A stretch of 57,792 bases of DNA from Thermanaerothrix sp. (GTDB lineage: Bacteria; Synergistota; Synergistia; Synergistales; Synergistaceae), in contig JAOACP010000011.1 in NCBI GenBank assembly GCA_026417795.1, positions 1 to 57,792 of the forward strand. Reading direction: 5' to 3'. Each line of letters opens with the position of its first letter. Within the stretch, counting starts at the first letter, position 1. The translations under genes were made by a program, and so were the position numbers. This document shows, one piece after another, positions 1-57,792 of the stretch. The notes beneath the pieces were generated by a model. It ran no database searches and was not told the origin of the DNA. It saw nothing but the letters and a program-made list of their open reading frames with translations.

Positions 1-959
1 CTCTTGAGATCAAGATATACAGGGAGGCCAACTTAGACCCCCACGTAATACACCTTGAGGGTTCCCCCCTTGGCGGGGGATTACGCAAGATGCCCAGGAG
101 GTGGAAACAGATATTTAAGTGCCTCCATCAGGCCAGGGATTGTATAGAGAAAGAATCTCCCGATGTTTGCCTGATGTTTGGAGGATATGTGTCCTTCCCA
201 GCCCTTGTGGTATCCAGGATGATGGGGCTGCGCTGCCTTATGCATGAGCAGAACGCGGTGGCCGGGCGGGTTACAAGGCTGGCCGCGTTGCTTAAGGTCC
301 CCGTGGCGTCTGGATGGGAGACTTGCCATCCCCTTAATAGCAAGAACTATAGGTTCGTGGGGGTCCCCATTAGGGGAATGAACAGGATACCTAGGTCTAG
401 CGCTTTAAGCCGCTTGGGACTGTCAATAGATGAAGGGTCAAGGCTGGCCTTGGTTTTGGGGGGCTCCTTGGGCAGCGGCTCCCTTTTCGAGAAGGTTGTG
501 GAAGCCGCCAAAGATGAGTATTTTAATAGATGGAAATTTTTAATTTTAGGCGCGAGCAGCGCCCCACGGGTCTTGGGGAATTGCGTGCTTATGCCCCAAA
601 CTTGGGATATGGAAGCGCTTTACTCTCTGGCGGATGTGGTCATAAGCAGAGGGGGAGCTTCTAGTTTGACTGAGATTAAGTTATGGGGGTTACCTTGTGT
701 TATAATTCCTTGGCGTGAGTCGTCGGCTGGGCATCAGAGTGCCAATGCAGGTGCTTTTTGTAGATCTGCTAGAGGCTTGGTGCTTGATGAGGAGCGGGTC
801 CCTAGAAATCTTGCCAGGGCAGTGGATTCACTCCTGTCCTCTGGGGCTTGCTATCACTACCCTGGGGCGGCTTCTTCCTGTGGGGATTTTTCGGGTGATT
901 TGCCGTCCATGGCGTCTGAGATTTGCCGTAAATTGTGGGAAATGCTGCTTGCCCTCTAA
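1..959 (+). CDS. murG: MurG, lipid II-forming GlcNAc transferase (5' truncated)
   Basis: Peripheral inner-membrane glycosyltransferase that adds GlcNAc from UDP-GlcNAc to lipid I to make lipid II. The reading frame is open from base 3, so the N-terminus, including the glycine-rich G-loop, lies outside the window. Visible family hallmarks are a GGY segment followed by a HEQN motif in the acceptor-binding half, and the C-terminal donor-site block SRGGASSLTE followed by a GLPCVIIP stretch and a GHQ segment. It is followed by murC after a 23-base gap, the usual dcw order (murG-murC-murB). The internal ATG at base 90 is not the real start, because homologous sequence continues upstream of it. Confidence 0.93.
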   Translation, partial: LEIKIYREANLDPHVIHLEGSPLGGGLRKMPRRWKQIFKCLHQARDCIEKESPDVCLMFGGYVSFPALVVSRMMGLRCLMHEQNAVAGRVTRLAALLKVPVASGWETCHPLNSKNYRFVGVPIRGMNRIPRSSALSRLGLSIDEGSRLALVLGGSLGSGSLFEKVVEAAKDEYFNRWKFLILGASSAPRVLGNCVLMPQTWDMEALYSLADVVISRGGASSLTEIKLWGLPCVIIPWRESSAGHQSANAGAFCRSARGLVLDEERVPRNLARAVDSLLSSGACYHYPGAASSCGDFSGDLPSMASEICRKLWEMLLAL

Positions 960-982
960 AAATTGAAAGGAGAGGTATTGCT

Positions 983-2437
983 TTGCTTAAAGTGCCTTCC
1001 GTTGGTCTGGAACGTGGCATGAAGATACATCTCATGGGCATTGGTGGAGCTGGTATGAGCGGCCTTGCTCTGTTGTTGAAGGGTATGGGTTGTCATGTTA
1101 GCGGCTGTGATGCCGCCAAGACCTCCTATAGTAAGAAGCTGGTTCAAGGGGGAGTGGAGGTTCTGATGGGGCATGACGAAGCCCATGTTGGACGTTTTTT
1201 ACCCGATCTTCTGGTTTACACCAGCGCCATAGAGGATTCTCACCCGGAAATAGTTGAAGCCAGGCGGGCGGGTGTTGCGGTAGCGAAGAGGGCGGAAGTG
1301 TTAAGCGCCATCTTTAACTCAAAGCGAGGTGTTGGTGTGGCGGGAACTCATGGGAAAACCACCACCTCGTCGATGTTGGCTTTGATTGCGGAGCTGCATG
1401 GCATTTCCCCTACCGTGGCCATAGGTGGGGAGCTATGTGATATAGGCTGCAATGCCAAGCTAGGTTCCGGAGATGTTATGGTGGCTGAGCTGGACGAGAG
1501 CGATGGTAGTTTTGAACTATTTGAGCCGGAAGTGGCAGTGGTTACCAACGTCGATTGGGACCATGTGGATCATTATGGGTCCGTTGATGACGTTTTGGAC
1601 GCCTTCCTTCGGTTTATAGGCGGGGTAAAGAATGGGGGCACTCTTGTGATATGCGCCGATGACGGGGGTACCCATGAACTGCTTCGGCGCATTGAGTTTG
1701 GTAACAAGGACGTTAAGGTCCTAAAGTATGGTTGGGGTACTGCCTGGGATTGGGGGGCCACCAACGTTTGTCACATAGGCGGAGGAGGGGTAGCCGCCGA
1801 TGTGTATAAAAATGGTGAATTCGTTGGCGAGCTTCGTCTCCGTGTTAGCGGCGAGCATAACGTGCTTAACGCTCTTGGAGCATGTGCTGCGGCGGAGGCG
1901 GTGGGGGTGCCCTTTGGAGCTTCGGCGCGTATTTTGAGCTCATTCAGTGGGGCTAAAAGAAGGTTCCAGAGGGTTGGGTCTTCCGGAGGGGTGGACGTGT
2001 TTGATGATTATGGCCATCACCCAAGGGAGATTCAAGCCACTATAAACGCTGCCCGAGGGGCATTCCCTGGCAGGAGGCTTGTGGTGGTTTTTCAGCCCCA
2101 TCGATACACTAGGACATCTGCCATGTACGCTGACTTTGCCAAGGTGTTGGCTTTGGCCGATAAGGCTCTGGTTCTGCCGATATACCCTGCGGATGAGAAG
2201 CCCATAAGTGGAGTAAGTTCCAGCCTCATAGTGGATAGTTTCCCCGATGGAGCCTCTTCGCCGGTTTTATGCGAATCCTTTGACGCGGCGGTAAGCATGC
2301 TCTCCGATTTTTGCCGTCAAGGGGATGTGGTTTTGACGGTTGGAGCGGGAAATGTTTCTTGCCTTGGCGAGAGGATAGTCAACGCCCTTGGGGAGGCTAA
2401 AAGGCTTGATGATAAGGTGGCTGTTGGATCTAGATAG
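983..2437 (+). CDS. murC: UDP-N-acetylmuramate--L-alanine ligase
   Basis: Cytoplasmic ATP-dependent ligase that adds the first peptide residue (L-Ala) to UDP-MurNAc. Motifs in order: N-terminal Rossmann GIGGAGMSG, Mur-ligase P-loop GTHGKTTT, the ELDESDGSFE stretch, NVDWDHVDHYG, HNVLNALGA, and the C-terminal DDYGHHP and FQPHRYTR blocks typical of MurC. I chose TTG at 983 because AAAGGAGAGG lies 7 bases upstream. The ATG at 1019, immediately before the Rossmann motif, has no SD and is the alternative start. The 484 residues are slightly longer than the usual ~460. The 3' end overlaps murB. Confidence 0.95.
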   Translation: MLKVPSVGLERGMKIHLMGIGGAGMSGLALLLKGMGCHVSGCDAAKTSYSKKLVQGGVEVLMGHDEAHVGRFLPDLLVYTSAIEDSHPEIVEARRAGVAVAKRAEVLSAIFNSKRGVGVAGTHGKTTTSSMLALIAELHGISPTVAIGGELCDIGCNAKLGSGDVMVAELDESDGSFELFEPEVAVVTNVDWDHVDHYGSVDDVLDAFLRFIGGVKNGGTLVICADDGGTHELLRRIEFGNKDVKVLKYGWGTAWDWGATNVCHIGGGGVAADVYKNGEFVGELRLRVSGEHNVLNALGACAAAEAVGVPFGASARILSSFSGAKRRFQRVGSSGGVDVFDDYGHHPREIQATINAARGAFPGRRLVVVFQPHRYTRTSAMYADFAKVLALADKALVLPIYPADEKPISGVSSSLIVDSFPDGASSPVLCESFDAAVSMLSDFCRQGDVVLTVGAGNVSCLGERIVNALGEAKRLDDKVAVGSR

Positions 2438-3344
2438 GAAGGGGCTCTGTGCTGTCAGACCCAAGGAACCATTGAGGTTTTGGAATACCTGGGGTGTAGG
2501 GGGTTGTGCCGAAGCGGTAGTGAGCCCAAGGTCGGAGTCCGCCTTGGGCTGTCTTAGAAAGGTAGCATATGATGAGGGTGTTAGAACGTTTGTGTTAGGC
2601 GAAGGTTCAAACGTACTGATCCCCGACGAAGGGCTTGTGGGGTGGGTGGTGCTCCTTAGGGATGATACTTCTCCACCGCTGGTGTTGTCCTCGTCGGACA
2701 GTGAGGTTGAGGTCCAGGTTTCAGCGGCCCTTCCGCTTCGCAGGTTGTTGAATTGGGCGGTTCGCAGGGGGCTCTCAGGGCTTGAGTTTTCGGTGGGTAT
2801 CCCTGGAACTGTGGGTGGGGCTGTGGCGGGGAACGCCGGCGCCAAGGGAAGGTCAATAGGTGATTTGGTAACCTTCGTAAGAACCGTTGAGGAAGATGGG
2901 AGCGTGAGGGTTTGGGGAGGGGATGAGCTGTCATTCTCCTATCGTAAGTGTGGGCTGTCATCTGGAAGGTCCTGGATTACTTCGGTGGGGTTGAAGCTGC
3001 ATCCCTCGAGCGATGGAGATATAAGACAGAGGCTTAGGCATTTTGCCTCTTTCAGGAAGGGGCAGCCGAAGAACGCAAGGACTGCTGGTTGCGTTTTTAA
3101 AAATCCCCCCGGGGGAAGCGCGGGTATGATGTTAGATGCTGCGGGTTGCAAGGGGCTTAGGGTTGGTGGAGCCATGGTGTCTATGCAACATGCAAATTTC
3201 ATTGAGAACCTTGGAGACGCAACTGCAGGTCATATAATGCGGCTTGTTGATATTTGCAGGGGTAAGGTAATGGAGAAGTTCGAGGTAAGTCTCGAGTTGG
3301 AGGTAAGGTTTTTGGGAGATGGATCGTCGCTGCCCAGGGGATAG
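2409..3344 (+). CDS. murB: UDP-N-acetylenolpyruvoylglucosamine reductase (FAD)
   Basis: FAD/NADPH enzyme that reduces UDP-GlcNAc-enolpyruvate to UDP-MurNAc. Visible signatures are the FAD-binding WNTWGVGG and GEGSNVLIPD, then GLEFSVGIPGTVGGAVAGNAGA, the substrate-binding SYRKC, and the C-terminal FKNPPGGSAG block. The usual serine proton donor in GS(F/V)FKNP (E. coli Ser229) is Cys here (AGCVFKNP). ATG 2409 is preferred, with GGGGAGG 11 bases upstream. TTG codons at 2388 and 2406 are alternatives. The start lies inside the murC 3' end, so translation is probably coupled. Confidence 0.94.
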   Translation: MIRWLLDLDRKGLCAVRPKEPLRFWNTWGVGGCAEAVVSPRSESALGCLRKVAYDEGVRTFVLGEGSNVLIPDEGLVGWVVLLRDDTSPPLVLSSSDSEVEVQVSAALPLRRLLNWAVRRGLSGLEFSVGIPGTVGGAVAGNAGAKGRSIGDLVTFVRTVEEDGSVRVWGGDELSFSYRKCGLSSGRSWITSVGLKLHPSSDGDIRQRLRHFASFRKGQPKNARTAGCVFKNPPGGSAGMMLDAAGCKGLRVGGAMVSMQHANFIENLGDATAGHIMRLVDICRGKVMEKFEVSLELEVRFLGDGSSLPRG

Positions 3345-4149
3345 GAGACTGCGATCTGAGTCTAAGAAGGGGACAAGACCGCTTTGGAGGGCTGTCTTCT
3401 TGGCGCTGGTGATCGGTGTCCTTTGGGGGATTGAGTCCAATATAAACCTGATGCGGGTACTTGGGGTTACGGTGGTTCCTGCAGGTTTGGTCCCGGAAGA
3501 GGCGGCGTGGTCGGTGCTTACTGCTTCGGAACGTCGGTTCTGGCCCCTTGCGGCGTTTCGCAGCGATGAGATCGCGGCAAGACTTGAGGGTAAGGTCCCG
3601 GTGTCCGCTGAGGTGTCCTTATCCAATTGGGGATGGTTAAGATTTCGCGTCTCTCCGTTGCATCCCAGGGCGATGGTAATCTGGAGGGGGAGGGCTTGGC
3701 TGTGGGCCGCTGAAGGCAAGGTGTGGCCTGCGTCGCTGCCGCAAAATGTGGCTGTTAGGGGTATGAGCTATCCCTCGGGTCCTGTGGTCTACTGGGATGC
3801 TTCGATGGACCCCCTTTTCGAAGGTGCATCGCTTAACAGAGATGTCATGCCTTCCGATGCACCTTTGGCTAAGATTATAAGAGTGCTGGATGCGGTAAAA
3901 AGGGCCAGGGTGTCCGATGTAGGTCTTAAGGGACTTAAGGTGTTGCATGGTGATCGGCATCCTCTTGGCGTAGCCATATATGCATCTGGTGATGTGGATA
4001 CTATGAAGGTAATGTTTCCCATAACAGATGAGGGGAGTGCTGAGAAGGTTTTTCGAGTGGTCAAAATCTTGAAGGAAAAAGGTGCCATTTCAGGGGATCG
4101 TGTATTGGTGGATTGCACCTATAAGGATAAAATTATACTCAGAAAATAG
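3319..4149 (+). CDS. ftsQ: FtsQ/DivIB-like division protein
   Basis: Bitopic membrane protein of the divisome, assigned mainly by position between murB and ftsA and by architecture. It has a short basic N-terminus, one hydrophobic segment at about residues 24-42 (WRAVFLALVIGVLWGIES), then ~230 extracytoplasmic residues. The sequence is poorly conserved, as is normal for FtsQ. The C-terminal part (LKVLHGDRHPLGVAIYASGD and onward) has the beta-domain rhythm seen in DivIB/FtsQ. I cannot recognise a POTRA domain by eye. The ATG overlaps the murB end by 26 bases and is preceded by AGGTAAGG. The name is inferential; the fact of a coding gene is solid. Confidence 0.75.
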   Translation: MDRRCPGDRRLRSESKKGTRPLWRAVFLALVIGVLWGIESNINLMRVLGVTVVPAGLVPEEAAWSVLTASERRFWPLAAFRSDEIAARLEGKVPVSAEVSLSNWGWLRFRVSPLHPRAMVIWRGRAWLWAAEGKVWPASLPQNVAVRGMSYPSGPVVYWDASMDPLFEGASLNRDVMPSDAPLAKIIRVLDAVKRARVSDVGLKGLKVLHGDRHPLGVAIYASGDVDTMKVMFPITDEGSAEKVFRVVKILKEKGAISGDRVLVDCTYKDKIILRK

Positions 4150-4204
4150 GTAATGGCCAATATTTTATTAAGAAAAAAATTAAGATTTATCGGGGGGGCT
4201 TCTC

Positions 4205-5548
4205 TTGTTTAAAAGGATATCTACCTCCGCCGCTCATGGCGATCCAGATTTATTGGTGGGCCTTGATTTGGGTACCACCAAGGTGTCTGTTGTAGTTGCT
4301 GAGCGGGAGAGCCGGACGGGAGAGGCTCAGATAATAGGGATAGGCTATGCCCCTTCCAGTGGAATTCGAAAGGGATTGATAGTGAACCTTGATCAAGCCG
4401 TCCGATCGGTTCGAAGCGCCATTTCTGATGCCGAGAACATGGTTGGTCTTGAGCTCAAAGAGGTCACTGTGGCTTTCAGTGGAAGCGATGTTAAGAGCAT
4501 AAGGTCCAAGGGAATGGTTTCGCTGGGCAGAGCCCCGAGACCCGTCATGCAGCTTGATGTGGAGCGGGTTATAGAGGCGGCCCAAACGGAGGTCTCCGTC
4601 CCTCAGAACCAGAGCATCCTTCACGCCATACCGGTGGAGTATTTTCTGGATGGCCATGGGGGCATTGACGACCCCTCTGGGATGACTGGGATGAGATTGG
4701 AGATAGACCTTCAGTCCGTCATAATCCCAACTGCGGTGTTACAGAACGTCCTTAACTGTGTTGAGAGGGCGGGCCTTGAGGTTAACGGCTTGGTTATAAA
4801 GCCTTTAGCTTCGGCGTTGGGCATGCTTTCTAAGGAGGAATCCATGGCGGGGGCCGTGGCTGTGGATGTTGGTGGCGGGACAACCGGAGTTGCGGTTTTC
4901 TCCGATGGCAGGCCTAAGCATCTGGCGGTGATACCCGTTGGTGGGGACCATATCACCAATGACTTGGCGTCGGTGCTGAAGATGCCGCTGAGTAAGGCGG
5001 AGGAGATCAAGAAAGAGGTATCACTTTTTGAAGGCGCTGAGTCCTCCGAGGACGTCCTTGAGTTTGATGTCCGGGGCAGGGGCTACTCTTGCAGAGTGCC
5101 GGATATTGTGGAGGTCATAAGGTGCCGACTGGAGGAACTCTATTCAGTTCTAGTAAAGAGGGAAATATCGGATCTTAGCCCCTCTATGATGTCTGCCGGT
5201 GTGGTGATGTGCGGAGGAGTGGCCAAGACGACCGACATAGATGTGTTGGTTAGCGAGCTCTTGGATATGCCGGCCAGGGTTTCCTTGCCGCTGGATCATG
5301 ACAGGATGCCTCCCAGCAGGAATGGTGTAGAGTTTGTATCTGCTGCTGGAATAATAAGATATATGATAGAGCGAGAGCGCAATCCCTTCCGTTTTATGGA
5401 ACCTCACTTGGACACCATAAGAAGGCAGGGTTATGGGAGGACCATGATGGAGGATCCTCGGCCCAGGGCGACCTCCAGGTCTTCGTCCGGAGGTGGATTG
5501 GGTGATTTCTTGGAAAAGATAAGGAGATATGTGGAGGAGCTTTTCTGA
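4205..5548 (+). CDS. ftsA: Cell division protein FtsA
   Basis: Actin-like ATPase that tethers FtsZ to the inner membrane and recruits later divisome proteins. It shows phosphate-1 motif VGLDLGTTKVSV near residue 18, the FtsA-specific 1C domain (IRKGLIVNLDQAV and onward), phosphate-2 VAVDVGGGTTGVAVF, and the GGVAKTTDID adenosine motif. The last 19 residues (GGLGDFLEKIRRYVEELF) form an amphipathic helix, the membrane-targeting sequence. The start is TTG 4205 with a G7 run 6 bases upstream; GTG 4256 would cut into the ATPase fold. A 55-base AT-rich gap separates it from ftsQ, the first gap larger than 25 bases in the dcw cluster. Confidence 0.95.
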   Translation: MFKRISTSAAHGDPDLLVGLDLGTTKVSVVVAERESRTGEAQIIGIGYAPSSGIRKGLIVNLDQAVRSVRSAISDAENMVGLELKEVTVAFSGSDVKSIRSKGMVSLGRAPRPVMQLDVERVIEAAQTEVSVPQNQSILHAIPVEYFLDGHGGIDDPSGMTGMRLEIDLQSVIIPTAVLQNVLNCVERAGLEVNGLVIKPLASALGMLSKEESMAGAVAVDVGGGTTGVAVFSDGRPKHLAVIPVGGDHITNDLASVLKMPLSKAEEIKKEVSLFEGAESSEDVLEFDVRGRGYSCRVPDIVEVIRCRLEELYSVLVKREISDLSPSMMSAGVVMCGGVAKTTDIDVLVSELLDMPARVSLPLDHDRMPPSRNGVEFVSAAGIIRYMIERERNPFRFMEPHLDTIRRQGYGRTMMEDPRPRATSRSSSGGGLGDFLEKIRRYVEELF

Positions 5549-5618
5549 TTTTTAGGCTGTCCTTTGCCCATTGGGCGCCGAGGTTGGTCATATTGAACGT
5601 TTAGGGGGATTTGCAGTC

Positions 5619-6815
5619 ATGGCAGAGCTTCTTCAAATAGACCGGTCTGGCCGGGCTTACAGGGAAGTTATAAAGGTGGTTGGGGTAGGTGGCGGAGGAA
5701 ACAACGCCTTGAACCACATCATAAGGAGTGGGATCAAAGGGGTTGAGTTCATATCCGCCAACACCGACGTGGCTCATATGGAGTTGTCTGAAGCGGATGT
5801 CAAGATAATTCTAGGTAAGGAGTTGACCCGGGGTCTTGGGGCGGGCGCTAATCCGGAAATAGGCCAGAAAGCTGCGCTTGAGTCCAGGGATGAGATTAGG
5901 GCCGCCATAGAGGGCGCAGATATGGTTTTTATAACCGCTGGTATGGGGGGTGGTACTGGCACTGGGGCATCTCCGGTGATAGCCAATATAGCCAGGGAAA
6001 GTGGAGCTTTAGTGGTGGCGGTGGTGACAAAGCCCTTTATGTTCGAGGGTAAGCGCCGTATAAACCAGGCGCTAGGTGGTATAGAGCGCCTGAAGGAGCA
6101 AGTAGATGCTCTCATCGTTATTCCCAACGACAGGCTTCTTCAGTTAGCTGACAAGAAGACCGCGTTAACCGAAGCTTTTAAGCTGGCGGATGAAGTGCTT
6201 CGTCAGGCGGTTGATGGCGTGACTAGTTTGATATTAAAACCTGGGCTTGTTAACGTGGACTTTGCGGACCTGAAGACGGTCATGAGCAACGCTGGCGCTG
6301 CGATAATGGGCATCGGCGAGGCTCAGGGTGAGAACCGTGCCGCTGTGGCGGCTAGAAACGCCATAAACAGTCCCCTTATGGAGGCCCCCATAAAGGGAGC
6401 CAAGGGGGTCTTGTTTAACGTCATAGGTGGTTCTAGCCTTACTCTTCATGAGGCTGTTGAGGTTTCGGAGGTAATAAGTGAGTTCACCGACGATGATGCT
6501 CAGATAATATGGGGTGCTGTCCTGGAGCCTAGCTTGGAAGATAAGATTCAGGTGGTAGCCATTGCCACCGGCTTCTCTCAAATGGCCCCCCAAGAGCCTA
6601 AGGCCCCAGGATTGGTTGGAGGAGTTAAGCAATTAGGCCAAGCCAAGGGTGTGTGGGTGTCCGATAGGTCCAAGCCAAAGGCTCAACTTGAGGAGACCGA
6701 GGTACGCCCCATTGGGCATTCTTCTGGGGCGGAGGAAGATTTGTTCAGGGGCAGTGGGGTACCAACAGATGATCTTGATCTCCCAGCCTTTAAGCGCAGG
6801 AGGGGACAGCTTTAG
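5619..6815 (+). CDS. ftsZ: Cell division GTPase FtsZ
   Basis: Tubulin-like GTPase that polymerises into the cytokinetic ring. The 398 residues contain the G-box GVGGGGNNA (22-30), tubulin signature GGGTGTG (110-116), T7 catalytic loop NVDFAD (212-217), a variable linker (~325-382), and a C-terminal conserved peptide [10 protein letters not shown] that binds FtsA/MinC-type partners. ATG 5619 has AGGGGGAT 8 bases upstream; an in-frame start at 5571 lacks an SD and adds unconserved residues. A radical SAM gene follows after 24 bases with no terminator between them, so the dcw transcript probably runs on. Confidence 0.97.
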
Positions 6816-6839
6816 CCGATAAGGAAGAGAGGATAGGTT

Positions 6840-8369
6840 TTGGGGAAAACCAGTTCTAAAAGAAGGGCTTCCAAGAACGGAGATCTTGGCTCTACTTGGG
6901 AGAGTTGGTCTCGGTTTCGTGAAGCCGAGGTTTGGACCCAGGAACTTCCAAGGGGAGGAGCTCCCCGATGGGCTTTGTTCTACCCTGGAGAATATGGCCT
7001 TGGAAGCGCCAGCTTGGGGTTTCATCACGTCTATAGAAGATTGCGTAGAACTGGGGTTGGGGTTGAGAGGTTCTTTGTTGGCCCCGGCCCCAGTCATCGT
7101 TCTGTTGATTCAGATGCTCACGTCCGTAATTTTTCAATTGTAACCGCCAGCGTATCCTATGAAAACGAGGTTTTATCGTTTATTAGGTGGCTTGAGGGCT
7201 GTTCAATCCCACCCTTTAGGGATGACAGGAAGGATCCGTTTCTCCCAATTATAGGCGCTGGCGGAGCATTGACGTACATTAATCCCTTTGCGTTATTCCA
7301 AATTTGTGACTTCATCGTCCTTGGCGATGCTGAGGTCTCCTTGCAAGAGGTGGTTCGTGTTCTTCGCACAAGCCCCAACAAGGATGATGCGCTAAGGGAG
7401 CTTGCCTCCCTCCCTTATGTTCTGGTGCCGGCACTGTTCCATCTGTATAGGCCTCAAGGGATAGGAAAGGTTGCGGAGTTATATCCTGAGGATTCTGTAG
7501 GTGCTTGGGTTACTCCAAAGAGCATTTTCGAATCTTCGCTCCTTTTGGAGCTGCAGCGGGGATGCAAAAGAGCCTGTAGGTTCTGCACATTGACCTATTG
7601 TTTTTCGCCCATGCGGCGCCTTTCTCTTGTGGATGCAAAAAGTTTGATCCATGCTATTCAATCTAAAGTCCCGTTTGAACGGGTGGGGTTGATAACGCCA
7701 GAGGCAGGTGACTACCCGGAGATAAAGCCGTTGATAGAGGAAATCCTAGGGTTTGGCAAGGGCATATCCTTTGCCTCTCTTCGCCTGGACTCAATGGACA
7801 GTTTTATGATAAATGCATTAAAATATAGTGGAGGTAAATCTATCACATTAGCCCCCGAGTCTGGTACGTTCAGGCTAAGATCGCTCTGTGGAAAGGTTTT
7901 TACCGATGATATGATATTAGAAAAGGCAGAGATGGCAGCTTCTTTGGGCATATCAAAGGTGAAGTTGTATTTTATGATAGGGCTTCCCAGCGAGACTGAC
8001 GATGACCTGGTGGGGATAGGAGAGCTTTGTGGGGGCATAATATCTAAGACGGGGCTTAGCGTTGCGGCTTCGGTAAACGCCTTTGTTCCTAAACCGTTGA
8101 CCCCGTGGTGGAGGGCGGATTTTATAGATCGAAAGGAATATGACCGAAAGGTATCGCTCATAAAGAAGGTATCTCTTTCCCTGTGTGGCCGTCGGAAACT
8201 GGAGTTTAGGTTTAACGGCCACAAGGATGCTGCCATTGAGAACCGCCTGGCTTGGTCGCTTCCGTGGGACTCGTTAATTCCCCGAGAAGACCTGCACGTA
8301 AGCCCAGATCGAAAGGGTTGCCTTGTGAAGTTGCTTGCCGAGATTGGACTTCTTACCAGTCGCGTTTAG
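6840..8369 (+). CDS. B12-binding-type radical SAM protein, function unknown
   Basis: Predicted [4Fe-4S]/SAM enzyme. The N-terminal ~190 residues resemble the cobalamin-binding-like domain of uncharacterised radical SAM families of the TIGR03960 kind (YPGEYGLGSASLG, then SIVTASVSYENE, GAGGALTYINPFA, CDFIVLGDAE). The radical SAM core follows with CX3CX2C at Cys242, Cys246 and Cys249 (GCKRACRFC). I see no DxHxxG cobalamin motif, so corrinoid binding is uncertain. TTG 6840 follows AAGAGAGGATA. It sits directly between ftsZ and a SPOR-domain gene, which may be meaningful or simple operon packing. The C-terminal ~90 residues are not recognisable. The substrate is unknown. Confidence 0.85.
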   Translation: MGKTSSKRRASKNGDLGSTWESWSRFREAEVWTQELPRGGAPRWALFYPGEYGLGSASLGFHHVYRRLRRTGVGVERFFVGPGPSHRSVDSDAHVRNFSIVTASVSYENEVLSFIRWLEGCSIPPFRDDRKDPFLPIIGAGGALTYINPFALFQICDFIVLGDAEVSLQEVVRVLRTSPNKDDALRELASLPYVLVPALFHLYRPQGIGKVAELYPEDSVGAWVTPKSIFESSLLLELQRGCKRACRFCTLTYCFSPMRRLSLVDAKSLIHAIQSKVPFERVGLITPEAGDYPEIKPLIEEILGFGKGISFASLRLDSMDSFMINALKYSGGKSITLAPESGTFRLRSLCGKVFTDDMILEKAEMAASLGISKVKLYFMIGLPSETDDDLVGIGELCGGIISKTGLSVAASVNAFVPKPLTPWWRADFIDRKEYDRKVSLIKKVSLSLCGRRKLEFRFNGHKDAAIENRLAWSLPWDSLIPREDLHVSPDRKGCLVKLLAEIGLLTSRV

Positions 8370-8401
8370 CCTTTTACCTTGGCATCTGGAGGGATGATGA
8401 G

Positions 8402-9253
8402 GTGGGATACAGACTTACTAGAAATTACAAGAAACGAAATCAAGGCGGATTGGCTACAAAGCTTGTGATGGCCTTTACCGCGGTTGTTGCGCTGGGGATA
8501 CTGCTTGCGGGGGGTAAATACTTCATAACCCAGTGGTTCCCAGACGATAACCATCCTCCCGCTCAAAGCTATGAACAGGATGTACCGCCCCCTGTGGATC
8601 TTAACGGCGACGTCTCTGGGGGCGTTGAAGAAACATCGGAAGGTCTTGGGGCTGAAAATCCAGCTAAGGGGGGCCTTAGCGTGTCAAAGGTCCAGCCTTC
8701 ACGTTCGACATCTTCGACGGTTGACACGGCTCCAAGCACGGTTAAGCCCAAGACTAAGAGCAAGACAAAAACCCCTGTGGTTCAGCTGGCCTCTCCTGTG
8801 GAGGAGACGCCAAAATCTCAAAGCTCATCAGCCAAGGTGCCCAAGGTTTCGCCGGTGGCAAAAACTATCAAAAAAGCCTCCTCTGAGAGTTCACAAGAGG
8901 TTAATCCTAAGAAATCTGAAACCGTAAAGCCCTTGCCACAAAATGGAGGCGGGACTACCCCAGAAAGAACGAACGTTTCAGCCTCGTCCGCTTCCGCTTC
9001 AAAGGAGGCATCTAAGTTTATGGTTCAAGTAGGAGCCTTTTCCTCCCTGGAGGGAGCCAAGGTTCTCATGGAGAGGTTGGGGAAAGATGGGGTGAAAGCC
9101 ACATTGCAGGAGGCCAGTGTGTCGGATAAAAAATTCTTCAGGGTAAGGGTGCCGGTGGACGGAGACCGCTCCAAAGCGGATGAAGAAGCAGCTAGGCTTG
9201 CTAAGATGGGCTATCCTACGCAGGTTGTGCCTCCTAAGGGGGACGCTAAATGA
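8402..9253 (+). CDS. SPOR-domain membrane protein
   Basis: Probable septal peptidoglycan-binding protein of 283 residues. Layout: short basic N-terminus, one membrane segment (about residues 20-38, KLVMAFTAVVALGILLAGG), a long low-complexity Ser/Lys/Pro/Thr linker (about 50-200), then a C-terminal SPOR domain beginning KFMVQVGAFSSLEGAKVL and ending near MGYPTQVV. SPOR domains bind denuded glycan strands at division sites. GTG 8402 follows GGAGGG by 8 bases; an earlier in-frame start at 8252 would lie inside the preceding gene. Its stop overlaps moeA as ATGA. The gene is the last division-related one before the cofactor genes. Confidence 0.88.
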   Translation: MGYRLTRNYKKRNQGGLATKLVMAFTAVVALGILLAGGKYFITQWFPDDNHPPAQSYEQDVPPPVDLNGDVSGGVEETSEGLGAENPAKGGLSVSKVQPSRSTSSTVDTAPSTVKPKTKSKTKTPVVQLASPVEETPKSQSSSAKVPKVSPVAKTIKKASSESSQEVNPKKSETVKPLPQNGGGTTPERTNVSASSASASKEASKFMVQVGAFSSLEGAKVLMERLGKDGVKATLQEASVSDKKFFRVRVPVDGDRSKADEEAARLAKMGYPTQVVPPKGDAK

Positions 9254-10473
9254 TGTGTCCCATAGGTTCATTGATGGATCGGCAGGATGCGGTCCATGCC
9301 ATGGCAAGTGCGGCACACCTGAACTTACCCGTTGAAGTTGTGCCCCTTGAAAGGTGTATAAACCGAATCCTTGGATCCCATGTCCGTTGTCAATTGGATA
9401 TGCCTCCTTTTGATAGGAGCCTTCGTGATGGCTATGCGGTAAGGGCCCAGGACCTTTTGGGAGCCTCATCGGGATCCCCTGCCTTCCTTAACGTTGTGGG
9501 TGAGGTTCCCGTAGGCGGGGTCCCTGATTTTAAGGTCCCTTCCCAAGGAGCTGCGGTTATACACACCGGTGGAATGTTGCCAGAAGGGGCAGACTGTGTG
9601 GTAATGCTGGAAGATACGTGCCTAATGGGTTCGACGTTGGAAGTCCGCAGATCCCTGCAGCGTGGAGAAAACGTGGTGTTTAGGGGTGAGGAAGCCCAAG
9701 AGGGTTCTGTGGTGCTTGAAAGGGGTACGCTGCTCTCTGAAGCCCACATAGGGCTCCTTGCTTCCCAAGGCATCAATGGGGTTCCGTGTCTTAAGCTTAA
9801 AGCCTGTGTCCTGAGCAGCGGCGACGAAATAAAACCCGTAGGGGATCCGCTTCCATGCGGTATGCATTACGATGTAAATGGATGGTTTGTCTGTTCTGCC
9901 TTGAGGCGCGTAGGCGTTGATGCCTCTTATGGCGGAATACTTGAGGATAGAGCCGATGTCATAATGGAAAAGATCCACAGCGCCATGGAGTGGGCTCATT
10001 TGGTCATCATAAGCGGAGGGTCTTCGATAAGTGTAAGGGATCACCTGGAAAAAATATTTTCTACATTTGACTCTCCTGGTCTGGTAGTAAGAGGCGTCAA
10101 TGTACAGCCTGGCAAACCCCTTTTGGGGGCTGTCACCGGCTCCCCCGCCTGCATAGTCCTTGGTTTGCCGGGGCATCCGTTGTCCTGCGCTACGTCGTTT
10201 TACACTTTTGTCACCCCTATGCTTGAAGCGATGCTTGAAGGTAAGGGATGGAACGTCAAAATCATTAAGACTACGTTGGCTGAAGACTTGCCAGCCAGGC
10301 CTGGGGTGGAGGAGTTTGTCCCTGGTAAGATATGTGATGATGGAGTGGTCCCTGTTTTTTCTGCCTCCAGTTACAGCGGAGTACTTGCGGAGTGCGATGG
10401 TCTTATAAGAATCCCCAAGGATAGGGAGACCCTTCGCAGAAAGGAGACGGTGGATCTTTGGATGATTCGATGA
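9250..10473 (+). CDS. moeA: Molybdopterin molybdenumtransferase MoeA
   Basis: Catalyses metal insertion into adenylylated molybdopterin. The 407 residues show the family blocks: MPPFDRSLRDGYAVRAQD near the N-terminus, PVGGVPDF, IHTGGMLPEGADCVVMLED, RGENVVFRGEEAQEG, the MoCF/MogA-like ISGGSSISVRD, VQPGKPLLGA and GLPGHPLSC. Translation is coupled to the SPOR gene (ATGA overlap) with AAGGGGG upstream; ATG 9250 and 9253 are adjacent alternatives. It is the first of two consecutive MoeA genes, which in other organisms has been linked to separate handling of Mo and W. Which metal is used here cannot be read from the sequence. Confidence 0.94.
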   Translation: MMCPIGSLMDRQDAVHAMASAAHLNLPVEVVPLERCINRILGSHVRCQLDMPPFDRSLRDGYAVRAQDLLGASSGSPAFLNVVGEVPVGGVPDFKVPSQGAAVIHTGGMLPEGADCVVMLEDTCLMGSTLEVRRSLQRGENVVFRGEEAQEGSVVLERGTLLSEAHIGLLASQGINGVPCLKLKACVLSSGDEIKPVGDPLPCGMHYDVNGWFVCSALRRVGVDASYGGILEDRADVIMEKIHSAMEWAHLVIISGGSSISVRDHLEKIFSTFDSPGLVVRGVNVQPGKPLLGAVTGSPACIVLGLPGHPLSCATSFYTFVTPMLEAMLEGKGWNVKIIKTTLAEDLPARPGVEEFVPGKICDDGVVPVFSASSYSGVLAECDGLIRIPKDRETLRRKETVDLWMIR

Positions 10474-12356
10474 AGACCAGGGAGCATATATCAAGGGAAG
10501 AAGCCTTGAGGGTGTTAATGGCCCGGTTCTCCCCTCAGGGTATGATAAAGGTCCCCACCCGCTCATCTGTTGGGCTGGTGTTGGGAGAACAGGTCTTCGC
10601 TCGCCTGAACCTGCCCAATTCCACGGTGTCTGCAGTTGATGGATATGCGGTTTTGTCGGATTCAACTGCCAATGCTAGTCCTCAAAGGCCTGCCGTACTT
10701 AATGCTCAAGATTATGCTTGGGTTAATACCGGATCGCCGGTACCGCTGCCCTTTGACTCTGTGGTTATGGTGGAGGATGCTTCTTGCTCAGACGGGGGGT
10801 CAATCGTGGTTTACAGGGCATCCCACAGAGGACAGAATCTGAGATACCTTGGGGAAGACGTGATGTCAAATCAGTTTTTAGCCTCGGCGGGAGATGTGGT
10901 TACCCCCCAGCTGGCCTCCCTTCTTATCAGCGCCGGTGTGTTGGAGTTGAATGTTATACCGAAGCCGAGGATATTGTTCATTCCCACAGGAGAAGAGATA
11001 GTAGATGATAATGCTTTAGTTAGCGGCCATATGAAACCGGGTGATGTGGTAGAGAGCAACTCTGTGCTGGTTACCGGTTACCTTCAAAGATGCGGATATC
11101 AAGTAGATGTCCACCGGTCCATATTGCCCGACGATGTTGAGGAGCTGCGGGCAGCGTTGCGGAGGGCTGTTATGGATGGTTATCAGGTGATCCTTATATC
11201 CGGCGGCTCCGCAAAGGGCAGGAGGGACGTGTCTGTGGAAGCCGTTGGGGATGGACTTGTCTTTCGTTGGCTGCTGATGAAGCCGGGACGGCCCGCCATG
11301 GGAGCTTCATTTGAAGGCCGGCCCGTCATCGTGTTACCGGGGTTCCCATCATCTTCCCTGGTGGTGCTGCTTACCATAGTGATCCCGTTCCTTAACTATT
11401 TGTCAGGAAGGCCGCCGATGACCTACTTTGAGTCCCTTGGCGTTGAACCTTTGGATCCGCAGTTGCTTCATCACATGTCCTCCTCCCCAGGTATGGAGGA
11501 GTGGGTTAAGGCTAAGGTTGTGAAGATAGGAGAGCAGGTCTCGCTTTGGCCTCTTGGCGGTGGTTCAAGCTCCTTGCTGTCCCTTGGTGAGGCGGATGGC
11601 TTGGCTTATGTGCCCGCTAATTCCGTGGAGCTCAATAGGGGGGACAAGATACGGTTTTATCCGCTGGTTACCGTGGATCTTACCAGGCGCTGCCTCTTGC
11701 AGGGCTCCGATGACCCGGCCCTTCAAATGCTTGCCGCTCTTGCCAAGAAAAAGGGTGGAGAAGTGGTAATCAAGAGGACGGGAAGTATGGGAGGTATATT
11801 GGCCCTTGCACGAGGAGAAGCCCACGCTGCCACATGCCATGTTTTAGACCCCGATACTGGCATTTACAACAATACGGTAATAAATAGGCTTGATCCTGAG
11901 GGGTTATGGTTTAGGCAGGTCCTTTTCTATAGGGAGCAGGGTTTTATCCTGGCAAGGGGCAACCCCAAGGGTGTTAGAGGGGTTGCGGATTTGACCCGTG
12001 ATGACATAAGGATCGTTAACAGACAACCCGGTGCCGGTACCAGGATACTTCTGGATCATCTTCTTGACAAAGAGGGCATCTTAGCGGACGAAGTGAAGGG
12101 ATATCATGACCTTTGTACCTCCCACGTGGATGCTGCCGCCAGGGTTCTTACCGGTATTGCCGATGTGGCTTTGGGGGTGAAGAGCGCTGCCGATGCTCTG
12201 GGATTAGATTTCATTCCCATAGTGGAGGAGCCGTATGAACTGGTGTACCACTCAGCCTACTCGGAGCATCCTGCCATAAGGGCGCTGATGGAGGGCACGG
12301 GGGATCCTTATTGGCGTTTGAGGGTTGAAAAAATGGGGGGATACAGATGGCCCTGA
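10458..12356 (+). CDS. MoeA fused to periplasmic-binding-protein-like domain
   Basis: Two-part protein of 632 residues. Residues 1-~405 are a second MoeA (SAVDGYAVLSD, VNTGSPVPLPFDSVVMVED, ISGGSAKGRRD, KPGRPAMGA, VLPGFPSSS). Residues ~410-632 are a PBP-like domain of the COG1910 type (LLQGSDDPALQML, TGSMGGILALARGEAH, NRQPGAGTRILLDHLL, ADVALGVKSAAD). This fusion is known from archaea and anaerobic bacteria. The PBP part has no signal peptide, so it probably senses oxyanion or donates it inside the cell; that role is inference. TTG 10458 has AAGGAG 11 bases upstream. ATG 10470, overlapping the moeA stop as ATGA, is an equally defensible start. Confidence 0.92.
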   Translation: MDDSMKTREHISREEALRVLMARFSPQGMIKVPTRSSVGLVLGEQVFARLNLPNSTVSAVDGYAVLSDSTANASPQRPAVLNAQDYAWVNTGSPVPLPFDSVVMVEDASCSDGGSIVVYRASHRGQNLRYLGEDVMSNQFLASAGDVVTPQLASLLISAGVLELNVIPKPRILFIPTGEEIVDDNALVSGHMKPGDVVESNSVLVTGYLQRCGYQVDVHRSILPDDVEELRAALRRAVMDGYQVILISGGSAKGRRDVSVEAVGDGLVFRWLLMKPGRPAMGASFEGRPVIVLPGFPSSSLVVLLTIVIPFLNYLSGRPPMTYFESLGVEPLDPQLLHHMSSSPGMEEWVKAKVVKIGEQVSLWPLGGGSSSLLSLGEADGLAYVPANSVELNRGDKIRFYPLVTVDLTRRCLLQGSDDPALQMLAALAKKKGGEVVIKRTGSMGGILALARGEAHAATCHVLDPDTGIYNNTVINRLDPEGLWFRQVLFYREQGFILARGNPKGVRGVADLTRDDIRIVNRQPGAGTRILLDHLLDKEGILADEVKGYHDLCTSHVDAAARVLTGIADVALGVKSAADALGLDFIPIVEEPYELVYHSAYSEHPAIRALMEGTGDPYWRLRVEKMGGYRWP

Positions 12357-13318
12357 CGGACAGCTACCGTAGAAACATCGACTACGTAAGGATATCGGTG
12401 ACCGATAGGTGTAATTTTCGTTGCCGTTACTGCATGCCGGAGGACGGGGTTCCCCTTTTAGGGCACGATGACATAATGTCTTACGAAGAGCTCACGTTGT
12501 TGTGTAAGGCACTTCAGGATCTTGGAGTAAAAAAGATCCGCTTTACCGGTGGGGAGCCTTTGGTAAGGCGTGGTTTTTTAGACTTTTTATCATCCCTCCG
12601 GGCTCTTTTGCCAAACCTTAAGGTGGCCCTTACAACTAACGGGGCGCTTTTAAATGACGAGGCACCAAGAATAGCCAATCTGGGTATCTCGGGGTTGAAC
12701 GTGAGCTTGGACACATTGGACCCGGATAAATTCCGTTACATAACTAGGAACGGAGACTTGCTTAGGGTTTTAAATGGTTTAAGAAAGGTTCGGGATCTTG
12801 GCCTTAGATCTATAAAAGTTAACACCGTGCTTATAAGGTCCTTTAACGACATGGAGGTGCCGGCCCTTCTGGAGTTCTGCGCCGAGAATGACTATCTCCT
12901 GCGTTTGATAGAGTTCATGCCCTTGGACGATGGACTTTGGAACAGGGATAATTTCATATCCGCCGAAGAGATCCTAGGGAGGGTTTCTTGCGGGCGTCAT
13001 TGGGTTCCATTTTCCACTGGAGAGGAAGTAATGGGACCTGCGAAATATTATCACGATCTGAAAACCGGTCAGCGGATAGGGATAATTTCCTCCGTTTCAA
13101 GCCACTTCTGTTCCCATTGTAATAGAGTCAGGATAAGCGCGTCCGGTAAGCTGCGGGCTTGTTTATTTGCCAAGGATGAAACGGATCTTAGGCCTGCCCT
13201 TTTAAATGGTGATTTTGAACTTTTAAAGAGCGAGATAAAGAGGGCGGTCAGCGCAAAACCCCGCTGTTGGGAGGACGTTATAACCGGAGACCTCCACATG
13301 TCCCAGATAGGAGGATGA
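12347..13318 (+). CDS. moaA: GTP 3',8-cyclase MoaA
   Basis: Radical SAM enzyme that, with MoaC, converts GTP to cyclic pyranopterin monophosphate, the first step of molybdopterin synthesis. The N-terminal SAM cluster is CX3CX2C at Cys22, Cys26 and Cys29 (DRCNFRCRYC). The C-terminal substrate cluster is visible as FCSHCNRVRISASGKLRACLF. Also present are FTGGEP and a C-terminal Gly-Gly tail (SQIGG), which in MoaA is needed for activity. The gene starts 10 bases inside the preceding gene with a GGGGGGA SD. moaC begins 10 bases after its stop. Confidence 0.96.
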   Translation: MALTDSYRRNIDYVRISVTDRCNFRCRYCMPEDGVPLLGHDDIMSYEELTLLCKALQDLGVKKIRFTGGEPLVRRGFLDFLSSLRALLPNLKVALTTNGALLNDEAPRIANLGISGLNVSLDTLDPDKFRYITRNGDLLRVLNGLRKVRDLGLRSIKVNTVLIRSFNDMEVPALLEFCAENDYLLRLIEFMPLDDGLWNRDNFISAEEILGRVSCGRHWVPFSTGEEVMGPAKYYHDLKTGQRIGIISSVSSHFCSHCNRVRISASGKLRACLFAKDETDLRPALLNGDFELLKSEIKRAVSAKPRCWEDVITGDLHMSQIGG

Positions 13319-13328
13319 GACTATAACC

Positions 13329-13838
13329 ATGAGCTCTTTTACACACTTGGACGAACATGGTAGGCCCTGCATGGTAGATGTGGCTGGAAAAACTCCCAGC
13401 GTGCGAAAGGCCTGGGCGGAAGCTAGGATATGCCTTACCGATGGCATTATTGAAGCATTGTTGGAAGGAGGAGTCCCAAAGGGGGAGCCTTTCACTGTGG
13501 CTGAGCTAGCTGGAATAATGGGGGCCAAACAGACTCCCTATCTAATACCCCTTTGCCACCCCATAAGGATAGATGGGGTATTCCTTCATTGCACCTTAAA
13601 TAAAGAGGCTAAAGAGGTCATAATTACGAGCTCCGTCTCCGCAAGCGATGTGACTGGAGTTGAAATGGAAGCCCTTACTGCAGTAAGCGTAGCGGCCCTG
13701 GCTTTTTACGACATGTGTAAGGCCTTGGACAAGGGCATGGAGATTAGGTCCATAAGGTTGTTGAGAAAAACCGGCGGAAAAAGCGGCGATTGGACTGCCC
13801 CAGATGTTTCCCATGAGAGGTTAGGTGATCTCAAGTGA
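13329..13838 (+). CDS. moaC: Cyclic pyranopterin monophosphate synthase MoaC
   Basis: Second enzyme of molybdopterin synthesis; converts the MoaA product to cPMP. The 169 residues carry the family blocks MVDVAGKTPSVRKAWAEA, AGIMGAKQTPYLIPLCHPI, SASDVTGVEMEALTAVSVAALAFYDMCKA and RLLRKTGGKSGDW. The conserved CHP and MEALT active-site segments are intact. Length is normal. Its stop codon overlaps the GTG start of the mog/moaB-like gene, indicating coupled translation. Confidence 0.97.
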   Translation: MSSFTHLDEHGRPCMVDVAGKTPSVRKAWAEARICLTDGIIEALLEGGVPKGEPFTVAELAGIMGAKQTPYLIPLCHPIRIDGVFLHCTLNKEAKEVIITSSVSASDVTGVEMEALTAVSVAALAFYDMCKALDKGMEIRSIRLLRKTGGKSGDWTAPDVSHERLGDLK

Positions 13839-14659
13839 ATTCAAGGCTGATTAGGATATGTTGGAACTCAAGGGATGATCTGCCCATGGCATACATACAC
13901 ATGGGTAGCTCTGGGGACGTCCTATGTAACGGTGAACCGGCGAAGATGTTCATTGCATTTCCAGGGGGTCCTTTAGATGCAGATGCTGAGGAGGGTGAAG
14001 ATGTCCTTCACCTGGTAGTATCTGGGATCAAGGAAGAAGTTGTAAGACAGAGTCTCTTTATATCCTTCGGCGACGGTGGTGCGGTCCTTAGGTTGGATGG
14101 TGGGGGGAGGCTGCATGTTGTCTCCCCGGGTTTTATCGCCGTGTCTCAAAGATGCAGCCTGTGGGAGCCAATAAAGGCAGGAGTGCTTACCATCAGTGAT
14201 AAGGGATCAAGGGGTGAAAGGGAGGATACTGCTGGACCTGCTTTGGCAGAAAGGGCTCTTTGCATAGGGACTGATGTAGTAAAAAGGGACATAGTTCCAG
14301 ACGATGTGGAGGCAATAAGGGACAGGGTGTTGGGCTGGAGCCGAGAAGGAATAGAGCTGATACTTTGTACCGGTGGCACCGGTTTATCTTCCAGAGACGT
14401 AACCCCTGAGGCGATCATGGGAATTGCGGATAAGTTGGTTCCAGGCTTTGGAGAGATGATGAGGGTAAAGACCAGCCATATAAATCCAAGGTCCTTCCTG
14501 ACCAGAGGGATGGGAGCAGTGGTGGGGAAGACGTTGGTCTTGGCGTTTCCCGGAAGCCGGAGAGGCGCGCTGGAGTGCTTTGAGGCTGTGGAAGAGGGGA
14601 TAAGACACGGAGTCGAGATAATGACCGGCAAGGCCAAGGAGTGTGGTCATCACAGCTGA
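13835..14659 (+). CDS. MogA/MoaB-family protein with unrecognised N-terminal domain
   Basis: Residues ~112-270 form a complete MogA/MoaB molybdopterin-binding (MoCF) domain: GVLTISDKGSRGEREDTAGP, then LILCTGGTGLSSRDVTPEA and LAFPGSRRGALECF. This domain adenylylates molybdopterin before MoeA acts. Residues 1-~110 are not part of that fold and I do not recognise them. MOSC-MogA fusions exist, but the usual MOSC signatures (such as HGDAHAG) are absent. The GTG start overlaps the moaC stop and follows AGGTGA. The last gene of the cofactor block, it is followed by rapZ after 67 bases. The catalytic half is confident; the N-terminal half is open. Confidence 0.86.
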   Translation: MNSRLIRICWNSRDDLPMAYIHMGSSGDVLCNGEPAKMFIAFPGGPLDADAEEGEDVLHLVVSGIKEEVVRQSLFISFGDGGAVLRLDGGGRLHVVSPGFIAVSQRCSLWEPIKAGVLTISDKGSRGEREDTAGPALAERALCIGTDVVKRDIVPDDVEAIRDRVLGWSREGIELILCTGGTGLSSRDVTPEAIMGIADKLVPGFGEMMRVKTSHINPRSFLTRGMGAVVGKTLVLAFPGSRRGALECFEAVEEGIRHGVEIMTGKAKECGHHS

Positions 14660-14726
14660 CCTGCCTGGTGCGATGGTCCAAGACTTTGGGGCCTTTGGAG
14701 TTGTGGGTTTGCAAGGGAGTGGTTAT

Positions 14727-15608
14727 ATGGGGGAAATTAAGGTTAAAAAACTAATAATACTTACTGGTTTATCAGGTAGCGGTAAGAGCACTGCGTTGAG
14801 GATTTTAGAGGATCAGGGATTTTATCCCATAGACAATCTGCCTCCCTTGCTATTGCCTCAGCTTCTAGATGTTTTGAGCAGCCATCCTGCCGCATCCTCC
14901 GTAGGGGTGGTGGCGGTTATGGATGTTAGGGGAAAGCATCTGTTAAACGACCTTGACCGGGTGGTGACGGGTCTTAAGAAGTCAGGGAAGACCCAGGTGC
15001 AGCTCATCTTCCTGGATGCTTCGGATCGAGAGCTTGCATCTCGTTTTCAGCTCACCAAAAGAGCCCATCCCATAAAACCTGAGGGTGATCTTTTAGAGGG
15101 TATATCTGAGGAGAGGGCCATGCTAGTGCCTCTTAGAGGCATAGCCGATATGGTCATAGACACCAGTGGCATGAACCACACCATGTTGAGGAAGGTTCTT
15201 TTGGAGGAACTTCTCGGCGGTGAAGGCTTCAGATTGATAATAACATCCTTCGGATTTAAGTACGGTATCCCTCAGGATTCGGACGTTGTGTGGGACGTTA
15301 GGTTCCTACCTAATCCCAATTATGTTCCTCACCTTAAGGATCTCACCGGTATGGACAGGGCCATAGTTGACTATTTTAGGGATGTGCCTGACTTTTTAGG
15401 GTTTGTTAGCCAGATGTCCGATATGTTGAAAAGGTTTTCTCCTTGTTATGAGAGGTCTGGTAAGTTGGTACTGAGGGTGTCCATCGGATGCACGGGTGGG
15501 AGGCATCGTTCCGTAGCGGTTGCTGAGGCGATAGGGAATTCCATGGGTAAGATGGGCCTTAGGTGCGAGGTCTTTCATCGAGACGTGGACAAGGGTAGTT
15601 TGGATTGA
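14727..15608 (+). CDS. rapZ: RapZ/YvcJ-type nucleotide-binding adaptor
   Basis: P-loop protein that in Enterobacteria guides RNase E to GlmZ and controls GlcN6P synthesis; in Gram-positives it is YvcJ, a nucleotide hydrolase. Visible features are Walker A GLSGSGKS near residue 13, the YPIDNLPPLLLP segment just after it, DVRFLPNP, and a C-terminal domain with GCTGGRHRSVAVAE. ATG 14727 has AAGGGA 8 bases upstream; the open frame back to 14643 carries no family sequence. Directly followed by yvcK and whiA, a trio conserved across Firmicutes and relatives. Confidence 0.93.
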   Translation: MGEIKVKKLIILTGLSGSGKSTALRILEDQGFYPIDNLPPLLLPQLLDVLSSHPAASSVGVVAVMDVRGKHLLNDLDRVVTGLKKSGKTQVQLIFLDASDRELASRFQLTKRAHPIKPEGDLLEGISEERAMLVPLRGIADMVIDTSGMNHTMLRKVLLEELLGGEGFRLIITSFGFKYGIPQDSDVVWDVRFLPNPNYVPHLKDLTGMDRAIVDYFRDVPDFLGFVSQMSDMLKRFSPCYERSGKLVLRVSIGCTGGRHRSVAVAEAIGNSMGKMGLRCEVFHRDVDKGSLD

Positions 15609-15609
15609 C

Positions 15610-16737
15610 ATGGATCCGGTGATATCCGCTCTGATAGGTTTTATAACCGGTGCATTGGCCACGTGGGGAGCTGTGTCTGCCTTTGGAGGGTCTTTGTTTG
15701 GAGGATCTCGTGGTGGCAGGGAGATAATAGCAAGCGCCATAGAGCACAGGCTAGCCATGGGTCCTAACATCGTGGCCATAGGTGGTGGCACCGGCTTATC
15801 AACCCTTCTGGGTGGGCTTAAGGGGTTTACTCGGAACATAACAGCGGTGGTTACCGTTACGGATGAGGGGGGTAGTTCCGGTAGGCTTCGAGAGGAGTGG
15901 GGGGTGCTTCCCCCGGGGGACATCAGAAACTGCATAGTGGCGCTTGCGGAGAACGACAGCGCCCTTCAGCGGATACTCTCCTTCCGTTTTGATCGAGGTG
16001 GGCTAAAGGACCACAGCCTTGGTAACTTGATACTCCTTGCTGCCACGGAGCTTTATGGGGATTTTGGTATGGCGGTCAAGGAGATGAACAAGCTCCTGGC
16101 CATAAGGGGGCAGGTTTTGCCTGTAACTTTGGAGCCGGTGGTTCTCTTTGGTCAAACAGCCGATAGGGTTGTGCGAGGCGAGATGGAGATAGCAGGCGTT
16201 GGCAGCGAGCTAGTTAAAATCTGGTTGGAACCCAGGGATCCTAAGCCTCTTCCGGAGGTTCTATCGGCTTTAGAGTCGGCGGATCTCATAGTTCTGGGCC
16301 CCGGCAGCCTGTTTACCAGCGTTCTTCCCAACCTTCTTGTTGATAGAGTGGCCCATAAGGTCAGGATATCAAAGGCCCCTAAGGTTTACGTCTCAAACAT
16401 AATGACTCAGCCGGGGGAAACCGATAAGTTCGGCTTTATGGATCATGTTGAGTGGGTGGCTGGGGTGTTAGGGGATTATCCAGACATGGTGATAGCTAAC
16501 TCTGCCCAGCTTCCCAAGGGGGCCCTTAATAGATATCTAAGCCAAGGGGCAGCTCCGGTTTACCCCAGCGCAAAGGAGGAAGAAAGGCTTAGGGCCAGCG
16601 GTTGTAGGTTGATAAAGGGTGATCTCGTTGGGTCGGAATCCCAAAAAGGACTTCTTAGGCATGATCCTAAGAAGTTGGCGGAACTTTTGATACGCATAGC
16701 CAGGGAGGTCAAGGAGGGTGAGCTTTGGAGGACCTGA
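15610..16737 (+). CDS. yvcK: YvcK/CofD-like gluconeogenesis factor
   Basis: UPF0052/CofD-like protein, required for growth on gluconeogenic carbon sources and for normal cell shape in Bacillus; it binds UDP-sugars there. Core motifs are VAIGGGTGLSTLLGGLK, VTVTDEGGSSGRLR, LPPGDIRNCIVALA, KDHSLGNL, and GPGSLFTSVLPNLL. The first ~50 residues are an extension with a hydrophobic stretch (ISALIGFITGALATWGAVS), so this copy may be membrane-anchored. It starts one base after the rapZ stop, and its 3' end overlaps whiA by 13 bases. Confidence 0.93.
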   Translation: MDPVISALIGFITGALATWGAVSAFGGSLFGGSRGGREIIASAIEHRLAMGPNIVAIGGGTGLSTLLGGLKGFTRNITAVVTVTDEGGSSGRLREEWGVLPPGDIRNCIVALAENDSALQRILSFRFDRGGLKDHSLGNLILLAATELYGDFGMAVKEMNKLLAIRGQVLPVTLEPVVLFGQTADRVVRGEMEIAGVGSELVKIWLEPRDPKPLPEVLSALESADLIVLGPGSLFTSVLPNLLVDRVAHKVRISKAPKVYVSNIMTQPGETDKFGFMDHVEWVAGVLGDYPDMVIANSAQLPKGALNRYLSQGAAPVYPSAKEEERLRASGCRLIKGDLVGSESQKGLLRHDPKKLAELLIRIAREVKEGELWRT

Positions 16738-17636
16738 GCCTGTCAATGTGGGAGGAGTGGGGGGCAATGCCTTTGGGGACCGCTCCCTTGGCGGAGCTCG
16801 CAGGAATATTGGCGGGACTGGTGCCTCAAAAGGTGTCAGACGGATTGGTATGCAAGACCTCTAGACGATTTGTCCTGAGGCGTGCATTAAAGCTTTGGGG
16901 GGCTTTGGATAAAAGGCTGGTTGCCAATGGATCACCTAAGTTGTTGATTGATCGCGAGGCAGGGGGTACAAGGGCCAAAATATCGATGATCTTCCCGGAC
17001 GACCTCTTTAACTTGCTACGGGGGTTTAGGGGTAAAAGCGACATTGAATGGACCTGTTGGCTTAGAGGGTTGTGGGGAAGTTGCGGCGCCCTTTATCTTC
17101 CCAAGGTGGGCTACTATCTGATGATAAAGGTCCCTCAGTTTGATAATACAGCGGACTTGTTGTATAAATTACTTAGGGCGAGGGGAATTACATTTTCTAG
17201 GCGCCCTAAAGATCAACGAATAGAGGTAATGATAAGAGATCAACAGAAAATAGTTGATTTCCTGGGTGTTCTTGGGCTTTCTAATGCTATTATAAAGCTA
17301 GAGAATACCGCAATAATCCGATCCATGAAAAACAAAGCCAATAAGTTGGTGAACTGTGATTCCGCCAACATAGTTAAAAGCCTGGAGGCATCAGAGAACC
17401 AGATGCGTCTGGTTAGGCTGATAGGTGAGATGGGGCTGGAGGATGAGTTGCCCATGCCTTTACGGGAGGTGGTACGGGCTAGGAGGGAGAATCCCAGTCT
17501 CTCACTTAGAGAGCTCGGACAGGTGTTGCCTCATCCTGTCTCCAAGAGCACGGTGGAGTACCGTTGGAGGAAGTTGGAGAAGATGTTTGCCAACCTGTTG
17601 AAGGGGGATGATGCCCATGTACCTGGGAAAGGCTGA
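16725..17636 (+). CDS. whiA: WhiA-family DNA-binding protein
   Basis: WhiA proteins combine a LAGLIDADG-like fold with a C-terminal helix-turn-helix. In Streptomyces they act in sporulation; in Firmicutes they influence division and chromosome segregation. The conserved blocks here are LRGLWGSCGALYLPK, the NKANKLVNCDSANIVKSL segment, and SLRELGQVLPHPVSKSTVEYRWRKL (HTH). TTG 16725 follows AAGGAGGG by 6 bases. Position after rapZ-yvcK fixes the assignment. The gene carries no sporulation implication by itself. A debranching-enzyme gene starts inside its last 20 bases. Confidence 0.92.
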   Translation: MEDLSLSMWEEWGAMPLGTAPLAELAGILAGLVPQKVSDGLVCKTSRRFVLRRALKLWGALDKRLVANGSPKLLIDREAGGTRAKISMIFPDDLFNLLRGFRGKSDIEWTCWLRGLWGSCGALYLPKVGYYLMIKVPQFDNTADLLYKLLRARGITFSRRPKDQRIEVMIRDQQKIVDFLGVLGLSNAIIKLENTAIIRSMKNKANKLVNCDSANIVKSLEASENQMRLVRLIGEMGLEDELPMPLREVVRARRENPSLSLRELGQVLPHPVSKSTVEYRWRKLEKMFANLLKGDDAHVPGKG

Positions 17637-19590
17637 TGTCAACACCTACGATAAGGGGGCGGGGAGGGAGTTCCTCGTCTCCGATGGCCAGGGTAGCTAC
17701 TGTTTCTCTACCGTAATAGGGGCTAACACCAGGCTTGCGCACGGTCTTCTAGTAAAGAAGCTGGACCCCAAGGGCAACCATAAGGTTTTGGTAAGCAAGC
17801 TTGAGGAGACCCTCTTCATCGGAGGGAAGAAGTATCAGCTATCCACCAACCGCTACAAGGATCTCATCTATCCCGACGGCTTCCGCTACCTTCAGGAGTA
17901 TCAGGCATCCCCCATGCCCTCCATGTTATTCGTGATACACAGTGCCTTGTTTAGGAAATCCATATTTATGCCCCAGGGTATGGGGTGCACCATAGTTAAA
18001 TATGAGCTGATTGCCTCGCCCGAGCGAGTTAGACTCGAGGTGCGTCCCCTCGTGTCGCACAGGGACGTGCAGTCCCTCTGTGGATCGCGTTTGGATTTTA
18101 GCTGCAGCGTGTCGGACAATGAGGTTGTCGTAAAGGGAGGGGGCATGACAACCAAAATAGGGGCCACCGATGGCGAATGGATAGAAAAAAACCTGTGGTT
18201 TGATCGGGTGGTCTACGAACAGGAGGAGAATTGCCAGGGGGTGGTATGCGAAGATCTTTGGTCCCCGGGCTTTTTGCAGCTTGACATGCAGGAGGGAGAT
18301 TCTGTTTACGTAATACTGTGCTCTTCCGATGGGGGAGTCTGCAGGTCAAAGGCCGAGATAGCAGCTCTTGAGAAAGAGGCCGTTCAGGGAGCCCATAGGC
18401 TGGTTGCCTCCGTTCCAATGGATCCCAAGACCAGTGCCATAAGGGATCTGGTGATGGCTTCGTCCCATCTGGTGGAGGAGGGTAACGGAAGCAGTCCTTG
18501 CATATATTCCGGTTATCCTTCTATGAAGGTGCTTGCCAGGGAGACATTTGTTTCAATGCCAGGTCTTCTGGTGTCTACGGGAAGGCATGCGGTGGCAGAG
18601 GGGGTTTTGAATCGGTGGCTAACCCTTGCGGAGGCTAATGATTGGGTTGTTCCTTCGGAGGTTGATGGAGAAGAAGCAAAAATTGAGGGCGTTGATTCCG
18701 GCTTGTGGCTTGCGTATGGGGCCCAGAAGCTTTACGAGGCCGTGGACAACCCCGACTCCAAGGAAGACCTTTGGAGGAAGGTCCTTTCTGTAATAGACCG
18801 TTATTCTCGTCCCATGGATGTGCTCCAGCTGAACCTATCCGATGACGGAATGCTGTTTTTAGCCACCGATGACCCATCAAGACATTGGATGAACGGGATT
18901 GTGGATGGCGAGGCGGTAGTAATCAGGAAAGGGTACTTAGTTGAGGTAAACGCCCTTTGGTACAATGCCCTTCGATTCGCGGAGCAGGTTTGCGAACTAA
19001 TCGGGGACGTGGATTTGCGAGATAGATATGCCCGCATGGCGGATATGTGTGCTAAATCCTTTAAGGAGACCTTCTGGAATAAAGAGGGAGGATACCTTTA
19101 CGATTGGGTGGATCCTTCCTGCAAGCTTGATCCATCTATAAGGCCAAACCAGATCCTGGCCATATCGCTTCCCTGTTCACCGTTGGATCCGGTAATGGGA
19201 AGGTCCGTGTTGGATGTTTGTTGGAACGAGCTTTATACCACCTATGGCCTTAGAACCCTTGAACCTAAGCACGATAAGTTCAAGGGTCGTCAAGAGGGTC
19301 GTATGGATCAACGGATTAAGGCTAAATTCAGGGGAATGGCCTGGCCTTGGTTGCTTGGTCACTTCATAACCGCTTATTTAAAATTTAATCCCAACAGGAT
19401 CGACATAGGGTGGATCTTTATGCGCCCCTTCAACTCCCACATGCGGCACGGTTGCCTTGGTGGTATAGCTGAGTTCTTTGACGGGATAATGCCATACAAG
19501 CCTCATGGCGACGTGTTGTATTCTGCAAGCCTTGGGGAAGTCTTGCGGGTTCTTCAGGAGGATTTGTTAAATCCCATGGGGGTTGCCTAA
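17617..19590 (+). CDS. Amylo-alpha-1,6-glucosidase (glycogen debranching enzyme type)
   Basis: Probable cytoplasmic GDE-family glycoside hydrolase. The N-terminal domain begins LGKADVNTYDKGAGREFLVSDGQGSY, typical of the GDE_N beta-sandwich (ending before ~270). The C-terminal (alpha/alpha)6 barrel contains KVLARETFVSMPGLLVSTGR, the GIVDGEAVVIRKGYLVEVNALWYNAL block, RPNQILAISLP, TYGLRTLEP and RGMAWPWLLGHF. Of three near start codons (17608, 17611, 17617) I chose 17617, because the AAGGGGG at 17601-17607 is 9 bases from it. Overlap with whiA suggests the gene ends the long operon. It may mobilise stored glucan into the glycolytic genes that follow. Confidence 0.88.
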   Translation: MYLGKADVNTYDKGAGREFLVSDGQGSYCFSTVIGANTRLAHGLLVKKLDPKGNHKVLVSKLEETLFIGGKKYQLSTNRYKDLIYPDGFRYLQEYQASPMPSMLFVIHSALFRKSIFMPQGMGCTIVKYELIASPERVRLEVRPLVSHRDVQSLCGSRLDFSCSVSDNEVVVKGGGMTTKIGATDGEWIEKNLWFDRVVYEQEENCQGVVCEDLWSPGFLQLDMQEGDSVYVILCSSDGGVCRSKAEIAALEKEAVQGAHRLVASVPMDPKTSAIRDLVMASSHLVEEGNGSSPCIYSGYPSMKVLARETFVSMPGLLVSTGRHAVAEGVLNRWLTLAEANDWVVPSEVDGEEAKIEGVDSGLWLAYGAQKLYEAVDNPDSKEDLWRKVLSVIDRYSRPMDVLQLNLSDDGMLFLATDDPSRHWMNGIVDGEAVVIRKGYLVEVNALWYNALRFAEQVCELIGDVDLRDRYARMADMCAKSFKETFWNKEGGYLYDWVDPSCKLDPSIRPNQILAISLPCSPLDPVMGRSVLDVCWNELYTTYGLRTLEPKHDKFKGRQEGRMDQRIKAKFRGMAWPWLLGHFITAYLKFNPNRIDIGWIFMRPFNSHMRHGCLGGIAEFFDGIMPYKPHGDVLYSASLGEVLRVLQEDLLNPMGVA

Positions 19591-19610
19591 ACAAGCGTTT
19601 AATATAAAAT
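19583..19610 (+). promoter_or_regulatory. Candidate sigma-70 promoter for gap-pgk
   Basis: TTGCCT (19583-19588), a 16-base spacer and TAAAAT (19605-19610), overlapping the stop of the debranching-enzyme gene. Predicted transcription starts near 19616, leaving ~85 bases of leader before gap. The leader region is AT-rich at first and contains no gene. The -35 is only 4/6, so the call is moderate. Confidence 0.45.
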
Positions 19611-19700
19611 ATATGTTTGTTGGCAGGCCTGCAGAGAGGTTATGAGCTTTTGGGTTTGCTTAAAGCTATGGAATATCATGGCAAAAGGGGGATACTTGAG

Positions 19701-20714
19701 ATGGATAAGATCAAGGTGGCTATTAACGGTTTTGGCAGGATAGGGCGTCTTTCGCTCCGGGCCTTTTTCGAGAAGCAGGATAACCGCTTCGAAGTGGTTG
19801 CGGTGAACGACCTCACCCCGCCGGCTTCCCTGGCGTATCTTTTCAAGTACGACTCGGTGTTTCGCCGCTTCCCAGGAAGCGTAGAAGTGGATGGGGATGT
19901 GCTGGTTATAAATGGGCACAGGGTGAAGGCGTTGGCTGAGCCGGATCCTGCCAAGCTGCCTTGGAAGGAAATGGGAGTTGATTTGGTGGTTGAGTCCACT
20001 GGTAGGTTCACCGACGCTGCCAAGGCCAAGGCGCACATTGAAGCCGGCGCCAAGAAGGTGGTCATAACCGCCCCTGCAACCGATGAGGATATCACCATAG
20101 TTATGGGGGTCAACGAGAAGGATTACGATCCCTCCAAGCACCACGTCATCTCCAACGCATCTTGCACCACAAACTGCCTGGCTCCAGTGGCTAAGGTGCT
20201 CCATGAGCGGTTTGGTATAGTAAAGGGACTTATGACCACCGCCCACTCTTACACTAACGACCAGAAGACCTTGGACTTTCCGCACAAGAACCTTTCTAGG
20301 GGAAGGGCTGCGGCGCTTTCTATAATCCCCACCAGCACTGGGGCTGCGAAGGCCATAGGCAAGGTCATGCCGGAGCTCAAGGGGAAGCTCAACGGATTTG
20401 CCCTTAGGGTTCCCACCCCAGATGTGTCCGTGGTGGACTTGGTGGTGGAGTTGTCCAGGAAGGCCTCCGCGGAAGAGATCAACGAGGCGGTCAAGGAGTA
20501 CGCAGAGGGTCCCCTCAAGGGTATCCTGGCCTATGAGCCGGAGGATCTGGTGTCCATGGATTTCGTTCAGGACAGCCATTCCTCTATCTTTGCCCCCAAG
20601 CATACCATGGTGATAGATAACATGGCCAAGGTGCTTTCTTGGTATGACAACGAATGGGGATACAGCTGCAGGGTGGTTGACCTGGTTAACTACATCGTGG
20701 AGAGGGGACTGTAA
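19701..20714 (+). CDS. gap: Glyceraldehyde-3-phosphate dehydrogenase
   Basis: Glycolytic/gluconeogenic tetrameric enzyme that oxidises GAP to 1,3-bisphosphoglycerate. The 337 residues start [19 protein letters not shown] (NAD Rossmann fold), with VNDL at the end of the second strand suggesting NAD preference. Catalytic Cys155 lies in SNASCTTNC, followed by the [10 protein letters not shown] and WYDNEWGYS blocks. ATG 19701 follows AAAAGGGGG by 9 bases; the open frame back to 19617 has no family sequence. The stop is immediately adjacent to the pgk start. Confidence 0.97.
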
Positions 20715-21905
20715 ATGCCTAAGATAAGGACCTTTTCCGCTGATCGTGTGAGGGGGAAGAAGGTCTTCCTTCGCGTGGACTTTAACGTCCCGATGAAGGA
20801 TGGCAAGGTTTCAGACGATATCCGTATCAGGGCCCATCTTAAGACCATCCAGGCTCTTAAAGACGCGGGAGCGACGGTCTGCATGGCCTCCCATCTTGGA
20901 AGGCCAAAGGGTAAGAGGAACATGGAGTTTTCCTTGGGGCCCGTGAGGGATGAGTTAGTTAGGCTTACCGGCTGGAGCGTCAAGATGGCGGAGGACTGTG
21001 TAGGGGGGGCGGTGGCAGAGGCGCTAAGCTCCCTCAAGGAGGGGGAAATGCTTCTGCTGGAGAACCTTCGGTTCCACCCAGAGGAGGAGAAGAACGCCCC
21101 GGAGTTTGCTAAGAAGCTTGCGGAGCCCTTCGACGTGTTCGTGATGGATGCTTTCAGCGCCGCCCACCGGGCCCATGCGTCCACAAGGGGTGTTGCGGAT
21201 CACCTTGAGACATACGCTGGGTACTTGATCGAGGAGGAGATAGCGGCCCTCAGCAAGGTGAGGGACAACCCGGATTCCCCCTTTGTGCTCATCTTGGGCG
21301 GGGCAAAGGTATCCGACAAGATAGGTGTAATAGATAACATGCTGGATAAGGTCCAGTCCATCCTCATAGGAGGTGGAATGGCGTTCACGTTCCTCAAGGC
21401 AAAGGGTATTGAGATAGGCAGGTCCTTGTGTGAAGAGGACAAGCTGGACTTTGCTAGGGAAATGATGAACAAGGCCGCCGAAAAGGGGATATCCATGGTG
21501 CTTCCTGTTGATGTGGTTGCAGCTCAGGAGGTAAAGGACGGAGTCCCTTCGATGGTGGTGCCAAGTGATGCCATTCCAGCGGATCATATGGGGTTGGACA
21601 TTGGCCCTGAGAGCGTTAAGAACTTTGCCAAGGTAATAGAGGGGGCTAGAACCATCCTGTGGAACGGTCCCATGGGGGTTTTTGAGATATCCGCCTTTGC
21701 ATCCGGCACCAAGGGTGTAGCTGACGCTATTGCAAAAGCCGTGCAAAACGGGTCCACGTCGGTGGTAGGCGGTGGTGATAGCGCTGCCGCTGTGGCCGCT
21801 TTCGGCATGGAGGATAAGGTAGGGCACGTTTCAACCGGAGGCGGAGCCAGCTTGGAGTTCTTCGAGGGCAAGGTTTTGCCCGGAGTTGAGATCCTGCTGG
21901 ATTAG
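20715..21905 (+). CDS. pgk: Phosphoglycerate kinase
   Basis: Transfers phosphate from 1,3-bisphosphoglycerate to ADP. Family blocks: VFLRVDFNVPM with substrate-binding RVDFN, SHLGRPKGK, LLENLRFHPEEE, DAFSAAHRAHAS, ILGGAKVSDKIGVI, GGGMAFTFLKA, the ATP-site WNGPMGVFE and GGGDSAAA near the C-terminus. The 396 residues are normal length. It abuts the gap stop codon and is followed by an intrinsic terminator. Its last residues (GVEILLD) are the usual PGK end. Confidence 0.97.
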   Translation: MPKIRTFSADRVRGKKVFLRVDFNVPMKDGKVSDDIRIRAHLKTIQALKDAGATVCMASHLGRPKGKRNMEFSLGPVRDELVRLTGWSVKMAEDCVGGAVAEALSSLKEGEMLLLENLRFHPEEEKNAPEFAKKLAEPFDVFVMDAFSAAHRAHASTRGVADHLETYAGYLIEEEIAALSKVRDNPDSPFVLILGGAKVSDKIGVIDNMLDKVQSILIGGGMAFTFLKAKGIEIGRSLCEEDKLDFAREMMNKAAEKGISMVLPVDVVAAQEVKDGVPSMVVPSDAIPADHMGLDIGPESVKNFAKVIEGARTILWNGPMGVFEISAFASGTKGVADAIAKAVQNGSTSVVGGGDSAAAVAAFGMEDKVGHVSTGGGASLEFFEGKVLPGVEILLD

Positions 21906-21920
21906 TTGTTGGCTTGACTT

Positions 21921-21960
21921 GATGATGGCCCGCCGTTTGAGGTGGGCCATCATCATTTTA
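21921..21960 (+). terminator. Intrinsic terminator after pgk
   Basis: Perfect 11-bp stem, GATGATGGCCC (21921-21931) paired with GGGCCATCATC (21944-21954), a 12-base loop, then ATTTTA. The U tract is short, so partial read-through into tpiA is possible. Confidence 0.8.
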
Positions 21961-22014
21961 TGATCACAGCTCTTGGGGCGTATCATAATCTAATCTACGA
22001 AGGGGGATATTTGT

Positions 22015-22833
22015 ATGTTGAGGCCTCACATTGTGGCAGGTAACTGGAAGATGCACAAGGGCATCGAAGAGGCGGAGAGCTTTATAAGGGGGTTAGGGAG
22101 GGCCCTTGAGGAACCCGAGAGGAACAATCTTTTGGAGGAGGATCTATTGGAGGTGTTGATATACCCTACGGCCCTGTGTATTCATAGCTGTCTGATAAGC
22201 CGTTCAACCGAAATGATTAAGGTAGGAGCACAGAACGGCCATTGGGAGGAAAAAGGAGCCTACACCGGTGAAATCAGCATAAGCACCCTTATAAAGGAAG
22301 GCAGCGATTACATTCTTATAGGACATAGCGAAAGGCGGAACCTTTTTGGCGAAACCGATGATCAGGTGGCCAAGAAAGTGGCTTCAGTTGAAACCTTTGG
22401 CGGAAGGGCCATGTTATGTGTTGGGGAGTTGTTGTCCCAAAGGGAGTCTGGGGAGACCTTTATCGTGGTGAGGTCACAGGTTGAACAGGCTCTAAGGGGT
22501 CGATCTAGTGCCTTTGTGGCTCAAAGACTTGCAATAGCCTATGAGCCGGTGTGGGCCATAGGTACCGGTAAAACCGCAAGCGCACAGGATGCTCAGGAGG
22601 TATGCTCCTACATAAGGGAAGTTGTAAGGTCCATAATGCCGGATGCGGCAGATTCTGTGAGGGTTCTCTATGGAGGCAGCGTGAAGGTTGATAACACCTT
22701 TGATATCCTCAAAGAAAGGGACATTGACGGATTGCTTGTTGGCGGTGCATCCCTGGATTTAGAGGGATTTCTTGGCATCATCGACGAGGCCCGTCGTGCC
22801 ATGGCCTCCAAAGAGGTTGGCAAGAGCTCTTAG
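22015..22833 (+). CDS. tpiA: Triose-phosphate isomerase
   Basis: Interconverts DHAP and GAP as a TIM barrel. Catalytic Lys12 (NWKMH), His104 (IGHSERR) and Glu177 (AYEPVWAIGTGKTAS) are all present, as is the phosphate-binding YGGSVK. The 272 residues are slightly long for the family (~250), with an insertion around residues 38-50 (EPERNNLLEEDLLE). The ATG is preceded by GAAGGGGG. It sits downstream of the pgk terminator and ends at a strong hairpin shared with the convergent rsfS unit. Confidence 0.97.
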   Translation: MLRPHIVAGNWKMHKGIEEAESFIRGLGRALEEPERNNLLEEDLLEVLIYPTALCIHSCLISRSTEMIKVGAQNGHWEEKGAYTGEISISTLIKEGSDYILIGHSERRNLFGETDDQVAKKVASVETFGGRAMLCVGELLSQRESGETFIVVRSQVEQALRGRSSAFVAQRLAIAYEPVWAIGTGKTASAQDAQEVCSYIREVVRSIMPDAADSVRVLYGGSVKVDNTFDILKERDIDGLLVGGASLDLEGFLGIIDEARRAMASKEVGKSS

Positions 22834-22873
22834 GCAACATAAGATATATTATAGGACATATTTTCGACCTCAA

Positions 22874-22910
22874 AATGGCGGCTGGCAACTCCCCCAGCCG
22901 CCATTCTTCT
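22874..22910. terminator. Bidirectional terminator between tpiA and rsfS
   Basis: Perfect 12-bp stem AATGGCGGCTGG (22874-22885) / CCAGCCGCCATT (22894-22905) with an 8-base loop. On the plus strand it is followed by CTTCTT; on the minus strand the preceding TTTGAG tract plays the same role. It lies between convergent genes. The remaining ~100 bases to rsfS show nothing I can support. Confidence 0.8.
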
Positions 22911-23007
22911 TGATGCGTCCCAAACTCCTAAATAAAACAGAAACCTAGCTTGCGATCATAACTTCATCCCTAAGACCACTTCTGTGTTGTCTATCGGCAC
23001 CTGTCGC

Positions 23008-23430
23008 TCATTGATCCGGATCCTCAAACCTAAGTACCGGAGAGTCTCCCCATATTCGCTCTATCCTGTAAAACTCCCTTGCATCCTTGGAAAATATGTG
23101 GACCACCACGTCCCCCGCGTCCAAAAGCCGCCAACGCCTGCTCTCCTTGCCCTCTTTTCTTACGGACTCAAAGTGGGCCTCTAAAAATTCCTCTGCCTCT
23201 GTCTCCAATGCGTCCATGTGTATGTCGTTGAGCGCAGTGGCCACCACGAACAGATCAGCCACCCCTAAGGTATCCCTGACATCTATGAAGTCAACATCTC
23301 TGGCATGCTTATCGATAAGTCTTATGCCCAAGGGACGATAGCGCTTAAAAAGGGCCTCCGAATCCTCTGAAGCCGTATTTTCATTAATCGGATTTGCCCC
23401 GTAGCCGGATTGCACTAGTTTGTCTTTCAA
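23008..23430 (-). CDS. rsfS: Ribosomal silencing factor RsfS (Iojap family)
   Basis: Binds ribosomal protein L14 and blocks subunit joining under starvation. The conserved domain covers GIRLIDKHARDVDFIDVRD, ADLFVVATALNDIHMDALE and WRLLDAGDVVVHIFSKDAREFY. I placed the start at TTG 23430 because AGAAGGAGG lies 8 bases upstream. The open frame reaches ATG 23496, but that would add 22 basic, unconserved residues. The resulting 140 residues still carry ~25 more at the N-terminus than a minimal RsfS. It is the last gene of the rplU operon. Confidence 0.92.
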   Translation of the reverse strand: MKDKLVQSGYGANPINENTASEDSEALFKRYRPLGIRLIDKHARDVDFIDVRDTLGVADLFVVATALNDIHMDALETEAEEFLEAHFESVRKEGKESRRWRLLDAGDVVVHIFSKDAREFYRIERIWGDSPVLRFEDPDQ

Positions 23431-23492
23431 AAAAAATCGCCTCCTTCTCGAATATGCTTGGTGTATTAGGGCTAGATCATGCTTAAACATGA

Positions 23493-24860
23493 TCATTGGG
23501 AGTCCAGATATTTCCTTGCTTCGTTAAGGTTTTCCAAAATCTCCTTGTAGTCTCCTCCTAAGACTAGGCTTGCGAACATAGCCTGACGTCCTGAGCGTAC
23601 CATGGAGTCCCTTATCCCGCATAGTTTGGCCATGCTTTTAGCGGCCCGTATGGTGTCTTGGTTTGCTCCATCGGGATAAAGGACCAGGCTCGCCCTATAG
23701 TCAAAGTGTTTAGCGTTGCCTGTGTATATTACTTCTACCCCCATTTTTTGAAATGTCTCAGAGGCGATCTGCCCTAACCCCTTTTTGCCAGTCCCGTTTA
23801 AAATCGCAACGGGTACAGTTATGGATTTGACTAACCCCTTAAAATCGGCGCCTTCCAGCCCCTCATTTACGCTCACTTGGGTTTTTGTCCCTTTATCTTC
23901 GTACACATCCCTGTCTGATGCGGTAGAAATGGGTACCCCATAGGTGGCGCCAACGTCTTGGGAAGCCGTGTTGGGGCTAGATAGCTCCGTAATGCTCATG
24001 GCACATATGCGCCTAAAGCCTTCCATCTCCGGGAGCCAGTAGCTTACTCCCTTTATATAGCTTGGTTTGCCTGGCAACATGGTAAAAAGAACGCTTCCCT
24101 TATCTATCTCGCTTAGGAAGCCACCTAGCTGCAGTGCGGCTGAAAGGGGCATGTCGGTCTTTATGATACTTACGGCCTCTTTCACGAACTGTGGTACCTT
24201 TGTGACCATCTCTGGGCTTTTCAGCTTGTTAAGTACGGCCTTGATGAACTCCTGTTGGCGTTGAACCCTTCCGATGTCACCCATTGCATCGTGACGGAAT
24301 CGCACGAAGTGTAGGGATCTTTCCCCGTCTAAATGTTGGAAACCCCTTTCGAGGTTTATGTTGAGTCCACCCGCCCTATCCACATACCGCATACGCTTTG
24401 GCACGTATACATCTACTCCGCCAATAGAATCAATCATTCTGGCAAAGCTGCCGTAATCCAGCAATACATAATAGTGTATGGGTACCCCTAAATTGGACAT
24501 TATCGTGGATTTGAGCAGATCTACCCCACCAAAGGCATAGGAGTGATTTAGCTTTTGAAATCCGTGGCCCGGAATGTTTACCCTAGTGTCCCGTGGCAGA
24601 GAGATCACCTTAACGGTCTTAGCATCCAGGTCCACGAACGCCAGGGCTATGCTGTCCGTTCGCCTGGAGCCTTCTACGTTATCCTCCCCAAGCAAAAGTA
24701 TGTTCAACGATCCCGTTAACTTCTTGCCCATGTCAATCGAGATGGTATCCTTTATCTTCTCTACCGGTACGGATACCTCAGCGCGGAACCGCACATATGC
24801 TCCGGCCGCAAAAGACGTAAGCACTAAAATGGCAGCTAAGAACACATTCCTCAATCTCAT
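23493..24860 (-). CDS. LytR-CpsA-Psr family protein with LytR_C domain
   Basis: LCP phosphotransferases attach polyprenyl-linked glycans to peptidoglycan or, in diderms, act in related envelope steps. An N-terminal signal anchor (about residues 5-22) is followed by the LCP domain: NILLLGEDNVEGSRRTDSIA, VISLPRDTRVNIPG, LNHSYAFGG, HYYVLLDYGSF, and RFRHDAMGDIGRVQRQQEF with its conserved arginines. A ~100-residue linker leads to a C-terminal LytR_C domain (VAILNGTGKKGLG onward). It lies between nadD and rsfS, a position where LCP genes are also found in Firmicutes. Confidence 0.9.
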   Translation of the reverse strand: MRLRNVFLAAILVLTSFAAGAYVRFRAEVSVPVEKIKDTISIDMGKKLTGSLNILLLGEDNVEGSRRTDSIALAFVDLDAKTVKVISLPRDTRVNIPGHGFQKLNHSYAFGGVDLLKSTIMSNLGVPIHYYVLLDYGSFARMIDSIGGVDVYVPKRMRYVDRAGGLNINLERGFQHLDGERSLHFVRFRHDAMGDIGRVQRQQEFIKAVLNKLKSPEMVTKVPQFVKEAVSIIKTDMPLSAALQLGGFLSEIDKGSVLFTMLPGKPSYIKGVSYWLPEMEGFRRICAMSITELSSPNTASQDVGATYGVPISTASDRDVYEDKGTKTQVSVNEGLEGADFKGLVKSITVPVAILNGTGKKGLGQIASETFQKMGVEVIYTGNAKHFDYRASLVLYPDGANQDTIRAAKSMAKLCGIRDSMVRSGRQAMFASLVLGGDYKEILENLNEARKYLDSQ

Positions 24861-24895
24861 GTCCTATGGAGATCCTGCCTTCCGTAATGGAATGA

Positions 24896-25546
24896 TTAGA
24901 TGTAAAGCCTGTTGGATAATATGTAGTTTATGACGCCGTCAGGCGTGAGATACCTTATGCTCAAGCCCTCCCTGAGCCTTCTTCTTATGTCCGTGCTGGA
25001 TATGGCAAGCAACGGGATCTCCAAAGGCAATATGGACTTCTGGATTTGTTCCGGCAAGTCCAGAAGCTTATTCACATTATACCCCGGTCTGCTCACCGCA
25101 ACCAAAGTGCAAAGCGATGCCAAGACAAAAGGCTCTTTCCATGTCAGAAGTTGAAGCATAGAATCCAAACCGGTTATGAAATAGAAAGAGACATCCTGGG
25201 AATAATAAGTTTTAAGAGCCAAGATGGTGTCAACTGTATGATGGGGACCAGGCGTATCTATCTCTATCCTGGACACCTTGAAGCTGCCATTTCCCGCCAC
25301 CGCCAGGGAAGTCATCTTAAACCTATCCTCCGGTGAAGATATGCGGCTTGCATCCTTGTGAGGTGGGTGCCCGGTGGGAACGAACACCACCTCGCTAAGA
25401 CCTATCCTGGATCGGGCCTCCTCCGCCGCCAATAAATGGCCGTAATGGATGGGATCGAACGTCCCACCCATTACGCCTATTCTAAGTCCTGTCCCTCTTA
25501 CATATTCCGGCCTTGATAGATCCGCATCGTTATCTAACCTGTCCAT
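24896..25546 (-). CDS. nadD: Nicotinate-nucleotide adenylyltransferase
   Basis: Makes deamido-NAD from nicotinate mononucleotide and ATP. Nucleotidyltransferase signatures are GVMGGTFDPIHYGHL near residue 25 and ISSTDIRRRLREG near the C-terminus, with FVPTGHPPHKD between them. Residues 1-20 are a short extension before the first strand. The ATG has GGGAG 8 bases upstream. It lies between obgE and the LCP gene in the standard obgE-nadD-(LCP)-rsfS order. Together with nadE and nadK in this window it covers the late steps of NAD(P) synthesis. Confidence 0.95.
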   Translation of the reverse strand: MDRLDNDADLSRPEYVRGTGLRIGVMGGTFDPIHYGHLLAAEEARSRIGLSEVVFVPTGHPPHKDASRISSPEDRFKMTSLAVAGNGSFKVSRIEIDTPGPHHTVDTILALKTYYSQDVSFYFITGLDSMLQLLTWKEPFVLASLCTLVAVSRPGYNVNKLLDLPEQIQKSILPLEIPLLAISSTDIRRRLREGLSIRYLTPDGVINYILSNRLYI

Positions 25547-25619
25547 GACAGAGCTCCCGTTCTAAGAGATATCATTCAACGGTGATACTTATATCCGCTG
25601 ATTTAGACGCAGCGTCGCC

Positions 25620-27008
25620 TCACTCGACATGATCAGAATTCTCATCAGCAGAGGGTAATACAGCATCTTCATCTTCGTAAGCACTTATGGCATCTAAGTC
25701 GGGGTTGAAGTCGAACTCCATTGAGCCTATCAACACGGTATCTCCCTCCTGGGCCCCTGCATTCAAGAGGAGATCGTCAACCATATAAGAACGCAACAAC
25801 CGGCCAAACCTCACCAGGTTCTCCTCATGGTCGAAATTGTACCGTAAAACCGCATCCTCCAAATGGGGGTGAACTATCCTGTATACTCCCTCAGCTTCCC
25901 TCAGGACTTGAACGCTGCGGCGGCGCATGGTCTTAAAGTCAATTCCCTCCGGACCGGGAAGCACCTCTATGGCAGTTACCTTAGGAGTATGAATCGGCAT
26001 CGGGTTTTCATCGGCGAAACGCAGTATTTCCTCCACCAATCGATCAACGTTCTCCCCAGAGAGGGCGCTTAAGGGGACGAAACGCATCCCCTTCCCCGCA
26101 AAAAACTCCTCCATAAGAGGCAGCAGACGATCTCTGTCTTCCTGTGACAATAGGTCAAGCTTATTGCCCACCACCATGCACGGCTTATCCAGTATGGATC
26201 GGTCAAAGGCCTCCATCTCGGCTCTTATGGTGCTCCAGTCATCGAGAATAGCATCAAAGTTTGCGGATGAGATGTCCAAAACGTGGAGCAGCATCCTGGT
26301 CCTCTGAATATGTCTTAGGAAGGATATCCCTAATCCTCTGTTCTCGTGAGCTCCCTCAATAAGGCCTGGAATGTCTGCCATCACAAGACGATGGCGGTGG
26401 TCTGCCAGCACTCCCAGGTTAGGCGTAAGGGTTGTAAAGGGGTAAGGGGCTATCTTGGGATTGGCCTCGCTAAGACTTTTTAACAGGCTGGACTTGCCCG
26501 CATTTGGAGACCCCACCATTCCAAGGTCTGCTATCATCCTCAGCTCCAGAAGCAGATCCCTGGAATCTCCCGGATAACCCTTTTCTGCGAACCTGGGAGC
26601 CTTTCTCAAGGAACTAGCAAAGGCCCTGTTTCCCCTGCCTCCCCTTCCTCCCCTGGCGGCTAGGAACATGTCCCCATGGGACACCAAATCCGCATATACC
26701 TCCATTGTGGAGGGATCATAAACCAAGGTGCCACAGGGGACCTTGATGAACAGGTCCTCGCCGGACTTGCCGTTTCGGCCACTCCCGCTTCCGGGCTTCC
26801 CGTCCGGAGCCTTGTAGGATCTTTTGTACTCGAAGTCAGCCAGCGTCTGCAGGTTACGATCCGCAACCAACCATATGTTGCCCCCCCTGCCGCCGTTGCC
26901 GCCATCTGGACCACCCTTGGGAACAAACTTTTCCCTTCGGAAGCTGACACAGCCGTTGCCGCCGGTACCGGCTGTGACCCTTATCTTGGCCATGTCGACG
27001 AACTTCAT
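25620..27008 (-). CDS. obgE: GTPase Obg
   Basis: Essential ribosome-assembly and stress GTPase. It has an N-terminal glycine-rich Obg domain (GTGGNGCVSFRREKFVPKGG and onward), a G domain with GSPNAGKSS (G1), PFTTLTPNLG (G2), DIPGLIEGA (G3) and NKLD (G4), and a C-terminal OCT domain (VLREAEGVYRIVHPHLEDAV). The 462 residues end in an acidic tail. The ATG follows GAGGGTG by 7 bases. It is downstream of rpmA, separated by a short hairpin that may dampen expression relative to the ribosomal genes. Confidence 0.97.
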   Translation of the reverse strand: MKFVDMAKIRVTAGTGGNGCVSFRREKFVPKGGPDGGNGGRGGNIWLVADRNLQTLADFEYKRSYKAPDGKPGSGSGRNGKSGEDLFIKVPCGTLVYDPSTMEVYADLVSHGDMFLAARGGRGGRGNRAFASSLRKAPRFAEKGYPGDSRDLLLELRMIADLGMVGSPNAGKSSLLKSLSEANPKIAPYPFTTLTPNLGVLADHRHRLVMADIPGLIEGAHENRGLGISFLRHIQRTRMLLHVLDISSANFDAILDDWSTIRAEMEAFDRSILDKPCMVVGNKLDLLSQEDRDRLLPLMEEFFAGKGMRFVPLSALSGENVDRLVEEILRFADENPMPIHTPKVTAIEVLPGPEGIDFKTMRRRSVQVLREAEGVYRIVHPHLEDAVLRYNFDHEENLVRFGRLLRSYMVDDLLLNAGAQEGDTVLIGSMEFDFNPDLDAISAYEDEDAVLPSADENSDHVE

Positions 27009-27041
27009 TTACCCACACCCTCACATAAGAACATAATTAAA

Positions 27042-27057
27042 GGGGCCGAAAGGCCCC
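27042..27057 (-). terminator. Hairpin between rpmA and obgE (attenuator-like)
   Basis: Read on the minus strand: GGGGCC, TTTC tetraloop, GGCCCC, then TTTAATTATG. It has a perfect 6-bp GC stem with a weak U tract. It lies within the rplU-prp-rpmA-obgE operon, so partial termination or mRNA stabilisation is more likely than a full stop. Confidence 0.5.
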
Positions 27058-27095
27058 ATGAAAAAGTAGATCACAAGATACGGCGAACCCGTTAC

Positions 27096-27374
27096 CTAGC
27101 AGGTTACAACGTTTACAAACTTGCGATCCGCCTTGGTCTGGAATTTCACCACGCCGTCCTTCAGCGCAAAAAGGGTATCGTCCTTACCCCTGCCAACGTT
27201 AAGCCCAGGACGATACTTGGTCCCCCTCTGGCGCACGATTATGGTTCCGGCCTTGACCGCCTCACCATCGGTTCTCTTGAGACCAAGGTACTTAGGGTTG
27301 CTATCCCTTCCGTTCGAGCTGCTGCCTTGCCCCTTCTTGTGGGCAAAGAACTGGATATCAAAAACGAAGATCAT
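27096..27374 (-). CDS. rpmA: 50S ribosomal protein L27 with cleavable N-terminal extension
   Basis: L27 reaches into the peptidyl-transferase centre through its N-terminus. This copy begins [10 protein letters not shown] before AHKKGQGSS, matching the Firmicute/Fusobacteria form whose leader (xLxLQFF|A) is removed by protease Prp. The prp gene is immediately upstream and overlaps by 17 bases. The body ([39 protein letters not shown]) is canonical. The start has GGAGGTGGAG upstream. Failure to process would be expected to impair the ribosome, as shown in Staphylococcus. Confidence 0.97.
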
Positions 27375-27699
27375 TTCGCTCCACCTCCGAAACGACTATG
27401 TGCTTAGGATACGAGGACGCCAAAGACTTTAGCGACAACCTCACCGTCTCCACCAAAACCCGCCAACCGTCACCCTCCAGGCGTCCCCAGATCATCCGCC
27501 TAAGTGGCTTGTCGGGATCCACCTCAAAATCAAGGTCCCTGACTCCAACGACTTGGGTTATCCCCAACTCCAAAGCCTGAAGCAAGGTGGAAACAGCGGC
27601 GCACACCACATCCTCTCCTCTTGATGCGGCCCCTGAATGTCCAACCGCCTCAAAACCCACCGCCAAACCGCTATCGAAAAAGAACGTGACCCTGGTCAT
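27358..27699 (-). CDS. prp: Ribosomal-processing cysteine protease Prp
   Basis: Small (113 residues) cysteine protease that trims the N-terminus of L27. The catalytic His/Cys pair is His21 (AVGHSG) and Cys33 (DVVCAAVST), the same 12-residue spacing as in S. aureus Prp (His22/Cys34). The rest of the family pattern is present: an early strand with FFDS and a later [19 protein letters not shown] helix. It lies between rplU and rpmA, its standard place. There is no strong SD in front of the ATG, so expression probably depends on translation of rplU mRNA. Confidence 0.93.
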
Positions 27700-27750
27700 T
27701 TGGCCTAAGCCTAGATAAACCCAAGGCCCACTCGCCCCTTGAACTCAGGG

Positions 27751-28062
27751 CTAGAGGGTGATATCTTCCACCAGAAGGTCGGTGTAGGGCTGCCGATGCC
27801 CCCTGAATCGCCTATAGTTCTTCTTCCGGCGATACTTAAAAACTATTACCTTATCCTCCTTGCCGTGCTCCAAAACCTTGGCCGTCACCTTGGCCCCATC
27901 AACGTAAGGGCTGCCAATCACGACAGAATCATCCTTGGACACGAAGAGCACTTTGTCAAGGCACACGGAAGCCCCCGCCTCCGCCTTTAGGAGCTCAACC
28001 CTTATCCTGTCTCCCTGCTTTACCCTGTACTGCTTGCCGCCGGTCTCCACTATTGCGTACAT
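27751..28062 (-). CDS. rplU: 50S ribosomal protein L21
   Basis: Large-subunit protein binding 23S rRNA domain I. The 103 residues match the family throughout: [18 protein letters not shown] at the start, the [20 protein letters not shown] basic block and a short C-terminus. The ATG has AAAGGAGAGG upstream. First gene of a seven-gene operon, with its own promoter 78-106 bases upstream overlapping the recN stop. Confidence 0.98.
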
Positions 28063-28086
28063 TTACACCTCTCCTTTCGCTGTGAC

Positions 28087-28115
28087 TCGGGTGAGCAAAG
28101 CTACTTTAAACCCGA
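28087..28115 (-). promoter_or_regulatory. Hairpin in the rplU 5' leader
   Basis: In the ~70-base untranslated leader, ACCCGA (28110-28115, plus-strand notation) pairs with TCGGGT (28087-28092), and the enclosed segment contains a further AAAG/CTTT pairing. L21 leaders with autoregulatory structure are known in Firmicutes. I cannot match this one to that motif by eye. Confidence 0.3.
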
Positions 28116-28139
28116 CCCAGGCGATATTAGCGCCAAAGA

Positions 28140-28168
28140 ATTCTACACTTTAGCCCCAAATTAGTCAA
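28140..28168 (-). promoter_or_regulatory. Sigma-70 promoter of the rplU operon
   Basis: Minus strand: TTGACT (28163-28168), a 17-base spacer and TAGAAT (28140-28145). Both boxes are 5/6 matches at optimal spacing. The -35 overlaps the recN stop codon (28161-28163), so the promoter is tucked against the end of the upstream operon. Confidence 0.8.
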
Positions 28169-29792
28169 CTTTTGCAACGGGTCCACCGTACTTCTCTATA
28201 AGGAACCTGGCGTGCCTTAGGGCATCTTCGTGGGCTTCCCCTGAGAGCATTCGAGCTATTTCGGCCACCCGGTCTTCTTCGGAAACCTCTATAACCTCGG
28301 TCAGATCCTCTCTCCTCTTGACCACCAGGTGTTGATCTCCCATGGCGGCCAGCGTAGCTTCATGGGTTATCAATATGACTTGGCTGGCATTGGATAGTTC
28401 TTTTAGCTTTAACCCAGCTAAAAGCGCGGACTTACCGCCAAGTCCCGCTTCCACCTCGTCGAATACGATGCACTCCGGAGACCAACGTCCCTTCATGGCA
28501 CACTGAATGGCGAGCAATATGCGGCTGAGCTCCCCACCGGATGCCCTCTTAGATATGGGATATAGATCCGAGCCTTCGGCGCCCATTAGGAAAAGCACCC
28601 TGTCGGCCCCCAATGGGCCTATCTTTTTAAGCGGTTCTGTGGAGACGCTGAACATGACGCCCTCCATGCCCAGATCCTCAAGGTTTAGCGATACTTCTCT
28701 GCTAAATGATTCCGCCAGCGAAGCCCTCGTGTTTCTAAGTTTCATGGCGGTTTCATAGGCCCTTTTTTTGAGGGCCGCAACCCGTTCCCTTAGGGACTTC
28801 AGTCTAGATTCTGCCTCTATCAACCACTGGGATCGATGTTCCACTTCGCTTAAGAAGTTAACTACATCTTGGTCGTCATCCAGATGAAGTTTTCGCATAA
28901 GCCTCTTTAGTGTTCCAAGTTTATCTTCCAGCTCCCCTGCCTTAGCTTCCATTTCATCAACGCTGCTAAGGCCTTCCCAGGTTTTAAGACCCGCTATGGC
29001 GCCTCTTAACGCGTCCAATGCCTCAGAAAGCCTCCTGGTAACCTCATCTTTTTTGTCGGAACCTGGAAGCCTCAATGACAGGGAGCCCAATGCGTCGTTT
29101 ATAATGTCCGTTGCGGAGCCGTCCCGATGATGGAGCATATCCAGGGCTTCTTCCACCGCTCTTAGCTCCTGCATCGAACGCCTTATTTGCTCCGCTTCCG
29201 TTTCCCAGATCTTGGCACATCCTGGGAAGGGATTTAACCCTCTTAACTCTGCGACCAAAGGTTCCATTATGGCTTGGTCCCTTTGGTACCTGTCAAAGTC
29301 CCTTTTTAACCGCTCAAACTCTAATGCGGCGTCCCTGGCATCTCCGTAAGCGGATCTCATTTGATCCCTAAGGGATCTAACGGCAGAGCCACCGAATGAG
29401 TCGAGTATCTCCATGAACGCATCCTCATCCAAAAGACACAGGTGGGAAAACTGACTTTGTATTTGAATTCTGTTGTCCAGCGTTAAAATGAGATCCGATA
29501 GGTTAACCTGCTCTCCTCCCATGAAAATTCTATTCTTGCCCTCGGAAGATATTATCCTTCTGATATTGATGACGCCGCCCTGAAAGGAAAACTCCGCATT
29601 GACCTCTCCACTGACGCTGGAAGATCTTATTAGGGCATTGTTTGACCGCTTCCCCGCCGCCAGCTCAAGAGAGCGGACAAGGCTGCTCTTCCCAGATCCG
29701 CTCTCCCCGGTTATCACCACGAACCTGCCGTTTATCTTTAAATCTGCGGAAGCTATCCCACATATGTTGCGTACCGCTAGCCGCCTTAACAA
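28161..29792 (-). CDS. recN: DNA repair protein RecN
   Basis: SMC-like ATPase that acts early at double-strand breaks. Walker A GESGSGKS (29-36), a central coiled-coil (~130-350, rich in Glu/Arg/Leu), the ABC signature SGGELSRI and Walker B CIVFDEVEAGLGG are all visible, followed by VILITHEATLAAMGD. At 543 residues it is near family length. The TTG 29792 start lies on the nadK stop (TTGTTAA) with GGGGGAGATG upstream. Last gene of the xseB-ispA-dxs-tlyA-nadK-recN operon. Confidence 0.96.
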   Translation of the reverse strand: MLRRLAVRNICGIASADLKINGRFVVITGESGSGKSSLVRSLELAAGKRSNNALIRSSSVSGEVNAEFSFQGGVINIRRIISSEGKNRIFMGGEQVNLSDLILTLDNRIQIQSQFSHLCLLDEDAFMEILDSFGGSAVRSLRDQMRSAYGDARDAALEFERLKRDFDRYQRDQAIMEPLVAELRGLNPFPGCAKIWETEAEQIRRSMQELRAVEEALDMLHHRDGSATDIINDALGSLSLRLPGSDKKDEVTRRLSEALDALRGAIAGLKTWEGLSSVDEMEAKAGELEDKLGTLKRLMRKLHLDDDQDVVNFLSEVEHRSQWLIEAESRLKSLRERVAALKKRAYETAMKLRNTRASLAESFSREVSLNLEDLGMEGVMFSVSTEPLKKIGPLGADRVLFLMGAEGSDLYPISKRASGGELSRILLAIQCAMKGRWSPECIVFDEVEAGLGGKSALLAGLKLKELSNASQVILITHEATLAAMGDQHLVVKRREDLTEVIEVSEEDRVAEIARMLSGEAHEDALRHARFLIEKYGGPVAKVD

Positions 29793-30670
29793 GACTCATC
29801 TCCCCCGGGATCAAATGCGCACCTGCCCCACCGAAGCTTGTCGCGTAATAACGAATAGTAGCTTCGATCGGGAAGGGATATGGTATAGACCTTCAGGTCT
29901 TCGCATATAGACACCTCTATCCTGTCACGCCCTTGAAGCCTATAACCTAGCTGTCCATCCTGGGTGAGCAGGACTTCCCTCTCCTCGCAAAAAGGAGTTA
30001 TCGTGGCTCTGTCTTGGGAACCCAGCACTATTGGCCTAGAGTACAGCGTATGAGCACAGATAGGGGCAAGTATCATGCATGATAAATGGGGAGGTACTAT
30101 AGGACCTCCCGCTGACAGGGAATAAGCGGTAGATCCGGTGGGGGTTGACGCTATGAATCCGTCACAGGGGAACAACCCCACCATCTCGCCGTTTATGGAT
30201 AGTTCCAGATCTATTGATCTCGCGAACGACCCCTTGGTGACCACCAAGTCGTTCAAGGCAAAAAGCTCATGAACTTCCTCCCCCTCACGAATGACTATGC
30301 CCCTCAAGCAGTCCCTCGTCTGTAGTGTATATCTGCCATCTAGTATGGAAGACAGATCCTCCTCAGCGCTAAGAGGGCTGCCTATTGCAAGAAAGCCCAA
30401 GCGCCCAACGTTTATGCCGTAAAGGGGTATCTCTCGTCCCAACGTATACCTGGCGGCCCTAAGAAACGTACCGTCCCCGCCTATTACTACCACCAGCTTG
30501 GCCCTACCAAGGAATTCTTCGTCAAATGAGGCCTCTATCCCTAGAACCTTGGCTTCCTCCGAGGGAACAAGCACTTCTATCCCTCTTTTTTGGCACCAAC
30601 CGAGTATCCGCTGGGCGATTCTCAGCGCGGAAGCCTTGCTGGTGTTAAACAGCAGCCCCACCACGCTCAT
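29786..30670 (-). CDS. nadK: NAD kinase
   Basis: Phosphorylates NAD to NADP. The GGDGT motif (64-68), NVGRLGFLA, the ALNDLVV segment, and STPTGSTAYSLSAGGPIV are all intact. The C-terminal part after ~270 is slightly extended (SLLRDKLRWGRCAFDPGGDESC). The ATG overlaps the tlyA stop as ATGA. The neighbour order tlyA-nadK-recN is typical of Firmicutes and relatives; no argR lies between them, unlike in Bacillus. Confidence 0.96.
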   Translation of the reverse strand: MSVVGLLFNTSKASALRIAQRILGWCQKRGIEVLVPSEEAKVLGIEASFDEEFLGRAKLVVVIGGDGTFLRAARYTLGREIPLYGINVGRLGFLAIGSPLSAEEDLSSILDGRYTLQTRDCLRGIVIREGEEVHELFALNDLVVTKGSFARSIDLELSINGEMVGLFPCDGFIASTPTGSTAYSLSAGGPIVPPHLSCMILAPICAHTLYSRPIVLGSQDRATITPFCEEREVLLTQDGQLGYRLQGRDRIEVSICEDLKVYTISLPDRSYYSLLRDKLRWGRCAFDPGGDESC

Positions 30671-31482
30671 CGGACATCACGGTGGGCCACAAAGACCACC
30701 TCGTCAACATCCAGCGGCGCATAATCTACTCCCCCGCGGGCTACCGCGTGGATGAGGAACTCTATGTTACCCTCCGGGCCCTTTATGGGGGAATGGGTCA
30801 TACCTACCACCCCCCATTGAGTGTTGTCGTTGATAAAAGCGGCCATCTCTGACAGGACCTCTTTGTGCAGCTCAGGGTCCCTTACTACCCCCCTCTTACC
30901 AACTCTTTCCCGCCCCACTTCAAACTGAGGCTTTACCAGCGCTATTACGTGACCCATGGGGTCCATAACGGAAAAAAGACTCGGGAGGATCAACTTCAAG
31001 GAGATGAAGGACACATCACAAACCCCGAGTCCGCATGGCTCCGGTATTATCTCCCTAGACAAGGACCTTGCGTTAGTCCTTTCCAGAACCACCACCCCTG
31101 GATGATTCCTTAGGGACCACGCCAATTGGCCGTATCCTACGTCTACGGAATATACCCTTGTGGCCCCTCGCTTAAGCAGAACTTGTGTAAATCCTCCCGT
31201 GGAGGCTCCCACATCAACGCATACCAGATTAAACGGGCTAACCTTAAAGACATCTAATCCCCTCAAAAGCTTGAAAGCCCCACGACTTACCCACTTCTCC
31301 CCCTCTGAATCTCTCAGGACATCAATTTTTGATGTCATAAGAACCATGCAAGAGGGTTTAGAGACGACCATGCCTTCAACCCTTACAGCTCCGGCTTCCA
31401 CCAACCCCTTGGCTTCCTCCCTGGATTTGGCAATCCCAAGCTTCACCAAAAGGGAGTCCAATCTAATCCTATGAGATTTCAT
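30667..31482 (-). CDS. tlyA: TlyA-family rRNA methyltransferase
   Basis: S4-FtsJ protein. An N-terminal S4 RNA-binding domain (RLDSLLVKLGIAKSREEAKG) is followed by an SAM-dependent FtsJ-like domain (VDVGASTGGFTQVLLKRGA). TlyA of Mycobacterium 2'-O-methylates 16S and 23S rRNA and confers capreomycin sensitivity. The later CDVSFISLKLILPSL and VKPQFEVGRERVGKRGVVRD blocks are canonical. The start overlaps the end of dxs by 14 bases. The exact rRNA targets here are inferred from the family. Confidence 0.92.
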   Translation of the reverse strand: MKSHRIRLDSLLVKLGIAKSREEAKGLVEAGAVRVEGMVVSKPSCMVLMTSKIDVLRDSEGEKWVSRGAFKLLRGLDVFKVSPFNLVCVDVGASTGGFTQVLLKRGATRVYSVDVGYGQLAWSLRNHPGVVVLERTNARSLSREIIPEPCGLGVCDVSFISLKLILPSLFSVMDPMGHVIALVKPQFEVGRERVGKRGVVRDPELHKEVLSEMAAFINDNTQWGVVGMTHSPIKGPEGNIEFLIHAVARGGVDYAPLDVDEVVFVAHRDVR

Positions 31483-33349
31483 CTAACATTTGGACTACCC
31501 CATGGGGGGTTAGCCCCTCCTCCTCCAGCTGTTGTTGTCTTTTAGCGTGAGGCACGAATCTATCCGACACACCAATGGTTAGCACCTTGCATTGAATGCC
31601 AAACTCCGAGCTTAGACAGCATATGGTCTCCCCAATGCCGCCTAACCTGTAGCCTTCCTCCGCTATCACCATGACGTCATGTCTCGATAAAGCGTCTATT
31701 ATACCCTGGCGATCCATTGGCTTAAGAAATCTTAGATCTAATACAGAGGGCTCCAGCCCCCTTGCCCTCAGGATTTCCGCTGCCCCTTCCATTATTGGCA
31801 CGGTACTTCCGTATCCTGCAAGGCATATACCCTTGCCATTTCTTATGATCTCCAGCTTTCCCCAGGGAGCAACCGCACGGTCCATGTTTTTAGCCACACC
31901 CTTGGGATACCTTATGAGAGCTGGACCTGGATGTTTAAGCCACCCTGTCATCATGAACCTTAGATCCGCGCCGTCTCTTGGGGCCATGAGGGTTAGATTT
32001 GGTATGCATTTACCCCAAGTGACGTCTAAAAGCCCATGATGGGTCTCCCCATCCTCCCCAACTAGGCCAGCCCTATCAACACAAAGCAACACCGGCAGTC
32101 CCTGAAGGCACACATCGTGAACCAACTGGTCCATCGCCCGCTGAAGAAACGTGGAATATATGAAAACCACGGGCATCATGCCTTCTGCGGCCATCCCAGC
32201 GGCAAAGGTTATAAGATGTGACTCCGCTATGCCAACGTCAAAAAAACGATCTGGGAAGGAGTCTGCAAAGGCACCTAGCTTGCTGCCCTCCTTCATTGCG
32301 GCGGTTGAACACACCACCCGTGGATCTTTGGCTGCCATATCCTCAGCGATGGAAGCCGCAAGGGAACTCCAATCCTGGGTTTTGACATCCACAGCCCTAT
32401 CTTCCTTCACAGAGGTTGACGGGGATACCCCATGAAAGGCCGTGGGCGATATCTCAGCCCTTTTGTACCCTCTACCCTTCTTGGTGATAACGTGAATCAG
32501 AACCGATTCGGGGTACTCTTTGGCCAAGGAGAATATCCTGTCCATCTCCTCTACGCTGTGTCCGTCGAAGGGCCCCCAGTAAGTTATGTCCATCTCTTCG
32601 AATATATTAGGAGGAAGAAGTATGGACTTAAGCTTGCCCTTCCAAAGTCCAATCAAATCCTCCAGCCTTCTGCCCCCCTGAGCCTCTCTAAGGGCGCTTT
32701 TTATCCTTTGCTTAATGTCTTGATAAGTGCTGCTCGCGGACAGCCTGGCTAGGTGCTCTGCCATGCCGCCAACCCTTGGGCTTATGGACATCTTGTTGTC
32801 ATTTAAAATTATTATAATTTTACTGACAAGCGGGGTAACGTTGTTCAAGCCTTCGAATGCCAATCCGTTGATCAAAGCCCCATCGCCTATCACCGCCACC
32901 ACGTGCCCTTTTATGCCCAGTGACTCCCTGGCTTTTGCCATGCCCAAGGCAGCAGATATCGACGTGCTGCTGTGCCCCACGTCAAAGGCATCGTAAGGGC
33001 TCTCCTTGCGGCGAGGGAAACCAGCGATGCCGTCTTTTTGTCGCAGGGTTTGAAATGCATCACGACGGTCGGTGAGTATTTTATAGGCGTAGGCCTGATG
33101 TCCAACGTCAAAGATTATCTTGTCCTCCGGAGGGGAGAAAGACCTCAAAAGAGAGACTATAAGCTCAACTGCCCCAAGAGAAGAAGCCAAGTGCCCTCCG
33201 TTGCTAAGGGTAACCTGGCATATGAGATCCCTCACCTCGCTGCACAGCGTTTCCACCTGTGATCTGTTTAGCCCCTTGAGCTCCCAGGGGCCCTTAAGAT
33301 TCCACAGTATTCCTTCCTCATCCCCGCTTATGTGGCCGAATGAGTTCAT
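31469..33349 (-). CDS. dxs: 1-deoxy-D-xylulose-5-phosphate synthase
   Basis: TPP-dependent entry enzyme of the MEP isoprenoid pathway. Visible: the FDVGHQAYAYKILTDRR block, VGHSSTSISAALGMA, the TPP motif GDGALINGLAFEGLNN with NDNKMSIS, and the C-terminal transketolase parts GIAESHLITFAAGMA, CVDRAGLVGEDGETHHG and VIAEEGYRLGG. ATG 33349 overlaps the ispA stop (ATGA) and has GGAGG 5 bases upstream; a GTG 12 bases earlier is the alternative. It lies directly downstream of ispA, so one transcript makes precursor and prenyl chain. Confidence 0.96.
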   Translation of the reverse strand: MNSFGHISGDEEGILWNLKGPWELKGLNRSQVETLCSEVRDLICQVTLSNGGHLASSLGAVELIVSLLRSFSPPEDKIIFDVGHQAYAYKILTDRRDAFQTLRQKDGIAGFPRRKESPYDAFDVGHSSTSISAALGMAKARESLGIKGHVVAVIGDGALINGLAFEGLNNVTPLVSKIIIILNDNKMSISPRVGGMAEHLARLSASSTYQDIKQRIKSALREAQGGRRLEDLIGLWKGKLKSILLPPNIFEEMDITYWGPFDGHSVEEMDRIFSLAKEYPESVLIHVITKKGRGYKRAEISPTAFHGVSPSTSVKEDRAVDVKTQDWSSLAASIAEDMAAKDPRVVCSTAAMKEGSKLGAFADSFPDRFFDVGIAESHLITFAAGMAAEGMMPVVFIYSTFLQRAMDQLVHDVCLQGLPVLLCVDRAGLVGEDGETHHGLLDVTWGKCIPNLTLMAPRDGADLRFMMTGWLKHPGPALIRYPKGVAKNMDRAVAPWGKLEIIRNGKGICLAGYGSTVPIMEGAAEILRARGLEPSVLDLRFLKPMDRQGIIDALSRHDVMVIAEEGYRLGGIGETICCLSSEFGIQCKVLTIGVSDRFVPHAKRQQQLEEEGLTPHGVVQMLDEIS

Positions 33350-34284
33350 CGCGTCCTCCACATCAGTTTTTCAACCAGCAAATTGAACGCTGCAGAACAA
33401 GGAAGATTTGTCGCCCACTCCTTGGCGTTGCTGGATAAATCAGCCAGGATCCTTCTTGCTCCCTCAATCCCGTGCACCGATACAAAGGTGGTCTTACCCT
33501 GAGCCTGGTCCTTACCTGCGGTTTTGCCTAGGTCCTCGCTTTTCCCTGTTACGTCCAATATGTCATCTGCCACCTGGAATGCTATACCTAAACACATGCC
33601 GTAGTTGCGGATCCTTGCAAGATCTTCCTCTCCTGCACCAGCCAGGATGGCCCCGCTCTCCAGGGCAGAGGATATTAAAACCCCCGTTTTATGACTGGCA
33701 ACCTTGAGGAGCCTATCGCCTGGATCCAGCTTATTTACTTCGGATTCGAAACCCATGTCCATAGATTGCCCCCCGCATATCCCCTCTGGGCCGGTGGCTC
33801 TTGCCAGGCTGGAAATGGCGGTTAATATCAGACTATCTGGGAAGCGGTTTTTCCTTAATCCCTCAATCGCATACTGGAATGCCCAGGCCAACAACGCATC
33901 CCCGGCAAGCAGCGCCAACGCCTCTCCATAGGCCCTGTGATTGGTGGGGCGACCTCTGCGCATGTCATCGTTGTCCATGCAGGGAAGGTCATCGTGGATA
34001 AGGGAGGCGGTATGTATCATCTCGTAAGCCAATGCCATGGGAACGACGGACTTCCATGACCCACCGAAAGCTTCTGACGCGGCTATGCAAAGGATGGGTC
34101 TTAACCTTTTGCCCCCACTAGAAAGGGAGTAATCCATGGAGGACCAGAGGTGGCTTGGCATGGTGTTTGACAGCGAAAATTTAATTTTTCCAATTTCATC
34201 TTCCACCTTATCGCCAACCTGGCGCATGTAAAGGTCAAGATCCTCCATCGATGACACGTCGGTCAATCTGATCACGCTCACCAT
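33346..34284 (-). CDS. ispA: Polyprenyl diphosphate synthase (FPP/GGPP type)
   Basis: Trans-isoprenyl diphosphate synthase. First aspartate-rich motif DDLPCMDND (98-106) and second DDILD (240-244), plus GGKRLRP and HDDLPCMD, are present. The residues before the first motif (YEMIHTASLIHDD) lack large aromatics right at position -5, so the product could be C15 or C20. The neighbours xseB and dxs make farnesyl diphosphate synthase the usual annotation. Length is 312, normal. Confidence 0.93.
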   Translation of the reverse strand: MVSVIRLTDVSSMEDLDLYMRQVGDKVEDEIGKIKFSLSNTMPSHLWSSMDYSLSSGGKRLRPILCIAASEAFGGSWKSVVPMALAYEMIHTASLIHDDLPCMDNDDMRRGRPTNHRAYGEALALLAGDALLAWAFQYAIEGLRKNRFPDSLILTAISSLARATGPEGICGGQSMDMGFESEVNKLDPGDRLLKVASHKTGVLISSALESGAILAGAGEEDLARIRNYGMCLGIAFQVADDILDVTGKSEDLGKTAGKDQAQGKTTFVSVHGIEGARRILADLSSNAKEWATNLPCSAAFNLLVEKLMWRTR

Positions 34285-34310
34285 CTACTCCTCCAAACTG
34301 CAGGTTATGT

Positions 34311-34511
34311 TCATAGGTTTAAGGGCTTCTCCGTTCCATCGTCACCAAGGATTTCTATCCTGCGGCGAGCATCCTCAAGAAACTCAAAACACCTTCTGGC
34401 TATTATAACGCCCTCCTCATAGACTGTGAGGGCCTCCTCAAGGGGAATATCGTCTCTTTCCAGCCTTGCAGCTATTTCCTCCAGCTTTGACATGTCTTCC
34501 GTGAATGACAA
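34311..34511 (-). CDS. xseB: Exodeoxyribonuclease VII small subunit
   Basis: Short helical-hairpin protein that regulates the XseA nuclease. SFTEDMSKLEEIAARLERD, then IPLEEALTVYEEGV and the ARRCFEFLEDARRRIE helix match XseB. The start at TTG 34511 gives 66 residues, short for the family, and is supported by GGGGGTG 6 bases upstream. GTG 34520 is an alternative, and the frame is open to 34601. No xseA lies next to it: the upstream neighbour is the divergent rpmB. Confidence 0.82.
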   Translation of the reverse strand: MSFTEDMSKLEEIAARLERDDIPLEEALTVYEEGVIIARRCFEFLEDARRRIEILGDDGTEKPLNL

Positions 34512-34570
34512 CCACGACACCCCCAAGGTTTTTCTTCGTCTATAAGTTGTTGCTTCGATCCCACGGTCCA

Positions 34571-34579
34571 TGATACAAT
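34571..34579 (+). promoter_or_regulatory. Extended -10 promoter of rpmB
   Basis: TGA followed by TACAAT (34574-34579) forms an extended -10 element. The sequence 18 bases upstream (TTGCTT) is only a weak -35. The predicted start near 34586 leaves a ~35-base leader carrying the GGAGGG SD. Confidence 0.6.
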
Positions 34580-34621
34580 GCTCGAGCTCAGTTGTCGCCA
34601 CAAGCGGAGGGAGGGAAACGA

Positions 34622-34816
34622 ATGTCCAGGATCTGCGATTGCTGCGGGAGGGGGCCTCAGACGGGAAATGCCGTCAGCCACTCTAATCGTCACACCCGCC
34701 GCCGTTGGCTAATCAACTTAAGGACCGTGCGGGTGGACCTGGGGTGCGGTGAAACCCGCCGACTCAAGGTCTGTACCAAGTGTCTCCGTTCCGGTATAGT
34801 TCGCAGGGCCGTCTAG
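34622..34816 (+). CDS. rpmB: 50S ribosomal protein L28, zinc-binding type
   Basis: The 64 residues match L28: [25 protein letters not shown] fragments, then INLRTVRV and a final [12 protein letters not shown]. Two Cys pairs (CDCC and CTKC) indicate the zinc-binding C+ form. ATG 34622 has GGAGGG 7 bases upstream. It is a single-gene unit, divergent from xseB and followed at once by a terminator whose loop contains the stop codon. Confidence 0.97.
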
Positions 34817-34835
34817 AACGGCCCTTTTTCTTTTT
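34805..34835 (+). terminator. Intrinsic terminator of rpmB overlapping its stop codon
   Basis: 8-bp stem AGGGCCGT (34805-34812) / ACGGCCCT (34818-34825) with a 5-base loop CTAGA containing most of the TAG stop, then TTTTCTTTTT. The coding 3' end therefore forms the left arm of the hairpin. The next ~85 bases up to the convergent thiN end show nothing I can support. Confidence 0.9.
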
Positions 34836-34920
34836 ACCCCATTCCTCCCGCCGTATAAGGGTTGATATTCACCCAACATGGCCTCCGCCAAGATCCGTTA
34901 GCCCACCTTCTCCTTAACTG

Positions 34921-35649
34921 TCACCATCTAAGATATACGATCAGGATGCCGGTGCTTAAAGATATCCTGACCTTATCGGATGTGGGTTCGTTGCTTATCG
35001 CAAAGGGCAGAGACTTTTTCAAAAATGCATCATGAAGCTCCCATTTAACTCCACTCTCGCTCACCCCTGAGCAGTCTTCCAAGGGCAGCAGTGATATGTT
35101 TTTGGGTGCACATAACCCCTTGAATTCCAATGAAATGTTGTCATAGTCCTTTAGTATAAATGCCATTTCCCGTTGATCAACCATGCCAACTGGAACGATG
35201 CCTGGGGCATAGCAGAAGCTCATAACGGAGCTTACCAAGTGGTCAAGTCGCCCGCCAAAACAACCGGTCACCAGTACCGGTACATCCTGTGTTGCCGTGC
35301 AGGTCTTGGATATCCTTCCCAATGCCAGTTGGAAGTCCGTGAGATCCTTCTCCGCCGGATGAATCTCCATGGGGATTTGCAGGTTTCGAACCCAGGCCAA
35401 CGCATCCGAACATACGCTGTCCATGTCACCCAAGGCCATGGACGGTTGCCAGTCCACCTTTTTGCAGGATTCTATGCCTTTGTCCACAGCCCAAAGATCC
35501 CATCCCAAATCCTTAAGGTCCCTGAGGAACAAAGGCGATGGCTTTCTTCCGCCTAAGACCATTACTATGCCCCGGGGTGACCTTACATGCTCTTCATTGG
35601 GCAGCATGAGGTTTAGATACAGCCCAGCGGAGGGGAACTTTAAGATCAT
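34921..35649 (-). CDS. thiN: Thiamine pyrophosphokinase
   Basis: Converts thiamine to thiamine diphosphate. TPK-family signatures are GRKPSP near the start of the domain, LGDMDSV, the KDLTDFQLAL segment and GCFGGRLDHLVSS. The C-terminal beta-sandwich ends in short strands (ISLSTGILIVYL). Residues 1-26 are an N-terminal extension before the first Rossmann strand. It starts 4 bases after ftsK, with AGGGGA upstream. The product is the cofactor of Dxs encoded nearby. Confidence 0.9.
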   Translation of the reverse strand: MILKFPSAGLYLNLMLPNEEHVRSPRGIVMVLGGRKPSPLFLRDLKDLGWDLWAVDKGIESCKKVDWQPSMALGDMDSVCSDALAWVRNLQIPMEIHPAEKDLTDFQLALGRISKTCTATQDVPVLVTGCFGGRLDHLVSSVMSFCYAPGIVPVGMVDQREMAFILKDYDNISLEFKGLCAPKNISLLPLEDCSGVSESGVKWELHDAFLKKSLPFAISNEPTSDKVRISLSTGILIVYLRW

Positions 35650-35652
35650 GAT

Positions 35653-37908
35653 CTAAATTCCCCTAGCTTCCCTGAGTATTTCCATGGCGCTCTCCTCGTC
35701 AACCAGTATCTCCCGGGGTCTTGCCCCATCGGGTGGGCCCACTATGCCAAGCTGCTCCATGGTATCTATTAGGCGGGCACCTCTGGTAAAACCTACTCTA
35801 AGCCTTCTTTGAAGGCTGCTTGCCGACGCAACCCCGGAGGACAGGACAATACGTATTGCCTCCTCAAGCAATGGATCATCTGCGCTGGCGTCACCGGTGG
35901 AGCCGCTGTTTTCCTGATCCTCTATGTCTATAACCTGTGGTTCTCCAAAGGTAGATACCAGGTGGTCAAGCCATCTAGCTATATAGGCCTCGTCTATCCA
36001 TGGAGCCTGAAGTCTTATGGGCTTAGGGAACTTTGAAGACAGGAAGAGCATATCCCCTTTCCCCAGCAACTTCTCGGCCCCAGCGGAATCCAATATGGTT
36101 CTGGAATCCGCCTGGCTTGGCAATGCAAAGGCTACCCTGGCGGGTACGTTGGCCTTTATAAGACCTGTTATCACGTTTACCGACGGCCGCTGGGTGGCTA
36201 AGACGAGGTGTATTCCGGTCGCCCTGGCCATCTGGGCCAAGCGGCATATGTAATCCTCAACCTCCCTTGGAGCAGTCATCATAAGGTCAGCCAACTCATC
36301 CACCACTACCACCACATGGGGCAACCGATCCTTAGGTAACACCTTTTTGTTATATGCCGCCAGGTTTCTTACCTTGTATTGAGAGAAGGTATCGTATCGG
36401 CTCTCCATCTCACGAATACACCAAGCCAGCGCCTGAACAGCCTTTTTGGAATCCACGACCGGTTTGGTCAATATGTGAGGCAGTCGATCGTATATGGCCA
36501 TTTCAACCCGTTTGGGGTCTATAAGTATGAGCCGGAGATCCGATGGGGCTTTCGATGAACAGAGCCCCACGATGCATGAATTTATGAATACGCTTTTGCC
36601 CGAACCGGTTGTTCCTGCAACCAACAGATGCGGGAGGTCTTCAAGGAATGACACCATCGGGGATCCATCGATGGAAACCCCTAATGGCAAAGGAAGATCC
36701 CCCCTAGGTCTTGAGAATACTTCAGATTCCATTACCTCCCGAAGCGATACAGGCCTTCTTTGGGGATTAGGTATCTCAACCCCCACGTACGGCTTGCCTG
36801 GGATCGGCGCTTCTATTCGAAGACTTGGCACCGCCAAAGCCAGAGCCAGATCATTGGCTAAAGACGCCACCTTGCTGACCTTGATACCGGGAGCAAGTTG
36901 AATCCTAAACTGAATAACCGTGGGGCCTATCTGGGTTTCTCCAAGCTCGGCTTCTACCCCAAAATCCCTAAGAGAAGACAGTATCCTGTCCGCCATGGCT
37001 TCAATTTGATCTTGGTCTATATCGTCGTCCCCCGAACAAGGAGGGCCTATTATTTCTAGCGGCGGTGGGAATAACCCCGGTTTGATTTGGCATACCAAGG
37101 AAGGATCCCCTTCAACGGCTAGATTTTCTCCTCGCACGCCTTCCACGGAGACCTCCTCGTCAAGAAACGGGTTGTCCAATTCAATCATGTGCTCCTTAAC
37201 GTCATGATCTTCAAAAACAGATTCTTCTTCCTCTGGGAATATGGACAAGGTGTCATCAGATCCAAGGGTAGGTGATCCCTTGTCCTCCTTGGTTTTGGTG
37301 ATAAGCCTTAAGAAACCATTTAATATGCCAAGGCGTTTACTGAGCCTTTCCGTTATGGCGGAAAAGACCACTGCAATTAAGTTCATGATCTCCGATGGCG
37401 ATTCGCCGCTGAATGCCCCCACCGTGACCAAGCAACATAGTAGCCCCAATAGCGTGGCCCCGAAGGGGCCCAAAAGGTGGAACGCCCTTAGCCCTATGGA
37501 TCGCCCTAAAAAGCCGGAAAGCTCAAGAAGTTTGGGGTATTTAAAAGCCTCGGACCACATGGCCAGCATGAGCGCTAGACTTACGGTGAGCGACAAAGCC
37601 CCTAAGGCTTGACCTTGGATGTTCAAAACCTTGTATCTAAAGATCCTTGCCCACGATGCATAGGCGATGAAAACTATGGGTATTATTATCGATATGCCGA
37701 TGTGCTCTATCATTTCATTCCTTATGGACCTTCCCAGATCGCCGGTCCAATTAGTAAAGAGGGAGGCCCCTAGAAAAAGCGATAGAAGAAACGAAATGAT
37801 CGCCACCCAATCCCAAATCCTATCATCAATTCTCAAAGATGCACTTATGGATTTTAACCACCCTTCCTTTTGGTACTTTGGGGCGGGATAGTTTCTGCTA
37901 GTTCTCAT
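35653..37908 (-). CDS. ftsK: DNA translocase FtsK/SpoIIIE
   Basis: Septal membrane-anchored motor that pumps chromosome ends. Four hydrophobic segments in the first ~190 residues form the anchor. A short acidic linker (no long Pro/Gln region) leads to the alpha/beta motor with Walker A LVAGTTGSGKSVF, Walker B VVVVDELADLMM and ATQRPSVNVITG. The C-terminal gamma winged helix (VGFTRGARLIDTMEQLGIVGP) reads KOPS-type sequences. ATG 37908 is chosen over 37914 because GTGAGGA is correctly spaced only for the former. It overlaps the end of mltG by 11 bases. Confidence 0.95.
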   Translation of the reverse strand: MRTSRNYPAPKYQKEGWLKSISASLRIDDRIWDWVAIISFLLSLFLGASLFTNWTGDLGRSIRNEMIEHIGISIIIPIVFIAYASWARIFRYKVLNIQGQALGALSLTVSLALMLAMWSEAFKYPKLLELSGFLGRSIGLRAFHLLGPFGATLLGLLCCLVTVGAFSGESPSEIMNLIAVVFSAITERLSKRLGILNGFLRLITKTKEDKGSPTLGSDDTLSIFPEEEESVFEDHDVKEHMIELDNPFLDEEVSVEGVRGENLAVEGDPSLVCQIKPGLFPPPLEIIGPPCSGDDDIDQDQIEAMADRILSSLRDFGVEAELGETQIGPTVIQFRIQLAPGIKVSKVASLANDLALALAVPSLRIEAPIPGKPYVGVEIPNPQRRPVSLREVMESEVFSRPRGDLPLPLGVSIDGSPMVSFLEDLPHLLVAGTTGSGKSVFINSCIVGLCSSKAPSDLRLILIDPKRVEMAIYDRLPHILTKPVVDSKKAVQALAWCIREMESRYDTFSQYKVRNLAAYNKKVLPKDRLPHVVVVVDELADLMMTAPREVEDYICRLAQMARATGIHLVLATQRPSVNVITGLIKANVPARVAFALPSQADSRTILDSAGAEKLLGKGDMLFLSSKFPKPIRLQAPWIDEAYIARWLDHLVSTFGEPQVIDIEDQENSGSTGDASADDPLLEEAIRIVLSSGVASASSLQRRLRVGFTRGARLIDTMEQLGIVGPPDGARPREILVDEESAMEILREARGI

Positions 37909-38893
37909 GGCCATTCCTCACGTGCTCGTCAAATGTCTCGGAAAAGCGGTGACTTCCGTTTTCCACAAGCCTAAAAAAGAGAAATTTTGAGTTGGCGGGA
38001 GCTAACGCAGCATTCCACGATGGTATTCCTGGTATACCTATAGGTCCAGGAGGCAACCCCTTGCGAGAGTACGTGTTATAGGGGGATTCTATCTTAAGAT
38101 CTTCAAAAGAAAGATGCGTTTTCTTCTCCCCTTGCAGTTTCCACGCATAAACCACGGTGGCACAGGACTGAAGGGGCATTCCCCTGTGGATCCTATTTAT
38201 GAAAACGGATGCCACCAAGGGCCTTTCCCGGTCAAGCTTAGCCTCCCTCTCAACTATGGATGCCAGAACAGCCGTATACATGGCGCGTTCCTTGGTCAGC
38301 CCCCTATTGTGAACCCCAACCCTTTCCCACCAGGCCTTTGAAGCCATTCTTATGAGGCTTCGAACCGCCTGGTCTCCATATCCTACAAAATAAGTATCCG
38401 GAGCCATGAACGCAAGCCTGTCCCAAGGGTTGTCGGGAAGAATGGGTTTTACGGGAGGAAAAAAAGAATCGTCATCCTTAAGAGCCAGCTCCCATGTCCT
38501 CAAATCAAAGAACTTAAGGAGATCCACCCGGTCATACCCCGGTACTATGGTAATAGATCTCCCCTCCGGTGATGTCTCTCTCAACCTCATGGCCACTTCC
38601 CAAGGGGAACCAGGCTCAACCTTATATGACCCAGGCTTTATGCTACGATCGAACCCAAGCTGGTTCATCCAACGCAACAGCTCCGCCTCATCGGAGACTA
38701 TCCCTGCATTTACAAGAATCCTAGCCACATCCCTTGCGGAACTTCCCTGTGGGATGTCCACGGTTATCGGCGTCTTTTCTTCCCGAGTTATTTGATACCA
38801 ACGCTCGGACGGCATAACGAAAGATAGGCCTGCCAAAAATCCTAGGAACAGGATCACCCCTAAGGATAAGAACAGCCATTCCTTGCCCTTCAA
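37898..38893 (-). CDS. mltG: Endolytic murein transglycosylase MltG
   Basis: Inner-membrane YceG-like enzyme that cuts nascent glycan strands and sets their length. One N-terminal membrane segment (LFLSLGVILFLGFLAGLSFV), a LysM-like region (TVDIPQGSSARDVARILVNAG) and the catalytic domain with YFVGYG, the catalytic Glu in ASIVEREA, and YNTYSRKGLPPGPIGIPG are all visible. TTG 38893 follows AAAGGGG at good spacing and leaves a leader of ~30 bases from the -10 at 38932. The further-upstream TTG 38914 would leave no room for an SD. Confidence 0.92.
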   Translation of the reverse strand: MKGKEWLFLSLGVILFLGFLAGLSFVMPSERWYQITREEKTPITVDIPQGSSARDVARILVNAGIVSDEAELLRWMNQLGFDRSIKPGSYKVEPGSPWEVAMRLRETSPEGRSITIVPGYDRVDLLKFFDLRTWELALKDDDSFFPPVKPILPDNPWDRLAFMAPDTYFVGYGDQAVRSLIRMASKAWWERVGVHNRGLTKERAMYTAVLASIVEREAKLDRERPLVASVFINRIHRGMPLQSCATVVYAWKLQGEKKTHLSFEDLKIESPYNTYSRKGLPPGPIGIPGIPSWNAALAPANSKFLFFRLVENGSHRFSETFDEHVRNGHEN

Positions 38894-38931
38894 TAAAGAA
38901 AGCCCCTTTCGCAAAGCAGAGTAGGTTTATT

Positions 38932-38937
38932 ATTATA
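38932..38937 (-). promoter_or_regulatory. -10 element upstream of mltG
   Basis: A perfect TATAAT on the minus strand, 38 bases before the chosen TTG. I cannot find a good -35 at 16-18 bases, so it may be activator dependent or simply weak. It is back-to-back with the plus-strand promoter at 38985. Confidence 0.45.
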
Positions 38938-38984
38938 CACTAATGTTCCGTCCAAACATACACAGGGATTGACAAGTTTAATGC

Positions 38985-39014
38985 TTGACTTGGCGATCTT
39001 GCCTGTGGTATAAG
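38985..39014 (+). promoter_or_regulatory. Sigma-70 promoter of the small Cys-rich gene
   Basis: TTGACT (38985-38990), an 18-base spacer, TATAAG (39009-39014). Both boxes are 5/6 matches. Predicted start near 39020, 19 bases before the GTG start of the small ORF. Confidence 0.7.
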
Positions 39015-39038
39015 CAACCAAATTTTACGAGGAGCGGG

Positions 39039-39242
39039 GTGTGGTCGGTGTATCTTATCCAGACAGCAAGGGATCTTATGGGAGGTTTTATTGCCCTTCG
39101 TCCCCTTAAGAAGAGGGGGATAGGTTGTGGCTGTTCATCCTGCTCAGGTTCTCTCTCTAGGTCCTCTTCAACCTCGAAAGATGACCTGCTCAAACTACAT
39201 CTTGCTCCTGTCCCCCCGGATATAAAGACAGCCCAGCGGTAA
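39039..39242 (+). CDS. Small Cys-rich protein, unknown
   Basis: Predicted 67-residue protein from GTG 39039, with GAGGAG 4-5 bases upstream; ATG 39078 (54 residues, AAGGGA upstream) is the alternative. I do not recognise it. The middle reads LRPLKKRGIGCGCSSCSGS, giving a CxCxxC cluster preceded by a basic patch and followed by a Ser-rich stretch; the C-terminus is DLLKLHLAPVPPDIKTAQR. There is no membrane segment or signal peptide. It has its own promoter and a terminator at 39280-39315, so it forms an isolated ~295-base transcript. Codon choice (AGG, ATA, GGG) resembles neighbouring genes. It may be a metal-binding peptide, a modified-peptide precursor or a regulatory RNA with a chance frame. 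Confidence 0.55.
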   Translation: MWSVYLIQTARDLMGGFIALRPLKKRGIGCGCSSCSGSLSRSSSTSKDDLLKLHLAPVPPDIKTAQR

Positions 39243-39279
39243 GGTTAAATCTAGCAAATCAAAGGATCACCATCTTTAA

Positions 39280-39315
39280 CGGGGAGGCCGGTACGGACCT
39301 CCCCGAAATCTTTTT
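39280..39315 (+). terminator. Terminator after the small Cys-rich gene
   Basis: Stem CGGGGAGG (39280-39287) / CCTCCCCG (39298-39305), extended inside by CCG/CGG with one bulged A and a GTA loop. AAAT and then CTTTTTT follow. The U tract begins 4-5 bases after the stem, slightly late. Confidence 0.7.
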
Positions 39316-39399
39316 TAAGGGTCCTTTATTGAGAGGCAATGGCCGGTAACTAGTTTTAGATTTAGCTAATGTAAAAAGATAAAAAGGAGGTAGGTAAAG

Positions 39400-40533
39400 T
39401 TGAGGATGCTTTTAACTCCCGGTCCGGTGGACATCCCCTTTGAAGTATCCATTGGCGGTGCCATGAGAATGATCTCCCATAGGGGATCAGATTTCTCTCG
39501 CCTATATTCTGATCTGCTCCACCAATTGTCCTGCCTGTTTGAGGTTGGAGAACCTCCGATCCCAATACCCGGATCCGGTACTGGTGCGTTGGATGCCCTT
39601 TGCAGCAACCTGATTTCCCCCGGTGATAGGGTGATATCAATATCCTGCGGTTTCTTTGGAGAAAGATTTAGGGAGATAGCCTCAAGGTATGGGGCTGTGA
39701 TTGAGATGATAGACGTGCCCTGGGGTGAGTCGGTGGAGGTCCATCACCTGTTGGACGCTTTAGAACGTTTCCCTGGGGCCAGGGCAATACTTTTAACCCA
39801 CAACGAGACATCCACAGGGGTTCTTAATCCCGTAGAAGAACTGGCCAGATCCGTACCGCAGGATGGCCCCTTGATACTGCTTGATTCGGTCAGTGCCGCA
39901 GGGGCTGCGCCTTGTCTTCCTGAAAGATGGGGGCTTGATGGGATAGCGACCTCTTCGCAAAAGGGATTGATGGCCCCTCCGGGAGTTGGGCTGGTATGGC
40001 TGTCCAAGAGGGCTTGGGAGAGGGCCCAAGAGGTGCGGTGCCCCTCTTACTCCATGGATTTAAAGCTGTACAGGAAGTATCTTTCCAACGATCCGGAAAC
40101 CCCATACACCCCACCCATATCCCTCTACGTTCAATTATTAAAAGGAATTGAGATTATCCTAAGAAATAAGGAGGGATGGTGGGAAACCCGAGCCCGAATT
40201 TCAAAGGCCCTATGTAGTGGAATAGAAGCCATGGGGTTGGACCTTTTGGTCAAATCTCCAATCAGGCGGTCCCCGGGGTTAACGGCTATCAAAATGGATC
40301 CCAACTTGGTAAGTGGGGTTCGCCGCAATTTAAGGGACATGGGAATTCATGTGGCGGGCGGTCAAGGGGTGTTTAAAGACAGCCTCATCAGGATCGCCCA
40401 TTACACAGATATGGGGTGGCCGGAGGTTTGTACGATCATAGGTTCCCTCTGGAGAGCCTTAAATGAGCTTGGGGTGAGGTCTGATGTTGGGCGTGCCATT
40501 GAAGCGGCTAACAAGACAATGGATGAGAGGTGA
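39400..40533 (+). CDS. Class V aminotransferase (serine/alanine-glyoxylate or phosphoserine type)
   Basis: PLP enzyme of the SgaA/AGT family. TPGPV at the N-terminus, SHRGSDFSRLY, GSGTGALDAL, the LLTHNETSTG segment, DSVSAAGA and the PLP lysine Lys188 in SSQKGLMAPPG are visible. Canonical SerC is a separate branch of class V. This family normally transaminates serine, alanine or glyoxylate, but its position just before serA suggests it supplies phosphohydroxypyruvate aminotransferase activity; that is inference. TTG 39400 follows AAAGGAGG by 9 bases; ATG 39406 is too far from it. Confidence 0.88.
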   Translation: MRMLLTPGPVDIPFEVSIGGAMRMISHRGSDFSRLYSDLLHQLSCLFEVGEPPIPIPGSGTGALDALCSNLISPGDRVISISCGFFGERFREIASRYGAVIEMIDVPWGESVEVHHLLDALERFPGARAILLTHNETSTGVLNPVEELARSVPQDGPLILLDSVSAAGAAPCLPERWGLDGIATSSQKGLMAPPGVGLVWLSKRAWERAQEVRCPSYSMDLKLYRKYLSNDPETPYTPPISLYVQLLKGIEIILRNKEGWWETRARISKALCSGIEAMGLDLLVKSPIRRSPGLTAIKMDPNLVSGVRRNLRDMGIHVAGGQGVFKDSLIRIAHYTDMGWPEVCTIIGSLWRALNELGVRSDVGRAIEAANKTMDER

Positions 40534-40539
40534 TTTACC

Positions 40540-42189
40540 GTGTGGAAGGTTTTAGTTACCGAATCGATCCATGAAGAAGGACTGCAAATCCTGCGGGATG
40601 CAACTGATGTAACTCTGGTTGAAAAGGTCGGCATATCCAAGGATGAGCTCTTGGCGGAGCTTATTGATGTGGATGCGCTGCTTACCAGGAGCGGAACCGC
40701 CATTGATGTACAGGTGCTTGAATCGGCTCCTAAGCTCAAGGTGGTGGCAAGGGCCGGCGTCGGGGTGGACAATGTGGACCTTATGGAGGCAAGCAAAAGG
40801 GGGGTTGTGGTTATAAATGCCCCCACGGGGAACACTCTGTCGGCAGCGGATCACACCATGGCCCTAATGCTGAGCCTCATAAGAAGGTTACCCCAGGCCC
40901 ACGCTTCCATCCTGGCGGGCAAGTGGGACAGGAAAAGCTTCATGGGACATCAGCTTCATGGCAAGAAGCTACTCATAATAGGGCTAGGCAAAATTGGCAG
41001 TCAGGTGGCAATCAGGGGAAGGGCTTTCGGTATGGAAGTGTATACCTATGACCCCTATGTGCCTGAGGTGAAGATGGATAACCTTGGGGTGCTCAGGGCT
41101 GAGAACCTTGAGGATGGCCTTGCCATCGCAGATGTGGTAACAATTCACGTTCCCCTGACCGAGGAGACCAGAGGCCTGTTGGACGAAAACCGAATAAGGA
41201 CCATTAAGAGGGGGGCTTATCTAATAAATTGTGCAAGGGGCGGATTGATGGATGAGAGCGCCTGTTATGACGCTCTGAAAGATGGGAGGCTATCGGGGGT
41301 GGCCATCGACGTATATGGCCATGAGCCGGTTAACCGTGATCATCCGCTTCTAAACGAAGATGTGAGGGATCGGGTGGTGCTAACTCCTCACATAGGTGCC
41401 AATACCTTCGAGGCTCAGTCGGCGGTCGCCAGGATAGCTGCGCAAAACCTGCTGGCGGCGTTACGGGGCGAACCATATGAGCATGCAGTCAACCTGCCAT
41501 TTATGAAACATCGCTTGTCGGACCTAAAGAAAAGGTTCCTGGCCCTGTCTAGAAACCTTGGGATATTGGGTACCCACATGGCGGACCTTACTAAGGGAGC
41601 TGTGAAATCCTGTAGCGTGGTGTTGAGGGGTCCAGTTTTTCAAGATGAGGATGAGCCCATAAGGTTTGAGGCCCCCTTTAGGCTGAAACCATATACGGTG
41701 GCCTTCCTGAAGGGACTTTTAGAGGTGCGGCACGGAGCAGAGGTTAACTACATGATAGCCCCCCTGATTGCCAGGGATAAGGGTATAGACATAGAGGAGG
41801 GCATGGGAGAATCCAACACGTATAGGAACGTTATAGAAGTAATCATAACCACCGAGAGGGGTTCTGTCCGCCTTATGGGGACTGTAACGGAAGAAGGCAG
41901 ACAAAGGGTGGTTAGGATAAACGATTATTGGCTTGACCTAATACCATCGGGCAAGATTTTGCTCTTCCAAAATCACGACAGACCTGGGGTAATAGGCAAG
42001 GTAGGCACCCTACTGGGCAGAGCTAACGTAAACATAGCGAACTTCGCGTTGGGAAGAAAGAATGGGAGCGGTCTTGCCCTGGCGGCTATGCAGATAGATC
42101 AGGATCTCAACGAAGGCCTGCTTAAAACCCTAAGGGAGGATGGGGATCTGATCTGGGCCACCACGGTTTCACTGAAGGAGGATCTGTGA
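40540..42189 (+). CDS. serA: D-3-phosphoglycerate dehydrogenase, long (ACT) form
   Basis: First step of serine synthesis. The 549 residues are the long form: substrate/NAD domains (RAGVGVDNVDL, GLGKIG at 148-153, conserved Arg233, His284 in LTPHIGANT), an intervening ASB-like domain (~310-465), and a C-terminal ACT domain (LLFQNHDRPGVIGKVGTLLG) that usually mediates serine feedback. GTG 40540 has GAGAGG upstream. It begins 6 bases after the aminotransferase and overlaps the phosphatase gene by one base. Confidence 0.95.
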   Translation: MWKVLVTESIHEEGLQILRDATDVTLVEKVGISKDELLAELIDVDALLTRSGTAIDVQVLESAPKLKVVARAGVGVDNVDLMEASKRGVVVINAPTGNTLSAADHTMALMLSLIRRLPQAHASILAGKWDRKSFMGHQLHGKKLLIIGLGKIGSQVAIRGRAFGMEVYTYDPYVPEVKMDNLGVLRAENLEDGLAIADVVTIHVPLTEETRGLLDENRIRTIKRGAYLINCARGGLMDESACYDALKDGRLSGVAIDVYGHEPVNRDHPLLNEDVRDRVVLTPHIGANTFEAQSAVARIAAQNLLAALRGEPYEHAVNLPFMKHRLSDLKKRFLALSRNLGILGTHMADLTKGAVKSCSVVLRGPVFQDEDEPIRFEAPFRLKPYTVAFLKGLLEVRHGAEVNYMIAPLIARDKGIDIEEGMGESNTYRNVIEVIITTERGSVRLMGTVTEEGRQRVVRINDYWLDLIPSGKILLFQNHDRPGVIGKVGTLLGRANVNIANFALGRKNGSGLALAAMQIDQDLNEGLLKTLREDGDLIWATTVSLKEDL

Positions 42190-42833
42190 TGAACCTTATC
42201 TTGATTAGGCATGGCCAGACCGATTGGAACAGGGAGGGGCGATTTCAGGGGAGGATGGACGTCCCACTTAATGAAACTGGCACCCTAGAGGCGGCGGCGC
42301 TGGCCTCCAGGTTGAAGGATGTAAGCGTAGATTGGATAGTGTCCAGTCCGTTAAGCAGGGCAATGAAGACCGCGGAGGCCATAACTCAGTTCAACATGGA
42401 TATGCCGGATGTGGAGGTCTGTGCGGACCTTGTGGAAATAAGCCATGGAGATTGGGAAGGGCTGTTGTTCGAGGAGGTCCTTGACAAGTGGCCAGACCTG
42501 TTGCGCCTTTGGCGGAATCGTCCTTCGGAGGTTACCATGCCAAACGGAGAAAACCTCCATCAGGTTGCCCAAAGGGCCATAAAAGCGATAAAGGCTATCA
42601 GGGAAAGGGTATCCAATGGACAAACTGTGTGCGTGGTAACCCATGATGCGGTCATAAAGGCCATACTTTGTGACATATTGCAGGCCCCGTTGGATTCTTT
42701 TTGGCGATTTATAATACCCAACGCAAGCCTCACGGTGATAAAGTTCATTGAAAACATTCCGAAGCTGGCTCTATTGGGAGATTCAAACCACCTCAATAAA
42801 GGCTTTATCTTTTCAGAGCAAAAGGGCTTGTGA
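42189..42833 (+). CDS. Histidine-phosphatase family enzyme (probable phosphoserine phosphatase)
   Basis: dPGM-like enzyme with RHG at 7-9 (catalytic His8), the NREGRFQGRMDVPLN segment, the ISHGDWEG motif with its acidic residue and second His152 in VVTHDAVIK. These enzymes act on many phosphomonoesters. Metal-independent phosphoserine phosphatases of Hydrogenobacter belong to this superfamily. Operon position directly after serA makes phosphoserine the likely substrate. ATG 42189 follows AAGGAGGA by 6 bases and overlaps the serA stop. Cofactor-dependent mutase or cobalamin-pathway phosphatase are the alternatives. Confidence 0.87.
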   Translation: MNLILIRHGQTDWNREGRFQGRMDVPLNETGTLEAAALASRLKDVSVDWIVSSPLSRAMKTAEAITQFNMDMPDVEVCADLVEISHGDWEGLLFEEVLDKWPDLLRLWRNRPSEVTMPNGENLHQVAQRAIKAIKAIRERVSNGQTVCVVTHDAVIKAILCDILQAPLDSFWRFIIPNASLTVIKFIENIPKLALLGDSNHLNKGFIFSEQKGL

Positions 42834-42870
42834 CCTGCAATCTTTGGCGAATGTGCTGAGCTCCTAAAAA

Positions 42871-43341
42871 TCAAAGCCATCTTCGGGCGGATAGTTTAAC
42901 GTAGGGGATCTCAAGGGCGCTTGATGGTACAGCCGCATCCGACATGCCACCAACCCCAAGCGATCTCTTGATGATCCCCTTAACATCTGGATACAAGACC
43001 AAGTCATCGAGCTTCCCTGGGGAGATCCAGCATATCTCATCAGCGGAGGTTTCGTTAGAATTAAGATGTGGTATGCCCTTTGTTATGGCGCAAGAGAAGA
43101 GCACATGTAGAACAGGCCCCTTAGTCCCCATGGGAACCCCTTGTGCAAGCCCAATCACGGAGCCAACTAATACGGTGATGCCAAGCTCCTCACTAAGTTC
43201 TCTCTTGAGCGCGTCGTCCAACCACTCGCCGTGGTCCACTCCTCCGCCAGGGATGCAGAAGACATCACCCCCAGCGTGGCGGTAGCGCATCAGCATCAGC
43301 CCATTGGACCCCGTTATTATTCCTCCTACCCTTATCTTCAA
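42871..43341 (-). CDS. Nudix hydrolase
   Basis: A perfect Nudix box is visible, GGVDHGE then seven residues and RELSEELGI, preceded by RVGGIITGSNGLMLMRYRH and GGDVFCIPGGG. The substrate is not predictable; such proteins hydrolyse nucleoside diphosphates linked to another group. TTG 43341 is preferred (GGGGTGATAGG upstream, protein begins KIRVGGI). The frame is open to TTG 43365, which has no SD and falls at a palindrome. It lies downstream of the hut block across that inverted repeat, so co-transcription is doubtful. Confidence 0.88.
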   Translation of the reverse strand: MKIRVGGIITGSNGLMLMRYRHAGGDVFCIPGGGVDHGEWLDDALKRELSEELGITVLVGSVIGLAQGVPMGTKGPVLHVLFSCAITKGIPHLNSNETSADEICWISPGKLDDLVLYPDVKGIIKRSLGVGGMSDAAVPSSALEIPYVKLSARRWL

Positions 43342-43360
43342 ACCTATCACCCCGAAATAT

Positions 43361-43396
43361 ACCAAGACGCAGCTCTTATATGGGCTGCGTCTTGGT
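43361..43396 (-). terminator. 13-bp perfect inverted repeat after fchA
   Basis: ACCAAGACGCAGC (43361-43373) / GCTGCGTCTTGGT (43384-43396) with a 10-base spacer. It is at the end of the hut block. The run after it on the minus strand (ATATTTC) is a poor U tract, so it may be a weak terminator or an mRNA-end stabiliser. Confidence 0.55.
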
Positions 43397-43424
43397 CTTA
43401 AATTAGGATACGTGGTTTTATGCC

Positions 43425-44057
43425 CTATATCCCCAGTTTCTGATTTAAGAGAGCTTCCACTTCCTTGCCGGTCTTGGCTATCCTGTCAAGGCTTTCCCTA
43501 ACCTGGTCCTCACATTGCTTAACGAAGTCCTGGTCCTCTATGCCAGGAAGGTTAACGAAAACGTTATAAGCCGCCGCCTTTGCTGCAGCCTGCGCCAAAA
43601 GGGCTGCGGTACCTGCGTCGGTTACCGCGTTGGGGTTACCCGACTCTGCGGCCTTAAAGGCCGTGTCCATCAATGCCTCGCATGTCTTGAGGGTTGCCAG
43701 GGGAACCATTGCGGTTTTCTTTGATGCCTCCGCAATAGCCAGAGCCCTTGCGGTCTTTTCCTGGTCCGTGTCTTTGGGCATCTTCCTGGCCGCCATGAAC
43801 TGGTTGAAGGACTCGGTGTCCTCTTCCATGAGGTCCAGGAACTTTCTGTTAAGCTCTAGCCCATCAGAAATTACCTTCTCCATGGCATCCCAGGAGTCCC
43901 TATACCTCTCCTTGCCCACCGTAAGCCTTGCCACCATCGTGGCTAAGGCTCCTCCAAGGGCTCCGCAGATGGCCGCAACGCTGCCTCCGCCAGGGGCGGG
44001 GGAATCGGATGCCAGTTCTTCGACAAACGATTTCACGGTCATGTCCTGAAGCTTCAT
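43425..44057 (-). CDS. fchA: Formiminotetrahydrofolate cyclodeaminase
   Basis: Converts 5-formimino-THF to 5,10-methenyl-THF and ammonia. The 210-residue stand-alone form shows the family start SPAPGGGSVAAICGALGGAL, the ERYRDSW region, the long helix SFNQFMAARKMPKDT and the NPNAVTDAGTAALLAQAA segment. Strong SD (TAGGAGGATT) before ATG 44057. Last gene of the hutH-ftcD-hutI-fchA set; it hands a one-carbon unit to folate metabolism, from which formate and ATP can be made. Confidence 0.95.
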   Translation of the reverse strand: MKLQDMTVKSFVEELASDSPAPGGGSVAAICGALGGALATMVARLTVGKERYRDSWDAMEKVISDGLELNRKFLDLMEEDTESFNQFMAARKMPKDTDQEKTARALAIAEASKKTAMVPLATLKTCEALMDTAFKAAESGNPNAVTDAGTAALLAQAAAKAAAYNVFVNLPGIEDQDFVKQCEDQVRESLDRIAKTGKEVEALLNQKLGI

Positions 44058-44104
44058 TCGGTTAATCCTCCTAAGAGCGTTTCTAAATATAGAGAGACGG
44101 GGAG

Positions 44105-45349
44105 CTAAACCACCTTTTCACCGCGCTTGTAAACTTCAAGCACGGAGTTAACCCCTGCATGGTATGCCATGGTGGCCGGGGTCTTACCGTCCAGCACCAC
44201 AAAATCCGCCTGTTTACCCTCCTCCAAAGATCCTACTCTATGCCCCATACCTATCGCATGGGCGGCGTTCAGGGTGCACCCCACCAAAGCCTCCTCCACT
44301 GACATGCCCATGTTCATCACCGCAAGACCGAATACAAACTGAATAGACTCACAGAAACATGATCCCGGGTTGCAATCGGTGGCCAACGCTACCGGCACCC
44401 CAAGCTCAATCATCTTGCGGGCCCTTGCATAGGGTTTTTTAAGGCTGTAAGCGGTTGCGGGGAGAAGCACAGCGATTACCCCCGCTTCCGCCATGGCGGC
44501 TAAACCTTGGTCGGAAGCGGCCAACAGGTGTTCTGCGGACAACGTTCTGAGTTCCGCTGCAAGGGAGGCACCACCGAGGTCATGCACCTCATCGGCATGG
44601 ATCTTAAGCTCAAGGCCGTTGCTCCTTGCGCATGAAAGTATCTTGCGGGATTGATCAACCGAGAACACCCCATCCTCGCAGAACACGTCGCAAAAGCGGG
44701 CAATCCCCTGCTCCACGACGGCTGGGATCATCTCGCCGCATAGCACATCCACGAACTTATCAGGATCATTTCTAAATTCCTCGGGCACCGCATGGGCACC
44801 CATAAACGTTGCGACTACGTCCATGGGGGTTTCTTTGCCAATTCGCTTTATGACGTTGAGCATCCTAAGCTCCGATTCGGTGTCTAACCCATAGCCGCTT
44901 TTTATCTCCACCGTGGTGGTTCCGTGTTTAAGGGCGCTCATTACGTTTGCCCTGGTGGCTTCGTACAGATCGTGGTCACTTGAGGCCCTAACTGCCCTTA
45001 CGGACGACAGTATCCCCCCGCCGGACCTTAATATCTCAAGATATGGGACCCCATGCAACCTTTGGGAAAATTCCTCCTCCCTCCTTGAGACAAAACACAT
45101 GTGGGTGTGGGGATCTACAAAACCCGGCACGATGCACTTGCCATTCAAATTTATCTCCTGGTTAACCGCAAGGGTAGAAGAATGGGCTAGTACATCCTCC
45201 TCCGGGCCCACCATTTCGATTATCCCGTCCACACAAAGGATAGCCCCGGCCTCTATTTCCTGGACGCTCCCCTGTTCCGCTCCTCTTAAAGGGCCAGATC
45301 CTCCCCTTGGGGTGTATATCCTTGCGTTGCGGAAGAGCTTTACGGTCAT
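44105..45349 (-). CDS. hutI: Imidazolonepropionase
   Basis: Amidohydrolase that opens imidazolone-5-propionate to N-formimino-L-glutamate. Metal-binding HTH at 81-83 (PGFVDPHTHMCF), EIKSGYGLD, FMGAHAVP, IHADEVHDLGGA and LATDCNPGSC match HutI closely. The 414 residues are normal length. ATG 45349 overlaps the ftcD stop as ATGA. The first 50 residues include a short insertion (GGSGPLRGAEQGSVQEIEAG). Confidence 0.96.
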   Translation of the reverse strand: MTVKLFRNARIYTPRGGSGPLRGAEQGSVQEIEAGAILCVDGIIEMVGPEEDVLAHSSTLAVNQEINLNGKCIVPGFVDPHTHMCFVSRREEEFSQRLHGVPYLEILRSGGGILSSVRAVRASSDHDLYEATRANVMSALKHGTTTVEIKSGYGLDTESELRMLNVIKRIGKETPMDVVATFMGAHAVPEEFRNDPDKFVDVLCGEMIPAVVEQGIARFCDVFCEDGVFSVDQSRKILSCARSNGLELKIHADEVHDLGGASLAAELRTLSAEHLLAASDQGLAAMAEAGVIAVLLPATAYSLKKPYARARKMIELGVPVALATDCNPGSCFCESIQFVFGLAVMNMGMSVEEALVGCTLNAAHAIGMGHRVGSLEEGKQADFVVLDGKTPATMAYHAGVNSVLEVYKRGEKVV

Positions 45350-46269
45350 TTCACGCTCTCTCCCATTAGCTTAAGCAACCTCAGCTCTATGACCTGCTGT
45401 GGGTCAAAATCGGCCACCTGCAGGTAATAGGCCGCACTGTCCAGGATTGCGCCAGCGGGTATCATCCCGTATATCTCGGTCTCCACAACCGGCACGCCGT
45501 AACGCCTTGCCTCCATCCTTATGGTTTCCAGCACCCTGTAAAGGGAGTTCTTCTCGTAATCCACCAGGTTCATGCTAACCTGTACCATGCCCTTCTCTTC
45601 CAGGGCCACACCTATGCCTTTGACATGACAGAACCCGCCGCTGGAAGCCCTTACGTAGGACGCTATCTTCTTGGCCACATCTAAGTTAGTGGTACCAAGG
45701 TTGACGTTAAAGGCGACCAAAAACTTCCTTGCCCCTATAACGGTGGCCCCAGCTGTGGGGTGCAGGGCTGGACCACCAACATCAGGGTGCCTGTCGGGGT
45801 TGCTAGCCGCCTCGTCCTTTAAGGCTTCGTACTGGCCCTTCCTTATGACCTCTAACTTCTTCCGATCCGGCCTTAAAGCCGCATCTTCATAGTAGTAGAC
45901 GGGGATCCCGGTAGTCTCGTGGTAACGTCTGCCGAACCCCCTGGCCAGTTCCACGCATTCCTCCATGGTTATCCCGGAGACGGGGGTAAACGGTATAACG
46001 TCCACCGCTCCAATCCTTGGATGCGCGCCTTTATGGGTGTTCATATCTATATGAGATTGGGCAATCTTAGCGGATTCTATTACGGCCTCCTGAAGCGGCT
46101 CTGGATTCCCCACCAGGCTGACCACCAAGCGGTTATGATCCTCATCGGCGCGGTAGTCGAAGAGGTAAACCCCCGGCCTGTTCTTAAAGGGCTCCACGAT
46201 GGCCTCTATGATGTCCTTCCTACGACCTTCACTGTAGTTCGGTACGCACTCGACAAGGGCTTTGCTCAA
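45346..46269 (-). CDS. ftcD: Glutamate formimidoyltransferase
   Basis: Moves the formimino group from N-formimino-glutamate to THF, leaving glutamate. It is the single-domain bacterial form, with the cyclodeaminase encoded separately by fchA. Signatures are VECVPNYSEGRR at the start, DYRADEDHNRLVVSLVG, NTHKGAHPRIGAVDVIPF and RKFLVAFNVNLGTTNLDVAK. TTG 46269 follows GGGGGGT by 7 bases. Separated from hutH by 59 bases without a gene or clear signal. Confidence 0.95.
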   Translation of the reverse strand: MSKALVECVPNYSEGRRKDIIEAIVEPFKNRPGVYLFDYRADEDHNRLVVSLVGNPEPLQEAVIESAKIAQSHIDMNTHKGAHPRIGAVDVIPFTPVSGITMEECVELARGFGRRYHETTGIPVYYYEDAALRPDRKKLEVIRKGQYEALKDEAASNPDRHPDVGGPALHPTAGATVIGARKFLVAFNVNLGTTNLDVAKKIASYVRASSGGFCHVKGIGVALEEKGMVQVSMNLVDYEKNSLYRVLETIRMEARRYGVPVVETEIYGMIPAGAILDSAAYYLQVADFDPQQVIELRLLKLMGESVK

Positions 46270-46328
46270 CTTAGATACCCCCCAATTATTTTGGTCTTTA
46301 CTTTATTAGGATAATCAGCAAGCATCCG

Positions 46329-47861
46329 CTAGTCCAAAGAACCTATGGCGGACTCGACGGCTTCTAAGATAGCCCCTTCATTCACTAATGACAAGGCCTC
46401 ACATATCATGGGATGTATATATGCATCTTCCTCCATGAACGGTATCCTCTCCCGGACGCAGTCATAGGCCGCCTTTGTCCCCCTCCCTGGGTTCAGGGGC
46501 ATTGAGAATTCAAGTCCCTGAGTTGCGGTAAGGAGCTCTATGGCCACAACCTTTCGGGAGTTCTCCAGTATATTGCGGCCCTTTCTGGCCGCATAGGTTC
46601 CCATGGAGACATGATCCTCCTGATTTGCGGAGGTGGGTATGGAATCCACCGACGATGGATGGGCAAGCACCTTGTTCTCCGACACAATTGATGCGGCGGT
46701 ATACTGGGGTATCATGAATCCACTGTTTACGCCACTCTCCTTAACCAGGAACGGCGGTAACCCGGACAGCTTATGATCCACAAGGCGAGCTATCCGGCGC
46801 TCAGAAATGTTCGCTATCTCAGCCATGGCTATTCCGAAAAAGTCCATCGCTATAGCCATGGGTTGGCCATGGAAGTTACCGCCGCTTATTGCCTCGTCGT
46901 CGGAGGGGAAGATGAGGGGGTTATCCGTTACGGAGTTTATCTCTATCTCAACCTTCTGCCTAACATACTCCAAAGCGTCCCTGCTTGCCCCGTGTACCTG
47001 GGGGATGCAGCGCAATGAGTAGGCGTCCTGCACCCGGTTCCCTTTGTATTTTTCCACGATCTCGCTTCCTTCTATAAGACGCCTCATATTGGACGCCACG
47101 GCCCTTTGCCCCGCGTGGGGACGCAAATCATGGGTACGTTTGTCAAACGCATAGGGAACCCCGTGAAGGGCCTCTAGAGATATGGCGGCTGTCACGTCTG
47201 CAGTTTTGAGTAGGGCCTGCGCGTCAACGACGCATAAAGCCGCGATGGCGGTCATAACGGTGGTTCCGTTGTTCAGCGCCAGCCCCTCTTTGGGGCCAAG
47301 CTCTATGGGGCTAAGAGACACTTCCTTGAGGGCGTCCATCGTCGGCATCCTGCGCCCCTTGAAGAAGACCTCCCCCTCCCCTAAGAGGGTGATTGCCAGA
47401 TGAGACAGGGGACACAGGTCACCGCTGGCCCCCACGGATCCCTGGGAAGGTATCACCGGGTGTATTCCAAGGTTAAGATAGTTGACTAGCTGCATCAGAG
47501 TTGGCAGGCTTATGCCGGAAAAACCCCTGGTCAAGGTGTTGATCCTCAGCAGCATGATGGCCCTTACTAGATCCTCTGGGAAGGGCTCCCCTGTCCCGCA
47601 GGCATGACTCAACAATAGGTTGCGCTGCAAAAGCCGGCTCTTGTCCGATGGTATGGAGACGTTAGCCAAATCGCCAAAACCCGTGGTTATCCCATACACT
47701 ACCCTTCCTTGGTCAACCCAGGTGCTTACCGCTTTAGAGCCCCTTTCAACGAACGCCTCGGCGGAAGGATCAAGAGCAACCTGCCATCCGTACCTTGCAA
47801 CCCCAACCACATCCTCCAGCGTTAAGCCATGACCGTTGAGTTCCACTACCCTACGAGCCAC
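46329..47861 (-). CDS. hutH: Histidine ammonia-lyase
   Basis: Deaminates histidine to urocanate using the MIO cofactor, formed from Ala145-Ser146-Gly147 in GSVGASGDLCPLSH. Other blocks: GITTGFGDLANV, NLLLSHACGTGE, LALNNGTTVM, QDAYSLRCIPQVHGASRD and the SGGNFHGQPMA loop. The GTG 47861 start has AAGGGGGG 8 bases upstream. It is the first gene of the histidine-degradation set and has no hutU beside it. The 62 bases upstream contain no promoter I can defend. Confidence 0.97.
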   Translation of the reverse strand: MARRVVELNGHGLTLEDVVGVARYGWQVALDPSAEAFVERGSKAVSTWVDQGRVVYGITTGFGDLANVSIPSDKSRLLQRNLLLSHACGTGEPFPEDLVRAIMLLRINTLTRGFSGISLPTLMQLVNYLNLGIHPVIPSQGSVGASGDLCPLSHLAITLLGEGEVFFKGRRMPTMDALKEVSLSPIELGPKEGLALNNGTTVMTAIAALCVVDAQALLKTADVTAAISLEALHGVPYAFDKRTHDLRPHAGQRAVASNMRRLIEGSEIVEKYKGNRVQDAYSLRCIPQVHGASRDALEYVRQKVEIEINSVTDNPLIFPSDDEAISGGNFHGQPMAIAMDFFGIAMAEIANISERRIARLVDHKLSGLPPFLVKESGVNSGFMIPQYTAASIVSENKVLAHPSSVDSIPTSANQEDHVSMGTYAARKGRNILENSRKVVAIELLTATQGLEFSMPLNPGRGTKAAYDCVRERIPFMEEDAYIHPMICEALSLVNEGAILEAVESAIGSLD

Positions 47862-47923
47862 CTCTCAAACCCCCCTTGGAAGACCTTTGACCACATTGGG
47901 AACAGGGTGTAAATTCTAATCAG

Positions 47924-48979
47924 TCAGGAAAGCACCACTCCTCCATTGGAACCGCAGAACCTGCAATTTCCCAATGCGTCTAAATAATTAGCTACTATAT
48001 TATAGCCCATCCTGACGATTATGTCTTCGCCGCAATTGGGACATTTCGTAACGTTCCGAGCCCTTTCCGGGATATTGCCCACATATACGTTAAGCAGCCG
48101 TTCCCTCGCAATCTCCGCGAAGTGATCCACGTCCTTTATAGGGATAGGCCTTGTCTGCATTAGGTAAGAGGGGTGGTAAGCAGAAACATGAAACGGAATT
48201 GCTCTAGAAAGGCTTGCAATCCAATGGACCATTTCCGTAAACTCACCAGGATCAGAAAGGCCAGGGACTAAGAGATGGGTTATCTCAACATGAACTCCCA
48301 TTGCGATCAATGCCTCTACGGATCTGACCACGCTATCCATGTCTCCACCTAGATAATCGTATTTTTCCCTGGAGAACGCCTTGACATCCACGTTTGCCCC
48401 ATCCACAAGCCCCCTTAGCTCATAGAGGGGAGTCAAGTTGACTGTACCATTGGTCACCAACACTATCCCCAATCCCCTTGGCTTTAGATAACAAGAAGCC
48501 TCAATAATGTACTCCATATAAACTAGAGGCTCGTTGTAGGTGAAGGCCACTGCAGATACCCCTAATCGGTTGGCCAAGTCCTCAATATCGGGAGGAGATA
48601 GGGTTAATAACTTACCCTCGTAGTGTCCATCTCTTATCTGCGATATATGGTGGTTCTGACAGAAGGGACATCTCAAATTACATCCGATCCCTCCCAGAGA
48701 CAGGATCGAACTCCCAGGACGCCAATGATATAGGGGCTTCTTCTCCACTGGATCCACTGCAACTCCGGAGAAACGACCAGAAAAGGGAGAGCGCAAAGCT
48801 CCCCCCTTAAAGAACCGAACGCCGCAATAACCCCAGTGTCCCTCCGTTATAAAACAACGATGAAAGCACAGTTGACACCGGCCACCATCGCCTTCCGGCA
48901 ACCAGAAGGAAGCTTCCTTTGGAAGATCAGGGTTCTTTGTACCTATGCACTGTAAAACGCTGGATCTTGATTTCCTCAT
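47924..48979 (-). CDS. amrS: AmmeMemoRadiSam radical SAM protein AmrS
   Basis: COG1180-type radical SAM protein. The N-terminal Cys knuckle (CQLCFHRCFITEGHWGYC) precedes the SAM cluster CX3CX2C at Cys100, Cys104 and Cys107 (GCNLRCPFCQN). A C-terminal zinc-ribbon pair (CPNCGED and CRFCGS) ends the protein. Its glycyl-radical-activase relatives modify enzymes, but AmrS is found with Memo and AMMECR1 proteins and its substrate is unsettled. ATG 48979 lies 53 bases inside the preceding gene, with GGGGG just upstream; a later start is possible only by cutting into the Cys-rich region. Confidence 0.92.
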   Translation of the reverse strand: MRKSRSSVLQCIGTKNPDLPKEASFWLPEGDGGRCQLCFHRCFITEGHWGYCGVRFFKGGALRSPFSGRFSGVAVDPVEKKPLYHWRPGSSILSLGGIGCNLRCPFCQNHHISQIRDGHYEGKLLTLSPPDIEDLANRLGVSAVAFTYNEPLVYMEYIIEASCYLKPRGLGIVLVTNGTVNLTPLYELRGLVDGANVDVKAFSREKYDYLGGDMDSVVRSVEALIAMGVHVEITHLLVPGLSDPGEFTEMVHWIASLSRAIPFHVSAYHPSYLMQTRPIPIKDVDHFAEIARERLLNVYVGNIPERARNVTKCPNCGEDIIVRMGYNIVANYLDALGNCRFCGSNGGVVLS

Positions 48980-50240
48980 GGCCCCCTATACCAGCTTTCA
49001 TTCTCGCTATGTCAAGCTGATCCCGAACCGTATTTACACCATTGAGGTCCGGCAGCAAAACCCCGCGTCTTCGTCCCGTGCTAACCACCACGCCGTAAAC
49101 CTTCGGATTTAAATCTTCAGTAGAAGCATCTTCCAATGGGGACAACACGTCAACGGATATCTTAAGTCTAGGAAGCTCGTCTAAGATGACAGGCATAAAT
49201 CTGGGATCCTCAAAGGCAGCTGCCGCCGCATTCCTAGCTATCTCCATTGAGATCGAAGGGCTTGTGGGCTCAATTGTCCCCATGCAACCCCGGAGATGGC
49301 CATCGGAAGTATAGAGGGATACAAAACAACCGCCCCTTGCCTCCCATAGGTTTCCGTCTCCTCCTGCGGCCCTGATGATGGAACTTATATCCGGCTGCCT
49401 GTTGTCCAAGAGATCCATCAACACCAGCCTGGCAAAGTCCACGTAAGGATGAATACACCTGGGCCTCATAACCGCTACCGCATAGCCCACTCCGAAGGGC
49501 CCTTCATATGACAACACCCGTAGTGGCTGCTGGGTTAGGCCAATGAAGGCTAATACGATGTTAAGGCCGCATTGTCCCGCTTCTTGCACCTGTTCCTCTT
49601 CTAGTTTAAGAAGATCTGAGGGATCACCTTGGGAGAGGGCCTCTATAACCATATCATCAAAAACCCTCCCCCAAGGGCTAAAACCATATGGGCCATGGGG
49701 GCTTAAACGATGAGAGAGATCGCCGCTGAAGAGAATACCAACATGGCCGCCAGCTGCTTCTATCCCATCCCTAAGACGTTTACCTAGGTCGTGTGCTTGA
49801 AATCGAGTAAGGCCCACAGGGTTTAATGGGATGACTTTCGAAGGCCGCTTCCCTCCACCTTGCAACAACACCAGCGGCACGAAGGTGCCATGATCCAGCT
49901 CCTTGGTCGTGGTATCGATCATCATCGGTATAATCCCATCAATGGGCTGGAAAAGTTCACGAATAAAATGGGGATCACCTTGGTATTGGCTGCAAACCTC
50001 GGGGGCAGAGAAGCTGGCGAGGTTTCCATTATAGATATCTGAACCACCTATGGTGAGGCGGCCAGGAAAATATGTGAAATGCGGCGACATTACCAGAGAT
50101 ATCTCGTCCTTAAAGTCGGGAAGGAACATGCATAACCGCCTAACGCCCCTAAGGGTCTCCTCCGCATCCAGTTCTCTCCCCATCCCCACTTGGGGCACCA
50201 GGACGGGCGGGTGTGGCATAAGACAAGCCCATTTAATCAA
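48927..50240 (-). CDS. Memo-like / AMMECR1 fusion (AmrB-AmrA)
   Basis: Residues ~1-265 are a Memo/class III extradiol-dioxygenase-like domain. Candidate metal ligands are His10 (LMPHPPV), His54 (SPHFTYFPG), His117 (ELDHGTFVPL) and His177 (SGDLSHRLSPHGP). Residues ~275-437 are an AMMECR1 domain with its invariant LRGCMG (316-321) and NAAAAAFEDPRF. Human MEMO1 and AMMECR1 are homologues. The fused pair plus AmrS makes the whole AmmeMemoRadiSam set. TTG 50240 follows GAGGTG by 7 bases. The biochemical role is not established; dioxygenase or base-modification ideas are predictions. Confidence 0.9.
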   Translation of the reverse strand: MIKWACLMPHPPVLVPQVGMGRELDAEETLRGVRRLCMFLPDFKDEISLVMSPHFTYFPGRLTIGGSDIYNGNLASFSAPEVCSQYQGDPHFIRELFQPIDGIIPMMIDTTTKELDHGTFVPLVLLQGGGKRPSKVIPLNPVGLTRFQAHDLGKRLRDGIEAAGGHVGILFSGDLSHRLSPHGPYGFSPWGRVFDDMVIEALSQGDPSDLLKLEEEQVQEAGQCGLNIVLAFIGLTQQPLRVLSYEGPFGVGYAVAVMRPRCIHPYVDFARLVLMDLLDNRQPDISSIIRAAGGDGNLWEARGGCFVSLYTSDGHLRGCMGTIEPTSPSISMEIARNAAAAAFEDPRFMPVILDELPRLKISVDVLSPLEDASTEDLNPKVYGVVVSTGRRRGVLLPDLNGVNTVRDQLDIARMKAGIGGHEEIKIQRFTVHRYKEP

Positions 50241-50330
50241 CGCTGATCACCTCTTATCTTAAATAAAAAGTGATGGGCCAGCACACATCGCAGTCAAACC
50301 ACCCGCTACCTAAGAATAATCACCCATTTC

Positions 50331-51371
50331 CTACAATATTAGCATGGCGTCACCAAAGGAAAAGAACCGGTATCTCAAGCTCACCGCTTCTTTGTAGGCG
50401 GACATCACCTTGTCATAACCAGCGAAGGCAACCACAAGCATTAAAAGCGTGCTCCGCGGGAGGTGAAAGTTCGTTATTAGCCCATCCACCACCCTGAATT
50501 GAAATCCCGGCTTTATAAAAAGATCCGTATGGAAACTTCTTCCTATTATGCCATTTAAGCCGAATGACTCAAGAGTCCTAACCACCGTGGTGCCCACCGC
50601 GATTACCCGCCCCCCCTTTTCCTTTGTAGATGCTATTAACTCCGCAGTAGATTCGGGAACCGAACATACCTCTTTATGCATCACATGGGCCGAGGCCCTG
50701 TCAGCTTTTACGGGTCTGAAGGTGCCTATCCCAACGTCAAGGGTCACAAATGATATGTTGACGCCCCTGTCGGTAAGGCAAGAGAGGAGCTCTTCCGTAA
50801 AATGAAGGCCTGCGGTTGGAGCTGCCACGGACCTCTCTTTGCCAGGATCACCGTATATGGTTTGATATCTGTCTTCATCCACCCCATCATTTTCGATGTA
50901 AGGCGGAAGGGGCACCTCCCCAAGTCTGTTAGCTATGTCTCTTCCGTTGCGGTTGGGGAACCTCACCAGCCTCAGGCCGTCCCCTACCCTATCCTCCACC
51001 ACCGCCACGTCCTCTTCTGAGTCGGAAAATAGCACGCAAGTGCCAGGAGGCACCTTCCTCCCAGGCCTTACCATTGCCTGCCACAGGGTCCCATCATCGT
51101 CAACAGGAGATAGGAGGAAGACCTCTACCCTCCCAGACGAAGTCTTGCGTCCTAAGAGACGAGACTTCATCACCCGAGTATCGTTTAGAACCAGCAGGTC
51201 ACCAGGCAGGAGGTAATCCACAACATCCCGGAAAACCCTGTGCTCAATAGATCCCCCATGCCTTGATAGCACCATTAGCCGAGAAGAGTCCCTGGGCTCA
51301 ACAGGGCTCTGAGCTATCAACTCCTCCGGCAAGTGATAGTCGTAAGAATCCATCAGATCCAGATCTATCAA
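50331..51371 (-). CDS. queA: S-adenosylmethionine:tRNA ribosyltransferase-isomerase
   Basis: Adds the cyclopentendiol precursor (epoxyqueuosine step) to preQ1 in tRNA. Signatures: YDYHLPEELIAQ with PVEPRDSSRLMVL, LNDTRVMKSRL, APTAGLHFTEELL and ITNFHLPRSTLLMLVVAF. TTG 51371 has GGGAGG 7 bases upstream and lies one base from the spoIID stop; TTG 51386 is less likely. No tgt gene follows. A 90-base gap separates it from the AmrB-AmrA gene. Confidence 0.95.
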   Translation of the reverse strand: MIDLDLMDSYDYHLPEELIAQSPVEPRDSSRLMVLSRHGGSIEHRVFRDVVDYLLPGDLLVLNDTRVMKSRLLGRKTSSGRVEVFLLSPVDDDGTLWQAMVRPGRKVPPGTCVLFSDSEEDVAVVEDRVGDGLRLVRFPNRNGRDIANRLGEVPLPPYIENDGVDEDRYQTIYGDPGKERSVAAPTAGLHFTEELLSCLTDRGVNISFVTLDVGIGTFRPVKADRASAHVMHKEVCSVPESTAELIASTKEKGGRVIAVGTTVVRTLESFGLNGIIGRSFHTDLFIKPGFQFRVVDGLITNFHLPRSTLLMLVVAFAGYDKVMSAYKEAVSLRYRFFSFGDAMLIL

Positions 51372-51372
51372 C

Positions 51373-52782
51373 TTAACGCCTCCCAAGGTGTGTTCCAGGA
51401 AAGTAATACATCAATATCTGCTCAAAGTTCCAGCCGTACTCCGCCATGGTCTTTGCCCCCCATTGGGACATACCCACCCCGTGACCCCAGCCTTGCCCCT
51501 CAAGAACCCACGATGTGTTCCCAGAAGAAGGCCTTATTGAAGCCGAGGAGGTGGCCACCGGATTTCTTTCGGCGCCGGTTTTACGGGAATTTGATGTTCC
51601 GCTTTTTACTCTAGCTTCCCCCATTTTCTTATACATATCCCGCTTGGATGGATTGACTATCATGTCGAATATCTCGTCCTTTGAAAACAACCCATCCTCA
51701 ACCATCTCCACCAATGGGTCCGTTTCATACGACACGTCCGTTTTCTTCTCATCGTCCTCCACCGGTCTATTTACCGCAGGATTACTAGGGATATCCGATT
51801 TTCCATTTCCATTTACGATGAAGTTGGTACTTCTAACCACCGATGTCCCCAATGCCATCCTAAAGGCGTGTCCGGAAAGTCTGACAGTACCGGAAGAGCC
51901 ATTTATATCCATGGCGGTTATGCGCCCTCCCCTATCCCTGGCTACGACCTTTATCCCCACAACGTTACCTACCCAGCGGTTTATGCTTCGTAGAGCCCTT
52001 TCTATTTGGTCTGAGGACAAAATCGTCTTCCAGCGGGAGTAAGGGCTTCTGTACTGGAACGGCTCCGGCCTTGATAAAAGATAGGGGACACGCCCCCCCC
52101 ATACATCCGATGCTGCGGCGGTAACGCCGCCACTATCCGAATGAAACGGGGTTATCGCAAGGGAAGATCCATACATCAGGACCATGCCGGAGGTGTTGAA
52201 GACGGCCTGATCAGACCTTGGATCTTCGCCATTTCGCCCCCTGTAAACCTGACAGTGTAGAGATGAACAAATATCAAAGCCATCGGATCTGTGCCTTCCA
52301 AGGTTCCTAAGCGCATACGTCCTTGCCACCACCGCTTGGGCCTTCAAGAACTCCATGGGCCAGCCGGGGTTTGCCTCGGCCTTCATTATCCCCCTTAAGT
52401 AGTCCTCTAGTTCAACTAGGTTAACCACATTAAACCCCCTGCCACCTCTGGAGGGGATTAACTCAAGCCCTCCTCGGTACCCAATGGGACCGAAGGAAAG
52501 GTTATCTCCGCCTATTCTGATGGGGAACCTCAAAAACCTTCCTTGAATCCAGACGCCGCCATCTCCAGCCGTTACCGATACCCTGCCCGATAGGGGAAGC
52601 GATGTCCCCGATGAATCGGTTATGCTGCCCACTCCGCCCAAAGTACCATTGGCAACGTTCAACGCAACACCCACCCGCAACAAAGTCTGGGCTTCCAGAG
52701 TGGAACAAAAAGAACAAACCAATACAGCCATCACAAAAACACAAAGGCCCTTTAAACGGCTCATTTTGCCCAATATGTCCAT
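51373..52782 (-). CDS. SpoIID/LytB-domain protein
   Basis: Predicted exported murein enzyme. An N-terminal signal peptide (about residues 10-31, VFVMAVLVCSFCSTLEA) is followed by the SpoIID domain: NLVELEDYLRGIMKAEANPGWP with the catalytic-type Glu, LKAQAVVARTYAL, SDSGGVTAAASDVWGG, and the C-terminal GQGWGHGVGMSQWGA. In Bacillus SpoIID cleaves denuded glycan during engulfment; outside sporulators such proteins are division or cell-wall lytic enzymes. A ~90-residue polar insertion (near 320-430) interrupts the domain. Confidence 0.88.
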   Translation of the reverse strand: MDILGKMSRLKGLCVFVMAVLVCSFCSTLEAQTLLRVGVALNVANGTLGGVGSITDSSGTSLPLSGRVSVTAGDGGVWIQGRFLRFPIRIGGDNLSFGPIGYRGGLELIPSRGGRGFNVVNLVELEDYLRGIMKAEANPGWPMEFLKAQAVVARTYALRNLGRHRSDGFDICSSLHCQVYRGRNGEDPRSDQAVFNTSGMVLMYGSSLAITPFHSDSGGVTAAASDVWGGRVPYLLSRPEPFQYRSPYSRWKTILSSDQIERALRSINRWVGNVVGIKVVARDRGGRITAMDINGSSGTVRLSGHAFRMALGTSVVRSTNFIVNGNGKSDIPSNPAVNRPVEDDEKKTDVSYETDPLVEMVEDGLFSKDEIFDMIVNPSKRDMYKKMGEARVKSGTSNSRKTGAERNPVATSSASIRPSSGNTSWVLEGQGWGHGVGMSQWGAKTMAEYGWNFEQILMYYFPGTHLGRR

Positions 52783-52868
52783 CCCCCTTATGACGACTAC
52801 CGCGCTACCACACCTTCAATTTTTAATATCAATATCAAAACTATGGGATAAACGTCATTTATTATTTA

Positions 52869-53096
52869 TTATCTTCCAATGATTCGAGAGATCAAATTGA
52901 GCAGCACCGAAAGGACGATGCTAAGCACAAGCATGCTCCCAAGTGGCGCAAAAAAAGTGAAGTTCTTCCTCGTAATAACTATATCCCCAGGTAGCCTGCC
53001 GATTGGAAGGTTGAACTTGGATAAGCCCAACACCATAACCCCTGCCAAGAGGAAAACCGCTCCTATAAGGACAAGTGATTTGCCCAAATTCCACAT
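52869..53096 (-). CDS. DUF2905 membrane protein
   Basis: Unknown small protein of 75 residues with two membrane segments (LVLIGAVFLLAGVMVLGLS and LGSMLVLSIVLSVLLNLI) flanking the family hallmark LPIGRLPGDIVITRKNFTFFAPL. ATG 53096 has GAGGAGG 7 bases upstream. Its start sits next to the ruvB stop. DUF2905 genes are regularly found after ruvB in Firmicutes and relatives, but no function is known. Confidence 0.88.
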   Translation of the reverse strand: MWNLGKSLVLIGAVFLLAGVMVLGLSKFNLPIGRLPGDIVITRKNFTFFAPLGSMLVLSIVLSVLLNLISRIIGR

Positions 53097-53098
53097 GG

Positions 53099-54142
53099 TC
53101 AATCCTCCTCAACAAGTATGAGCTGTTGAAACCTGCCGGAAGGTTGAAGTCCAAGGTATTGGTAGGTGCCCCTGGTTGCCCGTCTCCCCCTTGGAGTTCT
53201 CTCCAAGAGCCCCTTTTGGATGAGAAACGGTTCGTATATGTCTTCTATTGTCTGTGGATCTTCATTGAGGGCAGCCGCTAGGGTAGATAAGCCCACAGGA
53301 CCTCCGTCGAAGAGCTCAACCAAGGCCCTCAAAAACTTCCTGTCCCCGTCGTCAAGCCCTTCCTTATCAACCCCTAACATGTCCAGAGCTTCCCTGGCCA
53401 CGCCGACATCTATGGGTTCCCTCTTCTTGACAGCAGCCACGTCCCTGACCCGCCGCAAGAGCCTTAAGGCAACCCTGGGGGTACCGCGGGACCTCATGCC
53501 TATCTCCATGGAAGCCTCTTCATCTATCGGAACCCCAAGTATGGAAGCCCCACGGCGCACTATGGCAGTGAGTTCTCTTGGGGTATAGAGCTCCATCTGC
53601 TCAACTATTCCAAAACGGGCCCTGAGGGGAGAAGTCAGCAAACCAAGCCTGGTGGTGGCTCCTACCAATGTAAAGGGTGGTAGCTGTAACTTTATGCTCC
53701 TTGCCATGGGGCCCTTACCTATGACTATATTCAGGCAAAAGTCCTCCATCGCAGAATAAAGAACCTCTTCCACCACCGACGGAAGCCTGTGTATTTCGTC
53801 TATGAAAAGCACATCGTTTGGCCTAAGATTGGATAGTATGGATGCCAAATCCCCAGCCCGCTCTATGGCAGGGCCTGTGGTTACCCGAAGATCCCCACCC
53901 ATTTCCTTCGCTATTATGTTCGCCATAGTGGTCTTTCCAAGCCCCGGTGGACCGTAGAAGAGGCAATGATCCAGAGGTTCCCCCCTGCTTTTGGATGCGG
54001 ATATGAATATCCTCAGTTTTTCCTTAAGTGCCTCCTGCCCCACAAACGAATCAAGGCTTTCTGGCCTTATGGACTTAACGACCGCCATATCCGGGTCGTC
54101 CTCGCTCCTCAAGTGGTCCATAAGCTTATCTTCTGAGTCCAT
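53099..54142 (-). CDS. ruvB: Holliday junction helicase motor RuvB
   Basis: AAA+ motor driving branch migration with RuvA. Walker A GPPGLGKT (64-71), Walker B FIDEIHRL, sensor-1 [10 protein letters not shown], arginine-finger region SPLRARFGI and sensor-2 [15 protein letters not shown] are present. The C-terminal winged helix ends [21 protein letters not shown]. The start is 10 bases after the ruvA stop. Confidence 0.97.
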
Positions 54143-54151
54143 ATAGGCTCA

Positions 54152-54745
54152 TCACCCCTTCTGAAGGAACCTCAGAGATGCCATAAGGAGCTCCTCCTCT
54201 GAAGTCCCCTTAAGCCTTCCCATCACGTTGGAAAGGGCGGAATACGCTTCTCCCCTGGAGAATCCAAGTCCCGCCAGGGCCTCCACCAAAGAGGAAATAT
54301 CCGATTTAGGTGCGGATTCCAAGGCCCCCGTAGCAGAGATGGAAAGTTGATCAAGCTTCCCCTTAAGCTCAAAACATATGCGTTCCGCCCTTTTGGGCCC
54401 CACCCCGGGGGCTTTGGCTATTCGCGATGAATCACCCATTCCGATGGCTTGCACCAATTCATCCTTGCTAAGGGTTCTAAGGATGGACATGGCCATCTTT
54501 CCTCCTACGTTGCTGACCTGCAGCAAAAGGAGGAACAGTTTCCGTTCGTCTTCATCGTGAAATCCGTAAAGGGATATGCCATTCTCGTTAATGGAAAGAT
54601 AAACGTAAACCCTGACCCTCTCTCCCGGAAAGGCCCCTTCCAGAACAGATCTGGTGGCGTTTATCTCAACGCCTACTCCGTGCACCTCCAATATGAGGAT
54701 ATCCCCAAGAACCTCGTTTACGAGTCCTTCAACATATCTTATCAA
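54152..54745 (-). CDS. ruvA: Holliday junction-binding protein RuvA
   Basis: Tetrameric junction-binding subunit. OB fold (IRYVEGLVNEVLGD and onward), two HhH motifs (LLQVSNVGGKMAMSIL and IAKAPGVGPKRAERI) and a C-terminal RuvB-interacting three-helix domain. TTG 54745 gives the normal 197 residues and follows GGAGG by 9 bases; it overlaps the ruvC stop as TTGA. Frame-open sequence upstream belongs to ruvC. Confidence 0.96.
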   Translation of the reverse strand: MIRYVEGLVNEVLGDILILEVHGVGVEINATRSVLEGAFPGERVRVYVYLSINENGISLYGFHDEDERKLFLLLLQVSNVGGKMAMSILRTLSKDELVQAIGMGDSSRIAKAPGVGPKRAERICFELKGKLDQLSISATGALESAPKSDISSLVEALAGLGFSRGEAYSALSNVMGRLKGTSEEELLMASLRFLQKG

Positions 54746-55257
54746 GTTCCCAATCCTCCGACGTAGGCCACCCTTGCCATGGTCAATCCCGCTATGGCAA
54801 CCGCAAGCGCATCGGCCGCATCGTCCGGGGTTGGGCAGCTTTCCAACCCAAGAAGGCAGCGAACCATCAGCTGAACCTGCCTCTTTTGCGCCCCCCCATA
54901 GCCACAAACCGCCATCTTAACCTCCGAAGGACCCGGCTCAAGCACCGGAACTCCTAACGTGGAAGCGTAAAGCAATGCCACGCCCCTTGCCTGCCAGACC
55001 ATCTCCGCGGTGGTGGTGTTCCTACCAAAGTATAGCCTCTCTACCGCAACAACGTGGGGGACAAACGCCTTAAGCTTCTCGCCCATAAGGCGATAAAGCA
55101 TGTTAAGCCTTTCCGGCAGCGAAAGACCCGGAGGGGTATGGATAGCCCCATACCCCTCCGCACGAAGTCTTCCACCCCGCTGGACCACTATCCCATAGCC
55201 AAGGGTACCTATGCCGGGGTCTATCCCAAGGCAGCAGATTTCATTGTTAGGAGTCAA
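54742..55257 (-). CDS. ruvC: Holliday junction resolvase RuvC
   Basis: RNase H-fold endonuclease. Catalytic acidic residues are in GIDPGIGTLGYG (first Asp), VVAVERLYFGRN (Glu) and the DDAADALAVAI block (last Asps). It ends with a normal C-terminal helix. I place the start at TTG 55257 (171 residues, protein begins TPNNEICCLGIDPG); TTG 55266 is also possible. Neither has a strong SD. The start lies within the last codons of yebC, so translation is likely coupled. Confidence 0.93.
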   Translation of the reverse strand: MTPNNEICCLGIDPGIGTLGYGIVVQRGGRLRAEGYGAIHTPPGLSLPERLNMLYRLMGEKLKAFVPHVVAVERLYFGRNTTTAEMVWQARGVALLYASTLGVPVLEPGPSEVKMAVCGYGGAQKRQVQLMVRCLLGLESCPTPDDAADALAVAIAGLTMARVAYVGGLGT

Positions 55258-55999
55258 GCTGCTCAAGGATATGGTCCGGGATCTCCACGTTAGAGTAGAC
55301 GCTTTGCACGTCATCATGGTCCTCGAATTTATCTATGAGGGCCAAAACCTTTGCGGCCTCTTCCTTGCTCGATACGGCTATGGTGTTCTTTGGGATCATG
55401 GCTATCTCCATGTTGCTTACAGTGTAGCCCGCGTTCCTTATCGCCTCTCCCACTTCACTCATCACGGAGGGATCGCAATAGACCTCGAAGACATCCCCCT
55501 CCAGCTGCATATCCTCAGCCCCTGCTTCGGCGGCCACGTCCAAAAGGGCTGCCTCGTCGACCCCGTTGGCATCCACCTTAACAAGCCCCTTACGGTCAAA
55601 ATTCCAAGCCACACAGCCGGCTTCTCCGATAGCCCCCCCACCCTTGGTGAATATGGAACGGATCTCCGCTGCTGTGCGGTTCCTATTATCCGTCATGGCC
55701 TCAACCATTATGGCCACCCCCGCAGGTCCATAGCCTTCGTAGGTAACCTCTTCGTACACGGCACCTTCGATCTCTCCGGTACCCCTCTTTATGGCCCTTT
55801 CTATGTTATCCATGGGCACGTTGCCCGCCCTGGCCCTCTCAATGGCCACTTTCAAGCGGAAGTTAGCGTTAGGATCCCCGCCGCCAGCCTTTGCAGCGGC
55901 TATTATGGCCTTGGTAAGCCGCTGATAAGCGGCCCCTTTCTTGGCATCCTGAGCTGCCTTCCGATGCTTTATGTTCGCCCACTTTGAATGTCCAGCCAC
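55247..55999 (-). CDS. yebC: YebC/PmpR-family protein
   Basis: Three-domain protein of 250 residues: MAGHSKWANIKHRKAAQDAKKG at the start (HSKW motif), ERARAGNVPMDNIERAIKRG, EGYGPAGVAIMVEAMTDNRNRTAAEIR and a C-terminal EIAMIPKN segment. Family members act as transcription regulators (PmpR) or relieve ribosome stalling at polyproline. The GTG 55999 start has GGGGTGA 7 bases upstream. The yebC-ruvCAB order is very common. Confidence 0.96.
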   Translation of the reverse strand: MAGHSKWANIKHRKAAQDAKKGAAYQRLTKAIIAAAKAGGGDPNANFRLKVAIERARAGNVPMDNIERAIKRGTGEIEGAVYEEVTYEGYGPAGVAIMVEAMTDNRNRTAAEIRSIFTKGGGAIGEAGCVAWNFDRKGLVKVDANGVDEAALLDVAAEAGAEDMQLEGDVFEVYCDPSVMSEVGEAIRNAGYTVSNMEIAMIPKNTIAVSSKEEAAKVLALIDKFEDHDDVQSVYSNVEIPDHILEQLDS

Positions 56000-56048
56000 T
56001 AAATATCACCCCATGGATATAATTTAAGAAGGTTCGACCAAAGATTCA

Positions 56049-56798
56049 TTATAACATCTCCGGCACCGGAGGAACCATCCTCTTATGCTTGGATCTATCA
56101 AAGGCGTTTTCTATCCTGTGTCTTACATCTTGGGGAATCGGCAATCCCAGTATATAGCGGTCTAGATCCTCGTAAGAAACCCCCATCTCTCCCTCGTCGG
56201 TTTGCCCCTCCCACAGCCCTGCGGTTGGGGGTTTTTTGACCACCCTCTCCGGTATGCCTAAGTGCTCCGCCAGGGTCCAAACCTCATGCTTTGTGAGCCT
56301 TCCCAGGGGTAAAAGGTCCACCCCGGAGTCTCCATACTTGGTAAAATAGCCGAACGTAAGCTCCGCCCTGTTGCCAGTTCCACAAACCAATAGATTTTTT
56401 GTCTGTGCAATGGCATATAAAGTGGTCATCCTAAGCCTAGGTTTTATGTTGGAGATCCCCAAATGAGATAGGTGGATATCGGAGCCATTGATGGATCCAA
56501 CTAAAGCGTCAAAGGAACCGGAGAGATCCACCTTAACCACCGGTATTCCAACGCAGGAAGCCACTAGACGGGCATCTTCTTCGTCTACAGGTTGGTTGTG
56601 ACAGGGCATTATCACCCCAAGGGAACCACTGATGCCGAAGGATCGCATCAACAGAGCCGCCACAACGGCAGAGTCTACCCCGCCGCTTAGCCCCACCAAT
56701 CCTCCCAAAGCCCCAGCTTCGCTCACCTTCTCTTTAAGCCAAGCAACCAGAACTTCCGCCAGGTACCTAGGATCTCTAACGGGAACGCCCAAGGTCAT
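56049..56798 (-). CDS. nadE: NAD+ synthase (ammonia-dependent type)
   Basis: Makes NAD from deamido-NAD. P-loop SGGVDS (38-43), CGTGNRAELTFGYFTKYGD and PPTAGLWEGQTDEGEMG are intact. At 249 residues it lacks the glutaminase domain, so free ammonia is the donor, in keeping with an ammonia-producing amino-acid fermenter. Divergent from the radical SAM gene at 56887; the 88-base intergenic region is AT-rich and probably holds both promoters, but I cannot assign the boxes firmly. Confidence 0.95.
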   Translation of the reverse strand: MTLGVPVRDPRYLAEVLVAWLKEKVSEAGALGGLVGLSGGVDSAVVAALLMRSFGISGSLGVIMPCHNQPVDEEDARLVASCVGIPVVKVDLSGSFDALVGSINGSDIHLSHLGISNIKPRLRMTTLYAIAQTKNLLVCGTGNRAELTFGYFTKYGDSGVDLLPLGRLTKHEVWTLAEHLGIPERVVKKPPTAGLWEGQTDEGEMGVSYEDLDRYILGLPIPQDVRHRIENAFDRSKHKRMVPPVPEML

Positions 56799-56886
56799 AT
56801 CCCCCTCTCAATCGATGGCATTAGTATGGTTGTTTTTAGCTTTTTATTTTAACATATACTGGATTCCTAACCACGAGGTGATCTAG

Positions 56887-57773
56887 TTGCCCCTTGGCCT
56901 GATAATAGATGGGTATGTTGACGAACCCGCCTGTTTTGGCGTGCCCCCCTACATATCCCCCTATGTAAGATACTGCGCTGGAGTGCTCATGTCCAACGGC
57001 TTTGAGGTCCTGTATCTCACGGTTGACCAGATGCGCCGAGAGAAGGCAGACCATCTTATAAGATCCGCAGAGGTTACGATGGTCATAGCAGGGCTCACGG
57101 TGCCAGGACGTTACCGCGGGGGATCTCCGATGACCCTTAAGGAGCTCAAGGGGCTATCTGAGATACCAAGACGAGGTGTAATGATAGTAGGAGGCCCTAT
57201 AGGAAGCGGCTACGCCCTTAAGGGCGGGGATTCCGCTTTAGATGTGTCTCATATCCTGAACGTTGATTGCATTGCCACCGGTGATCCAGAAGCGGTATTG
57301 GACCGGTGGATTCGCACCGGACAGATGGTCCACGATGCAAAAAGGGATTATCGGATGCTGACACGCTGGGCGGAGATAGGTGCCCAAGTGGTTAGGATGC
57401 ATCCAATGTACCCCTTGATCATCGCCGAGCTGGAGTTGTCCAGAGGATGCGACAGGACCGATGGAAGATGCAGTTTTTGTGTAGAGGGGTTGAAGGGAAG
57501 GGAGGAGCGCTCCCCAGATTCCGTTGCGACGGAGGTTCGATCCTTGGCCATGGCGGGGGTCAAGGCTTTTCGCTTCGGGCGGTGCGCCAACGTGCTAACC
57601 TACGGAGGCACCCTCACCCCAAAGGGATTGATGCCTTCACCAGATACGCTGCAAGCCCTCTATTCATCCGTTCGGTCCGCAGCACCGGACATCAAGGTCC
57701 TGCACATGGACAACGGGAATCCAAAGACCATAGCCACGTTCCCAGACGAGAGTTTTGAGGCCCTCAGGGTAAT
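56887..57773 (+). CDS. COG1031-type radical SAM protein (3' truncated)
   Basis: Uncharacterised family with an N-terminal segment IIDGYVDEPACFGVPPYISP, B12-like domain remnants (MIVGGPIGSGYAL), and a radical SAM cluster spaced CX6CX2C at Cys188, Cys195 and Cys198 (SRGCDRTDGRCSFC). The usual C-terminal helix-hairpin-helix part is missing because the contig ends. TTG 56887 follows GAGGTG by 6 bases. Bases 57774-57792 are adapter, so residues after ALRVI are artefactual. The family is most frequent in archaea and some anaerobes; the substrate is unknown. Confidence 0.85.
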
Positions 57774-57792
57774 CTGTCTCTTATACACATCT
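57774..57792. other. Tn5/Nextera mosaic-end adapter at contig end
   Basis: The last 19 bases, CTGTCTCTTATACACATCT, are identical to the reverse complement of the Tn5 mosaic end used in Nextera libraries. It is an untrimmed adapter, not chromosomal sequence. Confidence 0.93.

Follow-up and report, generated by a model that had tools for sequence, protein, structure and literature searches.

A serine-codon leader before the serine operon of Thermanaerothrix sp. and other Synergistota, a probable ribosome-mediated transcription attenuator

In the 57,792-nucleotide stretch of Thermanaerothrix sp. DNA analysed here (the window), a short transcription unit with a small reading frame lies between mltG and a group of serine genes, which raises the question of what this unit and its predicted protein are for. 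A sequence-only reading had described it as an isolated unit for an unrecognised Cys-rich protein that could bind a metal, be a precursor for modification, or be a translated part of a regulatory RNA. The elements that it listed, namely a promoter, a Shine-Dalgarno sequence, a frame ending in TAA, a hairpin and a T6 tract, can all be read directly from the sequence where it had placed them. All of the leader and operon features given below lie on the forward (+) strand. The putative promoter of leader and operon is of the sigma-70 type, TTGACT-N18-TATAAG (38985–39014), with its boxes at 38985–38990 and 39009–39014 and a spacer of 18 nt. The Shine-Dalgarno sequence GAGGAG (39029–39034) is followed by three in-frame candidate starts, GTG 39039 (67 codons, 4 nt beyond the GAGGAG), GTG 39048 (64 codons, 13 nt beyond it) and ATG 39078 (54 codons). 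By eye GTG 39048 lines up with the GTG of the two nearest leaders, those of the related loci L010 and L011. Taking this codon as a provisional start, we give the leader-peptide ORF as 39048–39242, with 64 codons and the stop TAA at 39240–39242.

The terminator of the window (39280–39316) consists of a hairpin at 39280–39305 of about -21 kcal/mol, the bases AAATC, and the T6 tract at 39311–39316. A strict consensus scan scored neither this terminator nor the promoter, the former because five bases separate the hairpin from the T tract. Both assignments are supported by homologous sequences in relatives. Loci L010 to L012 keep TTGAC...TATAAG together with the downstream GCAACNAAATTT, and TTGAC/TATAA boxes occur in most other loci. 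In most relatives a script located a hairpin with a T run ahead of the operon; the hairpin there is strong and the T run follows it directly. The terminator finder returned none in L033, and the position of the window terminator was set by hand.

Family models bear out the placement of the unit between mltG, on its left and on the other strand, which scores over its NCBIfam cut-off, and serine genes on its right. The first of these (39400–40533) encodes a class-V aminotransferase (PF00266) of the alanine-glyoxylate type that passed the cut-off of no SerC model. We presume that it is the phosphoserine aminotransferase (SerC role) because of its operon place next to SerA. The second, serA (40540–42189), encodes phosphoglycerate dehydrogenase with an ACT domain (TIGR01327, 574 bits against a cut-off of 454). 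The third (42186–42833) encodes a histidine-phosphatase-family protein (PF00300), a probable phosphoserine phosphatase, whose best solved match is phosphoserine phosphatase 1 (4ij5) and whose match to the PspA model is below the cut-off. By annotation, aminotransferase, serA and phosphatase would provide all three steps of the phosphorylated serine pathway. Farther along the window, a minus-strand cluster at 43425–47861 has reading frames that suggest histidine degradation (hutH, hutI and formiminotransferase-type genes).

For comparison we collected a set of 30 orthologous operons of Synergistota, one of them that of the window. In 29 of these loci the aminotransferase gene is followed by serA, the remaining one (L028) being on a contig that ends early, and mltG precedes the operon in the nearer relatives. 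The hairpin of the window ends about 94–95 nt before the aminotransferase gene, which is read from the same strand, and relatives keep this layout as the leader of the operon; the short unit is thus not isolated. Promoter, short ORF with its Ser codon run and terminator hairpin together form the 5' leader of the genes that follow.

The run of Ser codons reads SSCSGSLSRSSSTS (39135–39176) and contains nine Ser codons, all of them TCN. Nine Ser within 15 codons is above every one of 200 dinucleotide shuffles, which reached seven at most. Together with the recurrence of the run at the orthologous place in most relatives this puts the Ser pattern above chance. Codons of this kind, placed between promoter and terminator ahead of serine genes, are what one would expect of a leader-peptide attenuator. 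If the leader is one, relatives should carry a short Ser-rich ORF at the corresponding position, however different the rest of their sequence. Counting any closed short ORF within 350 nt upstream that has at least 6 Ser in 15 codons, we found one in 23 of the 30 loci, compared to 2/30 for the antisense of the same stretches. The control regions upstream of gap in relatives gave 1/30, and those upstream of serS and glyA gave no Ser-rich leader (0/29). Nine of ten further Synergistota records from a separate collection, which partly duplicate genomes of the 30-locus set, also have a Ser-rich ORF, including Thermovirga sp. Upstream of non-Synergistota relatives of the aminotransferase, 12 of 70 regions reach the Ser count. 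Inspected by eye, most of these are Arg- and Ala-rich or are long frames from GC-rich genomes; they do not resemble the leaders, and we rejected them.

The device is not universal, since two loci of one genus (L020 and L026, genomes G024 and G005) have the operon behind mltG without a Ser-rich ORF. Promoter-like boxes lie upstream in this genus, and L020 retains a terminator hairpin and a possible alternative pairing. L037 and L038, which are identical in the leader stretch, have 5 Ser and no convincing antiterminator. Peptide length and both termini vary among the relatives.

The comparison with L010, the nearest relative with the ORF (aminotransferase 82% identical), indicates what is kept in the frame. 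All nine Ser codons of the core are retained, with three synonymous changes among them, while of 11 other codons three keep the amino acid and eight change it (Fisher p = 0.0014). The L010 core reads SSHSGSLSWSSSNS and has lost all three Cys of the window core. The frame is thus under selection for Ser and not for Cys, which counts against the earlier description as a Cys-rich protein and, there being no Cys in the L010 core, against metal binding. Modification of a precursor fares no better, as the Cys are not kept in L010 and the flanking genes are mltG and serine synthesis. The check proposed with that description, whether the frame is kept in close relatives, gave a divided answer, with the Ser core kept and the flanks not. 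A tblastn search of 101 genomes with the peptide found a conserved protein nowhere. Its matches at the orthologous place are the leaders of G002 (the L010 locus) and G061 only, and the rest look like chance matches to Ser/Cys-rich sequence. What the earlier reading had named third, a translated part of a regulatory RNA, proved the right one of its options, the part being the Ser-codon leader of a serine operon.

The composition of the leaders is consistent with this. Relative to the aminotransferases, leader cores are enriched 4.4x in Ser, 4.4x in Cys and 1.8x in Gly. Cys and Gly are products made from serine. The Ser codons themselves are chosen unevenly, with 184 TCN to 17 AGY (n = 201) in the leaders and 545 to 161 in the aminotransferase genes (p = 1.8e-6). 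During serine starvation of B. subtilis, ribosomes slow at UCN and not at AGC/AGU (PMC3862929). The pairing needs of a pyrimidine-rich strand could contribute to the TCN bias.

In minimum free energy (MFE) folds the window leader contains four strands that can pair in alternative ways. Strand 1 (39115–39124) pairs with 39207–39216 as a 1:2 hairpin when the ORF is untranslated, and its function is putative. Strand 2 (39207–39228) lies within the ORF past the Ser run and, in folds that simulate a stall, is the antiterminator partner of strand 3 (39273–39291), which comprises the 5' part of the terminator hairpin plus an upstream extension. Strand 4 covers about 39294–39305. Many leaders share, ahead of their Ser run, nucleotides close to GGNATAGG that are mostly translated as Gly-Ile-Gly (39115–39124 in the window, and the leaders of L014, L021, L022, L024, L034, L035 and L036). 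This motif may correspond to strand 1 or serve as a pause element.

We simulated stalling at 27 loci by placing a ribosome on the Ser codons and computing the MFE fold of RNA that extended only up to strand 3. A locus was counted as forming an antiterminator when strand 3 paired upstream at half or more of its Ser codons. Under simulated Ser stalls strand 3 pairs with upstream RNA, in an antiterminator that overlaps the terminator, in 25 of 27 loci; with the ribosome placed at the stop codon the terminator folds in all 27. Strand 2 starts within the ORF past the Ser run in 24 of the 27 leaders. Against mononucleotide shuffles the antiterminators gave a combined p = 7e-17, a value that overstates the case because the 27 loci are related and not independent. 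A G-rich strand finds some partner in the MFE fold of any sequence, and we therefore also swapped strands 2 and 3 between loci. Pairing of strands 2 and 3 from the same locus beat the swapped pairs (permutation p = 2e-5, 22 loci). Covariation between L013 and L016 was seen by eye: GCCGGTCTCGAAGCG pairs with CGTTTCGGAGATCGG in the one and GCCGGTCCCGAAACG with CGTTTCAGGGACCGG in the other, and the replacement of C by T in strand 2 is accompanied by fitting changes in strands 3 and 4.

The terminator and antiterminator of the window are weaker than those of its relatives. Eight of its nine Ser stalls fold the antiterminator, which taken alone is no better than shuffles (p = 0.28) or swaps. In L010 the antiterminator pairing is better than in shuffles (p = 0.024). 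As its antiterminator does not rise above shuffles or swaps and its T tract lies off the hairpin, the argument for an attenuator in the window is drawn from homology to stronger leaders, chiefly that of L010.

Our data suggest that the leader is a ribosome-mediated transcription attenuator of the serine operon that responds to the charging of Ser-tRNA, a reading to which we give a probability of about 90% from sequence comparison and folding models. The short protein is most likely an expendable leader peptide, its many serine codons serving to stall the ribosome at serine shortage and so to switch on the adjacent serine genes. RNA polymerase would start at about 39020, a position that we infer, as we do the coupling, and a ribosome would enter the short ORF. 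With charged Ser-tRNA (and probably charged Cys- and Gly-tRNA) available, the ribosome would pass the Ser run and, towards the end of the ORF, cover strand 2. Strand 3 would then pair with strand 4, and transcription would stop at the hairpin around 39316. When seryl-tRNA is short, the ribosome would stall on the TCN codons and leave strand 2 (39207–39228) free to pair with strand 3 (39273–39291) before strand 4 is made. Without the terminator, aminotransferase, serA and phosphatase would then be transcribed. If the ORF is left untranslated, pairing of strands 1 and 2 would promote termination. The leader peptide itself would have no lasting function.

By every testable defining feature the serine leader belongs with ribosome-mediated transcription attenuators. 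A translatable short ORF with a start (its exact position ambiguous), a ribosome-binding site and a stop lies upstream of the operon. It carries a conserved run of codons for the operon's own amino acid. An intrinsic terminator stands between the ORF and the first gene in most relatives, with the T tract of the window 5 nt off, and for the locus set there is an exclusive antiterminator whose strand 2 lies behind the regulatory codons. Across the relatives we observed these elements, their conserved order, the selection on Ser codons and the match between strands 2 and 3. The response to serine and the operation of the device in the strain of the window are deduced from them.

A leader ORF of this kind might instead act through translation or Rho-dependent termination, with the stalled ribosome shielding the RNA or keeping the next start open. 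The displaced T tract of the window and the strict scan that scored no terminator would fit such a device, as would the Cys leaders of Actinobacteria, which lack terminators (PMC1262725). In most relatives, however, a strong hairpin with an immediate T run stands at the same place and strand 2 matches strand 3. In addition, the hairpin of the window does not hide the ribosome-binding site of the aminotransferase gene, since it ends some 94–95 nt before the start. We therefore consider action through translation or Rho unlikely, and a wholly non-translated RNA more unlikely still. The latter would be a riboswitch, a T-box or another RNA with a pyrimidine-rich strand that happens to read as a Ser-rich frame. 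The Ser run is indeed TC-rich and by eye parts of it can pair with GGAG-type strands, but third-position changes retain Ser in frame, the ORF gaps in one group of relatives come in threes (by eye), and start, ribosome-binding site and stop are all present. In the window and 20 related loci no Rfam model, T-box riboswitch and serC RNA motif (RF00517) included, matched at the gathering threshold. When weak matches were also admitted for 38930–39420, a plant snoRNA on the other strand, far below its cut-off, was the only one, and RF00517 gave none at E up to 1.

Much the same small probability falls to a functional small protein, whether metal-binding or a precursor for Cys/Ser modification. Its Cys and Ser do lie close together, and the peptide has one Pfam match, to the FeoB-associated Cys-rich membrane protein (PF12669, FeoB_associated; 15.8 bits against a cut-off of 27, E 0.017), which we rejected since it is explained by Cys/Gly composition. 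Against a protein function, L010 has lost the Cys and its flanks have diverged, length and termini vary, the tblastn search turned up no conserved protein, only the Ser codon content is kept, and the frame sits before serine genes. A RiPP precursor, which calls for a conserved modifiable core and neighbouring modification enzymes, was rejected because these are not found here.

The attenuator reading accounts for a short ORF that gene finders would call a hypothetical protein, and it explains how Synergistota anaerobes may control serine synthesis. We found no published serine attenuator in a search that covered mainly freely accessible literature, so an earlier report is possible. As far as we found, both the amino acid and the phylum are new for leader-peptide attenuators. 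A further proposal, which we make tentatively and at a little under even odds, is that these leaders form an undescribed Synergistota-wide class, the first serine-specific leader-peptide attenuators, whose mixed Ser, Cys and Gly codons sense serine and its products and whose TCN codons are chosen because their tRNAs lose charge first. Serine codons fall into two boxes, TCN and AGY, of which the leaders use the first almost exclusively, and the leaders thereby offer a natural test of the theory of selective charging.

Several known systems share parts of this arrangement. In B. subtilis sinR, serine shortage is likewise read as slow translation of TCN codons (PMC3862929), but there the codons are part of the regulated gene and act without an attenuator RNA. 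The serC RNA motif of Alphaproteobacteria (RF00517) is also placed before a serC-serA operon; it is short (-46 to +11), is proposed to hide the ribosome-binding site, and differs in that no leader peptide was described for it (PMC1273637). In Actinobacteria, Cys leader peptides lie upstream of cys operons (PMC1262725). They resemble the present leaders as short ORFs with a codon run, there before a sulfur amino-acid operon, for an amino acid that is a neighbour in the serine family, and differ in having Cys runs instead of Ser, other genes and no terminator hairpin found there. In bacilli, his leaders have been described (PMC2965389). The closest likeness in design is to the enterobacterial attenuators. 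The transcription attenuators named in PMC1183508 are those of the trp, his, leu, thr, ilv and pheA operons, and serine is absent from that list. As in those cases, the biosynthetic operon is preceded by a short ORF with many codons for the pathway's own product, strand 2 follows these codons, and antiterminator and terminator hairpins are exclusive; the difference is that the amino acid here is serine, with Cys and Gly, and the phylum is Synergistota. The amino acids of the classic attenuators in the lists consulted (Trp, His, Leu, Thr, Ile/Val, Phe and Cys) come mostly from Proteobacteria and Actinobacteria, and a serine attenuator in Synergistota would add one amino acid and one phylum to them.
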